A stretch of 64,000 nucleotides of DNA from Pseudofrankia saprophytica. GTDB taxonomy: Bacteria > Actinomycetota > Actinomycetes > Frankiales > Frankiaceae. Position numbers and translations under genes: made by a program. The stretch lies in NCBI RefSeq assembly GCF_000235425.2, contig NZ_KI912266.1:3353671-3417670 (forward strand). The letters run 5' to 3'. The notes beneath the pieces are model-generated. The model ran no database searches, was not told the origin of the DNA, and saw only the letters and a program-made list of their open reading frames with translations. Below, one piece after another: positions 1 through 64,000 of the stretch (the stretch's first letter is position 1; each line of letters opens with the position of its first letter).

Positions 1-303
1 GAACGGGTTGATTCCCTGCGCCAGCGCCTCCGGGTTCTGGTGGACCAGCAGGTCCAGGCCATTCTCGGCGACAAACCGGTCCCGGAAGGCGTACATGGCC
101 TGGAACTTCCACGTCGTGTCGACGTGCAGCAACGGGAACGGCGGCTTCGACGGGTAGAACGCCTTCATCGCCAGATGCAGCATCACCGCGCTGTCTTTGC
201 CCACCGAATACAGCATCACCGGCCGCTCGGACTCGGAGACGGCCTCCCGGAAGATCTGGATGCTCTCGGCCTCCAGACGCTGCAGGTGCGTTAGATGGCT
301 CAT
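1..303 (-). CDS. cysD: Sulfate adenylyltransferase subunit 2 (CysD), 5' part only
   Basis: The first 101 residues are visible; the gene runs off the left edge. The opening [15 protein letters not shown], the PP-loop motif SVGKDS (residues 33-38) and the segment HVDTTWKF (60-67) are characteristic of CysD, the small subunit of ATP sulfurylase. CysD makes adenosine 5'-phosphosulfate from ATP and sulfate together with the GTPase CysN. The ATG at 303 gives the standard CysD N-terminus. It lies 73 bp downstream of the carboxymuconolactone-decarboxylase-like gene on the same strand, with a hairpin between. It may therefore be read through from, or separately controlled beside, the operon containing a sulfotransferase. 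cysN would be expected beyond the window edge, but this cannot be seen. Confidence 0.93.
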
Positions 304-323
304 GGCGCATACCTGTTCTCTCT

Positions 324-340
324 CCGCGTGAACCACGCGG
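324..340 (-). terminator. Perfect 7-bp hairpin between the CMD-like gene and cysD
   Basis: CCGCGTG-AAC-CACGCGG forms a perfect stem with a 3-nt loop in the 73-bp gap. There is no T-run on either strand. It could attenuate or terminate transcription from the upstream operon before cysD, or stabilise an mRNA end. Confidence 0.35.
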
Positions 341-376
341 TGCGCGCTCGACGCCACGGTTCTCGCATTGCTGACA

Positions 377-1135
377 TCAGCCGCTCTTCGCTGCCCACGC
401 GGATTCGGCGGCGTCGTTCAGAGCCTCGCCCTTCGCGAACCCGTAGTAGACGGAGAACTGGAGCACGATCTCGTCCATCTCTTCCTTGGTGAGATCGCCG
501 GAATGCAGGGCCGAGGAGACGTGGGTGCGCAGGGGTGTAGGCGAGTCATCGAGGGCGACACACGCTACGGTGATGATCCGCCGCTCTCGGCGGGTGAGGC
601 CGGGGCGCTGCCAGACATGACCGAAGACGAAGTTCAGGATGCCCGCGTGACGGTAGGGCGAGGTGGGCGGCGGCGCCTGGGTGAGGTTGACGTCGACGAA
701 CTCCCGCACGCCCTCCTCCAGCCGCTTGTCCCAGTCGTTCTCCCCGAGCGTCTCGTTCGACAGAACGGGCCACGGCTCCGGCTCCCGGCCGTTCTCGCGG
801 GCGATCCGGGCCGACTGCTGGGCGATGACCATCTCGAGATGGGACGCCTTGGGCCAACCGCAGTAGACCGCGAAGTGCAGGACGAACTCGAGCATCGTCT
901 CGACGTCGAGGTCACCACTGTTCAGCGCGGCATAGACCTGGTCATCGATGGGCCCCGGAGAATCCGCGGCGGCGACGCAGGTCAGCGCCACCCACCGCCG
1001 GTCACGCCTGCTGAGCCCCGGCCGGGACCACACCTCGCCGAACACGAAGTCCCGGGTGGCGGCCTCGTAGGGAGTCGTGGCCAGCGCCGGTTCCCGGGTC
1101 ATCACCTCGCGGTAGGTCTGGTCCGCGTCGCCCAT
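377..1135 (-). CDS. Tandem carboxymuconolactone decarboxylase-like (CMD) protein
   Basis: This 252-residue protein contains two similar halves. FGEVW (32-36) with [11 protein letters not shown] (87-97) is repeated as FGHVW (161-165) with [12 protein letters not shown] (217-228). The all-helical CMD/AhpD fold uses these motifs. The CxxC redox pair of AhpD peroxidases is absent, so a decarboxylase/lactonase-like or non-redox role is more likely. An AGGAG ribosome site precedes the ATG at 1135. It is the last gene of the overlapping minus-strand operon, 35 nt after the dehydrogenase gene. The substrate is unknown; two-domain CMD proteins are often linked to aromatic or steroid breakdown clusters. 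Confidence 0.8.
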
Positions 1136-1170
1136 GTCGGGATCTCCTGCCCTCGTGTGGTGGTCGGCGG

Positions 1171-2205
1171 TCAGCTCAGCCGGAGCGCGACGCGTACCGA
1201 GTCGCGGCCGGGAGTGGACCGGGTCAGGAGCGCGAAGGCGTCCTCGAACTTCTCCAGCGGGAACGAGTCGCCGAGCAGCTCGGCGGTCGGCACCTTGCCC
1301 GCGTTGATGAGCGCCACGGCGCCCGCGGCGTCCAGGCCGGCGCCAGGGTGCAGCGTGATGCGCCGGGTCGGGATCCAGTCGCTGTGGAAGCCTTCGAGCG
1401 GACGGTCCTTCATCCCGGCGATGACGACATGGCCGCCCTTGCGGACGAGGTCCATGGCCAGATTCACCGTCACCGGGTTACCGGCCGCGGCGTCGATGAC
1501 CACGTCGGCCATCTGGCCGCCGGTGATCTCGCGGACTCGCCCGACGGGGTCGGCGGCCTCGACGTCGATGGTGTGGTCGGCGCCGATGCGGCGCGCGCAG
1601 TCCAGCCGGAACCGGTCCCTGGCCGTCCCAGTGACGATGACGCTGGCCGCGCCGGCCGCCTTCGCCGCGACGATCGTGGCCATGCCCATGTGCCCGGGCC
1701 CCTCGATGACGACGACGTCACCGCTCTTCACCGGCGCGACCCAGGTGACCGCGCAGCTCAGCGGCTCGAAGACGGTGAGCTGGTCGGCCGGGACGTCGTC
1801 GCGCAGCTTGTAGACCATCGACCCGGGTAGCAGCTCCAGGTGCTCGGCGAAACCGCCGTAGAGCCCGGAGCCCTCGTCGACGGAGAAGTCGTGCCCATAG
1901 ATGCGATGCCCCTGCGGGGTGAACACGATGTCCCAGACCGCGACCCGGTCGCCCTCGTCGACGCCCCACTTCTCGGCGGCCGCCGGGTCGATCTTCTCGA
2001 TACGCCCGACGATCTCGTGGCCCGCGATGGAGGGGAACTCGCCGCCCCACGAGGTGTGCACGTGGCCGCGGAAGTGGTCGATGTCGCTGTGGCACAGCCC
2101 GGTGGCCTCGACGCGCAGGACGGCGCCGCCGGGCTGTGGGTCGGGCACCGGGAGGTCGCGCAGCTCCCAGGTCTCGTCGCCGTTGAAAACGATCGCCCGC
2201 GTCAT
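1171..2205 (-). CDS. Zinc-type medium-chain alcohol dehydrogenase/reductase
   Basis: The 344-residue protein has the MDR layout. The catalytic-zinc ligands appear as LCHSD (Cys38) and GHE (His63, Glu64), with a third candidate in EPLSCAV (Glu147 or Cys151). The nucleotide-binding glycine motif is GPGHMG (169-174). The four-cysteine lobe that binds structural zinc in classical alcohol dehydrogenases is missing: residues 90-110 contain no cysteine. It probably oxidises or reduces an alcohol/aldehyde intermediate with NAD(P). Its ATG overlaps the stop codon of the upstream isomerase gene (ATGA), which implies translational coupling. The substrate cannot be read from the sequence. Confidence 0.9.
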   Translation of the reverse strand: MTRAIVFNGDETWELRDLPVPDPQPGGAVLRVEATGLCHSDIDHFRGHVHTSWGGEFPSIAGHEIVGRIEKIDPAAAEKWGVDEGDRVAVWDIVFTPQGHRIYGHDFSVDEGSGLYGGFAEHLELLPGSMVYKLRDDVPADQLTVFEPLSCAVTWVAPVKSGDVVVIEGPGHMGMATIVAAKAAGAASVIVTGTARDRFRLDCARRIGADHTIDVEAADPVGRVREITGGQMADVVIDAAAGNPVTVNLAMDLVRKGGHVVIAGMKDRPLEGFHSDWIPTRRITLHPGAGLDAAGAVALINAGKVPTAELLGDSFPLEKFEDAFALLTRSTPGRDSVRVALRLS

Positions 2206-3008
2206 GGCAGCACCTTCTCCAGGAATGTGTTCGCCCGGTCGACGGCGCGACGGGTCGCGGAGTCGAGGCCCTCGGACTCGACCGCCGGCCCGACGAGCTC
2301 GAGCTCGAAGAGGCCGGTGTAGCCGGTCTCGAGGACCGCGTTCAGAAACGTCTCGACGGGCATGTCGCCGTCGCCCGGCACGACCCGGGTCCCGGTCGGC
2401 AGTGGTCCGCGGTCGTGGGCGAGGACGTCGCAGAGCTGGGCGACCGCGAGGCGGTCGCCCACCCGGTGGATGGCGGCGGCCAGGTCGGGCTCACGCCAGC
2501 AGTTGCCGAGATCGACGATGAGCGCGAGGCCGGTGCGGTCGGCGACCTCGGCGGCCTCGCCCAGGGTGTGCACGAACGAGCGGTTCCTGCGCTGCGTCGG
2601 TTCGATCGCGAGCCGGACGCCCTGGGATGCCGCATGGGCGACGCAGGGCGCGGCCGCGGCGGCGAGCGCGTCAGTGAGCTCGTCGAACGACCGGCCAGGT
2701 CCAGCACCGGGAGTGATGTAAACGCATCCGCCGCGCAGCGCCGCGAGGTCGATGGCCTGGTTCACCTCCTCACGGGTCGCCTCCCAGGTCTCGGGCGCGC
2801 CGAGGTCGAACTGGTCGGCGATGAGGGTGGTGAGGCGCAGCGACCGAGCGGCGAGAGCGCTGATCGCCTCGTCGCGTCCGTGGGCGCTGAGCTTGGCGTC
2901 AAGCACGCCCACGTGGTGCAGGTCGAGGGAGTCCCACAGGACCAGTTCCTCGGCGAACGTCCACGGGTAGGTGCACATCTCGCTCACGGAGAGCCGCGGA
3001 TGCGTCAC
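2202..3008 (-). CDS. Sugar phosphate isomerase/epimerase-like TIM-barrel protein (AP endonuclease 2 family)
   Basis: The start is taken as GTG at 3008, which overlaps the stop of the metallo-hydrolase gene (GTGA) and gives 268 residues. The frame stays open further upstream, but that extension is arginine-rich shadow sequence. Strand ends typical of the xylose-isomerase-like barrel are seen: IEPT (Glu136), VDLGN (Asp166), AQLCD (Gln191) and FELELVG (Glu235). These would supply divalent metal ligands. Members isomerise or epimerise sugars, inositols or other hydroxy-ketones. It is coupled by overlap on both sides, so it acts in the same pathway as the dehydrogenase and hydrolase. Confidence 0.85.
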   Translation of the reverse strand: MTHPRLSVSEMCTYPWTFAEELVLWDSLDLHHVGVLDAKLSAHGRDEAISALAARSLRLTTLIADQFDLGAPETWEATREEVNQAIDLAALRGGCVYITPGAGPGRSFDELTDALAAAAAPCVAHAASQGVRLAIEPTQRRNRSFVHTLGEAAEVADRTGLALIVDLGNCWREPDLAAAIHRVGDRLAVAQLCDVLAHDRGPLPTGTRVVPGDGDMPVETFLNAVLETGYTGLFELELVGPAVESEGLDSATRRAVDRANTFLEKVLP

Positions 3009-4240
3009 GACAGCTCCGCCCGGATGTCGCGGATCTCGGCTTCGAGCCAGCGGACCTCGCTGAAGTTCTCCCGCCCGCTGCGTGCGAGCAGCAGCTCGTG
3101 TGCTTCTAGCTTCACCCGCAGGGCCTCCATGTCCTTGGGTTCCTGCGACAGAACGATCTCGGCGAAATGCAGGGCCTGCAGTGCCCGTCCGGCTGCCAGG
3201 TGCGCCTCCGCCCGGTCGAGCAGTGGGGCGGTGCCGCCGGCGAGGTCGACGAGCTCGTCCCAGATCGCCGAGGGGGGCACGTCGTAGAGCTCGGTGGTCG
3301 ATTCGTAGCGGAACCAGCCGGTGTGTTCCTCCCAGATCGCCCGCACGATCCACGGGACCTTCCCGTGCCCCTGGGGAATGTCGAGCGCGGGGGGAAGGGT
3401 GATCTGGCCCATCAGCGTCCACAGGTCGACGCCGGCGTTCATGCCCTCGATCGTCCGGTCACGTACGTAGGCGGTCGCGTCGCGCATCTGGGTCAGCCGC
3501 GTCCGAATGTTCTCGGCTCCCCGAATCGGCTCGCCATGGCCGGTGACCAACAACTCCGGGCCCAGCCCGATGACCCGGTCGACGGAGTGGAGGTAGGCGA
3601 TGGCGCTGCGGATCTTGTCGCCGCGGACCGTGTACAGGTTCGGGATGTGACCGAACAGGGGTCCGAAGAGATTCCCGGTGAACAGCGTGCGCTCGTCGGG
3701 GAGCCAGACGACCAGCGAGTCGGTCGTCTCCCCGCCCGGCGTCGAATACAGCTCGATCCGGCGGCCGCCGAGGCTGAAGGCGTGGCTGTCGAGGAACGTG
3801 GTCGTCAGGATCGGCTCGGGCGGCTGGTAGGTCGGGTCGACCCTGGTGATGTCACGGTTCCACAGCCGGCCGCTGCGCCGCGCGAAGAACGGCTGCAGCC
3901 GACGGAAGTACTCCCGGACGTCCGTGTGGTTCGCCTGGGCGATCGTCTCCACGCCGGGGGCGTCGAGCTGCGACCAGCCTCCGACGTGGTCCGGATGGCC
4001 CTGGGTGAACACGATGGCACGCACCGGGTTGGCGCTGACCGCGGCGAACCGCGTCCTGATCTGCTCCGCCTCGTTGTACATCCCGGTGTTGATCAGCAGG
4101 TCGCCGTCCGGGGTGGTGACGAGATAGCTGTTGGAGATGCCTTTCGAGGCGTAGATGCCGTCGCCGAGGGAGACGGCGTCCTGGACGCCTTCTCCTTCCC
4201 GGACGATGAGTGCGTTGAGCGGCTGCTGCTCGGAGCTCAC
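3005..4240 (-). CDS. Metallo-beta-lactamase-fold hydrolase, alkylsulfatase (SdsA1/BDS1)-like
   Basis: The 411 residues comprise an N-terminal MBL domain and a C-terminal helical region like the alkylsulfatase dimerisation domain (GWFRYESTTELYD, then a helical repeat over about 335-410). The metal motif is TQGHPDHVGG (79-88): Asp84 and His85 are present, but the first histidine of HxHxDH is Gln80. NLYTVRGD (201-208), a GGET segment near 160 and VTGHGEP (His235) match SdsA1-type alkylsulfatases better than lactamases. The family hydrolyses alkyl sulfate esters, releasing sulfate. Its position next to a sulfotransferase supports a sulfate-ester substrate. Gln80 may change metal binding, so activity is uncertain. 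It overlaps both neighbouring genes by 4 nt. Confidence 0.85.
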   Translation of the reverse strand: MSSEQQPLNALIVREGEGVQDAVSLGDGIYASKGISNSYLVTTPDGDLLINTGMYNEAEQIRTRFAAVSANPVRAIVFTQGHPDHVGGWSQLDAPGVETIAQANHTDVREYFRRLQPFFARRSGRLWNRDITRVDPTYQPPEPILTTTFLDSHAFSLGGRRIELYSTPGGETTDSLVVWLPDERTLFTGNLFGPLFGHIPNLYTVRGDKIRSAIAYLHSVDRVIGLGPELLVTGHGEPIRGAENIRTRLTQMRDATAYVRDRTIEGMNAGVDLWTLMGQITLPPALDIPQGHGKVPWIVRAIWEEHTGWFRYESTTELYDVPPSAIWDELVDLAGGTAPLLDRAEAHLAAGRALQALHFAEIVLSQEPKDMEALRVKLEAHELLLARSGRENFSEVRWLEAEIRDIRAELS

Positions 4241-5508
4241 CGGGCACGCTCCTTTCCCACCTCGGGCCGGATCTGGAAGGTGTCCGTGTAGAAGGCGAAC
4301 CGGGCGCGCAGCTCGTCCGCGTCAAGCCCGAAGTCGCCTTCCAGGTCGTAGACGACCCGGCCGCGCTTGCCGCGGGGATGTGACGCCAGGTAGTGCTCGA
4401 TGTCCGCACGGGTCTCGTCGGTGACCTCGAGGCCGGCGCGTTCCAGCACGCCGGCCGCGGCCTGGACGTCGTTGCCGACGATCTCGTCGAACCTCAGCTC
4501 GACGAGCTGGCCGGCGGGTACGACATGCCGATCGCGCAGGTAGCTGCGCAGCATCCGCTCAAGGCGGTCGACCCAGTAGGCGACGTGGGTGTCGATGTCG
4601 GGCCGCTTCTGGCTGGTCTTGAGCGCGAGGCCACGCATCGTCAGCAGCGACTGGATCGTGGCGACCGGGTCGCGGTGGATCATGACGACGGTGGCGTCCG
4701 GGTAGGTCGTCAGCAGTGGGACGAGTTGCTCGCTGTGCTGATTCGACTTCAGCATCCAGCGCTGGTCGCTGGGGAACTGCCAGGCGATCGCCCGCAGGAC
4801 GTCTTTCATGTAGCGGTAGTGCGGCGTCTGATCGTGGCTGAGGTAGTGGTCGCGGTAGCCGGGGACGTTGGCCATCCACTCCCACTGGTAGCTGGCGAAG
4901 TCGGGCACCTGCAGCTCGTTCTCGCCGCAGGCGTGGTCCGGCGAGTGCTCGTGCATCGCGGCGAAGATCTCGTTGCTGCTCAGTCGCTGCCACCGCGCGT
5001 CCGACCGTGACCAGCGGGGGTCCCTCCCGCCCGGTTCCGCCGTCTCGCCGACGCCCGGGGCCGGCTGTGCGGCCAGGTAGACCGGGAGGTGCCGAAGCCG
5101 CCGATCGGCGGCCAGCAGGTTCTCCAGATGGGTGCTGCCCGACCGGGGCAGCGCGATGACGTTGATCGGGCGCTCGATCGGCGCGCCGAGGCAGGCGGGG
5201 TGGTCGTCCCAGTAGCGCTGGATGAGCAGCCGGTTCGCCGCCGCCCGCACGCACTGGTCGACGAACGTGGCCTTGTGGGCCCGCCACACGTTGTCGTCGG
5301 CCTCGACCTCGGCCAGCAGCAGGCCGAGGCGCTGGGTGAAGTCCAGCGAGCCTAAGTCGTCCAGGCCGGTCTCCCGGCTGGCTCCCTCGAGCACCGCGTC
5401 GATGCTCATGTCGAGCGGCCGTGCCTCGTCGGCTTCCAGGGCGGCCCGCTCCGCCGGATCACGGGTGTCGTCGCGCATCCCTTCGACGCGCAGCACTTTT
5501 ACGGCCAT
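4237..5508 (-). CDS. Sulfotransferase family protein (PAPS-dependent)
   Basis: The 423-residue protein carries the 5'-phosphosulfate-binding loop LPRSGSTHL (120-128) and a 3'-phosphate-binding segment VVMIHRDPVATIQSL (274-288). WMLKSNQHSE (251-260) is the usual intervening strand. These are features of the bacterial Sulfotransfer_3-type family, which transfers sulfate from PAPS to hydroxyl groups of small molecules. It begins inside the 3' end of the SDR gene (10-nt overlap) and ends over the start of the metallo-hydrolase gene (4-nt overlap). The neighbouring cysD gene would help supply PAPS. The acceptor is not identifiable. Confidence 0.88.
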   Translation of the reverse strand: MAVKVLRVEGMRDDTRDPAERAALEADEARPLDMSIDAVLEGASRETGLDDLGSLDFTQRLGLLLAEVEADDNVWRAHKATFVDQCVRAAANRLLIQRYWDDHPACLGAPIERPINVIALPRSGSTHLENLLAADRRLRHLPVYLAAQPAPGVGETAEPGGRDPRWSRSDARWQRLSSNEIFAAMHEHSPDHACGENELQVPDFASYQWEWMANVPGYRDHYLSHDQTPHYRYMKDVLRAIAWQFPSDQRWMLKSNQHSEQLVPLLTTYPDATVVMIHRDPVATIQSLLTMRGLALKTSQKRPDIDTHVAYWVDRLERMLRSYLRDRHVVPAGQLVELRFDEIVGNDVQAAAGVLERAGLEVTDETRADIEHYLASHPRGKRGRVVYDLEGDFGLDADELRARFAFYTDTFQIRPEVGKERAR

Positions 5509-6305
5509 GGCGGCAGCTCCGTAACGTCGGTCTTTCCTGCGTTCGCCAACCAGCCGCCATCGATGACGACGAGGTCGCCGGTGTGGTAGCGCGACCAGTC
5601 GCTCATGAAATAGACGCCGATACCCTCGAAGTCCTCGGCTCTACCCGCCCGTCCCGAGGGGTTGTAGCGGCGGTTGCGGTCGAACAAGGGGCTGTCGACA
5701 GGGATCTGGACTGTCTCGCTCTCCGTGTATCCGGGGCACACGACGTTGCTGCGGATGCCGTAGCGGCCGGCCTCGACCGCGATGCCACGGGACATGGCCG
5801 CCATGGCGCCTTTGGACGCGTTGTAGTGCTGCATGCCGGGGCTGCCGGTCAGCGCGGAAAGGCTGGCGCAGAACAGCAGCGACCCGCCGGGGTCGCCGGC
5901 GTCGTGGCGCCGCTTCATGTGGCGCGCCCCCTCGCGCATGACGAAGAACGCGCCGTGCTGGTTGACCGCCAACAGGCTGTGCCAGGCGTCGCTCGTCATC
6001 TCCGGGAAGCTGCGCTCCCTGCGCATCAGGCCGGCGTTCGCGATGACGCCGTCGACCCGGCCCAGCTCCTCGACCACCTCGGCCATCGCCTCGACGACGC
6101 GAGCCTCGTCGGAGACGTCGACCTGCTGCGCAAGCACGCGGTGACCGAAGCCGGCCAACTCCTTGGCCGCATCGAGGTTCTTCTCCGCCCGTCGGCCCCA
6201 GATGACCACGTCACCACCGGCCCGGGCGACACCTCGGGCGAAGGCCAGACCGATCCCGGCGTTGCCACCACTGACCACGACCACACGGCCCGCTAAGTCG
6301 AACAT
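5499..6305 (-). CDS. Short-chain dehydrogenase/reductase (SDR)
   Basis: This is a classical SDR of 268 residues. The cofactor motif is GGNAGIG (13-19), NAG lies at 90-92, and the active site is YNASK (Tyr161, Lys165) preceded by a serine-rich strand around 148-150. It should oxidise or reduce a hydroxyl/keto group with NAD(P). It is the first gene of the minus-strand operon. The start codon lies only 7 bp from the palindrome at 6312-6323, so the transcript may be leaderless or have a very short leader under IclR control. No strong ribosome site is seen. Confidence 0.9.
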   Translation of the reverse strand: MFDLAGRVVVVSGGNAGIGLAFARGVARAGGDVVIWGRRAEKNLDAAKELAGFGHRVLAQQVDVSDEARVVEAMAEVVEELGRVDGVIANAGLMRRERSFPEMTSDAWHSLLAVNQHGAFFVMREGARHMKRRHDAGDPGGSLLFCASLSALTGSPGMQHYNASKGAMAAMSRGIAVEAGRYGIRSNVVCPGYTESETVQIPVDSPLFDRNRRYNPSGRAGRAEDFEGIGVYFMSDWSRYHTGDLVVIDGGWLANAGKTDVTELPPWP

Positions 6306-6311
6306 GGGACA

Positions 6312-6323
6312 TTGCTATAGCAA
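6312..6323. promoter_or_regulatory. Perfect 12-bp palindrome, candidate IclR operator
   Basis: TTGCTATAGCAA is exactly self-complementary and sits in an AT-rich patch between the divergent SDR and IclR genes. It abuts the SDR start codon, so a bound regulator would block that promoter. Assignment to the IclR protein is by position only. Confidence 0.55.
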
Positions 6324-6388
6324 AATGCTTCTTGCAGTCAAGCGTCTTCTGTGGCCCGGCGCGGGTGGCCGTCCGCTACCGTGTCTGC

Positions 6389-7321
6389 ATGGCCCGGCCC
6401 GCGCCCGCGTCCGCCCGCGCGACGGACATCGTTGCCTTCCTCACCGCGCACCCGTCTCGTGGCTTCACCATCAGCGAGCTCGTCACACACCTCGGGATGA
6501 ACATCGCCTCGGCCCACGCGACCCTGGCCGTGCTGTGCGACTGCGGGTTTCTCGTCCGGGATCCGGTGCACCGCACCTACGTTCTGGGCCCGGCGCTGGC
6601 GGCTACCGGCTTCGCCGCACTCGAGCAGCATCCGGCGGTTGGTGTCGCCATAGAGCAGGCCGAGGCGCTCGCGAGCGAGCTCGACGCGGAGGTCGGTGTT
6701 TCGGCCGTCGCGGGCAGGGACGTCATCTTCCTCGCTCGTCGCGGACCAGTGCCCCGCGCACATGTTCTCGGCTACCCGGGAGACCGCACGCCGATGCTCG
6801 CCCCGATCGGCGCGGTGTTCATGGCCTGGGCTGACGACGAAACGATCATGGGCTGGCTGGAGCGGGCCGCGCTGACAGCACCGCTGCGCGAGTTCTACCG
6901 TCGGAATCTCGAGGAGATCCGCGACCGAGGCTTCAGCGTCCCCCTGCCCCCCATAGCCGCACCCGCGATGATCGACGCCGTCGCGAAGCTGCGCGACGAG
7001 CCGACCGATGCGCAGGCCGAGCACCACCTCACCGAGGTGCTCGCGAAGACCGACGAGATGCTGCTGTCCTTCGCCGGCCTCACCCATGCGGACGAGATCG
7101 TCGTGAAGACCGTCGCGGCGCCGATCTTCGACTCAATCGGCCGGGTGCTGCTCTCGTTGAGCATCACCGGGCCGGACCACCCGATCCGGGTCGAGGACGT
7201 CCTCGAACTGGGCCGCCGCCTGGTCCAGTCCGCCGCCGTCGCGACCCACCAGGCCCGCGGCCGGGTTCCTGGCCGCGACCTGCCACCGACCGGAACGGCC
7301 CACGCGGGCCGACAGCGCTGA
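6389..7321 (+). CDS. IclR-type transcriptional regulator
   Basis: The ATG at 6389 is preferred over a TTG at 6332, giving 310 residues. The N-terminus forms a winged helix-turn-helix (about residues 5-65; FTISELVTHLGMNIASAHAT is the recognition region). The rest resembles an IclR effector domain with GYPGDRTPML and APIGAVFMAWA segments. IclR proteins usually control divergent catabolic operons in response to a pathway intermediate. The gene is divergent from the SDR-to-CMD operon, with a perfect palindrome between them. No ribosome site stands out. Confidence 0.85.
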   Translation: MARPAPASARATDIVAFLTAHPSRGFTISELVTHLGMNIASAHATLAVLCDCGFLVRDPVHRTYVLGPALAATGFAALEQHPAVGVAIEQAEALASELDAEVGVSAVAGRDVIFLARRGPVPRAHVLGYPGDRTPMLAPIGAVFMAWADDETIMGWLERAALTAPLREFYRRNLEEIRDRGFSVPLPPIAAPAMIDAVAKLRDEPTDAQAEHHLTEVLAKTDEMLLSFAGLTHADEIVVKTVAAPIFDSIGRVLLSLSITGPDHPIRVEDVLELGRRLVQSAAVATHQARGRVPGRDLPPTGTAHAGRQR

Positions 7322-7386
7322 GGGGGTAGTGGTCCCGAGAGCTCTTCCCGCCAGTACTCGACCAACTCGCGAGGCGGGCGGAGTGG

Positions 7387-8229
7387 TCAGCCCAGAGCCA
7401 CCCGGTGCGCGCCGCTGTAGATGTTCATCGTTCGGCCCCGGACGAAGCCGGCGAGCGTCATCCCGGACTCCTCAGCCAGGTCCACCGCCAGCGTCGACGG
7501 TGCCGACACTGCCGCCAGGGCGGGCACACCGGCCATCACCGCCTTCTGGACCAGCTCGAACGACGCCCGCCCGCTGACTACCAGCACCCGCGCCCGCAGC
7601 GGCACCAGGCCGCTCCGGGCCGCCCAGCCGATCACCTTGTCGACGGCGTTGTGCCGGCCAACGTCCTCGCGGACGGCGAGGATCGTGCCCTCGGCGTCGG
7701 CCAGGGCGGCGGCGTGCAGCCCGCCGGTCGTGGCGAACAGGCGCTGGGCGCGGCGCAGCCGGTCGGGCAGTTCCGCCAGCACCTCGGCGGGGACGCGCAG
7801 CGGGTCGTCGGCCACCGGGTGACGGGTGCGCACCCGCACGGCGTCGATGCTTGCCTTGCCGCAGAGCCCGCAGGAGCTGGTGGTGTAGAAGTTCCGGGCC
7901 GCGGCGGGGTCGGGCGCGGGCACGCCGGGCGCGAGGGCCACGTCCAGCACGTTGTAGGTGGGCCGCCCGTCGGCGTCGGTCGCGCCCTCGGTGCCCACGC
8001 AGTAGCGCATGCTCGCGATGTCCGACCCCGCGGCGATCAGCCCCTCGCCGAGCAGGAAGCCCATCGCGAGGTCCATGTCGTCGCCCGGGGTCCGCATGGT
8101 CACGGCCAGGGACCTGCCGCCAACCCGGATCTCCAGGGGCTCCTCGCCCACGAGTGTGTCCGGCCGGACCGTCGGCTCGGCGCCCAGCGTCACCTTCATC
8201 ACCCTGCGCCGTGCGGTTGCTCGACTCAT
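7387..8229 (-). CDS. fdhD: Formate dehydrogenase accessory sulfurtransferase FdhD
   Basis: The 280 residues contain EEPLEIRVGG (29-38), MRTPGDDMDLAMGFL (45-59) and the essential SCGLCGK motif (Cys120, Cys123). FdhD relays sulfur from a cysteine desulfurase to the molybdenum cofactor of formate dehydrogenases. The start is the ATG at 8229. It follows the FdhF-like oxidoreductase gene by 49 bp on the same strand, the usual pairing. It is convergent with the IclR gene across a 65-bp gap. Confidence 0.95.
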   Translation of the reverse strand: MSRATARRRVMKVTLGAEPTVRPDTLVGEEPLEIRVGGRSLAVTMRTPGDDMDLAMGFLLGEGLIAAGSDIASMRYCVGTEGATDADGRPTYNVLDVALAPGVPAPDPAAARNFYTTSSCGLCGKASIDAVRVRTRHPVADDPLRVPAEVLAELPDRLRRAQRLFATTGGLHAAALADAEGTILAVREDVGRHNAVDKVIGWAARSGLVPLRARVLVVSGRASFELVQKAVMAGVPALAAVSAPSTLAVDLAEESGMTLAGFVRGRTMNIYSGAHRVALG

Positions 8230-8278
8230 GAGGCCACTGTTCCTTGTCGGTACCGGTAGACGCCCACGCGGCGTGGTC

Positions 8279-10600
8279 TCAGGCGCCGACCGGACGGGCC
8301 TCCAGGCGGATGACCAACGACTTCGACGTCGGGGTGTTGCTGCGCCGTGCGGTGCTGTCCAGCGGCACGAGCACGTTGGTCTCGGGGAAGTAGGCGGCGG
8401 CGCAACCCCGGGCGGTCGGGTACGCCACCACCCGGAAGTTCTCCGCCCGGCGGTCGACCCCGTCGGTCCAGACGCCGACGAGGTCGACGTGGCTGCCGTC
8501 GGCGATCCCGAGGGCGGCGAGGTCGTCGGGGTTCACGAGCACCACGTGCCGGCCATGGCGGACCCCGCGGTATCGGTCGTCGAGCCCGTAGATCGTGGTG
8601 TTGTACTGGTCGTGGGACCGGATGGTCTGCAGCAGCAGGTGGCCGTGGGGCACCCGGAGCACCTCGCAGAGGTTGACGGTCATCGCCGCGCGGCCGGTGG
8701 GAGTGTGGAAGGTGCGGCTGTCGCGCGGCGGGTGCGGCAGCAGGAAGCCGCCGGGTTCGGCGAGCCGGTTGTCGTAGTCGGCGAAGCCGGGGACGACGTT
8801 CGCGATGTGGCCGCGGATACGCCGGTAGTCGGCGGCGAGCCCGTCCCAGTCGACCGCCGGCGCGGACGCGCGGGCGCCGAGCGTCGCCTGGGCCAGCCCG
8901 CAGACGATGGCGACCTCCGAGCGCAGGTCGGGCCCGGCCGGGTCCAGCGCGCCGCGGGAGGCGTGCACCATTCCCATCGAGTCCTCGACGCTCACGACCT
9001 GCGCGACCCCGCCGCGCAGGTCGACCTCCGTCCGGCCGAGGGTCGGCAGGATGAGCGCGCGTTCGCCGGTGACCGCGTGCGAGCGGTTCAGCGTGGTCGA
9101 CACCTGCACGGTCAGCCTGCAGGCGCGCATCGCGGCCTCGGTGACGGCGGAGTCGGGGGTCGCCGCGACGAAGTTGCCGCCCATCCCCATGAAGACCTTC
9201 ACCCGGCCGTCGCGCATGGCGCGGATCGTGTCGACGGTGTCGAGGCCGTCATGGCGGGGCGGGGCGAAGCCGAACTCGGCGCCGAGCGCGTCGAGGAAGC
9301 GCGCCGGCATCTTCTCCCAGATGCCCATCGTGCGGTCGCCCTGCACGTTGGAGTGGCCGCGCACCGGGCAGACCCCGGCTCCGGGCCGGCCGATGTTGCC
9401 GCGCAGCAGCAGGAAGTTGACCACCTCCTGGATCGTGGCCACCGAGTTGGCGTGCTGGGTCAGACCCATCGCCCAGCAGACGACGACCTTCTCGGCGGCC
9501 AGGATCCGCTCGGCCAGTTCGTCGATCTCGGCGCCGGTCAGGCCGGTGGCCGTGGCGATGTCGTCGTCGGTGAGGTGGGCGCGCACGTGGGCGGCGAAGG
9601 CGTCGAACCCGGTGGTGTGGTCGGCGAGGAACGCCTGGTCGAGCACGGTGCCGGGGGCGGCGTCCTCAGCGTCGAGCAGCCGGCGCGAGAGCGCCTGGAA
9701 CAGCGCCATGTCTCCGTTGAGGCGGATCTGCAGGTACTGGTCGGCGAGAGCGGTGCCCCGGCCGACCAGGCCCTGGGCGTTCTGCGGGTTGCGGAACCGG
9801 CGCAGGGACGCCTCGGGCAGCGGGTTGACGGCCACGACGCTGCCGCCGGCCCGCTTGACCCGCTCCAGCGAGGTCAGCATCCGGGGATGGTTGGTGCCGG
9901 GATTCTGGCCGCAGACGAGCACCAGGTCGGCCTGTTCCAGGTCCTCGAGGGTGACCGAGCCCTTGCCGATGCCGATCGTCGCGTTCAGGGCCGCGCCGGA
10001 GGACTCGTGGCACATGTTCGAGCAGTCGGGCAGGTTGTTCGTCCCGAACGCCCGGGCGAACAACTGGTAGAGGAACGCGGCCTCGTTGCTGGTGCGACCG
10101 GAGGTGTAGAAGGCGGCCTCGTCCGGGCTGTCGAGGGCGTCCAGCTCGGCGGCGATGACACCGAAGGCCTCGTCCCAGGTCACGGGCGTGTAGTGGTCGG
10201 CGCCCGGTGCCCGGTACATCGGCTCGGTCAGGCGCCCCTGGCCACCGAGCCAGTACCCGGAGCGGCCGGCGAGGTCGGCCAGCGCATGGGTGGCGAAGAA
10301 CTCGCGGGTCACCCGGCGACGGGTCGCCTCCTCGGCGACGGCCTTGGCGCCGTTCTCGCAGAACTCGGTCGCGGACCGGTCCTCGGGCCGGGGGTCGGGC
10401 CAGGCGCACCCCGGGCAGTCGAAGCCGTGGTCCTGGTTGAGCAGGCGCAGGGTGGTGACGCTACGGCGCACCCCCATCTGCCGCCGGGCCTGGGCGAGGG
10501 CATGACCGACCCCGGGCAGCCCGGCCGCCGAGCTGGCGGGCGCCGTCACCCGCAGCGCGACCTCGTCGTCGCGCCTGTCGGTCGAATGGCCACGAAACAT
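8279..10600 (-). CDS. FdhF/YdeP-family molybdopterin oxidoreductase
   Basis: This is a 773-residue bis-MGD enzyme of the 'oxidoreductase alpha (molybdopterin) subunit' family. An N-terminal CPGCAWPDP motif with a further Cys near 80 replaces the usual ferredoxin-like cluster motif. SNMCHESSG marks the molybdenum domain, and VNPDDLAALGIADG lies in the C-terminal dinucleotide-binding domain. No selenocysteine signal is seen. The ATG at 10600 has a GAGAGAGG ribosome site; a GTG nine bases upstream is too close to that site. It is paired with fdhD. The YdeP group is formate-dehydrogenase-like, but its substrate is poorly defined. Confidence 0.92.
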   Translation of the reverse strand: MFRGHSTDRRDDEVALRVTAPASSAAGLPGVGHALAQARRQMGVRRSVTTLRLLNQDHGFDCPGCAWPDPRPEDRSATEFCENGAKAVAEEATRRRVTREFFATHALADLAGRSGYWLGGQGRLTEPMYRAPGADHYTPVTWDEAFGVIAAELDALDSPDEAAFYTSGRTSNEAAFLYQLFARAFGTNNLPDCSNMCHESSGAALNATIGIGKGSVTLEDLEQADLVLVCGQNPGTNHPRMLTSLERVKRAGGSVVAVNPLPEASLRRFRNPQNAQGLVGRGTALADQYLQIRLNGDMALFQALSRRLLDAEDAAPGTVLDQAFLADHTTGFDAFAAHVRAHLTDDDIATATGLTGAEIDELAERILAAEKVVVCWAMGLTQHANSVATIQEVVNFLLLRGNIGRPGAGVCPVRGHSNVQGDRTMGIWEKMPARFLDALGAEFGFAPPRHDGLDTVDTIRAMRDGRVKVFMGMGGNFVAATPDSAVTEAAMRACRLTVQVSTTLNRSHAVTGERALILPTLGRTEVDLRGGVAQVVSVEDSMGMVHASRGALDPAGPDLRSEVAIVCGLAQATLGARASAPAVDWDGLAADYRRIRGHIANVVPGFADYDNRLAEPGGFLLPHPPRDSRTFHTPTGRAAMTVNLCEVLRVPHGHLLLQTIRSHDQYNTTIYGLDDRYRGVRHGRHVVLVNPDDLAALGIADGSHVDLVGVWTDGVDRRAENFRVVAYPTARGCAAAYFPETNVLVPLDSTARRSNTPTSKSLVIRLEARPVGA

Positions 10601-10609
10601 GGCAGTCAC

Positions 10610-10968
10610 CTCTCTCCCAGCTCATCGGGTCACACCGCGGCCCTCCTGGCAAGTGTGGGTCAGCGGCCAGCGCGCGAGTCAGGTCCCGGGGCGAAGGAGA
10701 TGGCGCTGTTGCGTCCGCGACGGGCACGGCATGGCAGCGCCCGGGCGGTCATGGTGATCAGATGGCGTGGGCGGTTCAGTGAACGCGGCTGACGGCCGTA
10801 GCCGCGGGTCGATGTCGGTGGCGAGTTCGTAGTGGCCGAGGCGGATGTTCTTGGACCAGCGCGTGCCTGGTGCTGATCGTCAGGGCGGAACCTCGCTGGG
10901 ATCGAACACGCCAGCCGCCGGATCCGGATCCCGGGAGCCACACCCCATCGCAGCGTGCGTGACCTCGC
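10610..10968. other. Gene-free stretch upstream of the molybdopterin oxidoreductase gene
   Basis: It contains the ribosome site and presumably the promoter of the minus-strand oxidoreductase gene. No convincing reading frame or RNA gene was seen, and its right end merges into transposon debris. Confidence 0.5.
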
Positions 10969-11052
10969 ATGAACGCGATCATGGAACGGTGGATGCGAAC
11001 CTGCCGCCGAGAACTCCTCGACCGAACCCTGATCTACAACCAGCGTGATCGG
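10969..11052 (+). pseudogene. C-terminal scrap of an integrase-core (DDE) transposase
   Basis: About 28 codons read NAIMERWMRTCRRELLDRTL, followed by IYNQ. This is the conserved region after the catalytic glutamate in integrase-core (rve) transposases. Nothing recognisable of the transposase precedes it, and the frame runs into unrelated nitrilase-like sequence. Confidence 0.6.
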
Positions 11053-11202
11053 CGACGACTACATGATTTCCGCACCGTCGACACGGTGCCGTCACCGATC
11101 CGGATGGCCAGCACGGCCGACTGCGTCCGGTTCGAACGGGAGTCGTTTGGCGCGCTGCACCAGATGCTCTCCTGCCTACCTGAACCGGAACGGGAGGCCG
11201 CC

Positions 11203-11363
11203 TGGGACGGGCTGATCTGCTGGGAGAACTACATGCCGCTGGCGCGGTTCACTTTTACGCCCAGGGCGTGGATATCTGGGCCGCGCCGACGCTCGCGACC
11301 AGCGACGGCTGGGTCTCCACGACGCGGCACGTCGCCCTCGATGGCCGCTGCTACGTCATCGCC
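11203..11363 (+). pseudogene. Nitrilase catalytic-core fragment with frameshift
   Basis: WDGLICWENYMPLARF contains the nitrilase nucleophile (Cys codon 11218-11220) and its usual context. A one-base loss in the T-run near 11254 shifts the frame. The expected continuation YAQGVDIWAAPT then TTRHVALDGRCYVI follows in the +1 frame to about 11363. Both halves match the middle of bacterial nitrilases. The N-terminal 150 or so residues and the C-terminus are missing, so this is a dead fragment. Confidence 0.7.
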
Positions 11364-11633
11364 GTCCGCCGGCTGTTCGCCGGCAGCGGGGTCGAGATTG
11401 AGTTCTCCCGCGGCCACAACCCGTGGCGGTTCGACTCGGCGGAACAGGTCGCGATCATGGAGAGCCGCTACGGCCCCACTGTCAAGGCACGCGAGCGCCT
11501 GACCGCGGCGGGCCGCTGGGACGAGTGCCGCGCCGAGATCGTCGCGATGGTCGAGCGCCGCAACGACGCCGACGGCGGCGGCCTGCTGACGCGGGCCGAG
11601 TACCTCGTCACCGTCGGCCGCAAGACCGCCTGA
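11364..11633 (+). pseudogene. C-terminal fragment of a class I SAM-dependent methyltransferase
   Basis: The same open frame that carries the nitrilase tail switches abruptly to VRRLFAGSGVEIEFSRGHN. It continues with a phenylalanine/serine-alanine segment, SRYGPTVKARERL and GGGLLTRAEYLVTVGRK. This resembles the last 85-90 residues of actinobacterial class I methyltransferases. The SAM-binding N-terminal domain is absent. The join within one open frame suggests a recombination junction at about 11363. Confidence 0.55.
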
Positions 11634-11679
11634 TCCACCCGCGGCGAGCTGTGCTCACGAGCAGGACAGGAAGACACTG

Positions 11680-12549
11680 ATGATCACTACCTCGCAGCTA
11701 GGGGCGCGTGCCAGGGCACGGCCCACCGTGGCCGGCCCCGCGTCGCTTCCGCTGCCGCGTGCCGCAGGGGGCATCCCCGCCGGGGACGCCGAGGACGACG
11801 CCGGGGACATGGAAGGACTGGCGACGCGCAGCGCGCCCAGCGAAGTGACGACGCAGATCCGGCTGATCGGGCCGCCGGCGATCGAGCGAGGCGGCCGGCC
11901 GGTTCCGCCGCCGCGGGGGCGCAAGGCGTGGGCGGTGCTGTGCTATCTGCTGCTCGCCGACCGTGCGCCCAGCCGCCGCCACCTGGCTGACCTGCTGCTG
12001 GGCAACGCGGCGGACCCGCTCGGCGCGCTGCGCTGGATACTGGCCGAGCTGCGCCGGACGCTGGGGGCGCCGAACGCCTTCCGGGGCGACCCGGTGAGTA
12101 CGGCGCTCGGGGACGGCGTCTGGGTCGACGTCCTCCTGCTCACCCGCGCGCCGGCCGGCCCGGACGCGCCGTTGCTGGAGCTCGACGGCGAGCTGCTCGA
12201 CAGCGTGGAGCCGGCGGCCGCGCCCGGATTCGACTCCTGGCTGCTGGTGGCGCGCCACCAGGTCGCGGCCGCGCACGAGGCCCGGCTGCGCAACGTGGCG
12301 GTGGCGCGGCTGGCCGCCGGGCAGGCGGGCGACGCGGTCCGGTACGCCGCCCACGCGGTGTCGCGCAACCCGTTCATGGAACACAACCACGAACTGCTCG
12401 CGCGCGCCTTCACGATGGCCGGTGACCATCCCGCGGCGCGCCGCCAGCTGGCGCTGGCGGCCGAGCTGCGACGACGGGAGCTTGTCGACGCCGGCCCGGC
12501 CCACACGTCCTTTGACCCGGACGTCTGGGCAGCTCACCGGAGAGAGTGA
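11680..12549 (+). CDS. SARP-type transcriptional regulator (winged helix plus BTAD), short form
   Basis: The 289 residues begin with a low-complexity leader of about 60 residues. A winged-helix segment follows (IRLIGPPAIERGG through GRKAWAVLCYLLL and LADLLLGNAADPLGALRWIL), then an alpha-helical bacterial transcriptional activation domain ending RRQLALAAELRRREL. SARP proteins activate secondary-metabolite or other clusters. The usual continuation after this last helix is replaced by DAGPAHTSFDPDVWAAHRRE and a stop that overlaps recombinase debris on the other strand. The C-terminus is therefore probably truncated. No biosynthetic cluster is adjacent. Confidence 0.7.
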   Translation: MITTSQLGARARARPTVAGPASLPLPRAAGGIPAGDAEDDAGDMEGLATRSAPSEVTTQIRLIGPPAIERGGRPVPPPRGRKAWAVLCYLLLADRAPSRRHLADLLLGNAADPLGALRWILAELRRTLGAPNAFRGDPVSTALGDGVWVDVLLLTRAPAGPDAPLLELDGELLDSVEPAAAPGFDSWLLVARHQVAAAHEARLRNVAVARLAAGQAGDAVRYAAHAVSRNPFMEHNHELLARAFTMAGDHPAARRQLALAAELRRRELVDAGPAHTSFDPDVWAAHRRE

Positions 12550-13195
12550 CCGGCGGTGGGGTAATGGTTCGGTCCGCCCTCGGACACAGACACTGCGCAC
12601 ATCGATGATCTTGGTTTCGCGTCGGCCATGATCGTCTCTGTTTCATGGTCGTAGGTCAGCCTCAGGCCGAGTTCGTGGTAGACCTGCGCCTTGTCGGTCG
12701 GGTCGGCGTCTTTCAGGATCGTGAGCAGCCCACCGAGTCCGTCCACGGGTGTCTTGATCTGGGGGCGGGTCAGTCTTGGTCGGGTTGGGTGGAGGTCGCT
12801 TCGGCGTTCGAGGGCGGCGCGGTGGCGAGCGAGTTGAGGTCGCAGGCGGCGATGGCCTGTCGCAGCGGGTCTGTGGTGGGGGAGTCGTCGGGCTGGGTCC
12901 GTTCCAGTGCGGTGGGGGTGGCCTCGACGTGATCGGGATCGAACGCGGTGGCGAGCCAGGCGTCGAGGGTGGGCAGGATGGCGTCCTCGCGGACGTAGAC
13001 GGTCAGGGGGTGGTCGATGTGGTTGGCGCGGGCGTGCTCCTGGGGGTAGCGGTATCGGTAGTGGGCGTGGCCGTGGTTCCAGTTGCCCTGCATGCGTCGG
13101 CCGCACTGCTTGTGGAACAGCAGGCTGCGTAGCGCGTAGGGGTGCTGCGTGCGTGGGGTGCCGATGCGCTCTGACGTTGAGTCGCGGCTGCTGAG
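12534..13195 (-). pseudogene. Serine recombinase C-terminal remnant, frameshifted
   Basis: Pieces of one large serine recombinase lie in different minus-strand frames. They read SLLFHKQCGRRMQGNW (around 13090-13135), then DHPLTVYVREDAILPTLDAWL (around 12950-13020), then GGLLTILKDADPTDKAQVYHELGLRLTY (around 12640-12740). These match the zinc-ribbon and C-terminal region of actinobacterial site-specific recombinases. The resolvase catalytic domain is absent and at least two frameshifts separate the blocks. Confidence 0.65.
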
Positions 13196-13490
13196 GCGCT
13201 GCGAAGATCAGCATGCGGTCGGTGACCTCGGCCCGCACGGTACGGACGAAACGCCCTGCGTAGGCATTCGCTCGAGGAGCCCGTGGTGGGATCTTGATCG
13301 GGGTGATGCCGGCGTCGGCGAGGGCGCCGTCGAACGAGGCGGTGAACTGTCAGGCGCGGTCCCGGATCAGGAACCGGAACTCGGCTGCGCGGTCCCCGAG
13401 GTCCATGAGAAGGTCACGGATTTGCTGGGTGGTCCACCGGCGGCGGTGCCATCGAAGAACGGTGCCAGGAGTGATCAGCCGGTGCCGCCG
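13196..13490 (-). pseudogene. Integrase-core transposase remnant with internal stop
   Basis: A minus-strand frame reads [39 protein letters not shown], a TGA stop where glycine is expected, then FTASFDGALADAGI, KIPPRAPRANAY and VRTVRAEVTDRMLIF. This is the DDE core of an IS481/IS3-like integrase transposase. The frame then fuses into recombinase debris. The internal stop and missing ends show that it is inactive. Confidence 0.65.
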
Positions 13491-13641
13491 AAGCCCTCAC
13501 GGCATGAGTCGGATCAGCGCGGCGAGCACGGACCGGTCCGCCCAGTCCCACCTCGGCCGAGGTCGAGTATGGCGCAGCACCGCGACCTTCATGCCGACAG
13601 CCAGTCCATCGCATCAGCCCAGGTCACAGCCCCGGCCGACT

Positions 13642-13773
13642 TCTGGCACCCCGCAGGGCAAATACCGCCGCCTGTCCAAGGACTACGAATACCTGACTGC
13701 CACCGCCGAGAACGCCATCTACCTCGCGATGAGCATGATCCTGCTCCACCGCCTCACCGGCGCGCCACCCTGA
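13642..13773 (+). pseudogene. IS5-type transposase C-terminal fragment
   Basis: The last 43 codons of an open frame read GKYRRLSKDYEYLTATAENA and IYLAMSMILLHRL, the typical tail of IS5-family transposases. The preceding sequence in the frame is not transposase-like. Only this tail remains. Confidence 0.6.
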
Positions 13774-13827
13774 CCCTTCTCAGACATCCTCTAGTCGGCC
13801 GGATTCTGGAGCTCGACGGGCCTCCGA

Positions 13828-14673
13828 TCAGCGCAGCAGGCCGGACCGCCGAGCCAGATCCACTGCGGCGGTCCGGTTGTGCACTCCAAGCTTGGACCGG
13901 ATGGTGCGCAGGTATGACTTGACGGTCTCCGGACTGATAACGAGCCGCTCTGCTGCCTCGGTATTGGACAAACCTTCGGCCACCAGCTCGAGCACGTCCA
14001 GTTCGCGGCGAGTGAGAGAGTTCACCGAATCCACCGCCGACAACGACTTGAGGACGCTGTCTTCAAGCAGGTTGCGGATCGTAGCTATTCTCACGAGAGC
14101 GGGCGTCGCGGCGACGTCCAGGGACAGCGCTACCAGCTCATCGTCGACTTGGCGTAGAACCCGTTCGTCCACGTTCCACCGCCGGGGTGCGTCGGTCTCG
14201 TAAGTCTTCGTGACCTGGGCGACGGCGATCTCGAACTGCCGCACAAACGTTAGCGCGAACTTGGTGGTAGCCGCGCTGATCGACTTCTTCGATCGTTCCG
14301 CTAGGTAGAAGACACAGAGCGCCCGTCCGCCCAGCCGCAGTGGTATTGCAAGCACAGAGCTGACATGCTCGCCGCAGTCCACTCGGCCCGGCTCGCCGGG
14401 GCCGTTCCCCGCCGATCTGTCACGGTAGTCAGTTAACACATGCTGACCGAGTTTGACGGCCCTCCCGCCAATCCCCTTTCCTGGGGCGGCGGTAATTCCC
14501 AGACACGCGTCCGTACGTGCACCGTTAGTATACCGTATTGAAAGCAACCCGGTACGCGGATGAACCCACCCGGCAAGAGTAAGATCGGCACCGGTACGGT
14601 CTCGTAGCCGAGAGGCGCCTTTGGCGAGGAATCTGTCGATTAGTTGGTTGTCGGCGTACCGCTGTGGCTGCAC
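13828..14673 (-). CDS. GAF-domain LuxR-type transcriptional regulator
   Basis: The 281 residues hold a GAF-like sensor domain (about 5-155, including VSSVLAIPLRLGGRALCVFYLA), a linker, and a C-terminal LuxR helix-turn-helix. The latter reads LTRRELDVLELVAEGLSN, then SPETVKSYLRTIRSKLGVHNR. The GTG start at 14673 has a strong GAGGAGG ribosome site. No phosphorylation receiver is present, so a small ligand or redox state is the likely signal. Base composition is a little lower in GC than its neighbours. No obvious target operon adjoins it; the binding lipoprotein downstream is separated by debris. Confidence 0.82.
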   Translation of the reverse strand: MQPQRYADNQLIDRFLAKGASRLRDRTGADLTLAGWVHPRTGLLSIRYTNGARTDACLGITAAPGKGIGGRAVKLGQHVLTDYRDRSAGNGPGEPGRVDCGEHVSSVLAIPLRLGGRALCVFYLAERSKKSISAATTKFALTFVRQFEIAVAQVTKTYETDAPRRWNVDERVLRQVDDELVALSLDVAATPALVRIATIRNLLEDSVLKSLSAVDSVNSLTRRELDVLELVAEGLSNTEAAERLVISPETVKSYLRTIRSKLGVHNRTAAVDLARRSGLLR

Positions 14674-15236
14674 TGTTCCTCCTCAACGATCCGCCACTAG
14701 GTGTTCACAGGCGCGGTGCTAGGCATGAAGTCAACGGACGTCCCCGGCCTATTGGTGCAGGGGAATTCCCAACTTCTGCTCCAGCTGACTCGACCAGACC
14801 TCACCTGTCGGTGTGGCGGTCACTGGTCGCCAGCCGACCAGCCTGGCGTCTCCACGAGACGATCGACATCGCCAGTTGTCATCTGGTAGCGGAACTTCCT
14901 CATTTGGTAAGCGTCGTACATCGACGAGCGTATGTCATCCGGGTTGTACGGAGAGGCGGAGTCGTAGGGCAGAAGTTCGCCCAACTTGTTGATCCGTTGC
15001 TACGACCCGGGTGTAGCCACGGTGCTGGCGTGCCCTGCTCGATCGTTTGGAGCTGACGCTGCCAGCCGGCCAAAGTCGGGTGGACACCACCCGACCCGCG
15101 TCGACCTGGGTGCACAAGAAACCGAGAGGAAACAAGAGGGGGCCGGCGGGCGCGATGAGGCGGTGCGGGAATTCCAACAAGGATCACAACGTCGGATGAT
15201 CTGGCGGCCGAATCGTTGATTCGTCGACAGTGGGAC
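14674..15236. other. Intergenic stretch without recognisable genes
   Basis: This holds the presumed promoter of the GAF-LuxR gene at its left end. Short open frames here have no family-like motifs. No RNA gene was recognised. Confidence 0.4.
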
Positions 15237-15345
15237 GTTGATCCAGTAGTCGATGTCGGTCTCGAGTTCGACGGCGAAGTGGCGTGCGGCGCGGCGGGGC
15301 GGTTGTTCAGTTCGGCGAATCAGCGTTCGACGAGGTCCCGTCCAG
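15237..15345 (-). pseudogene. IS630-like transposase C-terminal scrap
   Basis: On the minus strand, RHFAVELETDIDYWIN, preceded in a neighbouring frame by FAELNNR, resembles the end of IS630-type transposases (the 'WF-AEL ... LE-DI--WI' region). It is frameshifted, lacks the catalytic core, and lies just downstream of the binding-lipoprotein gene. Confidence 0.4.
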
Positions 15346-15469
15346 GAGGCGCAGGTGCGCGGGCGAGCGAGCCGGTTCGTCGTTGGTTGCGCTGCCACGT
15401 CGCCGCCCGGTTGCCGCGGTCGCGGCGACCTGTCCGGCGTAGACCAGGACCATGGTCCACACCGTGGTG

Positions 15470-16735
15470 CTATTGGAGTGGTTCGCCGCACCAGTAGCCG
15501 TCGTGGTTGAGCGCCGCGGGTGGTTGGACGGGGGTGAAACGATGCCCTGTGGGGTCGACGTTGATGAAGTTCTCGCAGAGGATCGGCTGTGTCGGCTGAG
15601 ACAGATTGATCGGGGGGATCAGGCTGCCGGCGGTGAAGTCGGTCACCCCGCGCAGCGTCTGGATGAACGTCTGGCGGGTGGGGCAGGGTCCGGCGAGTTG
15701 GAGTCCTTGGATCATCTCGTCCGCGGCCACGTAGCCGGCGAGGGCGAGCTCGTCGGTGGGGTCCGCCAGCTCCGGCGCGTATACGGTCATGGCTTTCTGG
15801 TAGGCGTTCATCGCGGGGGAGCCCTGCGCGGCGACACTTGACATGATCGACATTCCGGCCATGTCGCGGCCTCGCTGGGCGAGCAGACCGGGGCTGAAGC
15901 CGGTGGCGTTCAACGCCACATTAATCTTGACTCCACGAGCCTTGGCCTTCGCGTAGATGTCGATGAAGGCGCCGGACTGGGCGGCGCCGACGAGGGTGTC
16001 CGCGCCGGAACTTTTCAACTCGTCGGCGACCCGGGCCGGGTCGGTGACCCCTTCGGTGTAGGTGACCTCGTCGACGATCTGAATGCCGCGGCTTTGCAGA
16101 CTGGGGACGAACTGTGCCGCGAGGCTCCGTGAGGCCGCGACGTTCGGGTCGACGACGACGAGCGCCTTCCTACCACCCTGCGCCTTGACGAAGTCGCCGA
16201 AGACGGAGGTGCCGCCGGTGTTGAACAGGTTGCCGGCATGGAAGAGGTTAGGGTAGTTGCTCCAAGTGGCGCTCGTCCCGGTTCCGGTGACCGGGACGTC
16301 CTCCCGCTCGAGCCAGCCGGCTGACTTGTCGAGGACGATCGACGTGGCGATCAGGCCGAAGACCCGCTGGGTGCCGACGAGGTCATGCGCGACCTTGGAG
16401 AAGGTCTCGGCATCGGACTGGTCGTCGCCCCACACCAGGTCGATCTCCCGGTCATGGACGCCGCCGGCGGCGTGTTGCAGGTCGATGCGCGCCTCGACGC
16501 CGCTGCGGGCGGCCTTGAAGGCGGAGGCGATCTCGGCGGGCCCGGTGTCGGGGTAGACAAGTCCGATCTTGATGGAAGTGGTGGTCACCCCTGGTACCTG
16601 CGTCGGGCAGGCGCCAGCCTCACTGGTAGCCGAGTTCGACGATATGTCACAAGCGGTGAGGGCCGTGGATAGTCCGACCGCCAGGGCTGCGATCATCGCC
16701 GAAGCGGTCCGCATATGCGGGCGGAAAAGAATCAT
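15470..16735 (-). CDS. Branched-chain amino acid-type ABC transporter substrate-binding lipoprotein
   Basis: The start at 16735 (ATG) has a GGGGAG ribosome site; an open extension to 16813 is not needed. The 421 residues begin with a signal peptide ending in the lipobox LTAC (lipidated Cys29). A periplasmic-binding type 1 fold follows (IKIGLVYPDTGPAEIASAF, then KALVVVDPNVAASRSLAAQF). It would bind a small ligand outside the membrane. No permease or ATPase genes adjoin it, and transposon debris lies on one side. It is therefore an orphan binding protein that must borrow a transporter or act as a sensor. Confidence 0.88.
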   Translation of the reverse strand: MILFRPHMRTASAMIAALAVGLSTALTACDISSNSATSEAGACPTQVPGVTTTSIKIGLVYPDTGPAEIASAFKAARSGVEARIDLQHAAGGVHDREIDLVWGDDQSDAETFSKVAHDLVGTQRVFGLIATSIVLDKSAGWLEREDVPVTGTGTSATWSNYPNLFHAGNLFNTGGTSVFGDFVKAQGGRKALVVVDPNVAASRSLAAQFVPSLQSRGIQIVDEVTYTEGVTDPARVADELKSSGADTLVGAAQSGAFIDIYAKAKARGVKINVALNATGFSPGLLAQRGRDMAGMSIMSSVAAQGSPAMNAYQKAMTVYAPELADPTDELALAGYVAADEMIQGLQLAGPCPTRQTFIQTLRGVTDFTAGSLIPPINLSQPTQPILCENFINVDPTGHRFTPVQPPAALNHDGYWCGEPLQ

Positions 16736-17105
16736 GGAGCGCGATCTCCCCTTGGTAAGTCTATGCGAAGTACGACGGCTCGGTTCTTGTCCCCTACCTT
16801 CCGACCTGCACATCCCAGGGCTGCCATCCTTGGGCGCGCTGAGGGTGGTCGATGTTGATGGCCCAGCGGGTACCAGCGATCTGGACGGGCCCGGCCAGCG
16901 AGGTGGGCTGGGGCTACGGATATGACAAATGGTTCATCGGCGCCCCTATTCTCTTCGAGGAGGGGCGGCATCGTGATCCGACTGGCGCTCCGTCGCTACT
17001 AGACAAACGCCTTCTCGGGCCCGAGATCCTCGGCCGGGTATTCCTGAATCGGCTTCACGTCGACGATCAGTGGCATTTTCATGGACAGCGGATCCGGGTG
17101 GATGG
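16736..17105. other. Intergenic stretch between the binding-protein gene and the WD40 remnant
   Basis: The part next to 16736 should carry the promoter of the minus-strand lipoprotein gene. No convincing coding sequence is seen in the rest. Confidence 0.4.
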
Positions 17106-17600
17106 TCATAGTCGCCACAGCCGCTCCGTTCCGTCCTCGCTGGCGCCGGCGAGCGTGTGTCCATCGGGCGCGAGGGCCACTGACCACACCCGGTCGGTGT
17201 GGCCGGCGAGGGGCCGGCCGAGTGGACACGGCCGGGTCGGCCTGAATACGTCCCACGCGCGCATCGTGCGGTCGGTGCCGGCGGCGGTGAGGGCGCGTCC
17301 GTCCGGAGCGAACGCCGTCGTCGGCACCGGGCCGGTATGTCCGGTGAGCGGTCCTCCCAGGGGCTGTGGCAGGGACGGGTTGGACACGTCCCACGGCCGT
17401 GCTGTGCCGTCGACGTTGGCACTGGTGAGGGTGCGTCCGCATGACCCGAATGCCACCGATCCCACCAGGTCGGTGTGGCCGATGAGAGGCTGTGTGCGGG
17501 TGGGGCCGGACACAGCCCGCAGCCACACCGTGCCGTTGGTACTTGTGCTGGCCAGGGCGTCCATCCGGTACGAACGTCACCGCCAACGCCCAGGCGCCAT
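17106..17600 (-). pseudogene. WD40-repeat protein C-terminal remnant
   Basis: Three WD40 repeats are readable on the minus strand. Each starts with GHTD or GHTG and ends with a WD-like dipeptide: GHTDLVGSVAF to ARPWDV, GHTGPVPTTAF to MRAWDV, and GHTDRVWSVAL to ERLWRL. Upstream, AVTFVPDGR of the preceding repeat lies in another frame, so a frameshift occurs near 17565. A full WD40 propeller needs about seven repeats. This is the 3' end of a decayed gene, possibly a WD40-fused kinase or ATPase of actinobacterial type. Confidence 0.6.
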
Positions 17601-19032
17601 GGCAGGTCAAGGGTCGGCCGCGGCGCTTCAGCCGGGCGCGGCGAGACGCACCAAGTGGTCGAGAATTTTGCGCTTCACGCGGTCGGCTGAAGAAATCCCA
17701 GCCCTCTGCGCCTCCTCTTGGTGCCGTGACCGTCGCAGCTCCAATCTCCGCGCTGGTCCCTGTCGGCTCCGCTTCATCCCGCCGCAGACTCCCCGGCGGC
17801 CAATGAATGCCGCCCGCGCGGGCTCGGGTTCCGATGTCCTGGACGAGACGCGGCAGCCTGGTGGTGCGACAAAATAAGTTCCGCTCCGGCCTGGGAGGCT
17901 GGGCCGAGGATGTCTCGCGTCGAGCCACACCCAGGTGATCTTGGTGATGCCTTTTCGTCCGAGGGCTTCGTGGCCGGCGGGCGACGTATTCGATGGTGGA
18001 GTGGCCCGCTGTCCGGAGGGGCCGTTTGCAGAAGGATCTACGGGAGAGATCGGAGCCAACTGTCCGAAGCGGGTCTCGGGAGCGGCTCGGCGTCAGCAAC
18101 GGCCGAACCGTAGGCGGGAAATCTCCCCGCGGGTGCCTGGGTGATGTGGACAGGGGTCAAGAAGCGGATGCCCGGGATGGCCGAGGCGGCCCGCGCTGAT
18201 GTCGGCGGAAGGTTGGCGTCGAGGAGGTGGACAACGACCGGGGTGAACCAGTTCTAGACGGGGCGGCTGGTATCGCCGATGCCGGTGGTGCTGCCTCCAC
18301 GCGCACGGCTGGTGCGGAAACTCTGCGGTTGCGCTCCCGGCCATGGCCACGCGGACACGTGTGGCTGTCGCCGCGACGGCGCCTTCGAGGGCCATCCGAG
18401 TGGTCGGGGCAGGGCCGGTTCCGCCTCCTTCGCCGTCTTCCGTCGCCGACCTGTCCACCAGCAGCACAAGACCTCCCAGTATTTGAATGTGGAGCGGGAG
18501 TTGGGCGTGGCGAGTCAGAGATGCCTGACGTCCAGCGGCCAACCCGGGGTCGACTCCGGAAGAAGCTGCGCGGAGACACAGCTCACGGGGTCGGACGGGG
18601 CTCGGGGCCTGCCGTCCGCATGTTGTCAATGGGGACAGACCGTAGGTGCTAGACGCCCAGTTTGCAAGTAAATACTCACTGACATGAATCCGAGCAGTCA
18701 CCTCGCCGCGCCCGTCGCCTCGACCAGGGGAAATTACTCAATGTAACTATCTGGTAACGGGGCATGGTGACTCTGGGGCGCCAGTTGATCTCATCGCTCG
18801 CTTGTAAGCCGTGCCCGGCCGCCGCGATCATCCGGCGACCGCCCTGAGGCGGCGGCGGGACATCGGGAGTCACCCGGACCGGCGAAGGCGGCGAACGGCT
18901 CGCCTGGCCGCCGAGGCCGGGCCGTTCCTGGGACCGTGGCGCCCGCCGCAATCGATTGAGCGAGGTTGGAGCGCCTATGTTCAGAGGGCGGACGGCCACA
19001 GCCAAACGGCAGCGGTCGCCAACCGACGTCAC
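17601..19032. other. Long non-coding or decayed stretch
   Basis: About 1.4 kb without a convincing gene. Frames on both strands are short, arginine/proline-rich and lack family motifs. A minus-strand stretch around 18150-18260 reads somewhat protein-like (IPGIRFLTPVHI) but is too short to assign. The stretch probably continues the decay zone that starts at 10.6 kb. Confidence 0.4.
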
Positions 19033-19061
19033 TTGACCATTATTTGACGGTTGTCTACTGT
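19033..19061 (+). promoter_or_regulatory. Sigma70-like promoter for a leaderless TetR transcript
   Basis: TTGACC (19033-19038) and TACTGT (19056-19061) are separated by 17 bp. The chosen ATG at 19069 lies 7 nt after the -10 box, where transcription would begin, so a leaderless mRNA is predicted. Confidence 0.6.
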
Positions 19062-19068
19062 CGGGCGC

Positions 19069-19695
19069 ATGCAGGGCGAGCCGTTACCAAGCGGGCACAG
19101 CCAGGACAGGCGGGTGCAGCGCTCCCGAGCGGCGTTGATGGCCGCCGCGGTGCGGCTGGTGTCCGAGCGTGGTACGACCGCCATCTCGGTCACCGACCTT
19201 GCCGAAACGGCGAACGTCAGCCGGCAGCTCGTCTACCTGCAGTTCGGCGACCGCGACACGCTCCTTGTTGAAGCCGCCGCCGACCTGGTCAGACGAGAGG
19301 TTCTGCCGCAGATCTCGGACGGTCCCGAGGTCTCCAGGGCGCTGGCATCGGCGCGGCACTTCGCTGCGCATCGTTCCTTCTACCGGGCGATGCTGACGGG
19401 GTCATGCACCTTCGCGATAGCCAGGGAGCTCACCACGCTCTTCAGCGATCTACAGCGAATGGCTGTGCGCACTCTGTTCGGTGACCTGGACCCAGCCACG
19501 GCCGAGCACCTGGCCACGTTCTTCGTCGGCGGCTCCGGCGCAGTCATCAACGACTGGCTGATCAACGGCGCCGAGCCGCTCGATCCCGAAGACCTAGCGA
19601 ACAGTCTGCTCGGCGTCTTCTCCGTCTTCGCCGGCATCTACCAGCGACAGCCGGAGGTGGCTCCGCTGTCGGCCGCGCCGCACCAGCCCGACTGA
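19069..19695 (+). CDS. TetR-type transcriptional regulator
   Basis: With the ATG at 19069 the protein has 208 residues; a TTG at 19051 overlaps the promoter and is less likely. The N-terminal helix-turn-helix is typical: ALMAAAVRLVSERGTTAISV, then TDLAETANVSRQLVYLQFGD (about 24-66). The C-terminal helices form an unassigned ligand pocket. The MMPL transporter gene starts 576 bp downstream on the same strand and is a plausible target, but the gap makes co-transcription unlikely. A hairpin follows the stop codon. Confidence 0.88.
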   Translation: MQGEPLPSGHSQDRRVQRSRAALMAAAVRLVSERGTTAISVTDLAETANVSRQLVYLQFGDRDTLLVEAAADLVRREVLPQISDGPEVSRALASARHFAAHRSFYRAMLTGSCTFAIARELTTLFSDLQRMAVRTLFGDLDPATAEHLATFFVGGSGAVINDWLINGAEPLDPEDLANSLLGVFSVFAGIYQRQPEVAPLSAAPHQPD

Positions 19696-19700
19696 CCAAC

Positions 19701-19723
19701 GGCGCGAAGGCGGCCTTCTCGCC
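19701..19723 (+). terminator. Hairpin after the TetR gene
   Basis: GGCG-C-GAAGG, loop CGG, CCTTC-T-CGCC starts 6 nt after the stop codon. It is a 9-bp stem with one mismatch and no T-run, like many actinobacterial terminators. Confidence 0.5.
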
Positions 19724-20271
19724 CCGACGGCCGGCCCGAAGCCCACCACGACGGCACCGTTGTCCGCGGCGACCGAAACACCCCCAGGTATTTGCAGGCG
19801 GTCCTCGGCTCGGCCGCCACGATCAAGGCCGGATTCGCCCTGTCCTCGACCGCGTCACCCTGATCGCCTATGTCCGAGCAATCATGCATCCTTTATACAC
19901 CCCTGCGTGGCCGCGTGATCTTTCGTCGCGCCCCAGCGAGTCTGGCGAAACGGCAGGTGTCGCGATGCGTCTGCCTGGACGGTTTCACGGACCAGTTCGT
20001 CCCCGACATTCGGATAGCCGATCCGGGCGTAGCCTCAGGCCGCCGAGTCGGGCTTTCCCGCAGGCTGGGCCACGAGCAGGTCCTCAGGCCATTTCTGGCT
20101 CGATTGGTGGGGGCGAGCGTTCGTACCGACTGCCTTGGCGTGTCCGCTGTCGCCTGCCCATGCCCGCTGCCTGGGCAGCATCACCCTGGACGGACCGGAT
20201 GGGCAGGTGCGGCCACACTCGGGGTCTGCCGACCCTGGTCCAAGACGGCGTTTTGGACTATTTTGTCGTAA
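19724..20271. other. Intergenic stretch before the MMPL gene
   Basis: No convincing gene. A short plus-strand frame around 19740-19860 reads protein-like (YLQAVLGSAATIKAGFALSS) and may be a gene fragment. A TATTTT hexamer around 20258 could be the -10 element of the MMPL gene. Confidence 0.4.
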
Positions 20272-22611
20272 ATGTGGCGAAACCGTGGCTTTGCTTCTGC
20301 TGGGCGCATGCTTTTCGCTGGGCTCTGTGCCCGTCACCGCTGGGTGATCGTCGGGTTGTGGGCCGTTTGCCTGGTGACGCTTGTTCTCCTCGCGCGCGCG
20401 CAGGGCGCCCGCTTCAACACCGACGTCGCCGTTGCGGGCAGTGACTCCGCGCGTGCCCTCGACCTCGCGAGTCGGGCGCTGGGTGGTACAGGCATACCGG
20501 ACACCGAGTCGGTGGTGCTGCACGCCCGTCACGGAACTGTCGACGATCCGCTGGTACGGACACAGGTTGCCGCGATGGTGGCGCAACTGAGCAAGGTGCC
20601 GAAGGTCGCTGGGGTGGTCGACCCGTTCTCCCCGGCGGGCGCGGTCGTCCTCGGCGTCGACCCGGTAAGCACGAACCGGCGCACCGCGGTCGTCTCGGTG
20701 ATCGTGAAGGGTTCGGCGTTGCACCCCGACCGGGCCACGGCGGGGCGCCTCGTCGCCACGGCGCGGGCCTACGATGGGCCAAATCTGCAAGTCGAGGTCG
20801 CCGGCCCGGATGCTACAGCCGTAAACGCCACGGCCATCTCTCCGTGGCCGATTCTCATCGCGCTCGCGGCTGCCCTGCTGCTGCTCGGCGCTACCCTGCG
20901 TTCCCGCGGCGCGGTCGCCGTCTGCGCCGTGACCACCTCCGTCGCCACCGTGACGGCACTGGCGATCGCCGTGTTGCTCTCCCACGCGACGACGATGACG
21001 TTGTACGCGCCGCTGCTCGCGGCCGTCGTCGCGGCCGGAACCAGCCTGGGCGGGGCCGTCGTCGTCGTGCACCGAGCCCAGTCCTGGCTGCGGGAGGGGG
21101 CCGCCGCGCTCGAGGCGGTGACGCGGGCCGCCGCGCAGGCCGGCTTCGCGATCGCCTGCGGCGGCTTCTGCGTCACGCTGGCGATGGACGGCGTCGTGGC
21201 ACTGGGCCTGCCTTTCTTCAACGGCGTCGCGCTCGGCTCCGCCGCCGCCGGGACGGCGACCGGCCTGGTGATCCTCACCCTGCTCCCGGCGCTGCTGGCG
21301 ATCTGCGGACCACGGCTGCTCGGCTGGACAGAACGACATCACCTGACGACCAGCGGCCGTGGCCTGCGCCACCCGCCGGGGCTGCGGGCATGGTGGGCCG
21401 ACTGGGTGCATCGCCGCCCGCGGGTCGCCGCCTGCGCCGCGGGCCTTGTGCTGCTCGCGCTCGCCGCGCCGGCGTTGACCCTCAAGCTCGGCGGCGCCGA
21501 CGACGGCGCCGAATCGACATCGTCGACGACTCGGCGGGCGTACGACCTGCTCAGCACCGACTACTTTCCGGGGCTCAACGGACCGATGCTCGTCACCGTC
21601 GACCTCGGCCGCGCCCCGTCGGCGGTGTCCCCCGACGCCGTCGCGGCCGCGCTCGCCAAGGATCCCGGGGTCGCGCGGGCGGCGGTGAACCTGAACAACG
21701 CGCAAGTGGGAGTCGCCGTGATCCGTGTCTTCCCGACGGCCGGCCCGCGCTCGCCGGAGGCCACCGCCCTGCTGCACCGGCTACGCGGCCAGGTCATCCC
21801 ACGCGTACTGGCCGGCACCGGCTCCCGGGCCTACATCGGCGGTTCCACCGCCCTGTTCGTCGACATGGCGGCGAACTTCCACGGCGCGACAACCGGGTTC
21901 CTCGCGGTGGTCCTCCTCACGGTGCTCGGATGCGGGCTCCTCATGCTGCGATCGGCGACGATCGCGGCCGCCCTGGCACTCACCAGCGCCCTCGCGATTC
22001 TCGCCGCTGCTGGCGTCCTCGCCCTGCTGTTCCAGACCAACCTCGTCACCCGGACCCTGGGACTGGCGACCGGGCCGGTCGAACCCTCACTGCTGGTCAT
22101 CGTCCTGGTCGCCGTGTTCGGCCTGCTCCCGGGCCTGAACCTCAGCCTGCTCGACCGACTCACCCAGCCCCCCGGCCCCAACCGTGGCGGACAAGCCCGT
22201 CACCGCCGCGACGCGACCGGCCCCGTCCGGCTCGGCCACGCCGACGTCGGCCACGTCATGCTCACCATGAACCTCGTGATGCTGTTCCTCTTCGCTGCGG
22301 TCGCCGCACAGCCGGCACGCATGATGAAGGTCATCGGATGCGGCCTCGCCGCCGGTGTCGCCATCGACGCGTTCGTGCTGCGGGCAACTTTGCTGCCCGC
22401 GCTTCTCCACCTGCACACACCACAACCGAGCGCCCGCCGCGGATCCAGCCGGCGCCGAGACGTGCCGGACCTCGACTGGACACAGTCGCCGGTTGGCGGG
22501 CCCCCCGACCAGGCCGGCGCCGCATGGGACAGCTCCGAGACCGCGACAGCGCCGTTCCAGTCCCGGCCTGACGCATCGCGTCAGGCAACGCCGCGACCAA
22601 CCAGGCGGTGA
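20272..22611 (+). CDS. MMPL-family RND transporter
   Basis: This 779-residue membrane protein shows the duplicated MMPL layout. It has an N-terminal transmembrane helix (HRWVIVGLWAVCLVTLVLLA) and an extracytoplasmic porter domain. A block of helices follows (about 190-345), then a second helix and porter domain, and a last helix block (about 540-720) with MMKVIGCGLAAGVAIDAFVLR, the conserved C-terminal MMPL signature. Such proteins export lipids or lipophilic compounds by proton motive force. The start may instead be ATG 20308. The last 50 residues are hydrophilic. The TetR gene upstream may regulate it. Confidence 0.9.
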   Translation: MWRNRGFASAGRMLFAGLCARHRWVIVGLWAVCLVTLVLLARAQGARFNTDVAVAGSDSARALDLASRALGGTGIPDTESVVLHARHGTVDDPLVRTQVAAMVAQLSKVPKVAGVVDPFSPAGAVVLGVDPVSTNRRTAVVSVIVKGSALHPDRATAGRLVATARAYDGPNLQVEVAGPDATAVNATAISPWPILIALAAALLLLGATLRSRGAVAVCAVTTSVATVTALAIAVLLSHATTMTLYAPLLAAVVAAGTSLGGAVVVVHRAQSWLREGAAALEAVTRAAAQAGFAIACGGFCVTLAMDGVVALGLPFFNGVALGSAAAGTATGLVILTLLPALLAICGPRLLGWTERHHLTTSGRGLRHPPGLRAWWADWVHRRPRVAACAAGLVLLALAAPALTLKLGGADDGAESTSSTTRRAYDLLSTDYFPGLNGPMLVTVDLGRAPSAVSPDAVAAALAKDPGVARAAVNLNNAQVGVAVIRVFPTAGPRSPEATALLHRLRGQVIPRVLAGTGSRAYIGGSTALFVDMAANFHGATTGFLAVVLLTVLGCGLLMLRSATIAAALALTSALAILAAAGVLALLFQTNLVTRTLGLATGPVEPSLLVIVLVAVFGLLPGLNLSLLDRLTQPPGPNRGGQARHRRDATGPVRLGHADVGHVMLTMNLVMLFLFAAVAAQPARMMKVIGCGLAAGVAIDAFVLRATLLPALLHLHTPQPSARRGSSRRRDVPDLDWTQSPVGGPPDQAGAAWDSSETATAPFQSRPDASRQATPRPTRR

Positions 22612-22780
22612 CCAGTCGCCCACACGAGGTACCAGGCAGTAGGCGCGGCGGATGGCCAGGCGGGAAATCCTGCTCTGCGATGTGTTCAACGCCGACCCGG
22701 AATGTGTCGCTCACGGTCGCCGTCCCACGCTCTACGGCGACCGGCCGCGCTGCTGGGGCGCGGCGGTTGGGTGGTCGGGA

Positions 22781-23650
22781 TCAGGGTTTGCGGGCGACGC
22801 CGCCATAGCCGCCGATCACCGTGTCCGACGGCGGCGCCAGGTCGGGATGCCAACGGTCGAGGGCGACCACGCCGGGCTCAAGGAGATCGTGTCCGGCGAA
22901 CAGACGGGTGATCTGGTGGTGATCGCGGGCGACCATCGGGATGCCGCGCTGCTGGTACGCCGCCGCGACGGTGTCCAAGGCGGGGTCAAGATCGTTGGCG
23001 ATGTGTGTGATGGTCAGGTAGCTGCCCGCCGGCAGCCGCTCCATCAGGGAACATACGATGTCGAAGGCCTCGGTATCGTCGGGAATGAAGTGCAGAATCG
23101 CGATGAGCGAGAGAGCGACGGGCTCGGTGAGATCCAGGGTGGACTGGAGAAGATCGGATACCAGAATCGCCGCCGGATCGCGAAGATCGGCGTCGATATA
23201 GACAGTCCGACCCGCCGGATCGCTGGTCAGGAGGGCTCTGGCGTGTGTGAGCACGATCGGGTCGTCGTCGACGTATACAACCCTAGCCTCCGGCGTGACA
23301 GCCTGGACGACCTCATGCAGGTTCGGCGAGGTGGGAATTCCGGTACCGATATCCAGAAACTGCCGTACCCCGCGCTTGGCGGCGAGGTGGTGCGCGACGC
23401 GGGTCATGAACGCCCGATTCGCCCGGGAGGTCACCGGCGCGTTCGGATAGATGGAGAGGATCTCCTGCGCCGCCTCCCGGTCGGCCGGATAGTTGGTCTT
23501 GCCTCCGAGGAAGTAGTCGTACATCCTCGCGGTGTGCGCGACATCTACGTGCAGGTCAACAGGCGGCGCACTCCTTGAGATGACGGAGCCGTGCAGGGAA
23601 CTCCGCCTGGACACCTCGGTCGACTCGTCTGTCCTGTCCGGCTCGGTCAC
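22781..23650 (-). CDS. DUF574 (Methyltransf_19) SAM-dependent methyltransferase
   Basis: The 289 residues match the actinobacterial DUF574 family: HVDVAHTARMYDYFLGGKTN near 35-54, NRAFMTRVAHHLA, then the SAM-binding FLDIGTGIPTSPN and VVYVDDDPIVL. Family members are mostly uncharacterised methyltransferases that occur in many copies in actinomycetes. The start is GTG at 23650. The gene stands alone on the minus strand beside the 3' end of the MMPL gene, with no evident partner. Confidence 0.9.
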   Translation of the reverse strand: MTEPDRTDESTEVSRRSSLHGSVISRSAPPVDLHVDVAHTARMYDYFLGGKTNYPADREAAQEILSIYPNAPVTSRANRAFMTRVAHHLAAKRGVRQFLDIGTGIPTSPNLHEVVQAVTPEARVVYVDDDPIVLTHARALLTSDPAGRTVYIDADLRDPAAILVSDLLQSTLDLTEPVALSLIAILHFIPDDTEAFDIVCSLMERLPAGSYLTITHIANDLDPALDTVAAAYQQRGIPMVARDHHQITRLFAGHDLLEPGVVALDRWHPDLAPPSDTVIGGYGGVARKP

Positions 23651-24097
23651 GGCCCCCGCCCCTCACCCAGCGGGCAGCCTCCTGCCACCGCGCCACCCTC
23701 ACAAACGTTATCTTCCTGCCAGCTTGTACCACTACCAGGCCCATCCTCCCGGCCGCCACAGCCCGCCTCGGTTACCCGCAGCCCGGACGACGGCAGGCAG
23801 GCCTGAGCCCACCCGGGCCGCACGACGGTCCCGCCGGCCGGCGGGGAGATCTCCAGGCGAAATTTCTCGAACCTCGACGGACACCGCCTGTGTAGCTGGG
23901 AGTCGGTTCCACCTGTCGACGTGACCGAGGGTGTGACCGGCCAGCGGACGTCGCAGCACGGTCGGGCCACCCGCCCGCGGAGGCGCAGCTCCCACGATCG
24001 CCCTCCAGGCGTAGCAGCGCGAACGCGACGAGCAGAGCCGGCCCTTGCTGATGGGCCGCCTTGTGCCCGCCGCACGAGTGGGATCAGGAGCAACTCT
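23651..24097. other. Divergent intergenic region
   Basis: It separates the minus-strand methyltransferase gene from the plus-strand DUF6941-like gene and should contain both promoters. I saw no clear operator or RNA gene. Confidence 0.4.
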
Positions 24098-24559
24098 GTG
24101 AAGCTCACCATGATCCTCTGCGATGCCGCCCAGGTCGCGGAGGGCAAGCTGAACGTCATCGGTGGCGGCTGGAACCTCATCGGACCGCTGCCTGCCCCGT
24201 CCGCCCTCGGCATCAGGATCGAGGTGCCCTGGGACAGGGCGAACTCGCCGTTCACGCTGCGCCTCGAGCTACATGATCAGGACGACGAGCCCGTCATGCA
24301 GCCGGGGCCGACCGGGCCTCAGACGGTGCAGATCGAAGCGGTCATGGAGGTGGGTCGACCCCCCGGGCCTGACCGAGGGCTCCCCTTGCAGATCCCACTA
24401 GCGATCACCGTACCGCCCCTGACACTGGCCATGGGCAAGCGCTACCGATGGGAGGCGACCATGGTCGGCGAGCCGGAACGCGACGACCGGAACGTCAGCT
24501 TCCAGACCAGGCCAGCAACGCCCCCGCCCACACCGCATGTCAGCGGACCGGACGACTGA
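24098..24559 (+). CDS. Small DUF6941-like protein
   Basis: The GTG at 24098 with a CAGGAG ribosome site gives 153 residues; the frame is open further upstream without coding character. The opening KLTMILCDAAQVAEGKLNVI followed by GGGWNLIGP is typical of a small actinobacterial family (DUF6941). Members are predicted to be beta-rich and have no known function. The remainder alternates hydrophobic residues consistent with beta strands and ends in a proline-rich tail. No neighbour indicates a function. Confidence 0.7.
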   Translation: MKLTMILCDAAQVAEGKLNVIGGGWNLIGPLPAPSALGIRIEVPWDRANSPFTLRLELHDQDDEPVMQPGPTGPQTVQIEAVMEVGRPPGPDRGLPLQIPLAITVPPLTLAMGKRYRWEATMVGEPERDDRNVSFQTRPATPPPTPHVSGPDD

Positions 24560-24599
24560 ATCACGAGCACCTCACGACGGCACAGACCTCCGCCGCGAT

Positions 24600-26246
24600 C
24601 TACTCCGGCCTTGAGAATCCCTGCACCAGGTCGGGGTGGTAGGCGACAAGTCTGCCCGCTCGTCCGCGTTTCGCCGCGTACATCGCCAGGTCGGCCTGGT
24701 GAAGCAGCGCGTCGGGGCTGGTTGGCCGCTGGTCGCGGTCGAGGGTGACCAGTCCGAGGCTGGCGTGGGGGGTGTAGGTCCGGCCGGCGAGCTGGCAGGG
24801 TGCCTGCATACGGGTCGCGAGGCGTTCGGCGACGCGGTACGGGTCTTCGGAGCCGGCGCCGTCGAGGATGACGGCGAACTCGTCGCCGCCCAGGCGGGCG
24901 ACCGTGTCGCTGGCGCGGATTCCTTCCCGTAGCCGCGCCGCGCTGATCCTCAGGAGCTCGTCACCTGCGGCGTGGCCGAGTGTGTCGTTGACCCGTTTGA
25001 AGTGGTCGAGATCCACGAACAGGACGGTGATGGGGTTCGACGGGCCGGTGGGCCCGCGGTCGGTGCCGGCCGTCTGGTTGATTGCCTGCTGCAGCCGCCG
25101 GGTGAACAGGGCCCGGTTCGCCAGACCGGTCAGCGAGTCGTGAAACGCCTGGTAGTGCAGCTGGCTCTCCCGCTCCTGAACTGTGGCTAGCAGGCGGGTG
25201 TTCTCGGCGATGGTGAACATCTGTCGCGTGAGCGCGAGCACCAGCAACAGGACCATGCCGTAGGTCTCGACCCGGTCGAGTGGCGCGCCGGCCGCCAGCC
25301 TGCCGAAGATCAACAGGCCTGCGGACGCGAGTACCACATAGGGCAGCACGGCGTGCGCCCACATGGCCCGCGGGCGCCGCGGTGGCGGGTCCTCCGGGTC
25401 CACCGTGTAGCGATCAGGCACGAGCGCGGCGAGCGCCATCAGCAGGATCGATGCGGTGAAGGGGATCAGGCTCCAGGCAGGGAGGTCCTGGTGGCCCTGG
25501 GCCTGACGGTAGACGAAGGTGCTGGTGGTGAGCCCGTAGATCAACAGGCCCGCCCCGAGCAAGGCCAGCGTGGACGGGGACGTCGGGCGGCGGAAGCTCG
25601 CGATCAGCAGGACGGCCACCGCGAGTATCAGTGACGCCACCTGCTGGATCAGGGAAAACACCACCACCGTGCCGCTCGGCGAGTGCGCGTCGGCGATCGT
25701 GCGCAGCATCGTCCCCCACTCCATGAGGACGACGGAGCCGACGATCAGCGCACAGTCCAGGATGATGATCGCGTGCCAGCGACGCGGACCACGGCTGCGG
25801 CCACCTCTGCTCTCGACGGGGTAGGTGGGCAGGCAGAGCAGGCCCGCCAGAGCGAGCCCGTAGAACACGTCAAGGAATAGATACGCCGACGAGTTGCGGG
25901 CAGCGAGCGAGCCGCCGCTGAGTAACGTCGCTGTGGTGATGAGGTTGGTTCCTGCCATGGCGATCGCCAGCACGCCAATGAGCCATCGCCATCGCCGGTC
26001 GCCGGCACGGGCGCGCCGCGCGCTCCACAGGCAGGCCACCGCGAGGGCCACCTCGGCGGCGAGGGTCACGAACATCCCCGCGATCAGCGCGGGCCCGGGA
26101 CTGAGTAGCGTCGCGAACGCGACCACCAGCCCGGTCAGGAGCGCGTAGCCCCACACCGCGCGCGAGAACAGCCGCGACGGGCGTTCCAAGCGGCCTTCAG
26201 GGCGCTGGAGGCCTGGTGCCGCGCTCCCGACGCGAAGCCCAACCAT
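24600..26246 (-). CDS. Membrane-bound GGDEF diguanylate cyclase
   Basis: The ATG at 26246 has an AGGGGGAG ribosome site; a GTG directly before it is the alternative. The 548 residues start with about eight to ten transmembrane helices (to about residue 320). A short coiled region and a GGDEF domain follow, with LTGLANRALF, VDLDHFKRVND and the intact active site ARLGGDEFAVIL near residue 450. RASD, five residues before GGDEF, is a complete inhibitory I-site, so c-di-GMP feedback is expected. No EAL domain is present. It should make c-di-GMP in response to an unknown membrane signal. Confidence 0.9.
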   Translation of the reverse strand: MVGLRVGSAAPGLQRPEGRLERPSRLFSRAVWGYALLTGLVVAFATLLSPGPALIAGMFVTLAAEVALAVACLWSARRARAGDRRWRWLIGVLAIAMAGTNLITTATLLSGGSLAARNSSAYLFLDVFYGLALAGLLCLPTYPVESRGGRSRGPRRWHAIIILDCALIVGSVVLMEWGTMLRTIADAHSPSGTVVVFSLIQQVASLILAVAVLLIASFRRPTSPSTLALLGAGLLIYGLTTSTFVYRQAQGHQDLPAWSLIPFTASILLMALAALVPDRYTVDPEDPPPRRPRAMWAHAVLPYVVLASAGLLIFGRLAAGAPLDRVETYGMVLLLVLALTRQMFTIAENTRLLATVQERESQLHYQAFHDSLTGLANRALFTRRLQQAINQTAGTDRGPTGPSNPITVLFVDLDHFKRVNDTLGHAAGDELLRISAARLREGIRASDTVARLGGDEFAVILDGAGSEDPYRVAERLATRMQAPCQLAGRTYTPHASLGLVTLDRDQRPTSPDALLHQADLAMYAAKRGRAGRLVAYHPDLVQGFSRPE

Positions 26247-26249
26247 CAC

Positions 26250-27117
26250 TCCCCCTAACCCAGCCTATCGGTCACCACCTTGGCTCGGACGGTGAACGCC
26301 TGCGACCTAATGCCCGCCATGGGTCATATCGGTGTGTATACCGCAGGCATGTAGAGGCACTCGGTGCCAGGCTTTCGGCGGCTTCGCGCCACGGCCGCGA
26401 GTCGTCGCTGCGATTCGCGCCGGAGATCATGCACAGGTACAACCTCTCGCTGATCCCGTCGTCATTGACGAGCTGCAGGGGGAGTACTCCGAGGCCTAGG
26501 AGACGGAGAAGGACCGGGCCGGGCCATCGGCAAGCTGGCCCGGATCGCCCGGCCCGGCGGCCGGCTTCATCCCGATCTACGCCTGCAAACGGCCGGACGC
26601 GAAGAGCGTGCCGACGAAACAGCGGAAAATCACCACCTTTCGTTAGACCGCCCAGGTCACGACAAGACGCGGTCGACATGGTGCTCGGCGACGGCAAGGC
26701 CGCAGCCGGCGCCCCGACCCGCCCGAAGACCACTCGGCGTGGATGTGATCATCACTAGCCCGGCGTCGTTCGTCACTGTCAAGGTCGACCTGGTCGACCG
26801 CCAGCGTTCGAGACCATCTACCAGCCCGGTCGTAAGCAGCGCCCTGTGGAACATCGTCGACAGGGCCGACGTCGCCGCCCGCCACACCGCTGCCCAGCAG
26901 GGCCGACCCGGGCCTTGTCACGACGAGTATGTGCGACTCGCCGTGACAGGTGACGAGCCTTCTGTTACCGGACGTCTTGCTCGACCTCATCGATCGGTGC
27001 CTGGTCCGGCTCGCGCGGCCGACCGCTGGACCTGTGGATGATCCAGGCCGTCTACAGATCTCAGCTATCGCACTGTTGGCTCGGGCTCTGGAGACGACGG
27101 GGTAGGTGGGCGCGCAG
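26250..27117. other. 868-bp stretch without recognisable genes
   Basis: Frames here are short and lack family motifs. A plus-strand phrase IPIYACKRPDAKSVPTKQRK around 26565-26630 and another near 26960-27040 look protein-like but cannot be assigned. It may be decayed coding sequence plus the promoter of the diguanylate cyclase gene. Confidence 0.4.
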
Positions 27118-28656
27118 TCAGCGCGTCGACGGGGATGGTGTCGTGGAGGACGAAGGGTTGAGTAGGGCGTAGACCAGCCCTGCGAAGCCCGACGTTGGCG
27201 TCGCTGAAGGTTGCTGGGTGGGTGTCACGCTGACCGTCGGCGTCGGCGTCGGCGTCGGCGTTGGCGTTGGCTCCGGCTTTTGCGTCGGCGTTGGCGTCGG
27301 CGGGCTGGTCGACAGGCTCGTGAGCCGCCCGCTGGATGGGCTTGCGGCCGTCGCGGATGGGGGGATGGCTGGGGTCGTAACGGTCGGTGCCAGCGAGAGC
27401 GCTGTGGTGTCGCCGCTGGCGTGGCCGTGGTGACGACCGAGCAGCGCGAGCAGCCCGGCGAGCACCAGCACCATCGCGCCTGCGGGGCCGACGATAGCGA
27501 TCGTGACCCATCGGGGGCGACTCCAGCTGGTGGACGCGGAATGGCGGAGGGTGTCTGCGGGGGTCCGGTCGAGCTCGGCAGGCGGTTCGGCTTTCCCACG
27601 GAGGTGGGTGCGTGGGGGCAACATGGTGGCTGCCGCGCGCCGGTATCGGTTGATCTCGACATCCACGGCGTCGGGCAGCCATCCCTCGCCGAGCAGGCCG
27701 CGCGACGCCGTCGGGACCGTGACGCTGCCGACCCGCACGTCGAGTTCGCCGGCGAGGCGGCCGCACAGGTCGATGATGTCGGCGCATTCGGCCCGCTGTT
27801 TCGGTGACTTCGCCAGGCAGCGGACCAGTACGAGCCGCAACGGCCAAGGGACGGGCTCCCAGTCGGGGTCCGCGTATTCGATGCGGTGATAGACGGCGAT
27901 GTCGCTGCCGAACGGGTACTCGCCGGTCGCCGCGAAGTAGGCGGTCGCGCCCAGAGAGAACACGTCCGAGGAGCGCTCCGCCTGTCCGTCGATGACCTGC
28001 TCCGGCGACATGAACGCGGGCGTTCCCACTGCCACTCCCGGGCGGCTGACAGCCGCACTGACACTATCGGCGGCCCGCGCGAGCCCGAAATCGATGAGCA
28101 ACGGCCCGTCCGCCGCGGTGATGACGTTCGAGGGCTTGAGGTCCCGATGGATGACCCCGGCCCGGTGGATCGATTCGAGCGCCTCCGCGACCCCGGCGAT
28201 CAGGCCGAGCACGGTGCGGGCGGGCAGTGGTCCACCGCGGCGGACCACTGCTGACAGGTTTGGTGCCGGCACGTAGGACGTCGCGATCCACGGCTGGGCG
28301 GCCTCGGTATCCGCGTCGATGACCGGCACTGTATAGGCGCCCTGCACACGACGCGCGATCGCGACTTCGCTGGCGAACCGATGGCGGAACTCCGGGTTGT
28401 CCGCGAACTCCTGGCGTACCAGCTTCAGCGCGATCGGCCGTCCACTGCGGCTCGCTGACAGAAAGACGGTTCCCATGCCGCCCTGGCCGATCCGGGCGCG
28501 CAGCGCATACCCGCCTACCTCGGCCGGGTCGTCGGGCAGCAGAGGCAGGAACAGATGATCTGCGGCTGAGCGCCGCCGATTGCGCGAGGCGCCGCCGCCA
28601 GAGGCGCTGGCACCCCGCCGCCTCGAAGGCTCGGTGGTCTGCGACAAAGTCTCCAT
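27118..28656 (-). CDS. Receptor-type serine/threonine protein kinase
   Basis: The ATG at 28656 has a GAGGAG ribosome site; 512 residues. The cytoplasmic Hanks-type kinase domain (about 50-310) has the glycine loop IGQGGMGTV (56-64), the ATP lysine in ALKL (Lys78), the catalytic loop HRDLKPSN (170-177), DFG (189-191) and SPE in place of APE (218-219). A linker leads to one transmembrane helix (about 393-417). Beyond it is a threonine/proline-rich extracytoplasmic tail with PT repeats and no PASTA domains. All catalytic residues are intact. The tail probably anchors in or senses the cell wall. Confidence 0.93.
   Translation of the reverse strand: METLSQTTEPSRRRGASASGGGASRNRRRSAADHLFLPLLPDDPAEVGGYALRARIGQGGMGTVFLSASRSGRPIALKLVRQEFADNPEFRHRFASEVAIARRVQGAYTVPVIDADTEAAQPWIATSYVPAPNLSAVVRRGGPLPARTVLGLIAGVAEALESIHRAGVIHRDLKPSNVITAADGPLLIDFGLARAADSVSAAVSRPGVAVGTPAFMSPEQVIDGQAERSSDVFSLGATAYFAATGEYPFGSDIAVYHRIEYADPDWEPVPWPLRLVLVRCLAKSPKQRAECADIIDLCGRLAGELDVRVGSVTVPTASRGLLGEGWLPDAVDVEINRYRRAAATMLPPRTHLRGKAEPPAELDRTPADTLRHSASTSWSRPRWVTIAIVGPAGAMVLVLAGLLALLGRHHGHASGDTTALSLAPTVTTPAIPPSATAASPSSGRLTSLSTSPPTPTPTQKPEPTPTPTPTPTPTVSVTPTQQPSATPTSGFAGLVYALLNPSSSTTPSPSTR
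27235..27303. repeat. GTCGGC/GTTGGC hexamer repeats encoding the Pro-Thr tail
   Basis: Runs of GTCGGC with GTTGGC variants are interrupted once. On the minus strand they encode alternating Pro-Thr near the end of the kinase's external tail. Such tracts are prone to copy-number change. Confidence 0.8.
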
Positions 28657-28961
28657 CGGCTCCTCACAGCCCGCCGACCGGCGCTTCTGTGCAGGCAGCC
28701 TGAACTGCCCTCACGCACCGGCTGTATGACGGGCGGCTCACGTCCAGGCTGCCCGCGCAGAAGCCCCCCGGCCGACAATAGTGTACGAAGCGTGGCAGAC
28801 ACGTCGCCTTCAGGCTTCATCGGGCGCAGCGGATCCGTCACGCGAACCCCGAACGCATGCGCCACCCCGCGCGGGCCGTGACCCACGCCGGAGGCCTGGT
28901 GTCTGGGACCGTCGCCGGAAGCCCATGGTTCGCATTCCGGACCCATCGCCGACACTCCCTG
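28657..28961. other. Promoter region of the kinase gene
   Basis: About 300 bp between the kinase start and the 3' end of the hydrolase remnant, both minus strand. No gene or clear promoter element was recognised. Confidence 0.4.
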
Positions 28962-29690
28962 CTACGCCGTGACGCGGTCTGGTTGGGCGTAGGCGAGCAT
29001 CGCGTCGCGGTCGGCCTGTAGGACGAAGCCGGCCTTGACGGCCCTGTCGACCGCAGCGGTGTACTTCGTCATGTACTGATCTCGGGACGGGTAGAACTGT
29101 GCGATCCGCCCGGTGGGCAGTGGGGTGGTGGACCCGAACAGGGTGCAGATAACCGACGGGTTCGGGCCGGGGGTGCCGGACAGGGTATTGACCGGGACGT
29201 CCACCGGCGGGGTGCGTATCCCGCCTTTGGCGATGCCGTCGCCGTCGCGGACGACGTGTGGATCGTCGCCGGTCGTCGTCTCGATCCGTGCGACGGCGGC
29301 GGGCGCGGTGCCGGTAGAGACCCAGGTCTCTAGAGCGTGCAGGGCCGCCTTGACGACGCATGGGTGCCAAGCCGCCCAGCACCGGCCCGCCAGCCCGGAC
29401 GGCGCGCGCGACCTGGGTGAAGATGTCAAAGGCGTAGCCGTCACCGGGATGGTCGAGAGAGCCGTACCGGGCCGGGTCGGTGCCCTTCAGCCCGGAGGCT
29501 CCGGCGCCTGCTGCGCCTGCTGCGCCTGCTGCGCCTGCTGCGCCGGCGGTGAGCGCGGCACCGCCATCACTCCGGTGTACTGCGCCGAGACCCCGACTCA
29601 CACGTCGCCGTTGCGGACCGTCTCCTCGTGCGCGCTCGTCCACCCCGCGTGGCGTACGAGGTAGCCGTCCCGGAGACGGCGTACTCGGCC
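28962..29690 (-). pseudogene. Alpha/beta-hydrolase-domain (Abhydrolase_10-type) protein remnant
   Basis: Blocks of one family occur in order in shifted minus-strand frames. They are GWTSAHEETVRNGDV and VGVSAQYTGV (about 29570-29680), LKGTDPARYGSLDHPGDGY then DIFTQVARAV (about 29390-29495), and AALHALETWVSTGTAP to a proper C-terminus with GGIRTPPVDVPV and FGSTTPLPTGRIAQFYPS (28962-29348). The central part that should carry the serine nucleophile is missing between about 29390 and 29348. Frameshifts and the deletion make it a pseudogene. Confidence 0.65.
29504..29544. repeat. 9-bp tandem repeat (GCGCCTGCT x4 plus GCGCC)
   Basis: Four perfect copies (29504-29539) are followed by a partial copy. 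On the minus strand they encode alternating Ala/Gly in the hydrolase remnant. This is a slippage-prone tract inside decaying coding sequence. Confidence 0.85.
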
Positions 29691-30095
29691 TCGACATATC
29701 CCGTGCCCGTCAGGTCGACTGCCGGTTCTACGACTGGCGCTGGCTGCAGCCGAACACCGGCCCGCTCGGCTTCCGAGACTTCCGTCTGCCGATCGCGGCC
29801 TGGTCCAGATCCGTGGCCATGGAGCGGACTGGGCCGCGACGATCACCGAGGCGGGAAAGTCGTTGCTTGCTGGCGAGAAGTCGGCCGTCGCCGTCGCGAC
29901 GGCCGAGGCCAGGACGCCGGCGTGGCGTCCAGCTGTCGAGAGGACGGCGGCCGCGTCGATGCCGGCGCGGCGACCGCTGGCAGGCGATGCGGCGGTGTCC
30001 GGGGCGACCGTGGTCGACGAGGTGCTCGAGGCCGGGGTGCCGCGGATCGAGAGCCCGGACGAGGCGGTCCGGGCGGCCTACCGCCGCGCGCTCGG
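29691..30095. other. Stretch without recognisable genes
   Basis: Open frames exist on both strands, but none shows family motifs. A plus-strand alanine/valine-rich frame (29863-30300) has no recognisable domain and overlaps the PIN fragment, so it is not called. Confidence 0.35.
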
Positions 30096-30180
30096 GGGCC
30101 ACGTACCAGGCGTCGTAGGAGGTGACGTTGTCGCGGAGTTCCCACACCTGCCTTCCGAAGGGATCGTGGGCGGCCAACCG
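30096..30180 (-). pseudogene. PIN-domain (VapC-like) C-terminal fragment
   Basis: The minus strand reads AHDPFGRQVWELRDNVTSYD and then AWYV. This is the conserved third block of VapC-type PIN toxins, in which the aspartate after Ser-Tyr is catalytic. The sequence then loses the expected ALA-continuation. The N-terminal domain is absent. Confidence 0.4.
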
Positions 30181-30206
30181 ACAATGAGTCCGGCGTACTG
30201 GCTCCG

Positions 30207-31217
30207 CTATCGGTCGGTGGCGAGGGCTGGGTGCCAGGGTGGTCCGGCGTGGTCGGCCTCCCGGTACCGTCCCCGCGGATACGTCACGAGTTCGAAGTAG
30301 AGGCCGAACGGGGCGAGGCCGTGGATGGTGTAGGCCTCGTCGCCGGCCTCGTAGTCGTATGCCGGCTTCTTGCGGCCGAGGATGTGCGCGTCCCGGGTGG
30401 TCAGCGAGTCGAAGGCGGCGTCGATGTCGTCGACGTAGATCGCCAGGTGCCAGCCGCCGACGTCGAACATCGCGGGCCAGCCCTGCTGCTGCCCGGGGTA
30501 GGGCGGACATTCGATGAGCTCGATGCTGAGGTGCGAGGAGCGCAGCGCGCGGGCGCGGGTCGGCCTGGCTCGCGCGTCGACGTTGGCGAAGGCGCGTAGC
30601 CCGCCATCCGGACCGCCCGGTGGCCACGGTGGGAGGTCCACGTCGCGCCGGAACCCGAGGATGTCGGCCAGGAAAGCGCTCGCCTCGTCGAGCTCGGCGA
30701 CCGTGACGCGTAGTCGTTCGAAGCCCCGGAAACCCGGCAGCGATCCGGGCCGCGGCCGCCAGGCCGGCTCGGCGATGGGCGTGGATTCCGCCGGTGCCCG
30801 TACCAGCTCGAAGTGCAGGCCGAACGGGGTCAGGTAGCGGCGTTCCCCTAGTGCGTAGACGTCCCGCTCCGCCAGGAAATCGACGGCGGCGTCGATGTCG
30901 TCGACCGCGGCGGTAAGGCCCCAGCCGCCGACGTCCAGCAGGTCGGGCCAGACTGTCCGCTGGCGGGGCGTGCTCACCTGAAACAGCTCGATGTTGAGGA
31001 ACGGGCTGCGTAGGACGCGCACGTAGTGGACGACGGAACGCACGTCGGCGTTGGCGATGACCCGCATGAACGGGCCCCTGCGGCCTTCGAACGGGCCCAT
31101 CGTGTACAGCGTCTGGCAGCCGAAGACGTCGGTGAAGAACGCCGTCACCTCGTCCAGGTCGGCCACCGTGATGTTCAGATGCTCGATACCGCGCGACGTC
31201 GGCAGGCCGGCGGTCAT
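30207..31217 (-). CDS. Tandem VOC-family (glyoxalase/extradiol dioxygenase-like) protein
   Basis: The ATG at 31217 shares one base with the P450 stop codon (TGATG), giving 336 residues; the open extension to 31379 lies inside the P450 gene and is rejected. Two VOC modules are visible. The first opens GIEHLNITVADLDEVTAFFT and ends FGLHFELV; the second opens FERLRVTVAELDEASAFLAD and ends FGLYFELV. His/Glu positions resemble metal ligands (His14, and Glu in FELV), but the catalytic set cannot be proven by eye. It is probably translated with the P450 and may cleave or isomerise its oxygenated product. Confidence 0.82.
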   Translation of the reverse strand: MTAGLPTSRGIEHLNITVADLDEVTAFFTDVFGCQTLYTMGPFEGRRGPFMRVIANADVRSVVHYVRVLRSPFLNIELFQVSTPRQRTVWPDLLDVGGWGLTAAVDDIDAAVDFLAERDVYALGERRYLTPFGLHFELVRAPAESTPIAEPAWRPRPGSLPGFRGFERLRVTVAELDEASAFLADILGFRRDVDLPPWPPGGPDGGLRAFANVDARARPTRARALRSSHLSIELIECPPYPGQQQGWPAMFDVGGWHLAIYVDDIDAAFDSLTTRDAHILGRKKPAYDYEAGDEAYTIHGLAPFGLYFELVTYPRGRYREADHAGPPWHPALATDR

Positions 31218-32452
31218 CAACGGACCGTGAAACTGATCGGCTCGGCGAGGAGTACCCGGTTCACCGTCGCGCGGAATGCGATCTCGGCGCCGTCCTGGAG
31301 CCGGAAGCCGTCCAGCCGCCGCAGCAGTTCCTCGAGCGCAATGCGCAGGTTCATCCGAGCCAGGTTCGAGCCGAGACAACGGTGCGGACCGGCGCCGAAG
31401 GCGAGGTGCCGGTTCGTGGCGCGGTCGAGGTCGAAGTCCTCCGAGTGCGCGAACTCCCCCGGGTCCCGGTTCGCCGAGGCCCAGTAGATGATCACCTTGT
31501 CGCCTTTCCTGATCTGGCGACCGGCGATCTCGACGTCGCGCATGGCGGTGCGCGTGATCTGCACGAACGGGCTGTCCAGGCGTAGGAGCTCCTCCACCGC
31601 CCGCCCCAGCAGGTCGGGCTTCTCGCGCAGCAGCACCGGAATCTCCGGGTGTTCGCAGAACCGGAGCATGGACTGGCCGAGCGCGCCCGCCGTTGTCTCC
31701 AGCCCGCCGAGGACCAGGAGCTGGACGGTGCCGACGATCTCCTCCTGGGTGATCGGCCGACCCTGGATCTCGGCGTTCAGGATCGCGTCAATGACATCGC
31801 CCTTCGGCTCTTGGCGCCTCCGCTGCGTCAAGAAGTCGCCGATCCAGTCGGACAGGCCTCGCCAGCACGCGGCCGCCTCCGGGTCCTGCGGAGCGCCCGA
31901 CTTGTTGGCCAGGTAGGCGACATACTCGACCTCGTCCGCGGGCGCGTTGATCGCGACCTCGAAGAATGACTGGGCGGGGTATGGACGGGCGAACTCGGTC
32001 ATGAAGTCACACGCACCGCGGTCGGCGAAGCCGTCGATCAGGCGGTTTACCAGCGTCCTGGTCCGTGGCTCCCATGCCCGGACGGCCTTCGGTGTGAAGA
32101 ACGGGTTGATCAGCCGCTTGAACTCGCGCTGAAGCGGTGGATCTATCTCGACGGGCAGGTTCCGTACAGCGATCGGGGCCACCGGCACGGTCAGACCGAA
32201 GGCAGAACTGTAGGTTTCCCAGTCCTGGGCGATGTGCAGCACCTCGTCGTACCTGGTGACGACCCAGTAGCCGCCGTAAACATCGCTGTGCGCGACCGGG
32301 CACGTCGACCGCATCCGGTTCAGCACCGGGTACAGGTTGTCGATGACCTCCTGCGATAAATGGTCGAAATGGTGTTCGCACCATTCGTCGGTGATGGACG
32401 TTCCGTCGATGAGCGCTTCCCTGGACCGCCCGTCCGTCGGCTCGTCAGCCAT
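31217..32452 (-). CDS. Cytochrome P450
   Basis: This is a soluble class I bacterial P450 of 411 residues. The heme-binding motif is FGAGPHRCLG (Cys359). The I-helix segment is LGGLETTAGAL, where Glu-Thr-Thr provides the proton-relay threonine. The K-helix ExxR is in AVEELLRLDSPF. It inserts oxygen into an unknown organic substrate using ferredoxin and reductase supplied elsewhere. The ATG at 32452 has a GGAGAG ribosome site. It is coupled to the VOC gene and lies 440 bp from a TetR gene on the same strand. Confidence 0.95.
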   Translation of the reverse strand: MADEPTDGRSREALIDGTSITDEWCEHHFDHLSQEVIDNLYPVLNRMRSTCPVAHSDVYGGYWVVTRYDEVLHIAQDWETYSSAFGLTVPVAPIAVRNLPVEIDPPLQREFKRLINPFFTPKAVRAWEPRTRTLVNRLIDGFADRGACDFMTEFARPYPAQSFFEVAINAPADEVEYVAYLANKSGAPQDPEAAACWRGLSDWIGDFLTQRRRQEPKGDVIDAILNAEIQGRPITQEEIVGTVQLLVLGGLETTAGALGQSMLRFCEHPEIPVLLREKPDLLGRAVEELLRLDSPFVQITRTAMRDVEIAGRQIRKGDKVIIYWASANRDPGEFAHSEDFDLDRATNRHLAFGAGPHRCLGSNLARMNLRIALEELLRRLDGFRLQDGAEIAFRATVNRVLLAEPISFTVR

Positions 32453-32891
32453 GGACTCTCCCTGCTGATCGGTGCTACCTCGCCATGACAGCCCCGGCGG
32501 CAGGCCGCCCGTCGTGGCGCGCTGGCGGCGCGGCTGGCGCGAGGGGCGGGGTCCCGGGGACAGCCACCTCCTCCGCCGGCGCCTGGCCGGCTAGTAAGTG
32601 AACGCATGCTCGCAAACATTCGATCCTAAGGTCAATCCTCTGACCCTGTACCTGCCGAAAATTACATCCGTGCAGGTCAGGCCGCGTGTTCGTGCTCGTG
32701 CGGGACGCCTGTACCGTGCCAGAACTCGGTTTCGGGCCGTTGACCTGCGACTTCGCTGGCCGCCGCGGCTTTCGAAGGTGGTCGCCAGGGCGTTGAGGAC
32801 GGGCTTCCAGCAGGTCAACCGCAATGGCCAAGTTCTGGCGCTCAACGGCCTGCTGGTGACTTGGCGTGCTACCGACACGGTTGACGGACCG
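32453..32891. other. Intergenic region upstream of the P450 gene
   Basis: This should hold the P450 promoter. A GCATGC palindrome with weak flanking symmetry lies near 32607. No gene was recognised. Confidence 0.4.
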
Positions 32892-33500
32892 TCATGGCTC
32901 CGGGCTCCCATGGCGTGCGAGGCCGGCCAGGAGGGCGTTCAGGCCGAGTTCCCACCGTCGGTTGATCGATTTCGGGCTCGTGCCCAGTCGTCGGGCGATC
33001 TCGGCGGCGGCCAGCCCCTGGGTGAGCGCGATCACGATGTGAGCGATGTCCGTCTCGTCGCCCTGCAGGACGCCGGCGTCGATGCACCGGCGGACGTGGA
33101 CGACGATGAAGATCCGCACTGCGCTGCTTGCCTCCAGCTCCTCCGGTTCGGGGTCGAAATCGCTGAACGGCCGGGAGAACATCACCTGGGACAGGACGGG
33201 ATTGTCGCGGACGAAGTCCCGGTAGATCAGCACGAGGCGGATCAGGTCAGCGCGGGGATCATCGGTGTCAGCCAGGAGATGTAGCTGTTGGCCGAGCAGC
33301 CGGAAGCCGGCGAAGAACATCTCCCGGACGAGGCCGCCCTTGTCCCCGAACAGCTCATATACGGCCGGGGTCGACGTGCCCGCCGCGCGCGCGACGCCCC
33401 GGGCCGTGAAGCCGGCCACACCTTCCCGCGCGAGCAGGTCGGTGGCGGCCGACAGTACCCGGTCGCGCAGTTCGGGGGTCCGTCGCTTCGGCCTCGGCAC
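32892..33500 (-). CDS. TetR-type transcriptional regulator
   Basis: The GTG at 33500 gives 202 residues. The helix-turn-helix spans about 10-55 (RVLSAATDLLAREGVAGFTA, then GVARAAGTSTPAVYELFGDK). The C-terminal domain is of the TetR_C type with HVRRCIDAGVLQGDE. It is divergent from the thioesterase gene, and an 18-bp near-palindrome in the shared promoter is a likely operator. It may also act on the co-directional P450-VOC pair. No ribosome site is apparent, so a leaderless transcript is possible. Confidence 0.87.
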   Translation of the reverse strand: MPRPKRRTPELRDRVLSAATDLLAREGVAGFTARGVARAAGTSTPAVYELFGDKGGLVREMFFAGFRLLGQQLHLLADTDDPRADLIRLVLIYRDFVRDNPVLSQVMFSRPFSDFDPEPEELEASSAVRIFIVVHVRRCIDAGVLQGDETDIAHIVIALTQGLAAAEIARRLGTSPKSINRRWELGLNALLAGLARHGSPEP

Positions 33501-33527
33501 GGGGGTGATCTTAGCAAGGTAGCGAGA

Positions 33528-33545
33528 CGTTGTTCCGGAACGACG
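33528..33545. promoter_or_regulatory. 18-bp near-perfect palindrome, candidate TetR operator
   Basis: CGTTGTTCCGGAACGACG has a perfect 10-bp core (GTTCCGGAAC) and one mismatched pair. It lies 28 bp upstream of the TetR start and 121 bp upstream of the thioesterase start. Size and position fit TetR autoregulation. Confidence 0.55.
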
Positions 33546-33665
33546 TTACGTTATGCTTTGGCCACCAGGCCAGCGGGATGGCTGATCGCGGGGCGCGCGC
33601 AACACCGTGCATGACCCTGGCGGGCCGACCCGCGGGATCCGGAGCGCGATCTCGGGAAGGCGAAG

Positions 33666-34208
33666 ATGACGGAGCCGCTTGACGAGTTCACCCACGCCGC
33701 CGAGGGCGACCCCGCGACGTGGGGACCGCGGCACAGCCGCACCATCACCTGGCACGGTCACGAAGCGGCAGTACGTGCTGGCGCCCACCTCTCCGGCCTG
33801 GACTACCTGACCGCGATGAAGGACGGGCGCCTGCCGGTCTCTCCGATCGGACGCCTCGTCGGTCTCGAGGCGGCCCGCGTCGACCACGGCGACGTCGTGT
33901 TCCGATGTATTCCGGACCATTCCTTCTACAACCCTCTGGGAATCATCCACGGCGGCTTCATGTGCACGCTGCTCGACGCAGCGGCAGCTTCCGCAGTGCA
34001 TACAACACTCGCGGCCGGCGTCGGCTACACCACCGTGGAGATCAAAGTGAACTTCCTGCGCGCGATACGGGCAGGCGACGAAGTGCAGGCCCACGGTTGG
34101 GTGACCAGGCCGGGCTCCCGCCTGACTTTCGCCGAGGCCGACATCCGCCACACGGACGGCAAACTGATCGCCAATGCCACCACCAGCTGCCTCATCCTGC
34201 CGTCCTGA
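33666..34208 (+). CDS. PaaI-type hotdog-fold thioesterase
   Basis: The 180-residue protein has the hotdog signature NPLGIIHGGFMCTLLDAAAA (about 96-115). It continues with the usual central strand TTVEIKVNFLRAI and a final FAEADIRHTDGKLIANATT. PaaI-like enzymes hydrolyse acyl-CoA or aryl-acyl-CoA esters. It starts at ATG 33666 with a GAAGG ribosome site. It is divergent from TetR with a palindrome between, so repression by that regulator is likely. A hairpin follows the stop codon. Confidence 0.9.
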   Translation: MTEPLDEFTHAAEGDPATWGPRHSRTITWHGHEAAVRAGAHLSGLDYLTAMKDGRLPVSPIGRLVGLEAARVDHGDVVFRCIPDHSFYNPLGIIHGGFMCTLLDAAAASAVHTTLAAGVGYTTVEIKVNFLRAIRAGDEVQAHGWVTRPGSRLTFAEADIRHTDGKLIANATTSCLILPS

Positions 34209-34214
34209 GAGCGG

Positions 34215-34242
34215 CGCGATCCGCGCGGTCGCGTGGATCGCG
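34215..34242 (+). terminator. Hairpin after the thioesterase gene
   Basis: CGCGATCC pairs with GGATCGCG around a 12-nt loop, starting 7 nt after the stop codon. It lies between convergent genes and could serve as a terminator without a T-run. Confidence 0.5.
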
Positions 34243-34406
34243 TCGTCTCACTTGTCACCGCCGGACGTGGCGGGCGTCAGTCAGGCCAAAGTCGCTCCCC
34301 GACGATCGACGCCAGCCGATCGTCTGTGATCGCTGGGGGTGCTCAATCCCGGGCAGGCCCGCCTCGGCGAGGCACAGCGGAGCCTGGCCGAGCGGTGCAT
34401 CGCGGC

Positions 34407-35105
34407 TCAGTTGCCCGACCAGCGGTAGAGGAACTCGGGGCGGCCGGTGCCGCCGTGGCGTTGGGCGCGGTCGGCGAGATGCTGGCTGGCCAGGTGCTCG
34501 AGGTAGCGACGCGCCGTCACCCGGGAGACCTCGACGGCGGCGGCCACGTCGGCGGCGGTCAGGTTGCCGCCGTCCGTGCGCAGGTGCCGGACGACCGCGG
34601 CGAGGGTATCGGCCGAGAGCCCTTTCGGGGCCTGGGCAGCCGCCGGTTCCCGCAGCGCGGCGAAAGCCCGGTCCAGGTCTCGCTGGTCCACCGACGGCCC
34701 GGCGCCGGACATCTGGCGGCGGTAGTCGGCGTAGCGCTCGAGACGGTCCCGGAACGTGGCGAAGCTGAAGGGCTTGAGCAGGTACTGCACCACCCCGTAG
34801 GCGAGGGCGGTGCGCACGACGTCGAGGTCGCGCGCCGACGTCACCGCGATGACGTCGACCGCCGCGCCGTGGGCGCGCAGCGACCGGCACACAGCGAGGC
34901 CATTCATGTCGGGCAGGTAGAAGTCGAGGAGGACGAGGTCGACCGGGTGTTGGGCGACGAACCGCAGAGCCGCTGTCCCGCAGTCCGCGACGTCGGCGAC
35001 CGCGAACCCGGGTAATCGCCGCACGAACGTCCGGTGCGCCTCGGCGAGCAGGGGATCGTCCTCGACGACAAGCGTGCGGATCGGCTCGCCGGCCACGCGC
35101 CTCAC
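34407..35105 (-). CDS. CitB/DcuR-type response regulator
   Basis: The 232 residues form a receiver domain (acidic residues Glu15-Asp17, phosphoacceptor Asp61 in LLDFYLPDMNG, conserved Lys in YLLKPFSF). A C-terminal helix-turn-helix of the CitB/DctR type follows (GGNLTAADVAAAVEVSRVTA). Its GTG overlaps the kinase stop codon (GTGA), so both are made together. Such pairs sense C4-dicarboxylates or citrate and activate transport genes; dctA lies divergently beyond the kinase. It is probably the activator of dctA. Confidence 0.92.
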   Translation of the reverse strand: MRRVAGEPIRTLVVEDDPLLAEAHRTFVRRLPGFAVADVADCGTAALRFVAQHPVDLVLLDFYLPDMNGLAVCRSLRAHGAAVDVIAVTSARDLDVVRTALAYGVVQYLLKPFSFATFRDRLERYADYRRQMSGAGPSVDQRDLDRAFAALREPAAAQAPKGLSADTLAAVVRHLRTDGGNLTAADVAAAVEVSRVTARRYLEHLASQHLADRAQRHGGTGRPEFLYRWSGN

Positions 35106-36766
35106 GGTCGGCCACCGGCTGGCGCGGCGGGAACGGCGGGCCTGGGTAGCCGCACGGTGAAGACCGCGCCGCCGGCCCGGTCGACCTCGTCGGCCGGGCC
35201 GGCGGCGCGGTCACGGCCGACCTCGATCCGGCCGTCGTGCCGGTGCACCACCTGCTGTACGAGGGCGAGCCCGAGGCCCCGGCCGTGCGGCGCCTCGGCG
35301 ATCTTCGTCGACCAGCCGCGCCGGAAGGCTGCCTCGAGGTTCGCCTCGTCGATACCGGCGCCGGTATCGGCGACCCGGATCACCAGCCCGTCGTCGTCGG
35401 TACGGACGGAGACGGTGACCCGGCGGGGCGGCTCACCGGCCCCGGCGGCGTCGATCGCGTTGTCCACCAGGTTCCCGACCAGGGTGACCAGGGCGTGCGG
35501 CTCGGTGAAGGTGGCATGCACGGCCGTGTCGCCGCTGATGTCCAGCTCGACGCCCCGCTGATGCGCCTGGGCGGCCTTGCCGAGCAGGAGCGCGGCCAGC
35601 ACCGGCTCGTCGACGGCGGCCAGCAGGCGGTCGGTGAGCACCTGCGACGCGGCGAGCTCGGCGGTGCCGAACTCGACCGCTTCCCGCTCGCGGCCGAGCT
35701 CGACCAGGGTGACGACCGTGTGCAGGCGGTTCGCGGCCTCGTGCGCCTGCGCCCGCAGCGCCTCGGTGAACCCGCGGATCGAGTCGAGTTCACCGGTCAG
35801 GGCCCTCAGCTCCGTCGTGTCCCGAAGCGTGGTGACCGTGCCCAGCACCTGACCGTCCCGGACCGTCCGCCGCTGGTTCACCGCGAGCACCGCATCGCCG
35901 GTCAGGTGTACCTCGTCGTTCGCCACCCGTCCCGAGGTGAGCAGGTCGAGCAGCGAACCGTCGAGGCTGAGGTCGTTCACCGGCCGGCCGGTGGCGTCGG
36001 GCGGTAGCTCCAGCAGGCGTACCGCCTCGTCGTTCGCCAGCAGCAGCCGGTGGTGGGTGTCGACGACGAGCAGCCCTTCATGCACCGCGTGCAGGACGGC
36101 GTCGTGATGTTCGTACATCCGCGTGATCTCTTCCGGGCCCAGTCCCCTGGTCTGCCGGCGCAGCCGGCGGCTCACCAGGATGGTGCCCCCGGCGGCGAAC
36201 AGCAGGGCGACGGCCGCGGCGCCCAGCAGGACGACGAGCTTGGCACGCAACGTCCGGCTGACACGGTCCACGGTGATGCCGGCGGCCACCAGCGCGACCA
36301 CGTGGCGTTGTTCGTCGAACACCGGCACGATGGCCCGCACCGAGGGCCCGAGGGTGCCGGTGTACGTCTCGGTGAACGCCCGTCCCCGCACGGCCGTCTC
36401 GATGTGGCCGAGGAACGTGTGGCCGATCTGGCTGGGGTCCGGATGTGTGTAGCGCAGCCCGCGCGGGCTCATGACGACGATGAAGTCGACGCCGGTGTCG
36501 CGCCTGGCGGCCTCGGCGCGCGGCTGTAACGCCGGGCTCGGGTCGGGCGCCCGCAGCGCCGCGAGCAGCCCGGGGGAGTCGGCGAAGCTCTGCGCGACGG
36601 CGAGTGCCCGGGTGCGGGCGTCCTGGCCCGCGGCGCGCCGGGCGTCCGCGACCAGCGCGCCGGCCGCGGCCACGGCGAGCACAACGATGACCACCACCTG
36701 GAGCACCAGGACCTGCGTCGCGACGCTGCGGCGGCCCAGCGACGGCCGTAACCGGCTTGCTTGCAC
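35102..36766 (-). CDS. CitA/DcuS-type sensor histidine kinase
   Basis: The GTG at 36766 gives 554 residues; the frame is open to 36880, but that would overlap the dctA control region. Order: a transmembrane helix near residue 15, an extracytoplasmic PAS-like sensor, a second helix (LVVLLGAAAVALLFAAGG), and a cytoplasmic PAS domain. The DcuS-type dimerisation motif LRAQAHEAANRLHTV then carries the phosphorylated histidine. The ATPase domain has GNLVDNAIDAA and DTGAGI boxes. It is co-translated with the response regulator and divergent from dctA, indicating dicarboxylate sensing. Confidence 0.92.
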   Translation of the reverse strand: MQASRLRPSLGRRSVATQVLVLQVVVIVVLAVAAAGALVADARRAAGQDARTRALAVAQSFADSPGLLAALRAPDPSPALQPRAEAARRDTGVDFIVVMSPRGLRYTHPDPSQIGHTFLGHIETAVRGRAFTETYTGTLGPSVRAIVPVFDEQRHVVALVAAGITVDRVSRTLRAKLVVLLGAAAVALLFAAGGTILVSRRLRRQTRGLGPEEITRMYEHHDAVLHAVHEGLLVVDTHHRLLLANDEAVRLLELPPDATGRPVNDLSLDGSLLDLLTSGRVANDEVHLTGDAVLAVNQRRTVRDGQVLGTVTTLRDTTELRALTGELDSIRGFTEALRAQAHEAANRLHTVVTLVELGREREAVEFGTAELAASQVLTDRLLAAVDEPVLAALLLGKAAQAHQRGVELDISGDTAVHATFTEPHALVTLVGNLVDNAIDAAGAGEPPRRVTVSVRTDDDGLVIRVADTGAGIDEANLEAAFRRGWSTKIAEAPHGRGLGLALVQQVVHRHDGRIEVGRDRAAGPADEVDRAGGAVFTVRLPRPAVPAAPAGGRP

Positions 36767-36932
36767 CTGACCAGTGTCGTTGCTGCTCGCCGGACGTCCA
36801 GCACCGCGAGGTCCGCCGGCCGTGACCGTTATGAACGAAAGAGCGTTTTCGGCTGTGAGCGGGGTCACCGTACTCGGCATCGAAGAGACCGGTGGCGGCC
36901 AGCGGTTGCCGGCCGCCTCGCGAGGAGGACCG

Positions 36933-38390
36933 ATGCCTGCGCCAAGACCGATGCCTCAGCCGGGAACGCCGCACACGCCGGCGGCCAGTTCACCCTCCGC
37001 CGCCAGCCCGCGCGTGGCCGCCGCCGGCCGCCGCCGGTGGTACCGGCAGCTGTATCCGTGGGTCCTGCTCGGCATCGCGGCCGGGATCGTGGTCGGCACC
37101 TTCGCCCCAGGCGTAGGCGTGGACCTGCAGCCGCTGGGCACCACGTTCGTCGACGCGATCAAAATGATCATTGCGCCAATCGTGTTCTGCGTGGTCGTCG
37201 GCGGGATCGCCCAGATCGACGACATCCGGCGGGTCGGCCGCGTCGGGCTCAAGACCCTCGGCTACTTCGAGGTCCTCACGACCGTGGCCCTGGCGCTCGG
37301 GCTGGTCGTGATGAATGTGTTCCGGCCCGGTGACGGTGTCCACGCCAACGCCGCCGAGCTCAAGGTGTCGACGACCGTCGCCGGCTACATCAGCCAGGGC
37401 CAGGAGCAGGGCTGGGGCCATTTCCTGTCCGACCTCGTGCCGAGCAGCGTGGTCGGGGCGTTCGCGGAAGGGAACGTCCTGCAGGTGCTGTTCTTCGCGG
37501 TGCTGTTCGGGATCGCGCTGAAGCTGGTCGGCTCCGCCGCCGCCCCGATCGGGGTGGCCGTCGAACGGCTCGGCAAGGTCGTCTTCCAGGTGCTGCGAAT
37601 CGTCATGTACGCCGCGCCCGTCGGCGCGTTCGGGGCGATGGCCTACACGATCGGGAAGTACGGCCTGCACACCCTCACCAGCCTCGGCCAGCTGATCGCC
37701 ATCTTCTACGGCACCTCGTTGTTCTTCGTCCTGGTCGTGCTCGGGGGCATCGCGAAGGCCTGCGGGATCAACATGTTCAAGCTGCTGCGCTACCTGAGGG
37801 CGGAGCTGCTGGTGGTGCTGGGCACGTCCTCGTCCGAGTCGGTGCTGCCGCAGGTCATGCGCAAACTCGAGGCCGCCGGGGCGCCCCGGCAGATCGTCGG
37901 CCTGACGGTGCCGACCGGGTACTCGTTCAACCTCGACGGCACCTGCATCTACCTGACACTGGCGTCGCTGTACGTCGCGCAGGCGCTGGACGTGCACCTG
38001 TCACTGGGGCAGCAACTCGGGATCATCGCCGTGCTGCTGCTGACATCCAAGGGCGCCGCCGGTGTCACCGGATCCGGGTTCATCGTGCTGGCCGCGACCC
38101 TGTCCACGGTGGGGACGATCCCGGTCGCCGGCATCATGCTGCTTTTCGGGATCGACAAGTTCATGTCGGAGTGCCGCGCGCTCACCAACGTCTGCGGCAA
38201 CAGCCTGGCGACTCTCGTCGTCGCCCACTGGGAAGGCGTGCTGGACCGGGAGAAGCTGCGTCGGGCACTCGCCGGTGAGCCGGTCGACGGCGAGTTCGTC
38301 GACGAGCCGGCCAAGGGGGTCGGACACCCAGCCGAGCGCCCCGTGCCGGTGGCCGCGGGCCATGCCCTGCCGGTCGGTGGGGCGGGCTGA
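36933..38390 (+). CDS. dctA: C4-dicarboxylate/cation symporter DctA
   Basis: The ATG at 36933 has a strong AGGAGGA ribosome site; 485 residues, with a proline-rich N-terminal extension of about 45 residues. The DAACS family is shown by YPWVLLGIAAGIVVG, IKMIIAPIVFCVVVGGIA, the serine-rich loop GTSSSESVLPQVMRKLEAAG, the PTGYSFNLDGT motif (substrate and cation binding) and FMSECRALTNVCGN. It imports succinate, fumarate or malate with protons or sodium. It is divergent from the CitA/CitB-like pair that probably controls it, and a 10-bp hairpin follows. Confidence 0.93.
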   Translation: MPAPRPMPQPGTPHTPAASSPSAASPRVAAAGRRRWYRQLYPWVLLGIAAGIVVGTFAPGVGVDLQPLGTTFVDAIKMIIAPIVFCVVVGGIAQIDDIRRVGRVGLKTLGYFEVLTTVALALGLVVMNVFRPGDGVHANAAELKVSTTVAGYISQGQEQGWGHFLSDLVPSSVVGAFAEGNVLQVLFFAVLFGIALKLVGSAAAPIGVAVERLGKVVFQVLRIVMYAAPVGAFGAMAYTIGKYGLHTLTSLGQLIAIFYGTSLFFVLVVLGGIAKACGINMFKLLRYLRAELLVVLGTSSSESVLPQVMRKLEAAGAPRQIVGLTVPTGYSFNLDGTCIYLTLASLYVAQALDVHLSLGQQLGIIAVLLLTSKGAAGVTGSGFIVLAATLSTVGTIPVAGIMLLFGIDKFMSECRALTNVCGNSLATLVVAHWEGVLDREKLRRALAGEPVDGEFVDEPAKGVGHPAERPVPVAAGHALPVGGAG

Positions 38391-38418
38391 GAGCAATCAA
38401 TCCGGGCTGAGCGATGTC

Positions 38419-38447
38419 GCCGCCGCTGGCCACCGGTCAGCGGCGGC
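38419..38447 (+). terminator. Hairpin terminator after dctA
   Basis: GCCGCCGCTG pairs perfectly with CAGCGGCGGC around a 9-nt loop, 28 nt after the stop codon. No T-run. Confidence 0.6.
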
Positions 38448-38929
38448 ATAGCCCCATGACCACGGCTGCCAAGGCGGACGGTCACAGATCCACACTGAAT
38501 CCAGTGGTCTTCCACGGTCTAGCGAAAAACAACGGACGTCGGAGTTACTCACCCGGAGCCTCCGACGATCAAACTGGTGTGTCTAGTGGATAAAGAATTC
38601 GCATAGCCTATACCGCCGCGTGATCTTCGACCTCTGCGGCCGGACTGGACCAGCCCGCCCGTCGATTTCATTGTCAATGCCCGGGTGACCTTGCGTGACC
38701 ACGGGATGTGTGCCAGAGCCGATCTTGAAACAGTCCCCGTCGGAAAGATCAGGAACGAGGCAACCGCCGCCCGACCTGAGAGACAGGCAGGTTAAACGAC
38801 AAGCTAAGACTGGCGGACGGAAAGACCCCGGTCACCTGGGACGACCTTCTGGAGTTCGGCGGAGGAACGCCCGAGGCGTTGGTGGCGAGGTTGTGTCGTG
38901 CACCTGCCCGGGACGGCATCATGGCGGGG
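38448..38929. other. Intergenic region before the coiled-coil gene
   Basis: It is less GC-rich than the surroundings around 38580-38620 (AAAGAATTCGCATAGCCTATA). No gene or clear promoter could be assigned. Confidence 0.4.
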
Positions 38930-39907
38930 ATGGAATTCGACGAGATCGCCGACGAGTTGTACGGCCTGGCGCCGGGGGAGTTCGTTGCGGCCCGGGGGGA
39001 GCGGGTCTCGGCGGCGAAGGCTGCTGGGGACCGGGCGTTGGCCGTGGCGGTGGGGAAGCTTGCTCGGCCGACGGTGGCGGCGTGGCTGGTGAACCTGTTG
39101 GTCCGTGCCGAGCCCGAACAGGTGGGCGAGCTGCTGGACCTCGGCGTGGTGTTGCGTGACGTTCAGGCGGCGGGTTCGGGTGACGAGCTGCGCCGGTTGT
39201 CGGTCCGCCGGCATGTGTTGATGGCGGCGCTGACGCGCCGCGCCGCCGATCTTGCGGTGGCGGCCGGTCAGCAGGTGTCCGACGACGCTGGTCGCGCGTT
39301 GGCTGGCACTCTTGAGGCCGCGCTCGCTGACCCGGGGGCGGCTTTGGCGGTGCGCGCGGGCCGGCTGACTCGGGCGCTGAGCTACGCAGGATTGGGGCCC
39401 GTCGAGGCCGTTTCCACCGCGCCGGCGACATCGGAGCAGGCCGGCCTGTCCGGACGCCGACGCCAGGACCGCGGGCAGCCCACCGCAGCCACCCCCACGC
39501 CCAGCCCGAAAACCGCGAGCGACACGCGACGCGAGACAGGACGGGGGCCGAGGGTACGGCCGGCCGCTGCCGACCAGGCTCACGAGCGCAAGCTGCGGAC
39601 CGCCCGCGATGAGCTGGTCGAGGCCGAGCAGACACTGTCCGCCGCCCGGCAGCTGGCCGCGGACCGGGAGTCCACCGTCACCGAAGCCCGTCACGACCTT
39701 GCGGACGCTCGACACCACGTCGACGAACTGACCGCCCAACTGGAACGGGCCCGACACGCCGCGGACGCAGCGCACGCCGCCGCCGAGAACGCGGAGCGGG
39801 AACTCGCCGAGGCGACGACAGCAGCCCGCGAAGCCGACCTCCGCCGATCCGCAGCGCTGACTGCCCTTGCGCGCCTTCGCGAGCCAACGACTCCCCGGAC
39901 AGGCTGA
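38930..39907 (+). CDS. Conserved-looking coiled-coil protein of unknown function
   Basis: The start is uncertain between ATG 38921 and ATG 38930; the latter has GGCGGGG just upstream and gives 325 residues. An N-terminal helical domain (about 1-160) opens MEFDEIADELYGLAPGEFVA and contains PTVAAWLVNLLVR. A hydrophilic linker follows, then a long alanine/glutamate/arginine-rich coiled coil (about 220-315). The N-terminal domain is seen in actinobacterial proteins of unknown function; I cannot name a role. There are no membrane helices or catalytic motifs. Confidence 0.65.
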   Translation: MEFDEIADELYGLAPGEFVAARGERVSAAKAAGDRALAVAVGKLARPTVAAWLVNLLVRAEPEQVGELLDLGVVLRDVQAAGSGDELRRLSVRRHVLMAALTRRAADLAVAAGQQVSDDAGRALAGTLEAALADPGAALAVRAGRLTRALSYAGLGPVEAVSTAPATSEQAGLSGRRRQDRGQPTAATPTPSPKTASDTRRETGRGPRVRPAAADQAHERKLRTARDELVEAEQTLSAARQLAADRESTVTEARHDLADARHHVDELTAQLERARHAADAAHAAAENAERELAEATTAAREADLRRSAALTALARLREPTTPRTG

Positions 39908-40261
39908 GCCCGGCTCCGCCCCCGGCTGCCCACGCCAACGCGGTGATCCAACGGGTCGGCCCGACGGCATCGCTCACGAAACCGGCAGGCGGCATAACCG
40001 AACCCGATCTCGGCCACCCGCGGATCAACTACCCGCACCCGGCGCCGTCACGAACCCGAACCGCTCTACTCCACCGAGAACCTGCTGACAGCCGAGGACG
40101 CCCTGTTCGCGTTGTACCGCCAAGTCCAGGGCACCGCCGGCGCCGCCCCCGCCTCCTCGCGGACCCGGAGCACCTCGACACGGGCTGAGACCTCGTCGCG
40201 CAACGGCGCGCGTCGGATCCGCTGACCCGCGTCACCGGTCGCCGGGCGATCGTGGACTTGT
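39908..40261. other. Intergenic region with a possible gene fragment
   Basis: A plus-strand phrase YSTENLLTAEDALFALYRQV near 40070-40130 reads like protein but has no complete gene around it. The right end holds the amidohydrolase control region. Confidence 0.35.
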
Positions 40262-40300
40262 ATCGTCAAATCAATTAGCTTATTGTTCTATCTTGACGAT
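40262..40300 (+). promoter_or_regulatory. Nested inverted repeats upstream of the amidohydrolase gene
   Basis: ATCGTCAA (40262-40269) and TTGACGAT (40293-40300) are perfect inverted repeats. Between them CAATTAGCTTATTG (40272-40285) is a 14-bp palindrome with one mismatched pair. The patch is AT-rich against a very GC-rich background and ends 35 bp before the start codon, as expected of a promoter/operator. Confidence 0.55.
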
Positions 40301-40335
40301 GCGGGTTGGCCGCGGGGGACGGAGGTTCTGCTCGC

Positions 40336-41604
40336 ATGACTCCAAAGATCGTCTCGGTGGACGACCACGTCCTGGAGCCGGGTGACCTATGGACCAGCCG
40401 GCTTCCGGCCCGCTTCGCCGCGGACGCGCCCGTGCTTCGGCGCGTCCGCGGGCGCTTCGGCACCGGGCCGCGCGGCGCGTGGGAGCAGACCGACGACGGC
40501 GGCTGGGCCGACGTGTGGCACTTCGACGGGAACCAGGCAGCGATCCTGCCTGGCTTCGCCGCCGCGGGAAAGGATCAGAACTGGCTGGGCGCCCACTGGG
40601 ACCCGATGCTCTACGACGACATCCGCCCGGGCTGCTTCGAGCAGTCCGCGCGGCTGGCGGACATGGACGCCAACCACACCGAGGCGTCCCTGGCCTTCCC
40701 GACGTTCCCGCGGTTCTGCGGCCAGACGTTCCACGAGTGCGCCGACCGCGAGCTGGGCCTGGCCTGTGTCCAGGTCTACAACGACTGGATGATCGACGAG
40801 TGGTGCGCTGGCGCGGGCCACGGCCGGCTCATCCCGCTGACCCTGATCCCGCTGTGGGACCCCGAGCTCGCGGCCGCCGAGGTCCGCAGGTGCGCCGCCA
40901 AGGGCTCCTACGCCATCGCTTTCTCCGAGAACCCGACCCGGCTGCGGCTGCCGAGTATCCACACCGGCCACTGGGACCCTCTCTTCGCGGCCTGCGAGGA
41001 GACCGGCACGGTGGTGAACCTGCACATCGGGTCGTCCTCGACGTTCCCGGTGACCTCTCCCGACGCGCCGCGGGCGGTGTCGTTGGCGCTCACCTACCAG
41101 GGCGCCGCACATGCCTTCTGCGACTGGCTGACCAGCGGTCTGCTGGAACGGTTCGCGACGCTGAGGGTCGCTCTGTCCGAGGGCCAGGTCGGCTGGATGC
41201 CCTACCTGCTAGAACGCCTCGACCAGGTGTGGAACGAGCGGCCGGTCTACGGCAACGTCGAGAACCTGATCACCCGGCCGCCGAGCGGCTACCTGGCCGA
41301 CCGGCTCTACGGCTGCGTCTACGACGACGTGGCCGGCCTGCGGCAGCGAGACGTGATCGGCATCCGCCAGATCATGTTCGAGGTCGACTACCCGCACGGC
41401 GACTCGACCTGGCCCCACTCGCTCGCTGTCCTGGAGAAGACGGTGGCCGAGGCGGGCCTGTCCGACGAGGAGACCTGGCTGCTGGCGCGAGGAAACGCGA
41501 TCCGCTGCTACGGCCTGGAGCGCTTCGGCATCACCGACGGGCGTGACGTTGACGGGCCCGAGCCTGCCGTCGGTCACCCCGACGAGGGCGTGGCCGTTCG
41601 CTGA
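40336..41604 (+). CDS. Amidohydrolase-family (amidohydrolase_2) protein
   Basis: The ATG at 40336 has a GGGGACGGAGG ribosome site; 422 residues. The metal-binding opening VSVDDHVLEPGDLW and a later HIGSSS and FEVDYPHGDSTWP fit the decarboxylase-like amidohydrolase_2 group. That group includes ACMSD-type and 2-pyrone/aromatic-acid enzymes, common beside actinobacterial catabolic genes. The likely reaction is hydrolysis or non-oxidative decarboxylation. It stands alone ahead of the Liv-type importer operon and may handle a related substrate. The exact substrate is unknown. Confidence 0.85.
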   Translation: MTPKIVSVDDHVLEPGDLWTSRLPARFAADAPVLRRVRGRFGTGPRGAWEQTDDGGWADVWHFDGNQAAILPGFAAAGKDQNWLGAHWDPMLYDDIRPGCFEQSARLADMDANHTEASLAFPTFPRFCGQTFHECADRELGLACVQVYNDWMIDEWCAGAGHGRLIPLTLIPLWDPELAAAEVRRCAAKGSYAIAFSENPTRLRLPSIHTGHWDPLFAACEETGTVVNLHIGSSSTFPVTSPDAPRAVSLALTYQGAAHAFCDWLTSGLLERFATLRVALSEGQVGWMPYLLERLDQVWNERPVYGNVENLITRPPSGYLADRLYGCVYDDVAGLRQRDVIGIRQIMFEVDYPHGDSTWPHSLAVLEKTVAEAGLSDEETWLLARGNAIRCYGLERFGITDGRDVDGPEPAVGHPDEGVAVR

Positions 41605-41978
41605 CCGCCGTTGAGTGAGCCGTGTCGGCGCGGTACGAGCCGTGCCCACGCGCCCACACGCCCGCGCGGGAGACCAGCGGGAGCGCACATCACCGCTCCT
41701 GCTCATGTGCCGGCGCGGCGGTCGCTACGCCGGGGCGGCCGCCGCGTCTTGCCTTACTGCACGCATGCCGCTGACCCATGTGGTGGCTGACTGTTCCGGG
41801 GTCGGGAGCCCGCCCGTATCGCAACATCGTTTAAAAAGATAAATCATCTGTCTGATGTCTTGCCAGGTGATCGCAGGGCCCCTACCGTTCCCTCGCACCA
41901 GCTCACGGGTCGTCGAGACGCCGGGCTGGGTCGGGGGAGCGGCGCGGGGTCGCGCTGGCCAGAGGAGGCTGGGTAACA
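41605..41978. other. Promoter region of the Liv-type importer operon
   Basis: About 370 bp without a gene. An AT-rich patch (TTTAAAAAGATAAATCATC, 41830-41848) is the likely promoter area. A GAGGAGG ribosome site lies just before the next start. Confidence 0.45.
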
Positions 41979-43211
41979 GTGAGGTACGGGAAATTAGGCG
42001 CCTGGGCCCGGCTGGCGGTTGTCGCCGTCGGTGCTACCACCCTGCTCGCCGCGTGTGGCGGGTCCGACGATCCAAAGGGTGCCCCGACGAGCGAGACGAC
42101 GGCACCCGCACCCACCGGGTCGCCGATCAACATCGGCGTCATCGGTTCGCTCACCGGGGCGCAGGCAAGCTCCAGCAACCAGGGCGCGACCGTCGGCCCT
42201 GCCTGGGAGCGCTACATCAACGAGCAGCTGGGGGGCATCAACGGCCATCCGGTGAAGATCTTCGTTGAGGACGACAAGGGCGACCCCGCGCAGGCCCAGG
42301 CGGCAGCCCGGCGACTGGTCGACGACAAGGTGGTCGCGATCGTCGTGTCGTCCGACAACGAGGTCAGCGCCTTCGACGACGCCGTCATCGCCGCCGGGAT
42401 CCCTCTGGTCAGCGGCACCGCCAACGCGACCGACTGGTACACCAAGGCCGGCATGTACCCGACCGTGACCGACGTGCTGTCCGGTCTGAGCGACCAGGTC
42501 TTCGTCGCCAAGAAGTACGGGAAGGCGACCAAGTTCGCGGACCTGTACTGCAGCGAGGTCGCGGCCTGCCAGCAGGCGAACGCGCCGCTGGAGGCCGCCG
42601 CCGGCAAGGCGGGCATCGGCTTCACCTCCCTGGCAATCAGCTCCACCGCCACGAGCTACACCGCGGAATGCCTGAAGCTCCAGCAGGAGAAGGTGGACTA
42701 CGCCCAGCTGAACTTCACCACCGCCGCGGCGTCCAAGTTCGTCCAGGACTGCCAGCAGCAGGGCTACAACCCGACCTTCGGCACCTCTGCCCAGGCCGTC
42801 GGCGCGGACCTGCTCGACATCCCCGACTTCACCGCGTTCGGACCGGCCTACGCCTTCCCGTCGCCGTTGAGCGCTCCGGCGGCGACCGCCTTCGTCGCGG
42901 CGATGAAGCGGTTCGCGAAGGGTGACAACTGGGCCGAGGGCACCGGCTCCTACACCTGGAGCGGTCTTGAGGCCGTCCACAAGGCACTCGCGTCGGCTGG
43001 CGCGACCGTGGCCGCCAAGGACGTCACCGCCGGTCTGAACACGTTCAACGGCGAGACCCTTGGCGGGCTTCTCGCCAACCCGGTGACCTTCACCGCCGGC
43101 AAGCCCGTCAGCTTCGGCGCGCACCCGTGCGCCTTCGTCATCGGCATCGCGGACGGCAAGGCGGCCGCACCCGCCGGTGTCGAGACCGTCTGCGCCAACG
43201 CCAGCAGCTGA
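41979..43211 (+). CDS. Branched-chain amino acid-type ABC substrate-binding lipoprotein (LivJ-like)
   Basis: The GTG at 41979 follows AGAGGAGG. The 410 residues start with a signal peptide ending in LLAACGG (lipobox, Cys at about 26). The type 1 periplasmic-binding fold reads INIGVIGSLTGAQASSSNQG, then VKIFVEDDKGDPAQAQAAA. It captures the ligand for the fused transporter downstream. Such proteins in catabolic clusters often bind aromatic or other carboxylic acids rather than amino acids. A 10-bp hairpin separates it from the permease gene, which would favour higher expression of the binding protein. Confidence 0.93.
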   Translation: MRYGKLGAWARLAVVAVGATTLLAACGGSDDPKGAPTSETTAPAPTGSPINIGVIGSLTGAQASSSNQGATVGPAWERYINEQLGGINGHPVKIFVEDDKGDPAQAQAAARRLVDDKVVAIVVSSDNEVSAFDDAVIAAGIPLVSGTANATDWYTKAGMYPTVTDVLSGLSDQVFVAKKYGKATKFADLYCSEVAACQQANAPLEAAAGKAGIGFTSLAISSTATSYTAECLKLQQEKVDYAQLNFTTAAASKFVQDCQQQGYNPTFGTSAQAVGADLLDIPDFTAFGPAYAFPSPLSAPAATAFVAAMKRFAKGDNWAEGTGSYTWSGLEAVHKALASAGATVAAKDVTAGLNTFNGETLGGLLANPVTFTAGKPVSFGAHPCAFVIGIADGKAAAPAGVETVCANASS

Positions 43212-43227
43212 TCCCGACGAGCAGTCC

Positions 43228-43263
43228 GGGGGAGGGCGGGGGCTGTCGCGCCGGCCCTCCCTC
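43228..43263 (+). terminator. Intra-operon hairpin after the binding-protein gene
   Basis: GGGGGAGGGC pairs with GCCCTCCCTC (one G-U) around a 16-nt loop, 17 nt after the stop codon. This position is usual for attenuation or mRNA stabilisation, so that more binding protein than permease is made. Confidence 0.5.
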
Positions 43264-43292
43264 CGGGCGTTCGCTCGCGAGAGGTGATTCCC

Positions 43293-46046
43293 GTGAACGC
43301 GTTCTTACCGTTCATCATCAGCGGTATAGCCACCGGCTCCGTCTACGGGCTCGCCGGCACCGGCCTTGTCCTGACGTACAAGACGTCGGGAATCTTCAAC
43401 TTCGGCTACGGCGCCCTGGCGACCGCCGCCGCCTACCTCTTCTACTGGCTGCACCTGGACCTCGGCCTCGGCGTCTGGCCGGCCCTGGTGGTGTCCGTCG
43501 TCGTCGCCGGGCCCGTCCTCGGGCTGGGCATGGAGCGGATCGCGCGCGGTCTCGCGTCGCGGGGCACCGCCATGAAGATCGTCGGGACGGTGGGTCTGAT
43601 CCTCGTCGTCCAGGGCCTGGCGACCGTCTGGCGAGGCGCCGACACGGTCCGGGTGCGGCACTTCCTGCCGATGGCCAGTCGCAGTTTCCGGGTGGGCGGG
43701 GTCAACGTCCAGTACCCGCAGCTGTGGGTCACCCTCGTGGCGATCATTGCCGTGGCCCTGCTGTTCGCGGTCTTCCGCTGGTCGCGGACGGGCCTCGCGA
43801 TGCGCGCGGTCGTCGACGACCCGGACCTGCTCTCGATGCAGGCCACGAGCCCCGTCCGGGTCCGGCGGATCTCATGGGCGGTCGGCACCACGTTCGCCGC
43901 GCTGTCCGGCGTCCTCGTCCTGCCCTTCATCGGCCTCAACGCGATCAGCCTGACGTTCCTGGTGGTCCAGGCGTTCGGCGCCGCCGCCATCGGCGGCTTC
44001 GCCAACATCCCGCTCACGTTCGTCGGCGGCCTGCTCCTCGGCGTCGGCTCCGACCTTTCGAAGAAGTACATCCTCGACGTGAGCTGGCTGTCCGGGCTGC
44101 CCGCCAGCCTGCCGTTCATCGTCCTGTTCGTCGTCCTCCTGGTCACTCCTAAGAACAGGCTCGCGGGGAGTCCGGCCGCCGAGGCACGACCGCGGCTGCG
44201 GTATCACGCGCCGGCTCCGGTCCGGGCCGGCACCGCGGCCGTCGTCGTCGCGGTGCTGGCGCTCGTCCCACTGGTCGTCGGCGCGGACAAGCTCGGGTTC
44301 TACACCATCGGGCTGACCCAGATGGTCATCGTCCTTGCGCTGGGTCTGCTCGTGCGCACCTCCGGCCAGGTATCGCTGTGTCAGTCCGTCTTCGCGGCGA
44401 TCGGCGCGGTCGCGTTCTCCCAGTTCGCCGTCGGTCACGGGATTCCCTGGCTGGTGGCGGTGCTTCTTGGTGCCCTGGTCGCGGTGCCCGTCGGCGCGAT
44501 CGTCGCGATCCCGGCGATCCGGCTGTCCGGCCTGTTCCTCGCTCTGGCGACGTTCGGCTTCGGGATCCTCGTCGAACGGCTGCTGTACGCGCGTGGGTTC
44601 ATGTTCACCGTTCTGCAGAACGGCCGCTCGATGCCCCGGCCGTCGCTGGCGACGGGGGACCGGGCCTACTACTACGTCGTGCTGGCGTTCGTCGTCGTCA
44701 CGGCGCTCGCCATGGTGGCGCTGCACGCCTCCCGGCTGGGGCGCATGCTGCGCGGCCTGGCGGAGGCCCCGATCGCGGTGATGACCATGGGCTTGTCGAC
44801 GAACACCACCCGGGTCATCGTCTTCTGCATCTCCGCGTTCTTCGCGGCCATCGGCGGCATCCTGTACGGCGGGTCCGTGCACTTCGCGGTCTCCGGCGAC
44901 ACGAACTACACGGCCTTCTACTCGCTGGTCCTGGTGGCGGTGCTCGCGCTGGCCCCGTTCGGCGAGCCGTGGTATGCGATCTTCATCGGCATCACGTCGG
45001 CGATCCCGGCCTACGTCACCGGCGCCGACACCACCAGCTGGCTCAACGTCATCTTCGGGTTCTTCGCCGTCCAGATCGCGGTCCAGGGCGGCCACCCGGC
45101 GATGCCGGAACGGCTACGGGCCCTGCTCGACCGGTTTGGCCGGCCCGCGCCGGCGCTGGCCGGACCAGCGCCGGCGGCCGCCGCGGCGACCGTTCGGGAG
45201 CCCGTCGCCCCTGCCCGCGACCAGGACGCCGCGCCGCGGACCGGGCTCGAGGTGACCGGTCTCGGAGTCCGGTTCGGCGGGCTGGTCGCCGTCGACGGTC
45301 TGTCCTTCTCGGCACCGCTGGGCCGCATCACCGGCCTGATCGGCCCGAACGGCGCGGGGAAGACGACCACGTTCGACGCCTGCAGCGGGCTCAACCGCCG
45401 GGCTTCCGGCCGGATCAGCCTGCATGGCCAGGACATCACGGGCGTCGGCCCGGCTGCCCGCGGCCGCGCCGGCCTCGGCCGCACCTTCCAGCGGATGCAG
45501 CTCGGTGACTCCCTCACCGTCGCCGACAACGTCGCTCTCGGCCGGGAGGCCAGCCTGGCCGGCGGCCACGTCTGGGCCCAGGTGGCGGCGACTCCGCGCC
45601 AGCGCCGCGAGAGCCGGGACGCCGCCCTCGCCGCGCTCGACCTGTGCGGCATCGCCGATCTGGCCGATCAGCAGGCCGGGGCGCTGTCCACCGGGCAGCG
45701 CCGCCTCGTCGAGCTCGCCCGTGGTCTTGCCGGCCCGTTCGACGTCCTGCTTCTCGACGAGCCCTCCTCCGGCCTCGACCACGCCGAGACGGCGGCGTTC
45801 GACGAAGTCCTGCGCAGGGTGGTCGCCGAACGGGGCTGCGGGATCCTCCTCGTCGAGCACGACATGTCCCTCGTCCTCACGATCTGCGAGTACGTCTACG
45901 TCCTGGACTTCGGTCGGCTGCTGTTCGAGGGGGAGCCGGCGGCGGTGGCCGCGAGCCCGCTCGTGCAGGCCGCCTACCTCGGATCCGACGCGGTCGCGCA
46001 GGGTGCGCCGGCCCTGTCGGCCGTCGCCGAACGGGAGAACGCATGA
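43293..46046 (+). CDS. LivH-LivM-LivG triple-fusion ABC transporter protein
   Basis: One polypeptide of 917 residues (GTG 43293 with an AGAGGTGA ribosome site; a GTG at 43284 is the alternative). Residues 1-290 are a LivH-type permease (GIATGSVYGLAGTGLVLTYK). About 305-615 are a LivM-type permease (LGLLVRTSGQVSLCQSVFAA). After an Ala/Pro-rich linker, about 645-900 are a LivG ATPase with Walker A GPNGAGKT (about 684), signature LSTGQ and Walker B LLLDEPSSGLD (about 820). The usual LSGGQ glycine is Thr. With LivF it forms an importer for the ligand of the upstream lipoprotein. The frame is continuous throughout. Confidence 0.93.
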   Translation: MNAFLPFIISGIATGSVYGLAGTGLVLTYKTSGIFNFGYGALATAAAYLFYWLHLDLGLGVWPALVVSVVVAGPVLGLGMERIARGLASRGTAMKIVGTVGLILVVQGLATVWRGADTVRVRHFLPMASRSFRVGGVNVQYPQLWVTLVAIIAVALLFAVFRWSRTGLAMRAVVDDPDLLSMQATSPVRVRRISWAVGTTFAALSGVLVLPFIGLNAISLTFLVVQAFGAAAIGGFANIPLTFVGGLLLGVGSDLSKKYILDVSWLSGLPASLPFIVLFVVLLVTPKNRLAGSPAAEARPRLRYHAPAPVRAGTAAVVVAVLALVPLVVGADKLGFYTIGLTQMVIVLALGLLVRTSGQVSLCQSVFAAIGAVAFSQFAVGHGIPWLVAVLLGALVAVPVGAIVAIPAIRLSGLFLALATFGFGILVERLLYARGFMFTVLQNGRSMPRPSLATGDRAYYYVVLAFVVVTALAMVALHASRLGRMLRGLAEAPIAVMTMGLSTNTTRVIVFCISAFFAAIGGILYGGSVHFAVSGDTNYTAFYSLVLVAVLALAPFGEPWYAIFIGITSAIPAYVTGADTTSWLNVIFGFFAVQIAVQGGHPAMPERLRALLDRFGRPAPALAGPAPAAAAATVREPVAPARDQDAAPRTGLEVTGLGVRFGGLVAVDGLSFSAPLGRITGLIGPNGAGKTTTFDACSGLNRRASGRISLHGQDITGVGPAARGRAGLGRTFQRMQLGDSLTVADNVALGREASLAGGHVWAQVAATPRQRRESRDAALAALDLCGIADLADQQAGALSTGQRRLVELARGLAGPFDVLLLDEPSSGLDHAETAAFDEVLRRVVAERGCGILLVEHDMSLVLTICEYVYVLDFGRLLFEGEPAAVAASPLVQAAYLGSDAVAQGAPALSAVAERENA

Positions 46047-46804
46047 GCACCGCGAGCCCCGAGGTCGTCTCCGTGGGTGGCCAGGACCCGGCAGAGCCGT
46101 CGCGGCTCGAACCGGCCTTGGTCGTGAGCGGCCTGACGAGCGGTTACGACCGGACCACCGTGCTGCGCGACGTGTCGCTGACCGTGCCGGCCGGCGAGGT
46201 GACGGCGCTCATCGGCCCGAACGGCGCGGGCAAGAGCACGCTGCTGCGCGCGGTGTGCGGGTTCCTGCCGGCGAGCCGCGGCACGGTCACCCTGCTGGGC
46301 CGGGACGTGACGACGCTGGCCACGCACCGTCGGTTCGCCGCCGGCCTGTGCCACGTGCCCGAAGGCAGGGGCGTCTTCCGCTCCCTGTCGGTCCGCGAGA
46401 ACCTGCGGATGCAGGCGCCTCGCGGCCAGGAGGCCGCCGCCGTGGAGCGCGCGGTCGGGGCGTTCCCGGTGCTCGGCCGCCGGCTGGGGCAGACCGCCGG
46501 CACCCTCAGCGGTGGCGAGCAGCAGATGCTCGCCCTGGTGAGCGCCTACGTGCGCGACCCACGGCTGGTGCTCGTCGACGAGGCTTCGCTTGGCCTTGCG
46601 CCCAAGGTCGTCGACGAGGTGTTCGCGTTCCTGGCGACGCTGCCCGCGGCCGGCGCCGCGCTGCTGGTGGTCGACCAGTTCGTCACCAAGGCACTGGGGC
46701 TCGCGACCACCGCCTATCTCCTGCGCCGCGGCCAGGTCGTCTACGCCGGGCCGGCCGCCGCGCTTGGCGACGCGGACCTTTTCCAGCACTACTCGGGTTC
46801 CTGA
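46043..46804 (+). CDS. Branched-chain amino acid-type ABC ATPase (LivF-like)
   Basis: The ATG at 46043 overlaps the stop of the fusion gene (ATGA); 253 residues. Walker A is GPNGAGKS (about 58-65), the signature is LSGGE (about 155-159), and Walker B is LVLVDEASLGLAP. The LivF-type motif CHVPEGRGVFRSLSVRENL is present. It pairs with the LivG domain of the fusion protein to drive import. A 9-bp hairpin after the stop suggests the importer operon ends here. Confidence 0.94.
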   Translation: MSTASPEVVSVGGQDPAEPSRLEPALVVSGLTSGYDRTTVLRDVSLTVPAGEVTALIGPNGAGKSTLLRAVCGFLPASRGTVTLLGRDVTTLATHRRFAAGLCHVPEGRGVFRSLSVRENLRMQAPRGQEAAAVERAVGAFPVLGRRLGQTAGTLSGGEQQMLALVSAYVRDPRLVLVDEASLGLAPKVVDEVFAFLATLPAAGAALLVVDQFVTKALGLATTAYLLRRGQVVYAGPAAALGDADLFQHYSGS

Positions 46805-46813
46805 GCGGGCCGC

Positions 46814-46842
46814 GGCGGGACCCGGCCGGCGCCGGTCCCGCC
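46814..46842 (+). terminator. Hairpin after the importer operon
   Basis: GGCGGGACC pairs perfectly with GGTCCCGCC around an 11-nt loop, starting 9 nt after the LivF stop. No T-run. Confidence 0.55.
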
Positions 46843-46875
46843 GAGCCGGGCTCGCAGGGAGGAAGGAGGCAGGCA

Positions 46876-47655
46876 ATGGGGGAACGTCTCACCGGCCGCG
46901 TCGCGATCGTCACCGGTGCCGGTTCCGGTATTGGCAGAGCGACCGCGCTGCGGTTCGCGGCCGAGGGCGCGCACGTCGTCGTCAACGACCTGGCGGCCGA
47001 CCGCGCGCAGGAGACCGTGGCGCTGGTCGCCAAGGAGGGCGGCAGCGCCCACGCCCACCCGGGCGACGTCACCGGGGCCGGGTTCGTCGCGGCGCTCGTC
47101 GACGCGACGGTCGCCGACTCCGGCCGGCTCGACGTCTTCCACAGCAACGCCGGCAATGGCCTGGCGCAGGGGCCGCTGCTGTCGGTCGCCGACGAGGGCT
47201 GGCGCGCCGACCTGGAGCTCAACCTGACCGCGATGTTCGTCTGCGTCCGGGAGGCGCTGCGGGTCATGGTTCCGGCCGGCCGTGGCTCGATCATCTGCAC
47301 GTCGTCGGCCGCCGGGGTGGGCGCCGTCCCCGGGACCGGGCCGTACGGGTCGGCGAAGGCGGGGATCCTCGCCCTCGTCCGCTCCGCCGCCGTCGAGTAC
47401 GGCGCGTACGGGGTTCGGGTCAACGCGATCGTGCCGGGGTCGGTGCAGACCCCGGCGTTCCGGCACTGGGTCGGCACCGAGGAGCGGCTCGCGGCCTACG
47501 GGCGGCAGATACCGCTTGGCCGGATGGCCCAGCCGGAAGACATCGCCGACGCCGCGCTCTGGCTGGCCTCCGACGAGTCGTCCTACGTCACCGGCGTCGC
47601 CCTTCCGGTGGACGGCGGCGCCACCGCCGCCCTGCACCAGCCTCATCTGGACTGA
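46876..47655 (+). CDS. Short-chain dehydrogenase/reductase
   Basis: The ATG at 46876 follows a strong GGAGGAAGGAGG ribosome site; 259 residues. The cofactor motif is TGAGSGIG (14-21), the catalytic serine lies in CTSSAAG, and the active site is YGSAK. PVDGGATA is the usual SDR C-terminal strand. It oxidises or reduces a hydroxyl/keto group, plausibly a 3-hydroxyacyl-CoA or alcohol in the catabolic island. It sits between the importer and a TetR regulator, all on the plus strand. Confidence 0.92.
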   Translation: MGERLTGRVAIVTGAGSGIGRATALRFAAEGAHVVVNDLAADRAQETVALVAKEGGSAHAHPGDVTGAGFVAALVDATVADSGRLDVFHSNAGNGLAQGPLLSVADEGWRADLELNLTAMFVCVREALRVMVPAGRGSIICTSSAAGVGAVPGTGPYGSAKAGILALVRSAAVEYGAYGVRVNAIVPGSVQTPAFRHWVGTEERLAAYGRQIPLGRMAQPEDIADAALWLASDESSYVTGVALPVDGGATAALHQPHLD

Positions 47656-47836
47656 CGGGCCATCGCCGTGGCGGTCGGCGTGGGCCGGCCACCGCGCTCG
47701 GTCCGCTACGGTGGACATCCGTTGACCCTGGCGGTTCCCACCTTCCGCGCGGCCGCGGCGTCCGATCGGCGTCGGGACGCGCACGCCGGACGTTGCGCGC
47801 GGCCAGGGTCTCGCGAGGCGGACTCGGGGGTGACTG

Positions 47837-48481
47837 GTGGTCGACGATCCGGCCGGCTCCAGGCTCGTCGACCGGCAGCGCCGCTTCGCGGAGAGCCAGA
47901 TCGAGGACGCCGCGATGGCGCTCTTCGTCGAGCGCGGCTTCGACGCGGTGACCGTCCAGGAGATCGCGGAAGCGGCGGGGACGTCGTCGCGGACCTTCTT
48001 CCGCTACTTCCCGACGAAGGTGGACGTCGTCCGTGGCTTCCACCGTCGGCTGCTGGACCGGCTGATCCGCGCCGCCCTGGCGCGTCCGGCCGACGAGGAC
48101 GGGGTGCGCGCGCTGCGGGCGGCCTTCCTGCGGACCGCTGAGATGGGCCCGGCCCAGGTCGAGCGTGTGCTGCGGATCGGCCAGGTTCTCACCGGCAGCG
48201 CCGGCGCCGCCGCCCGTGACATCGCCTACGAGACCCGCTGCGCCGATGAGCTTGCCACGTTCGTCGGGAGCCGTCTGCCCGGCGAGGCCGAGGGCGGGGT
48301 GACGTCCCGGGTCGTGGCGGTCAGCATGCTGGCCACCGCGCAGGCCGTCTTCGCCAGCTGGCTCGCGGCACACGGTGAGCGGAGCCTGACCACGCTGCTG
48401 ACCGAGGCGTTCGACGTCCTCGACGCCGGGTTCGGATCGACGCGCCACCCCAGCGCGGCCGCGTCGCGACGGCCCCTGTAG
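47837..48481 (+). CDS. TetR-type transcriptional regulator
   Basis: The GTG at 47837 with GGGGGTGA upstream gives 214 residues. The helix-turn-helix is clear (DAAMALFVERGFDAVTV, then EIAEAAGTSSRTFFRYFPTK). The C-terminal helices are of the common TetR_C type for acyl-CoA or lipophilic ligands. It precedes the CoA-transferase gene and is one of two candidates, with the GntR protein, for binding the similar 12-bp palindromes at 48596 and 53197. Confidence 0.9.
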   Translation: MVDDPAGSRLVDRQRRFAESQIEDAAMALFVERGFDAVTVQEIAEAAGTSSRTFFRYFPTKVDVVRGFHRRLLDRLIRAALARPADEDGVRALRAAFLRTAEMGPAQVERVLRIGQVLTGSAGAAARDIAYETRCADELATFVGSRLPGEAEGGVTSRVVAVSMLATAQAVFASWLAAHGERSLTTLLTEAFDVLDAGFGSTRHPSAAASRRPL

Positions 48482-48595
48482 CGACCCGGCACCGACGGCA
48501 CTCGTCTGGCGCGCCCGGCCACCTTCGGCACGCGTCACCGTCGCGACCGGGAACGGTTGGACGCCTGCGCCCCAAGCCCGAGAGAAGGCTATTAT

Positions 48596-48607
48596 TTAGC
48601 TAACTAA
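48596..48607 (+). promoter_or_regulatory. 12-bp operator-like palindrome upstream of the CoA-transferase gene
   Basis: TTAGCTAACTAA has one mismatched pair and stands in an AT-rich patch. On the opposite strand it reads CAATTAGTTAGCTAA, closely similar to CAATCAGTTAACTTA between the divergent genes at 53.2 kb. Likely a shared regulator site. Confidence 0.55.
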
Positions 48608-48632
48608 TTGTGCGATGTTGGGGGCTATCGTG

Positions 48633-50984
48633 ATGGAGGCGAATCCGGCTCCAGCGGCGCTCGACGGGTGGTTCCGGCCACTGGCCCGCGTCCGGGTGCT
48701 CGACACCGGCCGTTGGGTAGCGGCGCCGTGGTGCGCGCAGGTGTTGTCCTGGCTGGGCGCGGACGTGTCGCGGCTCGAACCGCCGGGCGGCGACCCGCTG
48801 CTGGCCCTCGCCGACGGCCCGGTGTCCTCGGCGCGCTGCCTGTACGACGACGCCAACCGCGGCAAGCGCGTCCGCACGGCGCGTACCCCGCAGGAGTACG
48901 CGGAGTCGCTGCGGGCGGGCGCCGCCGCCGCCGACGTGCTCGTCGACGACCACACCCCGGCCGAGCTCGCCGCGCTCGGCGTCGACCTGGCCGAGCTGAC
49001 CCGGCGGTACCCGGCGCTGGTGGTCGTCTCGGTCACCGGCCATGGCCTTACCGGCGCCACCGCGGATCGTCCGGCCTGCGAGCTGACCGCCTACCACGCC
49101 GGCGGCGAGGGCGCGACGCTGCCGAGCGAGAACGTCTACCGGCTGTTCCCCGACCGTCCGCCGGTTCGGGCCGGCCGCTTCCTCGCCGACCACGACGCGG
49201 GTCTCACCGCCGCGGTCGGCGCTCTCGCCGCCCTCGTCGGCCGGCGGCGCCGAGGCACCGGCGACGTCGTCGAGGTCGCCGGCGACCAGGTCGAGCGAGG
49301 CCTCAACCGCACGACGCTGTCCCGGGCCTGGTTCGAGGGCCGCGACTACGACCGGACCTACCGTGGCTACGACTACGCCGGCGCGCTGCGCTGCCTCGAC
49401 GGCTGGGTCGCGATCCGCCCGGTCGAGGAGCGGCACTGGCGTTCCTTCTGCCAGGTCCTCGGCCGGCCCGACCTGGCCGGCGACCCGCGGTTCGCCGACC
49501 GTGGCCGCCGCTACGACAACGCCACAGCGCTCACCGGGGAGCTGGAGTCGTGGACGTCGACGGTGACCCGCGACGCGGTCCGGCGCGTCCTGCTGGAAGC
49601 CGGCTGTCCCGGCGGCCCGTTCCTCGAGCCCGCCGAGCTCGCCGCCGACCCGGCGATCGCCTCCCGTCACCTGCTCGGGCCGGTCGCCGGCGGCGGGGTG
49701 GCGCCCGTGCGGTCCTTCCTCGTCCGGCCCGTTGAAAAGCGGTTCGCCGGGGCGGAGACGCAGGCCACCCCACCTGCGCCGGCGGTCTCGCGGGCGGCGG
49801 ACCCGCGGGCGCTGGCGGCCGGGCAGCTGCCGCTGAGCGGGCTGCGGGTCGTCGACCTGACCTGGGTCGCCGCCGGTCCGTACGCCACCGAGTTGCTGGC
49901 GTTCCTCGGCGCCGACGTCGTACGGGTCGAGTCCCCGACGGCACCGGACCTGTTCCGTCGGGACATGGCCAACGCGGGAGCCGATCTCGACTCGTCGATC
50001 CGGTTCATGGACCTCAACCAGGCCAAGAGCTCGGTGCTCGCCGACCTCAAGTCGCCCGCTGGCCGGGAGCGCGTTCTGCGTCTCGTCGAGGCGGCCGACG
50101 TGCTGGTCGAGAACTACCGGCCGGGCGTGCGCGACCGGCTCGGCCTGGGCGACGAGGTGCTGCACGCCCGCCGGCCCGACCTGGTCGTCCTGTCACTGTC
50201 CGGCTTCGGCACGGACGCTCTGGACGCCGACCGGCCGGGCTACGCCTCCGTGTTCAACGCCGAGGGCGGCCTCGGCGCCATGACCGGGTATCCGGACGCA
50301 CCACCATCGGACATTCGCGACACCAACGACCTGCGCGCGGGCACCAACGGTGCGCTCGGCATCCTCGCCGGCCTGCTGCACGCCTGGGACGGCGGCGGTG
50401 GGGTCACCGTCGACGCGGCGGCCCGAGACGCACTGGTCGTGCTGCAGGGTCACCTGGTACTGGCGGCCTCCCGGGGCGGCCGCCCGCTGCGCGCCGGCAA
50501 CACGGTCGACTTCGCCGCCCCCTACGACTGCTTCCCGACGCTGGACCGCAGGTGGGTGGCGGTGGGTGTCCGCACCGACGACGAATGGGCCGCCCTCGCG
50601 GGCCTGCTCGGCCCGGCCGCGGCCGAACCGGCCCTGCGCACGTCGAGAGCCCGCGTGGCGCGCAGGGCCGAGGTCGACGCCCTGGTCGCCGCCTACACCA
50701 GCCGCCACGACGCGGCGTCGCTCGTCGCCCGGATGGCGGCGGCCGCGGTGCCGGCGGGCCTGTCAGCGGCCGCGAGCGACCTTGCCGCGGACCACGGTCT
50801 CGTGGCCCGAGGCGCGCTGCGCCTGGTCGAGCACCCGCGGCTGGGCCGGCTCACCCTGGTCGGTTCGCCGTTCCGGCTGCTCTCCTGCCCGGACCCCGAC
50901 TACCCGCGGCCGCCGCTGCTCGGTGAGCACACGGAGAAGATCGAGCAGCGGTGGGGCGTCACGTCCCGGGTCGCGGCCCCCTGA
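48633..50984 (+). CDS. Double-domain type III (CaiB/BaiF) CoA-transferase
   Basis: The ATG at 48633 is preferred because an earlier ATG (48615) lies 8 bp from the operator; 783 residues. Two CaiB-type domains lie in tandem. The first (about 1-380) has RVLDTGRWVAAPWCAQVLSW then GADVSRLEPPGGDPL. The second (about 400-780) has RVVDLTWVAAGPYATELLA, LGADVVRVESP, FMDLNQAKSSVLADLKSP and ADVLVENYRPGVRDRLG. The second domain keeps the conserved aspartate context better, so the first may be structural. It moves CoA between carboxylic acids, activating the substrate for the adjacent dehydrogenases. Confidence 0.9.
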   Translation: MEANPAPAALDGWFRPLARVRVLDTGRWVAAPWCAQVLSWLGADVSRLEPPGGDPLLALADGPVSSARCLYDDANRGKRVRTARTPQEYAESLRAGAAAADVLVDDHTPAELAALGVDLAELTRRYPALVVVSVTGHGLTGATADRPACELTAYHAGGEGATLPSENVYRLFPDRPPVRAGRFLADHDAGLTAAVGALAALVGRRRRGTGDVVEVAGDQVERGLNRTTLSRAWFEGRDYDRTYRGYDYAGALRCLDGWVAIRPVEERHWRSFCQVLGRPDLAGDPRFADRGRRYDNATALTGELESWTSTVTRDAVRRVLLEAGCPGGPFLEPAELAADPAIASRHLLGPVAGGGVAPVRSFLVRPVEKRFAGAETQATPPAPAVSRAADPRALAAGQLPLSGLRVVDLTWVAAGPYATELLAFLGADVVRVESPTAPDLFRRDMANAGADLDSSIRFMDLNQAKSSVLADLKSPAGRERVLRLVEAADVLVENYRPGVRDRLGLGDEVLHARRPDLVVLSLSGFGTDALDADRPGYASVFNAEGGLGAMTGYPDAPPSDIRDTNDLRAGTNGALGILAGLLHAWDGGGGVTVDAAARDALVVLQGHLVLAASRGGRPLRAGNTVDFAAPYDCFPTLDRRWVAVGVRTDDEWAALAGLLGPAAAEPALRTSRARVARRAEVDALVAAYTSRHDAASLVARMAAAAVPAGLSAAASDLAADHGLVARGALRLVEHPRLGRLTLVGSPFRLLSCPDPDYPRPPLLGEHTEKIEQRWGVTSRVAAP

Positions 50985-51029
50985 CGGCGCGGAGCGACCT
51001 CCCACAGGCCGCGACGGGCTCGTGGAGGG

Positions 51030-51818
51030 TCAGGTCAGCAGCAGGTCGAGCGCCGTCTCGGCGGGCAGGTCCTCCAGCAGGAACGCGGCCACCGTCGTCA
51101 GGTGGCGGTTCCAGTAGGCCTCGACCTCGGCCGGCTCGCCGCCGTCCTTGAGGATCTCGACGAGCCGGACGTGGCTGCGGTGCGTCCGCGCCCGTTGCGC
51201 CTCCGAGTCGGCCTTGCGCCGGTGGACCTCGCTCGACGACGCGACCGCCGCCTCGACGATGTTGTAGAGCATCTGGACCAGCAGGCTGAGCGTGTCGCTG
51301 CCAGTCAGCTCGACGACGCCCAGGTGGAACGCCTCGTCGGCGGCGAGGAACTCGTCGTCCTGGCCGGCGCCCAGCGCCGCCGCCTCCGTGCCGAGCAGCT
51401 CCTCGAGCCGCGCCACGGCCGCGTCCCGACGCGCGCCGGCCAGCATGCCGGCCGCCTTGGACTCCAGCAGCGCGCGGACCGCGTACACGTCGGTGAGCGT
51501 GGCCCGCCGGTGCTGCAGGATCGCCCCGGCATAGCGGGAGGCCGCCGCCGTGTCCGGCACCTGTACCCGCGCCCCGCCGTTGGCGCCCCTGCGGACCTCG
51601 ATGAGCCGTTCGGCCTCCAGGATCCGGAACGCCTCACGCATCGTCGGCTTCGACACCCCGAACTGGGTCGACAGGACGGTCTCGCTCGGCAGCACCGCGC
51701 CAGGTTCCAGGGTGCCGCGGATGATCTGCTGTCGCAGCTGGCCCGCGATGAGCTCGCCGGCCTTGGGAGCCCGGACTCGGCTGGGATTCGGCACGCCGTC
51801 CTCCGATCGCCTGGCCAC
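51030..51818 (-). CDS. GntR-type regulator of the FadR/FCD subfamily
   Basis: The GTG at 51818 gives 262 residues. The winged helix-turn-helix (about 18-80) reads QQIIRGTLEPGAVLPSETVL then QFGVSKPTMREAFRILEAE. A helical FCD domain follows (about 95-240), with metal-binding-type residues in DEAFHLGVVEL and HRSHVRLVEIL. Such regulators respond to acids or acyl-CoAs in catabolic pathways. It is convergent with the CoA-transferase gene. TGTACA at 51862-51867, in an AT-rich patch upstream of its start, may be its own operator. Confidence 0.9.
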   Translation of the reverse strand: MARRSEDGVPNPSRVRAPKAGELIAGQLRQQIIRGTLEPGAVLPSETVLSTQFGVSKPTMREAFRILEAERLIEVRRGANGGARVQVPDTAAASRYAGAILQHRRATLTDVYAVRALLESKAAGMLAGARRDAAVARLEELLGTEAAALGAGQDDEFLAADEAFHLGVVELTGSDTLSLLVQMLYNIVEAAVASSSEVHRRKADSEAQRARTHRSHVRLVEILKDGGEPAEVEAYWNRHLTTVAAFLLEDLPAETALDLLLT

Positions 51819-52005
51819 CCGCGGGCGCGGCCGGTGGGACGGCCTGTTTCTCTAAATGAGATGTACAAGTAGAAGTCTATCCGCACGCTGGGCCACCACT
51901 GGGGCGGCGTCCCGGCATCTCGGGTCCGCGAGGGTGTCCACCAGATCGGTTCGCCTCCGGTGGGCGCTCGGCGGGTGATCCGCAGGCTGACGGGCGTACC
52001 CGCAG

Positions 52006-53118
52006 CTAGATGCCGACCCGCTGGGCCAACAGCTCCCGGTGGTAGGTCGGGTCGCCGAACAGCAACTGGGAGCTCTTCGCCCGTTTGAAGTACAGGTGGG
52101 CGGGGTGCTCCCAGGTGAAACCGATGCCGCCGTGGATCTGGATGTTCTCACCCGCGCAGCGGAAGTAGGCGTCGGAGCAGAAGGTCTTTGCGACGCAGGC
52201 GACGGCGGGAAGCTCCTCGTTCAGCTCGCCGGCGGCCCACAGGCCGTAGTAGGCCGCCGACCGGGCAGACTCGAGATCGACGAGCATGTCGGCGCACTTG
52301 TGCTTGATGGCCTGGAACGAGCCGATCGGGCGGCCGAACTGAACGCGGACCTTCGCGTAGTCGACGGCCATCTCCAGTACCCGGGCGGCGCCGCCGACCT
52401 GCTCCGCGGCCAGCCCCACGGCGGCGAGGTCGAGAACCCGTGACAGCACCGGCCAGCCGGCGCCCTCGGCGCCGAGCAGCCGCGCCGGCGTCTCGTCGAA
52501 ATCGAGCCGCGCCTGCCTGCGGGTCATGTCCATCGTGGGCAGCGCCTGGCGGCGCAGGCCCGGCGCGTCGCCGGCCACGGTGAACAGGCTGACGCCAGCA
52601 CCGGTCCGGGCGGCGACGACGATGAGGTCGGCGGTGTGGCCGTCCAGGACGTAGGTCTTGGACCCGGACAGCGACCAGCCGCCGTCGCGGGGACGTGCGG
52701 ACGTCGTGACGCCGCCCTCGTCCCAGCGGCCCGAGTCCTCGGTGAGCGCCAGGGTGCCACGCAGGGAGCCCGAGGCCAGGCCTGGCAGGTAGTCCTTCTT
52801 CGCGGCGTCGTCGTCGGCGAGCAGCACCGCCGAGGTCGCCAGCACCACGCTGGACAGGTAAGGCGCGCACAGCAGTGCCCGGCCGGCCTCCTCCAGCACG
52901 ATGCCGATCTCGACGAAGCCGTAGCCCGCGCCGCCGAACTCCTCCGGCACGGCGAGGCCGAGCAGGCCGAGCTCGCCGAGCTGCGCCCAGACGGCCGGGT
53001 CGAATCCGGTCTCGGTCTCCATCAGGCGGCGGACCTCGGTCTCCGGCGAGGCGTCGCCCAGCAGGTCACGGACCATCTGGCGCAGCTGGTCATGCTCCTC
53101 GCTGAACGCGAAGTTCAC
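52006..53118 (-). CDS. Acyl-CoA dehydrogenase family protein (subunit lacking an obvious catalytic Glu)
   Basis: The GTG at 53118 has a GGAGGAGA ribosome site; 370 residues. The ACAD fold is seen in FAFSEEHDQLRQMVRDLLGD, GLLGLAVPEEFGGAGYGFVE, LALTEDSG, YAKVRVQFGRPIGSFQAIKH and the C-terminal IQIHGGIGFTWEHPAHLYFK. The C-terminus ends LLFGDPTYHRELLAQRVGI without the usual catalytic-glutamate segment, as in the partner subunits of actinobacterial heteromeric dehydrogenases. It is divergent from the SDR/ACAD pair across a shared operator, so it may assemble with the plus-strand ACAD. Confidence 0.9.
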   Translation of the reverse strand: MNFAFSEEHDQLRQMVRDLLGDASPETEVRRLMETETGFDPAVWAQLGELGLLGLAVPEEFGGAGYGFVEIGIVLEEAGRALLCAPYLSSVVLATSAVLLADDDAAKKDYLPGLASGSLRGTLALTEDSGRWDEGGVTTSARPRDGGWSLSGSKTYVLDGHTADLIVVAARTGAGVSLFTVAGDAPGLRRQALPTMDMTRRQARLDFDETPARLLGAEGAGWPVLSRVLDLAAVGLAAEQVGGAARVLEMAVDYAKVRVQFGRPIGSFQAIKHKCADMLVDLESARSAAYYGLWAAGELNEELPAVACVAKTFCSDAYFRCAGENIQIHGGIGFTWEHPAHLYFKRAKSSQLLFGDPTYHRELLAQRVGI

Positions 53119-53196
53119 GGGTTCTCCTCCGCCGTCAGTCGGCCACGGGCGTGCTGGCCTCAGCCCAGGCACCTCATTATGCTTAGTCTAGATAGA

Positions 53197-53208
53197 TAAG
53201 TTAACTGA
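53197..53208. promoter_or_regulatory. 12-bp operator-like palindrome between divergent ACAD and SDR genes
   Basis: TAAGTTAACTGA has one mismatched pair and a perfect AGTTAACT core. The opposite strand (CAATCAGTTAACTTA) closely matches the site at 48596-48607. It lies 79 bp upstream of the ACAD start and 28 bp upstream of the SDR start. Confidence 0.55.
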
Positions 53209-53235
53209 TTGACTCGTGATCTGGGAGGGTTGCCC

Positions 53236-54138
53236 GTGGGCATGCTCGACGGCAGGGTGGCGATCGTGACCGGCGGCGGGCGCGGCCTCGGCCGGGCGCA
53301 CTGCCTGGCACTGGCGGCGGCCGGCGCGACGGTCGTGGTCAACGACCTCGGGGCCGGCCTGCACGGCGAGGAGACACCTGAGTCCCCGGCCCAGGAGGTC
53401 GCCGCCGAGATCTCCGCGGGCGGCGGGCGAGCTGTCGCCGATCACGGCTCGGTCGTCGACTGGGCCGCGACCGAGGCGCTGGTCGAGCGCACCGTCAAGG
53501 AGTTCGGCCGCCTCGACGTCGTCGTCAACAACGCCGGCATCATCCGCGACCGGATGCTGTTCGCGACGACCGAGGCCGACTTCGACGCTGTCATCGCGGT
53601 CCACCTCAAGGGCTCGTTCGCGCTCACCCGGCACGCCTGCGCCTACTGGCGGGCCACCGCCAAGCGGGGCGAGCCGGTCAGCGGCCGGATCATCAACACC
53701 ACCTCCGGCACCGGCCTGTTCGGCACGGTCGGCCAGGCCAACTACGGCGCGGCCAAGGCCGGCATCGTCAGCCTCACCACCATCGCCGCGATGGAGATGC
53801 GCCGCTACGGCGTCACGGCCAACGCGATCTCCCCGCTGGCCGCGACCCGGATGACCGCCGGCATCGCGCTCGGCGCCGAGGCGGCGGACGGCGGCTTCGA
53901 CCCGCGCGCCCCGGAGAACGCCTCCGGCGTCGTCGTCTACCTCGCCTCGGAGGCCGCGGCCTGGGTCACCGGCCAGGTGTTCCGCGTCGACGGCAACCGG
54001 GTGCAGCGCCTGCGCGGCTGGGCCGTCGCCGGCGAGTACGTCGGCACCGCGGGCGGCGCGGTGAGCGCGCAGGAGCTGGTCGACGGGCTGCCGCCCGTTC
54101 TCGGCGTCGCCCCGACGGGGCGGGTCGCGCTCGCGTGA
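53236..54138 (+). CDS. Short-chain dehydrogenase, (3R)-hydroxyacyl-CoA dehydrogenase-like
   Basis: The GTG at 53236 follows GGGAGGG; ATG 53242 is the alternative, and about 300 residues result. The cofactor motif is TGGGRGLGRAHCLALA. NNAGIIRDRMLF and YGAAK form the catalytic region. The motif VVVNDLGAGLHGE and the length resemble the SDR domain of peroxisomal multifunctional enzyme type 2-like proteins, which oxidise 3-hydroxyacyl-CoA. It shares its promoter region with the divergent ACAD and is followed 49 bp later by a second ACAD gene. Confidence 0.9.
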   Translation: MGMLDGRVAIVTGGGRGLGRAHCLALAAAGATVVVNDLGAGLHGEETPESPAQEVAAEISAGGGRAVADHGSVVDWAATEALVERTVKEFGRLDVVVNNAGIIRDRMLFATTEADFDAVIAVHLKGSFALTRHACAYWRATAKRGEPVSGRIINTTSGTGLFGTVGQANYGAAKAGIVSLTTIAAMEMRRYGVTANAISPLAATRMTAGIALGAEAADGGFDPRAPENASGVVVYLASEAAAWVTGQVFRVDGNRVQRLRGWAVAGEYVGTAGGAVSAQELVDGLPPVLGVAPTGRVALA

Positions 54139-54187
54139 CGCGCGCGGCCCACCCGCGCGGCGCCGGCGGCCACGGACAGGAGACCTC

Positions 54188-55363
54188 ATGGACATGAACG
54201 ACGGCCCGGCGGACGCGGAGTTCCGGGCCGAGGTGCGCGCCTGGCTCGCCGACCACCTGGTCGGCGAGTTCGCCGACCATCGCGGCGTCGGCGGCCCGAC
54301 CGACGACGAGCACTGGGACCTGCGGCTGGCCTGGGAGCGCCAGCTGGCCGACGCCCGGCTGCTCAACATCAGCTGGCCCGAGGAGTACGGCGGCCGCGGC
54401 GGCACCGTCGAGCAGGAGATCATCTTCCTGCAGGAGCACGCGGCCGCGGCCGCGCCGTACTGGGTCGGCGTCCAGGGCCGGGACCTGTTCGGCCCGACGC
54501 TGCTGCGCCACGGCACCCCCGCCCAGAAGGCCCGCTTCCTGCCCGCGATCACCCGGGCCGAACAGTTCTGGGGCCAGGGCTTCTCCGAGCCCGGCGCCGG
54601 CTCCGACCTCGCCGGGCTGCGCACCCGCGCCGTCCGCGACGGCGACGAGTGGGTGATCGACGGGCAGAAGATCTGGACGACCTTCGGCGACACCGCCGAC
54701 TGGCTCTACGTGCTGTGCCGGACCAACCCGGACGCCCCGAAGCACCGCGGTATCTCGATGCTGCTGGTCCCCGCCGACCAGCCCGGCGTCGACATCCGGC
54801 CGATCCGCAACATCGTCGGCAGCCGGGAGTTCTGCGAGGTGTTCCTCACCGGCGCGCGGACCGCCGCCGACCTGGTGGTCGGCGAGGTCGACGGCGGCTG
54901 GAAGGTCGCGATGGGCACCGTCGGCGCGGAACGGTTGCTCACCACGCTGCCATACCAGTACATGTTCGCCCGCGAGCTGCGCTCGCTCGTCGACGTGCTG
55001 CGCGACCGTGGCCGCACCGCCGACCCGCTCGTCCGCCAGCGGCTCGCGGACGCCTGGATCGGCCTCGAGGTGGTCCGCTACACCAACCTGCGGATGATCG
55101 GCACGCTCACTCGGACGGGCGACCTCGGCTCCGAGTCGTCTGTCTCCAAGCTGCAGTGGGCCACCTGGCATCAGCGGCTCGGCGAGCTCTCGATGCGGCT
55201 GCTCGGCCCGTCGGCGGAGATCGTCGGCGACGGCTACGCCCTCGACGGCTTCCAGCGAGGCTTCCTCAACAGCCGTGCCGAGACCATCTACGGCGGTGCC
55301 AACGAGATCCAGCGCACCATCCTCGCCGAACGCGTCCTCGCCCTCCCCAAGGAAGCCACCTGA
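54188..55363 (+). CDS. Acyl-CoA dehydrogenase
   Basis: The ATG at 54188 has a CAGGAGA ribosome site; 391 residues, full length. Features are SWPEEYGGRGG, the FAD-contacting FSEPGAGSDLAGLRTRA, WVIDGQKIWTTFGDTADWLY and a C-terminal FLNSRAETIYGGANEIQR. It should introduce a double bond into an acyl-CoA, passing electrons to ETF. It is downstream of the SDR gene in one operon and ends with a perfect hairpin. The last ~320 bp of this gene recur almost unchanged at 56991-57311. Confidence 0.95.
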   Translation: MDMNDGPADAEFRAEVRAWLADHLVGEFADHRGVGGPTDDEHWDLRLAWERQLADARLLNISWPEEYGGRGGTVEQEIIFLQEHAAAAAPYWVGVQGRDLFGPTLLRHGTPAQKARFLPAITRAEQFWGQGFSEPGAGSDLAGLRTRAVRDGDEWVIDGQKIWTTFGDTADWLYVLCRTNPDAPKHRGISMLLVPADQPGVDIRPIRNIVGSREFCEVFLTGARTAADLVVGEVDGGWKVAMGTVGAERLLTTLPYQYMFARELRSLVDVLRDRGRTADPLVRQRLADAWIGLEVVRYTNLRMIGTLTRTGDLGSESSVSKLQWATWHQRLGELSMRLLGPSAEIVGDGYALDGFQRGFLNSRAETIYGGANEIQRTILAERVLALPKEAT

Positions 55364-55365
55364 GC
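55045..55365 (+). repeat. Direct repeat, left copy (3' end of intact ACAD gene)
   Basis: The right copy is at 56991-57311. Over 319 bp of coding sequence I count six differences (98% identity): at 55053, 55141, 55197, 55199, 55355 and 55358. The copies are 1,946 bp apart and enclose the toxin-antitoxin pair. Confidence 0.95.
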
Positions 55366-55385
55366 TCTGACCCGGCGGGGTCAGA
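55366..55385 (+). terminator. Perfect hairpin after the acyl-CoA dehydrogenase gene
   Basis: TCTGACCC-GGCG-GGGTCAGA, an 8-bp perfect stem with a tetraloop, begins 2 nt after the stop codon. It is absent after the duplicated gene end. Confidence 0.65.
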
Positions 55386-55825
55386 AGGACCAGTGCCAGG
55401 TGAGTAACGCGCCGAGCGCGCCGGCGGCCGCAACTTGGGCCAGTGGCTCCTCGACGGGAGGGAACGGTCATCGGCGATTCTGTCTGCTCCGCTAACCCGG
55501 CGGCACGGGCGCGGCTTTGTCGGGCTCAGGGCCAGCAGCGGTGGACGCGTAGGAGGGCGGACACGGCGGCGGTGACGGTCTCATCCTGAAGGCCGGCGTT
55601 GAGGGCGATCTGGACTACCTGGGTGACGGCCGGATCCGGTTTCCTTTCTTGCCGGGTGTTTGGTGAGGTTTCGGGACGGTCGTCGTGCTGGCGGGTGTGA
55701 GACGTTCGAGGACCCTGCCATGGAGTACCTGTCGACGGCTTCCACATGGATCTTCCCGGCAGCCGCCGCGGGCCTGCCTCCGGACGGACACCTTCTCGCC
55801 GCCGCAGTGCCGACCGGGTGATTGG
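55386..55825. other. Stretch downstream of the toxin gene with a possible small minus-strand fragment
   Basis: A minus-strand frame (55526-55747) ends PAVTQVVQIALNAGLQDETV, TAAVSALLRVHRCW, which looks protein-like. No family is recognised and the N-terminal half looks non-coding. It may be a decayed third gene of the toxin module. Confidence 0.35.
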
Positions 55826-56380
55826 CTATACCGTTCGGAGCGCGGCGACTGATTCCACGAGGCCGTCGCGTTCCAGCTGGTCGAGGACGTCGTCGATGGA
55901 CTCCGGTGGGTTGGTCCGAGAATCGGCGATCTGACGGACGGATGCGGCGACTGCGCGCCCCTTGACGCCGATCTGGTTCAGCACGAAGGTGTCGGGCGAC
56001 TGGGCGTCGATGTTCCACGGTTCCAGGTCGGTGGCGGGGAAGTGCTTCAGGTTGCGGGTGACGATGACCTGGGCGCCGGTCTTGACCGCCGCGGCGAGGA
56101 CATGCCGGTCGTCAGGATCCGGGAGTTTAAGCCCGTCGATCAGCGGCTCGTGGCCGGACACCAGAGCGTCTCGGACAGCTGCGTTCATGAGGTCACGGAG
56201 ACGGTCGAGGCGCGTGGGCGGAATGTCAGGCCGGTTGCGGCGGAGCGCGGTGACCATCTCGTCGAGGATCTGGCTGGTCCACTTGGCCTGGACCAGGCCC
56301 GACTGGGCGATTCTGATCAGCAGGTCGCGCAACGTGTTCGGGTAGAGCACATTGGCGTCGTAGACCACCGTGAAGGTCAT
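55826..56380 (-). CDS. PIN-domain ribonuclease toxin (VapC-like)
   Basis: The 184 residues form a PIN fold. The first acidic residue is in VYDANVLYPN (Asp8). Others are in EMVTALRRNRPD (Glu near 41), LKLPDPDDRHVLAAAV (Asp cluster near 107-111) and VIVTRNLKHFPATDLE (near 125-140). PIN toxins cut tRNA or mRNA. A C-terminal extension after residue 145 (SVRQIADSRTNPPESID) is longer than in small VapC proteins. It follows the HTH protein gene by 3 nt, so both are co-translated as a toxin-antitoxin pair. The pair is bracketed by duplicated ACAD sequence. Confidence 0.85.
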   Translation of the reverse strand: MTFTVVYDANVLYPNTLRDLLIRIAQSGLVQAKWTSQILDEMVTALRRNRPDIPPTRLDRLRDLMNAAVRDALVSGHEPLIDGLKLPDPDDRHVLAAAVKTGAQVIVTRNLKHFPATDLEPWNIDAQSPDTFVLNQIGVKGRAVAASVRQIADSRTNPPESIDDVLDQLERDGLVESVAALRTV

Positions 56381-56383
56381 CGG

Positions 56384-56842
56384 TCAGTACAACCCCAGTT
56401 CCTGGGTCAGCTGGGTCAGTTCATCGGCTGCGCGCCGCCGGGCCAGGTCGTCACGGCTCTTGTAGGCGCGCAGGTCCTGGAACCTGACTCGGCGGTGGGT
56501 GCCGACCAGTCGGAACGGGATCTCGCCGGATTCCAGGAGTTTGATCAGGTAGGGGCGGGAGACGTTGAGGAACTCGGCGGCCTGCTGTGTCGTCAGCTCG
56601 GCGGAGTCGGGGATCACATGGACGCCCTCGCCGTTGGCGAGAAAACTGAGGATCTTCGCGAGCAGGACGGCCGCTTCGCGTGGGACAACCAGCGCGTCGT
56701 CACCCGCGAGCTCACCGTTGATCGTGACCGGGCCCTCGCCGGGGTGAGTCGTCAGGTACTCGCCGATGCGTCGCGCCGCCCGCAGGGCAAGCTCTCTCTC
56801 GGCGCCCTGCTGCCTGGCCGCGCCGTCAACCTGGCCGGGCAT
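56384..56842 (-). CDS. Excisionase/MerR-type HTH antitoxin partner
   Basis: The ATG at 56842 has an excellent GGAGGTGA ribosome site 6 nt upstream; ATG 56860 has none. The 152 residues have an N-terminal alpha/beta region with VTINGELAGDDALVVPREAA. A helix-turn-helix of the excisionase type follows: ELTTQQAAEFLNVSRPYLIK, then LLESGEIPFRLVGTHRRVRF. It probably binds its own promoter and neutralises the PIN protein. It precedes the toxin gene, the normal antitoxin-toxin order. Confidence 0.83.
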   Translation of the reverse strand: MPGQVDGAARQQGAERELALRAARRIGEYLTTHPGEGPVTINGELAGDDALVVPREAAVLLAKILSFLANGEGVHVIPDSAELTTQQAAEFLNVSRPYLIKLLESGEIPFRLVGTHRRVRFQDLRAYKSRDDLARRRAADELTQLTQELGLY

Positions 56843-56990
56843 CGCCGTCACCTCCACCATCGCGCACGGTCTTCTAATCGAAGTATCCGCAACAATCGCA
56901 ACATCTGCAAGCCGGCTGACGCCACACGACCGGCACCTTGAAAGGGGGCGAGCACCTGACGGCCGTGGGCCGCAGCTCGTCCTCGGTCAG

Positions 56991-57309
56991 CGCGGACGTC
57001 TGGATCGGCCTCGAGGTGGTCCGCTACACCAACCTGCGGATGATCGGCACGCTCACTCGGACGGGCGACCTCGGCTCCGAGTCGTCCGTCTCCAAGCTGC
57101 AGTGGGCCACCTGGCATCAGCGGCTCGGCGAGCTCTCGATGCAGTTGCTCGGCCCGTCGGCGGAGATCGTCGGCGACGGCTACGCCCTCGACGGCTTCCA
57201 GCGAGGCTTCCTCAACAGCCGTGCCGAGACCATCTACGGCGGTGCCAACGAGATCCAGCGCACCATCCTCGCCGAACGCGTCCTCGCCCTCCCCAAGGAA
57301 CCCGCCTGA
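56991..57309 (+). pseudogene. Duplicated 3' fragment of the acyl-CoA dehydrogenase gene
   Basis: This carries codons for the last 103 or so residues of the 54188-55363 ACAD, from WIGLEVVRYTN to LPKEPA with a stop. Residue changes are Arg to Gln in SMQLLG and Ala-Thr to Pro-Ala at the end. The catalytic and FAD N-terminal domains are missing. A short open extension to 56938 (TTG) exists, but no function is likely. Confidence 0.9.
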
Positions 57310-57311
57310 GC
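56991..57311 (+). repeat. Direct repeat, right copy
   Basis: Partner of 55045-55365, 98% identical. It marks the right boundary of the segment carrying the toxin-antitoxin pair. Confidence 0.95.
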
Positions 57312-57323
57312 CCCGGCTGGGGC
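57310..57323 (+). terminator. Short hairpin after the duplicated fragment
   Basis: GCCCC-GGCT-GGGGC, a 5-bp stem, lies directly after the stop codon. It differs in sequence from the hairpin after the intact gene. Confidence 0.3.
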
Positions 57324-57423
57324 GAAGCCCATCAGGAGGCTGGCATCCGCGGCCGTGAGGCGATGAAGGGGCGGGCCTCCGCTCCTGGTGACGCCCCGGG
57401 TGTGGGGAGGTCCTCGGGGTTGC

Positions 57424-58131
57424 TCACGGCCCGGCCACCGAGCGGGGGGTGGCCGGGCCGGCATACTTGTTGATGACCCAGTGGGCGACGATGAGATTGG
57501 GCACCCAGCAAAGAAACGGCACCACCTGGTATGCGCGGTCGAACGCGAGATCGGACTCGGTGCCAGCGATGCCGCTCTGCGCCGCGATCAGCACGCCCAG
57601 CCACAGGCGGAGGGTCACCGCGGCGTAGGTCATGGCGAACGTCCGGATCGCCCAGCGCCGGTGCGCGCGGATGTCCCGCCGGACGCCCGCCCGTGCCGCC
57701 GCCACGGCGAACACCACCCACAGCACGGCCAGGAGGCCGAAGCCGGCCGTGCCGACGCCGCCCGCGAGGCTGACCGGCGCCAGCACCGCGCCCGCGGTGC
57801 CCGCGACGCAGATGGCCGCGATCGTGATCCGTCCGACGACCCGGTGTAGCCCGGCCGCGCGGGCGCGCACCCTGGCCGAGAGCTGGATGGGTGACAGGAG
57901 CAGGGCCGTCCCGCCGAACACGACGTGCAGGTAGAACGCGGTCCGCAGCGGCAGCGAACGGTCGACGTAGTTGGCGGCCAGCCGGCTCTGGTCATCGGCC
58001 AGACTGCTCAGCGACGAGGTCAGGTACGGCAGCGGGGCGAACATCGCGATGGCCACCGCGCTGAGCGCGAACCACCAGAATGCCGCAGTGCGGGTGCGGC
58101 TCGGCGCGGCGGGCCGGTCGATCGTTGACAT
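57424..58131 (-). CDS. DUF2306 membrane protein
   Basis: The ATG at 58131 gives 235 residues with about six to seven transmembrane helices. The DUF2306 signature appears as FYLHVVFGGTALLLSPIQLS with HRVVGRI, then RAHRRWAIRTFAMTYAAVTLR. Conserved histidines in the helices (HVVFGG, LHRVVGR, AHRRW) resemble heme- or metal-binding positions, but no function is established. It is divergent from the histidine kinase gene, across 155 bp, and may be a target of that system. Confidence 0.85.
   Translation of the reverse strand: MSTIDRPAAPSRTRTAAFWWFALSAVAIAMFAPLPYLTSSLSSLADDQSRLAANYVDRSLPLRTAFYLHVVFGGTALLLSPIQLSARVRARAAGLHRVVGRITIAAICVAGTAGAVLAPVSLAGGVGTAGFGLLAVLWVVFAVAAARAGVRRDIRAHRRWAIRTFAMTYAAVTLRLWLGVLIAAQSGIAGTESDLAFDRAYQVVPFLCWVPNLIVAHWVINKYAGPATPRSVAGP
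57428..57459. terminator. 12-bp perfect hairpin at the end of the DUF2306 gene
   Basis: GGCCCGGCCACC pairs perfectly with GGTGGCCGGGCC around an 8-nt loop. It overlaps the last codons of the gene, and could stop transcription of the minus-strand gene or of plus-strand read-through. Confidence 0.5.
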
Positions 58132-58286
58132 GGCGCCAACACTGGATCTCCCGCCCGATCCGGATCGACCCCCAGGCGGGTGGATTCCGGCTGCCCGCCC
58201 GGGGATGCCGCATCACCCGCACGGGTGACCCGAGGCTGCCCTGACCGGGGGTCGCGCGGGCGGACCGACGACCGTCACCATGACCT

Positions 58287-59528
58287 ATGTCATCCACAGC
58301 CGTGGCCGGCCCGGCCGCCCGCCGCTCGACCCGAAAGGTGCGCGGGGACCGCCATGTTCGGGCGGCGTTCGTCACCTTGACGAGCCGCCCCGCGCGCTCC
58401 GACGTCTGGTTGGCCGTGGGCTTGGCGGCCGTGACCGTCACCGCGACGGTGCTCTCGCCGGGTGACCCGCCACACCGCCCCGCCGGCCTGCTCGGCGCGG
58501 CTCTCGTCGCTTGCGCGGCGTGGTCATTGGTATGGCGGCACTCAGCACCCCTCGCCGCGAGCGCGGTGACGTCGGTGGCCGTGGTGGTCAACTCCGCGGC
58601 CGGCTTCGCCACGGGCGCCGTGCAGTGGCCGGCCTGGCTGGCGCTGTTCGGCGTCTTCGCCGCCGGCGGGCTCGTGCCGCGTCTCGCGGGATCGGCACTG
58701 GCCGCGGCCGCGGTGGGCGGCTATGCGCTGTTCGACCGTGACGTACCGACGGCTGGAACGTTCAGCGGCATCGCGATGTGCTTCCTGATCTCAGTGATCG
58801 CTGGCGATGCCGCTCGGGCTCGCCGTGCCTACGCAACAGAACAGCGGGCCCGGCTGCTGGGTGAAGCGAGGGAACGGGAGCTGGCCGTGGAACAGGCGCA
58901 GTTCGACGAGCGTGCCCGCCTCGCGGGCGAGTTGCACGACGCGCTCGGGCACGCGGTCAACGTCGTGGTGCTGCAGGCGGGTGTCGCCCGCCGGGTCTTC
59001 GCCGACAATCCCGGTTTTGCGCGCCAGGCCCTCGCCGACATCGAGAACGTCGGCCGCGAGGCGCTGGGTGAACTGGATATGCTGCTGCGGCTGCTGCACC
59101 CGCGGGACGAAAAGCGGATGAGCGCGCACGGCGACGGTGGGGGCCTGGGCGTCGAGCTGGCCGGCCTCGTCGACCGGATCCGGGCGCTCGGCAGAGTGGT
59201 GGAGCTGGAGCTGGAGCCGATCGACCCCGCCCTGTCCGCCGATGTCGCCCGCACCGTCTACCGCGTGGTGCGGGAGGCGTTGACAAATGCCGTGCGCCAC
59301 AGCAGCACCGGGCGCATCGAGGTACGAATGCGGGCCGACCCCGGCCGCGTCACGGTCGAAGTGTTCAATGAAGGTGACGGGTTCGCCGGCCCGGTGCTGG
59401 GCCGGGGTCTAGCCGGAATGCGGGAACGGGTACGGATCGAGGGCGGGTCCTTCGAGGCCGGCCCGGTCGAGGGCGGGTTCCGGGTCTTCGTCACGCTTCC
59501 GCTCCGCGCCGACGATGCCATCTCATGA
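58287..59528 (+). CDS. NarL-type sensor histidine kinase (HisKA_3)
   Basis: The 413 residues have four to five N-terminal transmembrane helices (about 40-185). A coiled linker leads to the HisKA_3 box ARLAGELHDALGHAVNVVVL (phosphorylated His217) and a C-terminal ATPase domain with REALTNAVRHS and GRGLAGMRERV. The protein resembles DesK/LiaS-type membrane-stress sensors. Its stop overlaps the start of the response regulator gene (ATGA). The ABC exporter genes that follow are the likely target. Confidence 0.93.
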   Translation: MSSTAVAGPAARRSTRKVRGDRHVRAAFVTLTSRPARSDVWLAVGLAAVTVTATVLSPGDPPHRPAGLLGAALVACAAWSLVWRHSAPLAASAVTSVAVVVNSAAGFATGAVQWPAWLALFGVFAAGGLVPRLAGSALAAAAVGGYALFDRDVPTAGTFSGIAMCFLISVIAGDAARARRAYATEQRARLLGEARERELAVEQAQFDERARLAGELHDALGHAVNVVVLQAGVARRVFADNPGFARQALADIENVGREALGELDMLLRLLHPRDEKRMSAHGDGGGLGVELAGLVDRIRALGRVVELELEPIDPALSADVARTVYRVVREALTNAVRHSSTGRIEVRMRADPGRVTVEVFNEGDGFAGPVLGRGLAGMRERVRIEGGSFEAGPVEGGFRVFVTLPLRADDAIS

Positions 59529-60190
59529 TCAATGTGCTACTGGCCGACGACGACGTTCTTGTGCGTAGTGGACTTCGCGCGCTTCTCGACGCGGAGCCCG
59601 GGATCAGGGTGGTGGGCGAAGCGGCGACCGGTGAGGACGCGGTGCGTCTGGCCCGCCGCGAGTGCCCCGACGTCGTCCTGATGGACGTGCGGATGCCGCG
59701 GCGGGACGGGGTCTGGGCAACCCGCCAGATCGCCAGCTGGCCCCTTCCTCGGCCGAGAATCCTCGTTCTGACCACGTTCGACCTCGACGAGATCGTCGAG
59801 GATGCGTTGACGGCCGGCGCGGACGGCTTCCTCCTCAAGCGGGCCACCCCGGACCAGTTGGTGGACGGGGTGCGGACGGTAGCCGCGGGCGACGCTCTGG
59901 TCGCGCCAGCGGTCACCCGCCGCCTGCTGGAGAAGTTCGCTCGCCGCCGCCCACCGGACCGGGAGCGACTGATACAGGCCGACCAGCTCACCGAACGCGA
60001 GAAGCAGGTGCTGCTCACACTGGCCGACGGACTGTCGAACCAGGAGATCGCCGAACGGCTGAACCTCTCCGTGGAGACGGTACGGACCCATCTCAAGCGG
60101 ATTCTCGGCAAGCTCGGGGTCAGGGACCGCACCCAGGCGGTGGTATGGGCATACCGGACCGGCTTTGTCGACGCGGTATCTCACGACTAA
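59525..60190 (+). CDS. NarL/LuxR-type response regulator
   Basis: The 221 residues consist of a receiver (LLADDDVLVRSG, phosphoacceptor Asp54 in LMDVRMPRRDG, Lys in FLLKRATP). A LuxR helix-turn-helix follows (LTEREKQVLLTLADGLSN, LSVETVRTHLKRILGKLGVRDR). It is co-translated with the kinase and lies 237 bp upstream of the ABC transporter genes it may control. Confidence 0.95.
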   Translation: MINVLLADDDVLVRSGLRALLDAEPGIRVVGEAATGEDAVRLARRECPDVVLMDVRMPRRDGVWATRQIASWPLPRPRILVLTTFDLDEIVEDALTAGADGFLLKRATPDQLVDGVRTVAAGDALVAPAVTRRLLEKFARRRPPDRERLIQADQLTEREKQVLLTLADGLSNQEIAERLNLSVETVRTHLKRILGKLGVRDRTQAVVWAYRTGFVDAVSHD

Positions 60191-60233
60191 TTCGCGCCCG
60201 AGTAGATCGCGACGGGCGGGACATCGATGTCGA

Positions 60234-60253
60234 CGACGCCATCGTCGGCGTCG
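60234..60253 (+). terminator. Hairpin after the response regulator gene
   Basis: CGACGCC-ATCGTC-GGCGTCG, a perfect 7-bp stem 43 nt after the stop codon. It could end the kinase/regulator transcript before the exporter promoter. Confidence 0.4.
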
Positions 60254-60427
60254 AGAACGCAACACCGCCTGCCCAACAGCCTCGCCGACCCCACCCGTAC
60301 ACCCTGTGCGCCCGACGTGGCGTCGACGAAAACGTCTGGCCATCGCTGACATATGTCATGGGTGAACCCGGGTGCGGCTCATTGAATCTGGTGACGACGT
60401 CACCGTTCGTGATGCCGATGTTGCCGG

Positions 60428-61582
60428 ATGCTAAATGCTGTGGACGAAGACACCAATGTCATCACCGTCACGGAGCTCTGGCGCCGCTATGGCCCGGTGG
60501 GAAGGCGCGGCTACGACGCGGTCCAGGGGGTGGAGTTCTCGGTACGTCGAGGCGAGCTGTTCGCGTTGCTCGGGACCAACGGCGCCGGCAAGACCTCCAC
60601 CCTGGAGGTGCTCGAGGGTCTGGCCAGGCCGAGTGCCGGCACCGTCAGGGTGCTCGGGTGTGACCCGTTCCGGGACCGGCGCCTGGTACGCCCCAGAATC
60701 GGGATCATGCTCCAGGCCGGGGCGTTTCCCGCCGATCTGACGGTCACGGAGGCAGCCTGGGCGTGGGCCGGCACGCTGACGTCGCCGCGCCCGGTCGCCG
60801 AGGCGCTCGACATCGCCGGTGTGCGCGACCGGGCGACGGTCCGCATCCGGCAGCTGTCCGGAGGTGAGCGGCGCCGGCTCGACCTCGCCATGGCCATCCT
60901 CGGCCGGCCCGAGGTGCTGTTCCTCGACGAGCCGACAACCGGTCTGGACCCGGAGAGTCGCCGTGCGACCTGGGACGGGATCGGGAAGTTGCTCGCGGCG
61001 GGAACCACCGTGGTGCTCACCACCCATTACCTCGAGGAGGCCGAAGTGCTGGCGAACCATTTGGCAATCATGCATCGGGGCCGCCTCGTGCGGACCGGCA
61101 CGCCGGCTGAGGTGGTCGCGTCGCAACCCGCCCGCATCTCGTTCGAACTGGACGCCGAACTCCCCGTCGAGCTACCGGAACTGCCCGGCACGCGGCTGCA
61201 CCTGGCCGAGGCGTGGCTCGGCCGCCGGAAAGGCAAGGGCAAGGGAGGCAGCGGGAGCGGCGGAGGTGACGGCGGCGGCAGTGACAGCGGCGGAGGTGAC
61301 GGCGGCGGTGACGGCGGCGGGGGTGGGGGCGGCTGCGCGGTCCTGCTGACCACCGCGGACCTCCAGCAGACGCTCGCGGTGCTTCTGGCTTGGGGGGACC
61401 GGCACGGGATACGCCTGCACAACCTCAACGCCCGGTCCGCGTCGCTGGAGGAGGCCTTTCTCGCCGTGGCCCAGGCCGAGGAGACCCTCGCCGGCGAGTT
61501 CGAACGCCCTGGGCGAGCAGTGCGGTCAGCCCAGGCGGCGCGGGCAACGCGGATGCGGCAACCGGACAGGATGTCGGTGTGA
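60428..61582 (+). CDS. DrrA-type ABC exporter ATPase with a glycine-rich insert
   Basis: The 384 residues include Walker A GTNGAGKT (49-56), Q-loop Gln96, signature LSGGE (143-147), Walker B LFLDEPTTGLD (154-164) and switch His200 in TTHYLEEAE. After the ATPase core, residues 269-302 are almost only Gly/Ser/Asp/Lys, encoded by imperfect tandem repeats. The usual C-terminal DrrA region follows (LNARSASLEEAFLAVA). The insert is unusual and probably a flexible linker. It pairs with the ABC-2 permease gene, whose GTG overlaps this stop. It likely exports a drug, lipid or peptide. Confidence 0.93.
   Translation: MLNAVDEDTNVITVTELWRRYGPVGRRGYDAVQGVEFSVRRGELFALLGTNGAGKTSTLEVLEGLARPSAGTVRVLGCDPFRDRRLVRPRIGIMLQAGAFPADLTVTEAAWAWAGTLTSPRPVAEALDIAGVRDRATVRIRQLSGGERRRLDLAMAILGRPEVLFLDEPTTGLDPESRRATWDGIGKLLAAGTTVVLTTHYLEEAEVLANHLAIMHRGRLVRTGTPAEVVASQPARISFELDAELPVELPELPGTRLHLAEAWLGRRKGKGKGGSGSGGGDGGGSDSGGGDGGGDGGGGGGGCAVLLTTADLQQTLAVLLAWGDRHGIRLHNLNARSASLEEAFLAVAQAEETLAGEFERPGRAVRSAQAARATRMRQPDRMSV
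61256..61308 (+). repeat. 23-bp direct repeat, 30-bp period, in the Gly-rich insert
   Basis: Copies at 61256-61278 and 61286-61308 are identical. The 30-bp period gives a ten-residue unit (SGGGDGGG plus two residues). GC-rich GGT/GGC tracts continue to about 61335. Confidence 0.85.
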
Positions 61583-62409
61583 GCCGCGAAACCGGGCTGG
61601 CGCGCCTGCTGCCAGGAGTGGTCGGCGCCGGCGCGGCGCGTCGGATCAGGTCTCTGGGGCGGGCCGAAGCAGTGCTGCTCCGGCGGAACGTCGTGGCGCT
61701 GCTCATCGCTCTCGGAACCCCGGTGAGCCTGCTGCCGCTGGCCATGTCGGCCTCGGACCCGGACCGCCGGTTCGCCGGGCTCGGCGCGGCCGCGATCACC
61801 GCGCTGACGGCGATCGTGCTCCTGGCTGCCGTGTACTACAACCTCGTCACCACGCTGGTTGCTCGGCGTGAGGCCCTGGTGCTCAAGCGGCTGCGGGCCG
61901 GTGAGGCCAGTGACCTCGAAATCCTGGCCGGGACGGCGGCGCCGGCCATCGTGGTGGCCTGGGCGCAGATCGTGGTGGCCGCCGTGGCCACGGCGGCGCT
62001 GTTCGACCTGGCCGCGCCGGTGAACCCGCTGCTCGTGGTGGCCGCCGTCGGACTCGGCACGGTCGTGTTCGTGCTGCTGGCCGCGCTCAGCACCGCGGTG
62101 ACCCCCAGTGTCGAGCTGGCACAGGTGACGACCATGCCGGTGCTGCTGGTGCCGCTGGCTCTGTGCGGGCTGTTCATCCCCCTGGACGACCTGGCCGCGC
62201 CGTGGCAGTCCGTCGCCCGGGTGCTGCCACTCACCCCGGTGGTCGACCTGATGCGACTTGGCCTGACCGGAACCGCCACCGACGGGCGCATCGTCGACTT
62301 CGCCGGGTCGTTCGGCGCGGCAGCGGTGCCGACCCTGGTACTGGTGTCGTGGGCGGGCGCGGCTGGCTGGGCGGCGCGGCAGTGGTTCCGGTGGGAACCG
62401 CGCCAGTGA
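61579..62409 (+). CDS. ABC-2-type transporter permease
   Basis: The GTG at 61579 overlaps the ATPase stop (GTGA); 276 residues. About six transmembrane helices are visible, beginning RNVVALLIALGTPVSLLPLA and including a conserved last-loop segment VARVLPLTPVVDLMRLGLTG, typical of DrrB-like permeases. With the upstream ATPase it forms an exporter. A frame open further upstream lies inside the ATPase gene and is rejected. Confidence 0.92.
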   Translation: MSRETGLARLLPGVVGAGAARRIRSLGRAEAVLLRRNVVALLIALGTPVSLLPLAMSASDPDRRFAGLGAAAITALTAIVLLAAVYYNLVTTLVARREALVLKRLRAGEASDLEILAGTAAPAIVVAWAQIVVAAVATAALFDLAAPVNPLLVVAAVGLGTVVFVLLAALSTAVTPSVELAQVTTMPVLLVPLALCGLFIPLDDLAAPWQSVARVLPLTPVVDLMRLGLTGTATDGRIVDFAGSFGAAAVPTLVLVSWAGAAGWAARQWFRWEPRQ

Positions 62410-62475
62410 CCAACCGCCGGGCCGGGACGCGGGAAGATCGCGCTCGACCGTCCGAGGCGTGGTGGTCGTGACAGT

Positions 62476-63867
62476 GTGGACCGCATGACCAGGTGGTGGC
62501 GGTGGTGGCGCGCGCGGAGCAGCGCCGAGCGCATGGACGCCATGGTCCGGTGGCCGCTCTATCTGTTCTCCGCCGCCGAGCCGGGGCTGGCGCTGCTCGC
62601 GGTCAACTCCCGGGCGGGGGCCTGGGGATCGCTGGCCGCCGGTTTCCTGGTGGTGTCCGCGCTGCATGCCGTGGCCTGTGTCGTGCTGCTGCGCGCCGGG
62701 CTCGCGGCCTACCTGGGCGGACCGCGGCCGCCGGCTCGGCTGGTTGCCGGGGCCGCGGCGGGCGCCATCGCGGTGGTCGCGGTGGGCGCCGCCGTCCCCG
62801 GGTTCGCCGCCGATCCCGGCGACGGCGTCCCGGTCACGCTCACCGTGGCGATGATCGCCGGTGGCATGCTGACCGTGGCGGTCGCGCCGCTGCTGCGGAC
62901 ACCGGCGCTGCTCGGCTGCGTGTCGCTGGGCGCCGTCGTCGCCGGGGGGCTGGTCGCGGTCGTGGGGGCCGGAACGACGGGGCCCGGGAACGCGTCGGGC
63001 ACGACGGCGTTCGAGGCGGCCGTGATTTACGCGTACACGGTCGTGTTCGTGGCGCTCACCTACCGGGTCTCGACCTGGATGCTCGGTGTGGTGTGGGAGA
63101 TCGACCGGTCGCGGGCGGTCCACGCCAGCCTGGCCGTAGCGGAGGAACGGCTGCGGTTCGCCCGAGACCTGCATGACGTCCTCGGTCATAACCTGTCGCT
63201 GATAGCGGTCCAGAGCGAACTCGCCGCGCGCCTGGCCACCCGCGGCGACGCCGGAGTCGTGAAACGGATGCTGGAGGTCCGTCAGGTGGCCCACGATTCG
63301 CTGCGTGAGATGCGCGCGGTGGTCGACGGTTACCGCCGGGCCGACCTCGGCGCGGAGCTCGCGGGCGCGCGGTCGCTGTTGCGTGCGGCTGGCGTGGCCT
63401 GCCGGGTCACCGGCGAGGTCAGCCGGGACGGCCGTGATCAGGCCCTGCCCGCCTCCGCGCAGGCCACGCTCGGATGGGTCGTCCGGGAGGCGACCACCAA
63501 CGTGATCCATCACAGCGAGGCCACCACCTGCACCATCGACCTCGAGGTGCGCGGCGGCCCCGGTCGCGCGCGTACCGCGGTGCTGCGGATAGCCAACGAC
63601 GGCGTTCCGGCAGTCCCGGCGGGCACCACCAGGCTGGGCGGCTCGGCCCCCGCCCCTGGGGCGGGCAGCGGCCTCGCCGGCCTCGAGGAGCGGCTCGCCG
63701 GCTTGGGCGGCGTTCTCACCGCGGCCCGGGAGCCGGGCGGCTACTTCGTCCTGGAGGCGCGGCTCCCGGTCCCCATCGACGCCGCGGAAGGCACGTCCCT
63801 GGTCGGGACATCGCCGCCCGCGTCGCCCGCGTCGCCCGGGGCTACCGTGGCGGAGGCGGGCCGGTGA
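62476..63867 (+). CDS. DesK-type sensor histidine kinase
   Basis: The GTG at 62476 gives 463 residues; ATG 62485 is the alternative. Five to six transmembrane helices (about 25-205) precede the HisKA_3 box RFARDLHDVLGHNLSLIAVQ (His233). The C-terminal ATPase has VREATTNVIHHS and GSGLAGLEERL. It follows the ABC permease by 66 bp, and its stop overlaps the next regulator gene. The arrangement kinase-regulator-ABC-kinase-regulator suggests two related stress-sensing systems around one exporter. Confidence 0.93.
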   Translation: MDRMTRWWRWWRARSSAERMDAMVRWPLYLFSAAEPGLALLAVNSRAGAWGSLAAGFLVVSALHAVACVVLLRAGLAAYLGGPRPPARLVAGAAAGAIAVVAVGAAVPGFAADPGDGVPVTLTVAMIAGGMLTVAVAPLLRTPALLGCVSLGAVVAGGLVAVVGAGTTGPGNASGTTAFEAAVIYAYTVVFVALTYRVSTWMLGVVWEIDRSRAVHASLAVAEERLRFARDLHDVLGHNLSLIAVQSELAARLATRGDAGVVKRMLEVRQVAHDSLREMRAVVDGYRRADLGAELAGARSLLRAAGVACRVTGEVSRDGRDQALPASAQATLGWVVREATTNVIHHSEATTCTIDLEVRGGPGRARTAVLRIANDGVPAVPAGTTRLGGSAPAPGAGSGLAGLEERLAGLGGVLTAAREPGGYFVLEARLPVPIDAAEGTSLVGTSPPASPASPGATVAEAGR

Positions 63868-64000
63868 TCAAGGTGCTGCTCGCCGATGACGAGAACCTCA
63901 TCCGCGGTGCGCTGGCGGTGCTGCTGTCCATGGAAGACGACATCACGGTGGTCGCGCAGGCGGCATCCGGGCCGGAGGCGCTGGCGATGGGACGGCTCCA
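63864..64000 (+). CDS. LuxR-type response regulator, 5' part only
   Basis: The GTG at 63864 overlaps the kinase stop (GTGA). The visible residues VIKVLLADDENLIRGALAVL form the start of a receiver domain with the acidic pair. The gene runs off the right edge, so its output domain cannot be seen; a LuxR helix-turn-helix is expected from the kinase type. Confidence 0.9.
   Translation, partial: MIKVLLADDENLIRGALAVLLSMEDDITVVAQAASGPEALAMGRL

Follow-up and report, generated by a model that had tools for sequence, protein, structure and literature searches.

Why a cell should encode, side by side, an enzyme that adds sulfate to a molecule and an enzyme shaped like a sulfatase is the question raised by the left end of the 64,000-nucleotide stretch of Pseudofrankia saprophytica DNA analysed here (the window). 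Ten minus-strand genes lie there almost end to end. They encode an SDR dehydrogenase (5499..6305; Pfam adh_short_C2 of family adh_short, 2e-50), a PAPS-type sulfotransferase (ST; 4237..5508; Sulfotransfer_3, 6e-33; PDB 2z6v, 1e-29), a metallo-hydrolase of alkylsulfatase fold with a QxHxDH metal site (MBL; 3005..4240; Lactamase_B and Alkyl_sulf_dimr), a xylose-isomerase-like TIM barrel of the isomerase/epimerase type (TIM; 2202..3008; AP_endonuc_2, 7e-28; PDB 3qc0, 5e-14), a zinc-type MDR dehydrogenase (1171..2205; ADH_N/ADH_zinc_N, ADH_zinc_N at 1e-21; PDB 2dfv, 2e-27), a protein with two stretches of CMD domain (377..1135) and CysD, of which the first 101 codons (1..303) fall in the window; the same strand continues beyond the window, downstream of cysD, with cysNC, cysQ and a HIBADH-like gene (G000:C1:3349606-3353973). 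SDR and ST overlap by 10 bp, the ST/MBL, MBL/TIM and TIM/MDR pairs by 4 bp each, and 35 bp separate MDR from CMD; left of the window, where gene starts are predictions of the gene calling done in the present analysis, cysD/cysNC overlap by 1 bp and cysNC/cysQ and cysQ/HIBADH by 4 bp each. The first-pass annotation had described six of these genes and, 73 bp beyond them, cysD; coordinates and strand agree with the sequence and Pfam matches, and the gap is as described, with cysD starting at 303, but the run is longer than was visible from the window, continuing through cysNC, cysQ and the HIBADH-like gene.

The same annotation had proposed a comparison of gene order in related genomes. The order SDR-ST-MBL-TIM-MDR-(CMD)-cysD-cysNC was found to be repeated in five other Frankiaceae genomes, with SDR at the equivalent place in all five; the CMD gene does not lie between MDR and cysD at loci L049, L053 and L054. 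The predicted cysD start overlaps the preceding gene in nine related loci, and together with the recurring order this indicates a grouping beyond chance. The genes, carried by Frankia-related soil actinobacteria, are probably switched on as a single unit.

Ahead of SDR, sequence and conservation mark a promoter-like site, TTGACT - 16 bp - TATAGC (6314..6341, minus strand), which scores below the consensus threshold of the promoter scan and ends 8 bp before the SDR start; the SDR transcript would be nearly leaderless. Its -10 element is overlapped by a perfect palindrome, TTGCTATAGCAA (6312..6323), a candidate operator that is exact in seven of eight aligned upstream regions and carries one change in the eighth; with up to two mismatches allowed, it has one match in the window against 0.08 expected. 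Divergent from the operon stands a gene for an IclR-type regulator (6389..7321, plus strand; HTH_IclR and IclR_C), a candidate ligand-controlled switch whose homologue adjoins the operon at L049, L051, L053 and L101, and which is presumably the switch of this operon. Transcription of cysD solely from a promoter of its own had been named beforehand as evidence against the proposed operon. The scan found no promoter- or terminator-like site in the CMD-cysD gap (303-377), but the same scan also missed the SDR promoter; RNA folding of the gap gave no signal (z-score 0.03), and no site of the palindrome type was found before cysD in the window.

Genes for PAPS synthesis, PAPS use and PAP disposal are thus adjacent behind one conserved promoter and palindrome. 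CysD (541.8 bits) and the fused CysNC (1065.9 bits) both score above cut-off, and CysQ matches a PAP phosphatase of known structure (PDB 5djf) at 2.3e-72. CysD is 76-79% identical to the 25 best-matching plasmid copies, which are alphaproteobacterial. Among 30 informative Frankiaceae loci with cysD of this type, an ST lies upstream in 27 and none is nearby in three (L075, L088, L094); an ST was present in 0/3 control loci with Frankia-type cysD (G001, G003 and G026, three of the 19 genomes whose cysD is about 50% identical). The count leaves out L086, L089 and L093, where the visible upstream sequence is limited to 3.1 kb, 0.65 kb and 28 bp, keeps L087 (2.8 kb upstream, ST present) and L100 (partial cysD), and omits small fragments (G015 C278 and C403, G017 C185 and C110, G032 C110:3002), three of which have an ST at most 1.3 kb upstream. 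The stretch from cysD to cysQ at L086 yielded no intact cysNC call.

Outside the named Frankiaceae, relatives of cysD, cysNC or cysQ were found in none of 26 ST-MBL loci, one of which (L061) is too short to tell. The proposed link of ST to sulfate activation is therefore real in Frankiaceae but was not seen beyond them. Orthologous loci lacking cysD or the ST had also been named as counter-evidence; those without cysD exist, these 26, but an MBL gene without an ST is rare. For 34 of 37 MBL genes an ST lies no more than 1 kb away, the exceptions being L063, L065 and L069. In this count L057-L060, L068 and L071 were dropped as repeats of L051-L055 and L101, L086 was dropped because it is a terminal fragment of 120 residues at the edge of a contig, and the broken or cut genes in L101 and L072 were counted once each.

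The ST domain (PF13469) is matched over its full length (1-216 of 216), and the motifs PRxGx[TS] and HRDP...S, which we take to be PAPS-binding, are kept in 34/34 MBL-linked STs. These 34 form one clade apart from 27 other STs, the enzyme of this operon belonging to its subclade A, and the pairing with MBL is seen in two subclades of ST and in several arrangements of the genes. When 393 genomes of the class were searched, each of the 27 top-scoring ST matches (at least 535 bits, 18 of them being rows of the search profile) was a neighbour of an MBL gene, and the next match scores 417. MBL is missing from three of eight genomes of the genus. ST and MBL are a wider conserved unit than the Frankiaceae-only link to cysD, and their pairing is close to exclusive in the sample examined.

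The structure of MBL was modelled from a deeper alignment (pLDDT 86; 70 for an earlier model) and its nearest structures are alkylsulfatases: Pisa1 (2yhe) at Z 31.4 over 395 of 411 residues and 2.7 A, with SdsA1 (Z 30.4) and SdsAP about tied. Alkyl_sulf_dimr and the predicted structure agree in giving MBL the metallo-hydrolase and dimerisation domains of these type III alkylsulfatases, and five of their seven zinc-ligand positions are kept along with two arginines. The other two ligands differ. The zinc motif reads QxHxDH in 32/32 aligned homologues, Q80 replacing the first histidine (SdsA1 H169), whereas HxHxDH is found in 9/9 full-length alkylsulfatase relatives from the same bacterial family; likewise N190 (32/32) replaces the bridging glutamate (SdsAP Glu322, SdsA1 E299; ligand roles in SdsAP from the available text of PMC5426288), which is Glu in 9/9 of those relatives. 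Alignment by phmmer places the bridging position one column off, at Gly189, with the conclusion unchanged. E171, the acidic third ligand of the histidine site, is kept in all 32 homologues, as are N201, R206 and R211, and E171 and both arginines also occur in 9/9 of the relatives; Arg206, equivalent to SdsA1 Arg312, probably has a role in sulfate binding. The C-terminal domain of alkylsulfatases is SCP2-like. It is absent from MBL, whose 411 residues stop matching at Pisa1 residue 531 (in a chain of 639) and contain no further Pfam domain after the dimerisation domain. The first-pass description of an SdsA1-like, sulfatase-like hydrolase thus fits the fold; with two of seven zinc ligands changed and this domain absent, MBL, which is also paired with an ST, cannot be classed as a type III alkylsulfatase, and hydrolysis of a sulfate ester by it is not assured.

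Because the ST, a hydrolase shaped like SdsA1 and Pisa1, PAPS synthesis and cysQ form one conserved unit, a sulfated intermediate is likely. The first-pass annotation had a substrate sulfated, processed and desulfated; the sulfated intermediate survives, but the proposal is unsupported in the form given, as two metal ligands are changed and the C-terminal domain is absent. Plain reversal would be futile: putting sulfate on and taking it off within one compartment wastes ATP, unless the product is something other than the starting alcohol. We reasoned, with somewhat more confidence than doubt, that one ligand-controlled operon processes a hydroxylated compound by way of a sulfate ester made in the cell, from which MBL expels the sulfate. 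CysD and CysNC would make PAPS, the ST would transfer sulfate to the hydroxyl group of an alcohol, and CysQ would clear the by-product PAP. MBL, presumably sharing its substrate with the ST, would act on this ester within the same cytoplasm, the hydroxyl having become a leaving group; the nucleophile could be water or a neighbouring group, and the most useful outcome would be displacement of sulfate at carbon. SDR and MDR may carry out oxidations before and after, and the TIM and CMD proteins a pathway-specific later step. The dehydrogenase neighbours and the IclR regulator, the sole basis for assigning a direction, suggest that the pathway is catabolic.

A more specific form of this proposal, tentative and on balance unlikely, likens the ST-MBL pair to a biological Mitsunobu reaction, in which a secondary alcohol would be inverted via the sulfate ester. 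Ester formation by the ST would proceed with retention, MBL, with its Pisa1 fold, would attack carbon with water and invert it, and SDR would oxidise the inverted alcohol only. Inversion would account for PAPS being spent on a sulfate that a neighbouring enzyme removes in the same cytoplasm.

The altered metal site bears on two other accounts of MBL. The sulfate might stay, the ST yielding either a final product that carries sulfate or a conjugate that is thereby detoxified, while MBL cleaves another bond earlier or later (a lactone, ester, thioester or ring ketone). Replacement of two alkylsulfatase metal ligands in all 32 aligned homologues and the three MBL genes without an ST would fit this, as would the weak resemblance, far below cut-off, of TIM and MDR to IolO and IolM of the inositol pathway, which includes a ring-opening hydrolase. 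The same weak matches had suggested a sugar or inositol pathway, which is treated here as part of this account. Retention of the sulfate is harder to reconcile with the near full-length match to alkylsulfatases, a shared fold that by itself is no proof of function, with the invariance of E171, N201, R206 and R211, E171 and the two arginines being common to the nine alkylsulfatase relatives, and with the near-exclusive pairing to a single ST clade; we regard it as possible but doubtful. Alternatively, MBL or a neighbour could convert the ester to an alkene or ring, sulfate being lost without net hydrolysis. An altered metal site may treat water differently, and for aziridine enzymes sulfation with subsequent cyclisation has been reported (available text of PMC12559475), but no lyase relative is among the structural matches listed and characterised relatives with this fold hydrolyse (available text of PMC3920027), making elimination improbable.

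The remaining alternative concerns cysDNC, which could be the sulfate assimilation set of the genome lying beside a catabolic operon, with ST and MBL acting on unrelated compounds. In the P. saprophytica genome no Sat was found, the only cysD genes found are three ST-linked copies, and the cysH locus lacks cysD; these genes therefore probably feed cysteine synthesis too. However, all three copies follow an ST, a placement unlikely by chance with only 10 STs in 9.98 Mb; cysQ is also in the operon, and ST and MBL pair even where cysDNC is not nearby. We give a merely fortuitous neighbourhood little credence, and return to expulsion of sulfate from an ester made in the cell as the preferred reading.

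No description of an ST-MBL-cysDNCQ gene set was found in the literature searched, in which subscription papers are few, and the set points to an undescribed use of sulfate in processing a molecule. If this is correct, bacterial sulfation, beyond serving as a tag for solubility, signalling and surface sugars, also activates alcohols so that they can be metabolised further, and has a PAPS supply and clean-up dedicated to it. A set of poorly annotated enzymes would gain a testable function, an ST clade would be defined whose close partner in Frankiaceae and mycobacteria is a hydrolase, and studies of mechanism and chiral alcohol production would gain an enzyme of alkylsulfatase fold whose metal site naturally contains Gln and Asn.

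Known systems resemble the operon in part. Rhizobial NodPQ makes PAPS for a sulfotransferase (available text of PMC6192434), and the NodP-NodQ-NodH and LPS sulfation systems likewise link CysD and a CysN-CysC fusion to an ST, but the ST is of another kind and the neighbours are signal or surface polysaccharide genes, in contrast to the dehydrogenases and hydrolase here. A Nod-factor role, prompted by NodPQ and by the nodH reported for Frankia sp. NRRL B-16219 (Parafrankia soli, G020; available text of PMC5584510), was rejected because the operon holds no nodABC families, nor any other nod genes. In aziridine formation, sulfate similarly makes a hydroxyl a leaving group, but the reaction closes a ring within one molecule during the biosynthesis of a natural product, and the available text of PMC12559475 mentions no MBL partner. 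The metallo-beta-lactamases GOB-18 and LRA-12 also carry Gln for the first histidine of the metal motif and still bind two zinc ions (available text of PMC5531557); they share with MBL only this metal-site idea, for their third site-1 ligand is His and they act on another substrate.

The six genes read by the first-pass annotation as a possible reversible-sulfation operon lie where it placed them, on the minus strand; leftwards from position 6305 the order is a dehydrogenase (SDR), a Sulfotransfer_3 sulfotransferase (ST), a metallo-hydrolase (MBL) that carries an alkylsulfatase dimerisation domain, an AP_endonuc_2 family barrel (TIM), a zinc-type dehydrogenase (MDR), a protein with two CMD domains, and cysD, within which the window ends. 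The first four junctions, from SDR to MDR, are overlaps of 10, 4, 4 and 4 bp, followed by spacings of 35 bp (MDR-CMD) and 73 bp (CMD-cysD). Beyond the left edge, in the 9.98 Mb source genome, the run continues past cysD with cysNC, a cysQ-like gene and one for a HIBADH-like dehydrogenase, each overlapping the gene before it, by 1, 4 and 4 bp respectively. Because CysNC comprises both a CysN part and an APS kinase part, and so should make PAPS, and because the CysQ protein matches a solved PAP phosphatase (5djf) at 2e-72, a single ten-gene run brings together, on predicted functions, the making of PAPS, its use and the clearance of PAP. An FdhD-like gene adjoining a molybdopterin oxidoreductase (7387-10609) is apparently separate from the operon.

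When gene order was compared in related genomes, SDR-ST-MBL-TIM-MDR followed by cysD-cysNC was retained in five other Frankiaceae: Pseudofrankia sp. BMG5.36 (G032, locus L051), 'Frankia nepalensis' CN7 (G030, L052), Frankia sp. AgB1.9 (G033, L053), Parafrankia soli NRRL B-16219 (G020, L054) and genome G029 (L049). The CMD gene stands between MDR and cysD only in the window genome, G032 and G030; cysQ follows cysNC in the window locus (L048), L049, L051, L052 and L054, and L053 stops within cysNC. A second arrangement, MBL-ST-SDR-cysD-cysNC, is found in G029 (L050) and G033 (L055), where MBL is 60% identical to that of the window, and ST and SDR only about 30%. Of the eight genomes that represent the genus, three (G028, G031, G034) have no MBL. 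In the window genome the operon head occurs a second time, on the opposite strand at a distance of about 15 kb (G000:C1:3337679-3341517). This copy consists of IclR, a broken SDR, ST and MBL (MBL copies 82% identical), and no cysD was called next to it; its SDR has an internal deletion (G000:C1:3338674-3338983, L047:12675-12984), while the ST and MBL of the copy stay open. In the second operon copy of BMG5.36 (L086:3082-5111) cysD as called nearly reaches cysQ, and since no intact cysNC was called between them, PAPS synthesis looks damaged in this copy.

To the right of SDR lies a divergent IclR gene (6389-7321). In aligned pre-SDR regions of eight operon copies, TTGAC and TATAGC elements were kept in all eight, spaced by 16 bp in the window and 15 in the second copy of the window genome; in the window, eight bases separate the end of TATAGC from the SDR start codon. 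A candidate operator, the palindrome TTGCTATAGCAA (6312-6323), covers the TATAGC element and is exact in seven of the eight copies, with one change in the remaining copy, the second operon head of the window genome. Allowing up to 2 mismatches, the window contains one match, against a mean of 0.08 in shuffles. A 14-base form with one mismatch allowed has 3 sites in the whole window genome versus 1 for a control pattern: both operon heads and 3344268, all inside 22 kb. Six genomes together gave 20 matches versus 4 for the control; some of the 20 are a single site read on both strands, and others, in G020, G030 and G032, fall on other contigs. In Parafrankia soli a second exact TTGCTATAGCAA is flanked by an IclR gene and a CMD gene (L060:20290-20301), which suggests a small regulon. 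No promoter- or terminator-like site was detected across 303-377, a weak null since the SDR promoter itself falls below the threshold of the same scan. A single transcript is favoured by the predicted cysD start, which overlaps the preceding stop in nine related loci (L052, L074, L076, L079, L081, L082, L084, L085, L087).

The wider conserved unit, seen also beyond Frankiaceae, is ST plus MBL. Pattern-based scanning of named genomes returned 16 loci. In 393 genomes of the host's class, a profile scan detected MBL in 19: six belong to Frankiaceae and 13 to one other genus, probably Mycobacterium since its loci resemble named mycobacterial loci. With repeats removed, 34 of 37 distinct MBL genes have an ST within 1 kb, the exceptions being loci L063, L065 and L069. 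The last two, from Mycobacterium montefiorense and Mycobacterium sp. 1100029.7, encode MBLs of 63-64% identity with no ST in the fetched flanks, and offer a natural test of MBL acting alone. Gene order varies (SDR-ST-MBL, ST-MBL-SDR, MBL-SDR-ST, MBL-ST-SDR, or ST divergent from MBL), and in loci L137 and L140 the pair had no called SDR next to it. The association with cysD, present in the Frankiaceae operons, was not seen further afield: no cysD, cysNC or cysQ relative was found at 26 loci outside the named Frankiaceae. One of these loci, a 4.2-kb MAG contig (L061), carries ST-MBL-TIM-MDR as in the window but is too short to show whether cysD follows. L061 excepted, TIM and CMD were not observed as regular partners beyond Frankiaceae. 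In a midpoint-rooted FastTree tree of 61 STs, chosen partly via their MBL, the 34 MBL-linked STs form one clade. As a fairer test, a profile of 23 MBL-linked STs was run against the same class sample, scoring the four best candidates per genome; the best 27 matches (at least 535 bits; 18 profile rows and 9 not) all adjoin an MBL, and the next scored 417 bits.

The description of MBL as an SdsA1-like hydrolase holds for its predicted fold and fails at the metal site and C-terminus. By sequence its nearest solved relatives are SdsA1 (1e-19), SdsAP, YjcS and Pisa1. The structure model (mean pLDDT 86) matches Pisa1 with Z 31.4 (395/411 residues, 2.7 A), SdsA1 with 30.4 and SdsAP with 30.2; since the latter two are about as close as Pisa1, the fold cannot separate secondary from primary alkylsulfatases. 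The top nine structural entries all belong to the alkylsulfatase group, which Foldseek likewise ranks first, and the next match is chlorothalonil dehalogenase (Z 26.1 over 277 residues). Known alkylsulfatases carry about 100 further residues as a C-terminal domain, whereas MBL has none. Q80, H82, D84, H85, E171, N190 and H235 are invariant in 32 aligned MBL homologues; in nine full-length alkylsulfatase relatives of the same bacterial family (574-704 residues, identified by motif and length), these columns hold H, H, D, H, E, E and H. Two of the seven zinc ligands therefore differ, the first His being Gln and the bridging Glu being Asn (roles as in the structure comparison of PMC5426288). In LRA-12 and GOB-18, two zinc ions are bound despite a Gln at the first position (PMC5531557). 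R206 and R211 are common to the MBL homologues and the alkylsulfatase relatives. The modelled MBL is thus an alkylsulfatase scaffold that departs from the family in three features and is placed outside it. As inspection by eye revealed no evident export signal, MBL should share the cytoplasm with ST.

We propose that a presumed inducer would act on IclR, whereupon the operon would be transcribed; CysD and CysNC would make PAPS, ST would sulfate a hydroxyl group, CysQ would dispose of PAP, and MBL would then work on the sulfate ester. That ST and MBL act in turn on one substrate is slightly favoured. Mere addition and removal of sulfate in the cytoplasm would burn ATP for nothing, and for this reason we think that MBL alters the carbon, by inversion or by entry of another nucleophile, after which SDR and MDR would take electrons from the new alcohol. 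Pisa1 attacks at carbon with inversion, according to PMC3920027 and PMC7785958; that MBL itself inverts the carbon we consider unlikely. The sulfation half works like NodPQ-NodH, as outlined in PMC6192434. The individual parts are of known kinds and their combination appears to be new: the literature searched contained no description of ST, MBL and PAPS supply together, and there is a real chance that the combination brings new chemistry.

All three cysD genes of the window genome lie downstream of an ST, and no Sat was found in it. Elsewhere in this genome PAPS_reduct has one match, a cysH-like gene that shares its locus with a sulfite-reductase-like gene (G000:C1:467182, L106:8120-10717). 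As no cysD or cysN was called there (gene names by eye), cysteine synthesis apparently relies on the three ST-linked cysD-cysNC sets; with no other ATP sulfurylase found, these probably serve cysteine synthesis too, which weakens the word 'dedicated' for the PAPS supply. Among 33 Frankiaceae cysD loci (at least 81% identity to window CysD over the matched part), an ST profile placed an ST upstream, in the same orientation, in 27; three of the others end too soon to tell and three are true misses (L075, L088, L094), giving 27 of 30 informative loci, against none of three control loci with ordinary Frankia-type cysD, drawn from 19 such genomes. STs and partners vary between clusters (enoyl-CoA hydratase by Pfam; P450-like and amidohydrolase-like by eye), suggesting that several sulfation clusters acquired copies of the PAPS synthesis genes. 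Window CysD is 76-79% identical to its best 25 plasmid copies, from alphaproteobacterial genera, versus about 51% to Frankia cysD, which suggests an origin outside Frankiaceae. A further ST-cysD-cysNC-cysQ cluster of the window genome (L073:8727-16465) has an undecaprenyl diphosphate synthase-like gene in its vicinity. One common cluster type is marked by a protein of 345-349 residues between ST and cysD (L074:8636-9673, Pfam search of this copy giving no match; same place in L076, L079, L081, L082, L084 and L087). One ST-cysD cluster is preceded by a gene for a ChsH2-like plus thiolase-like protein (L077:3901-5574), a hint of steroid-like or CoA-bound substrates.
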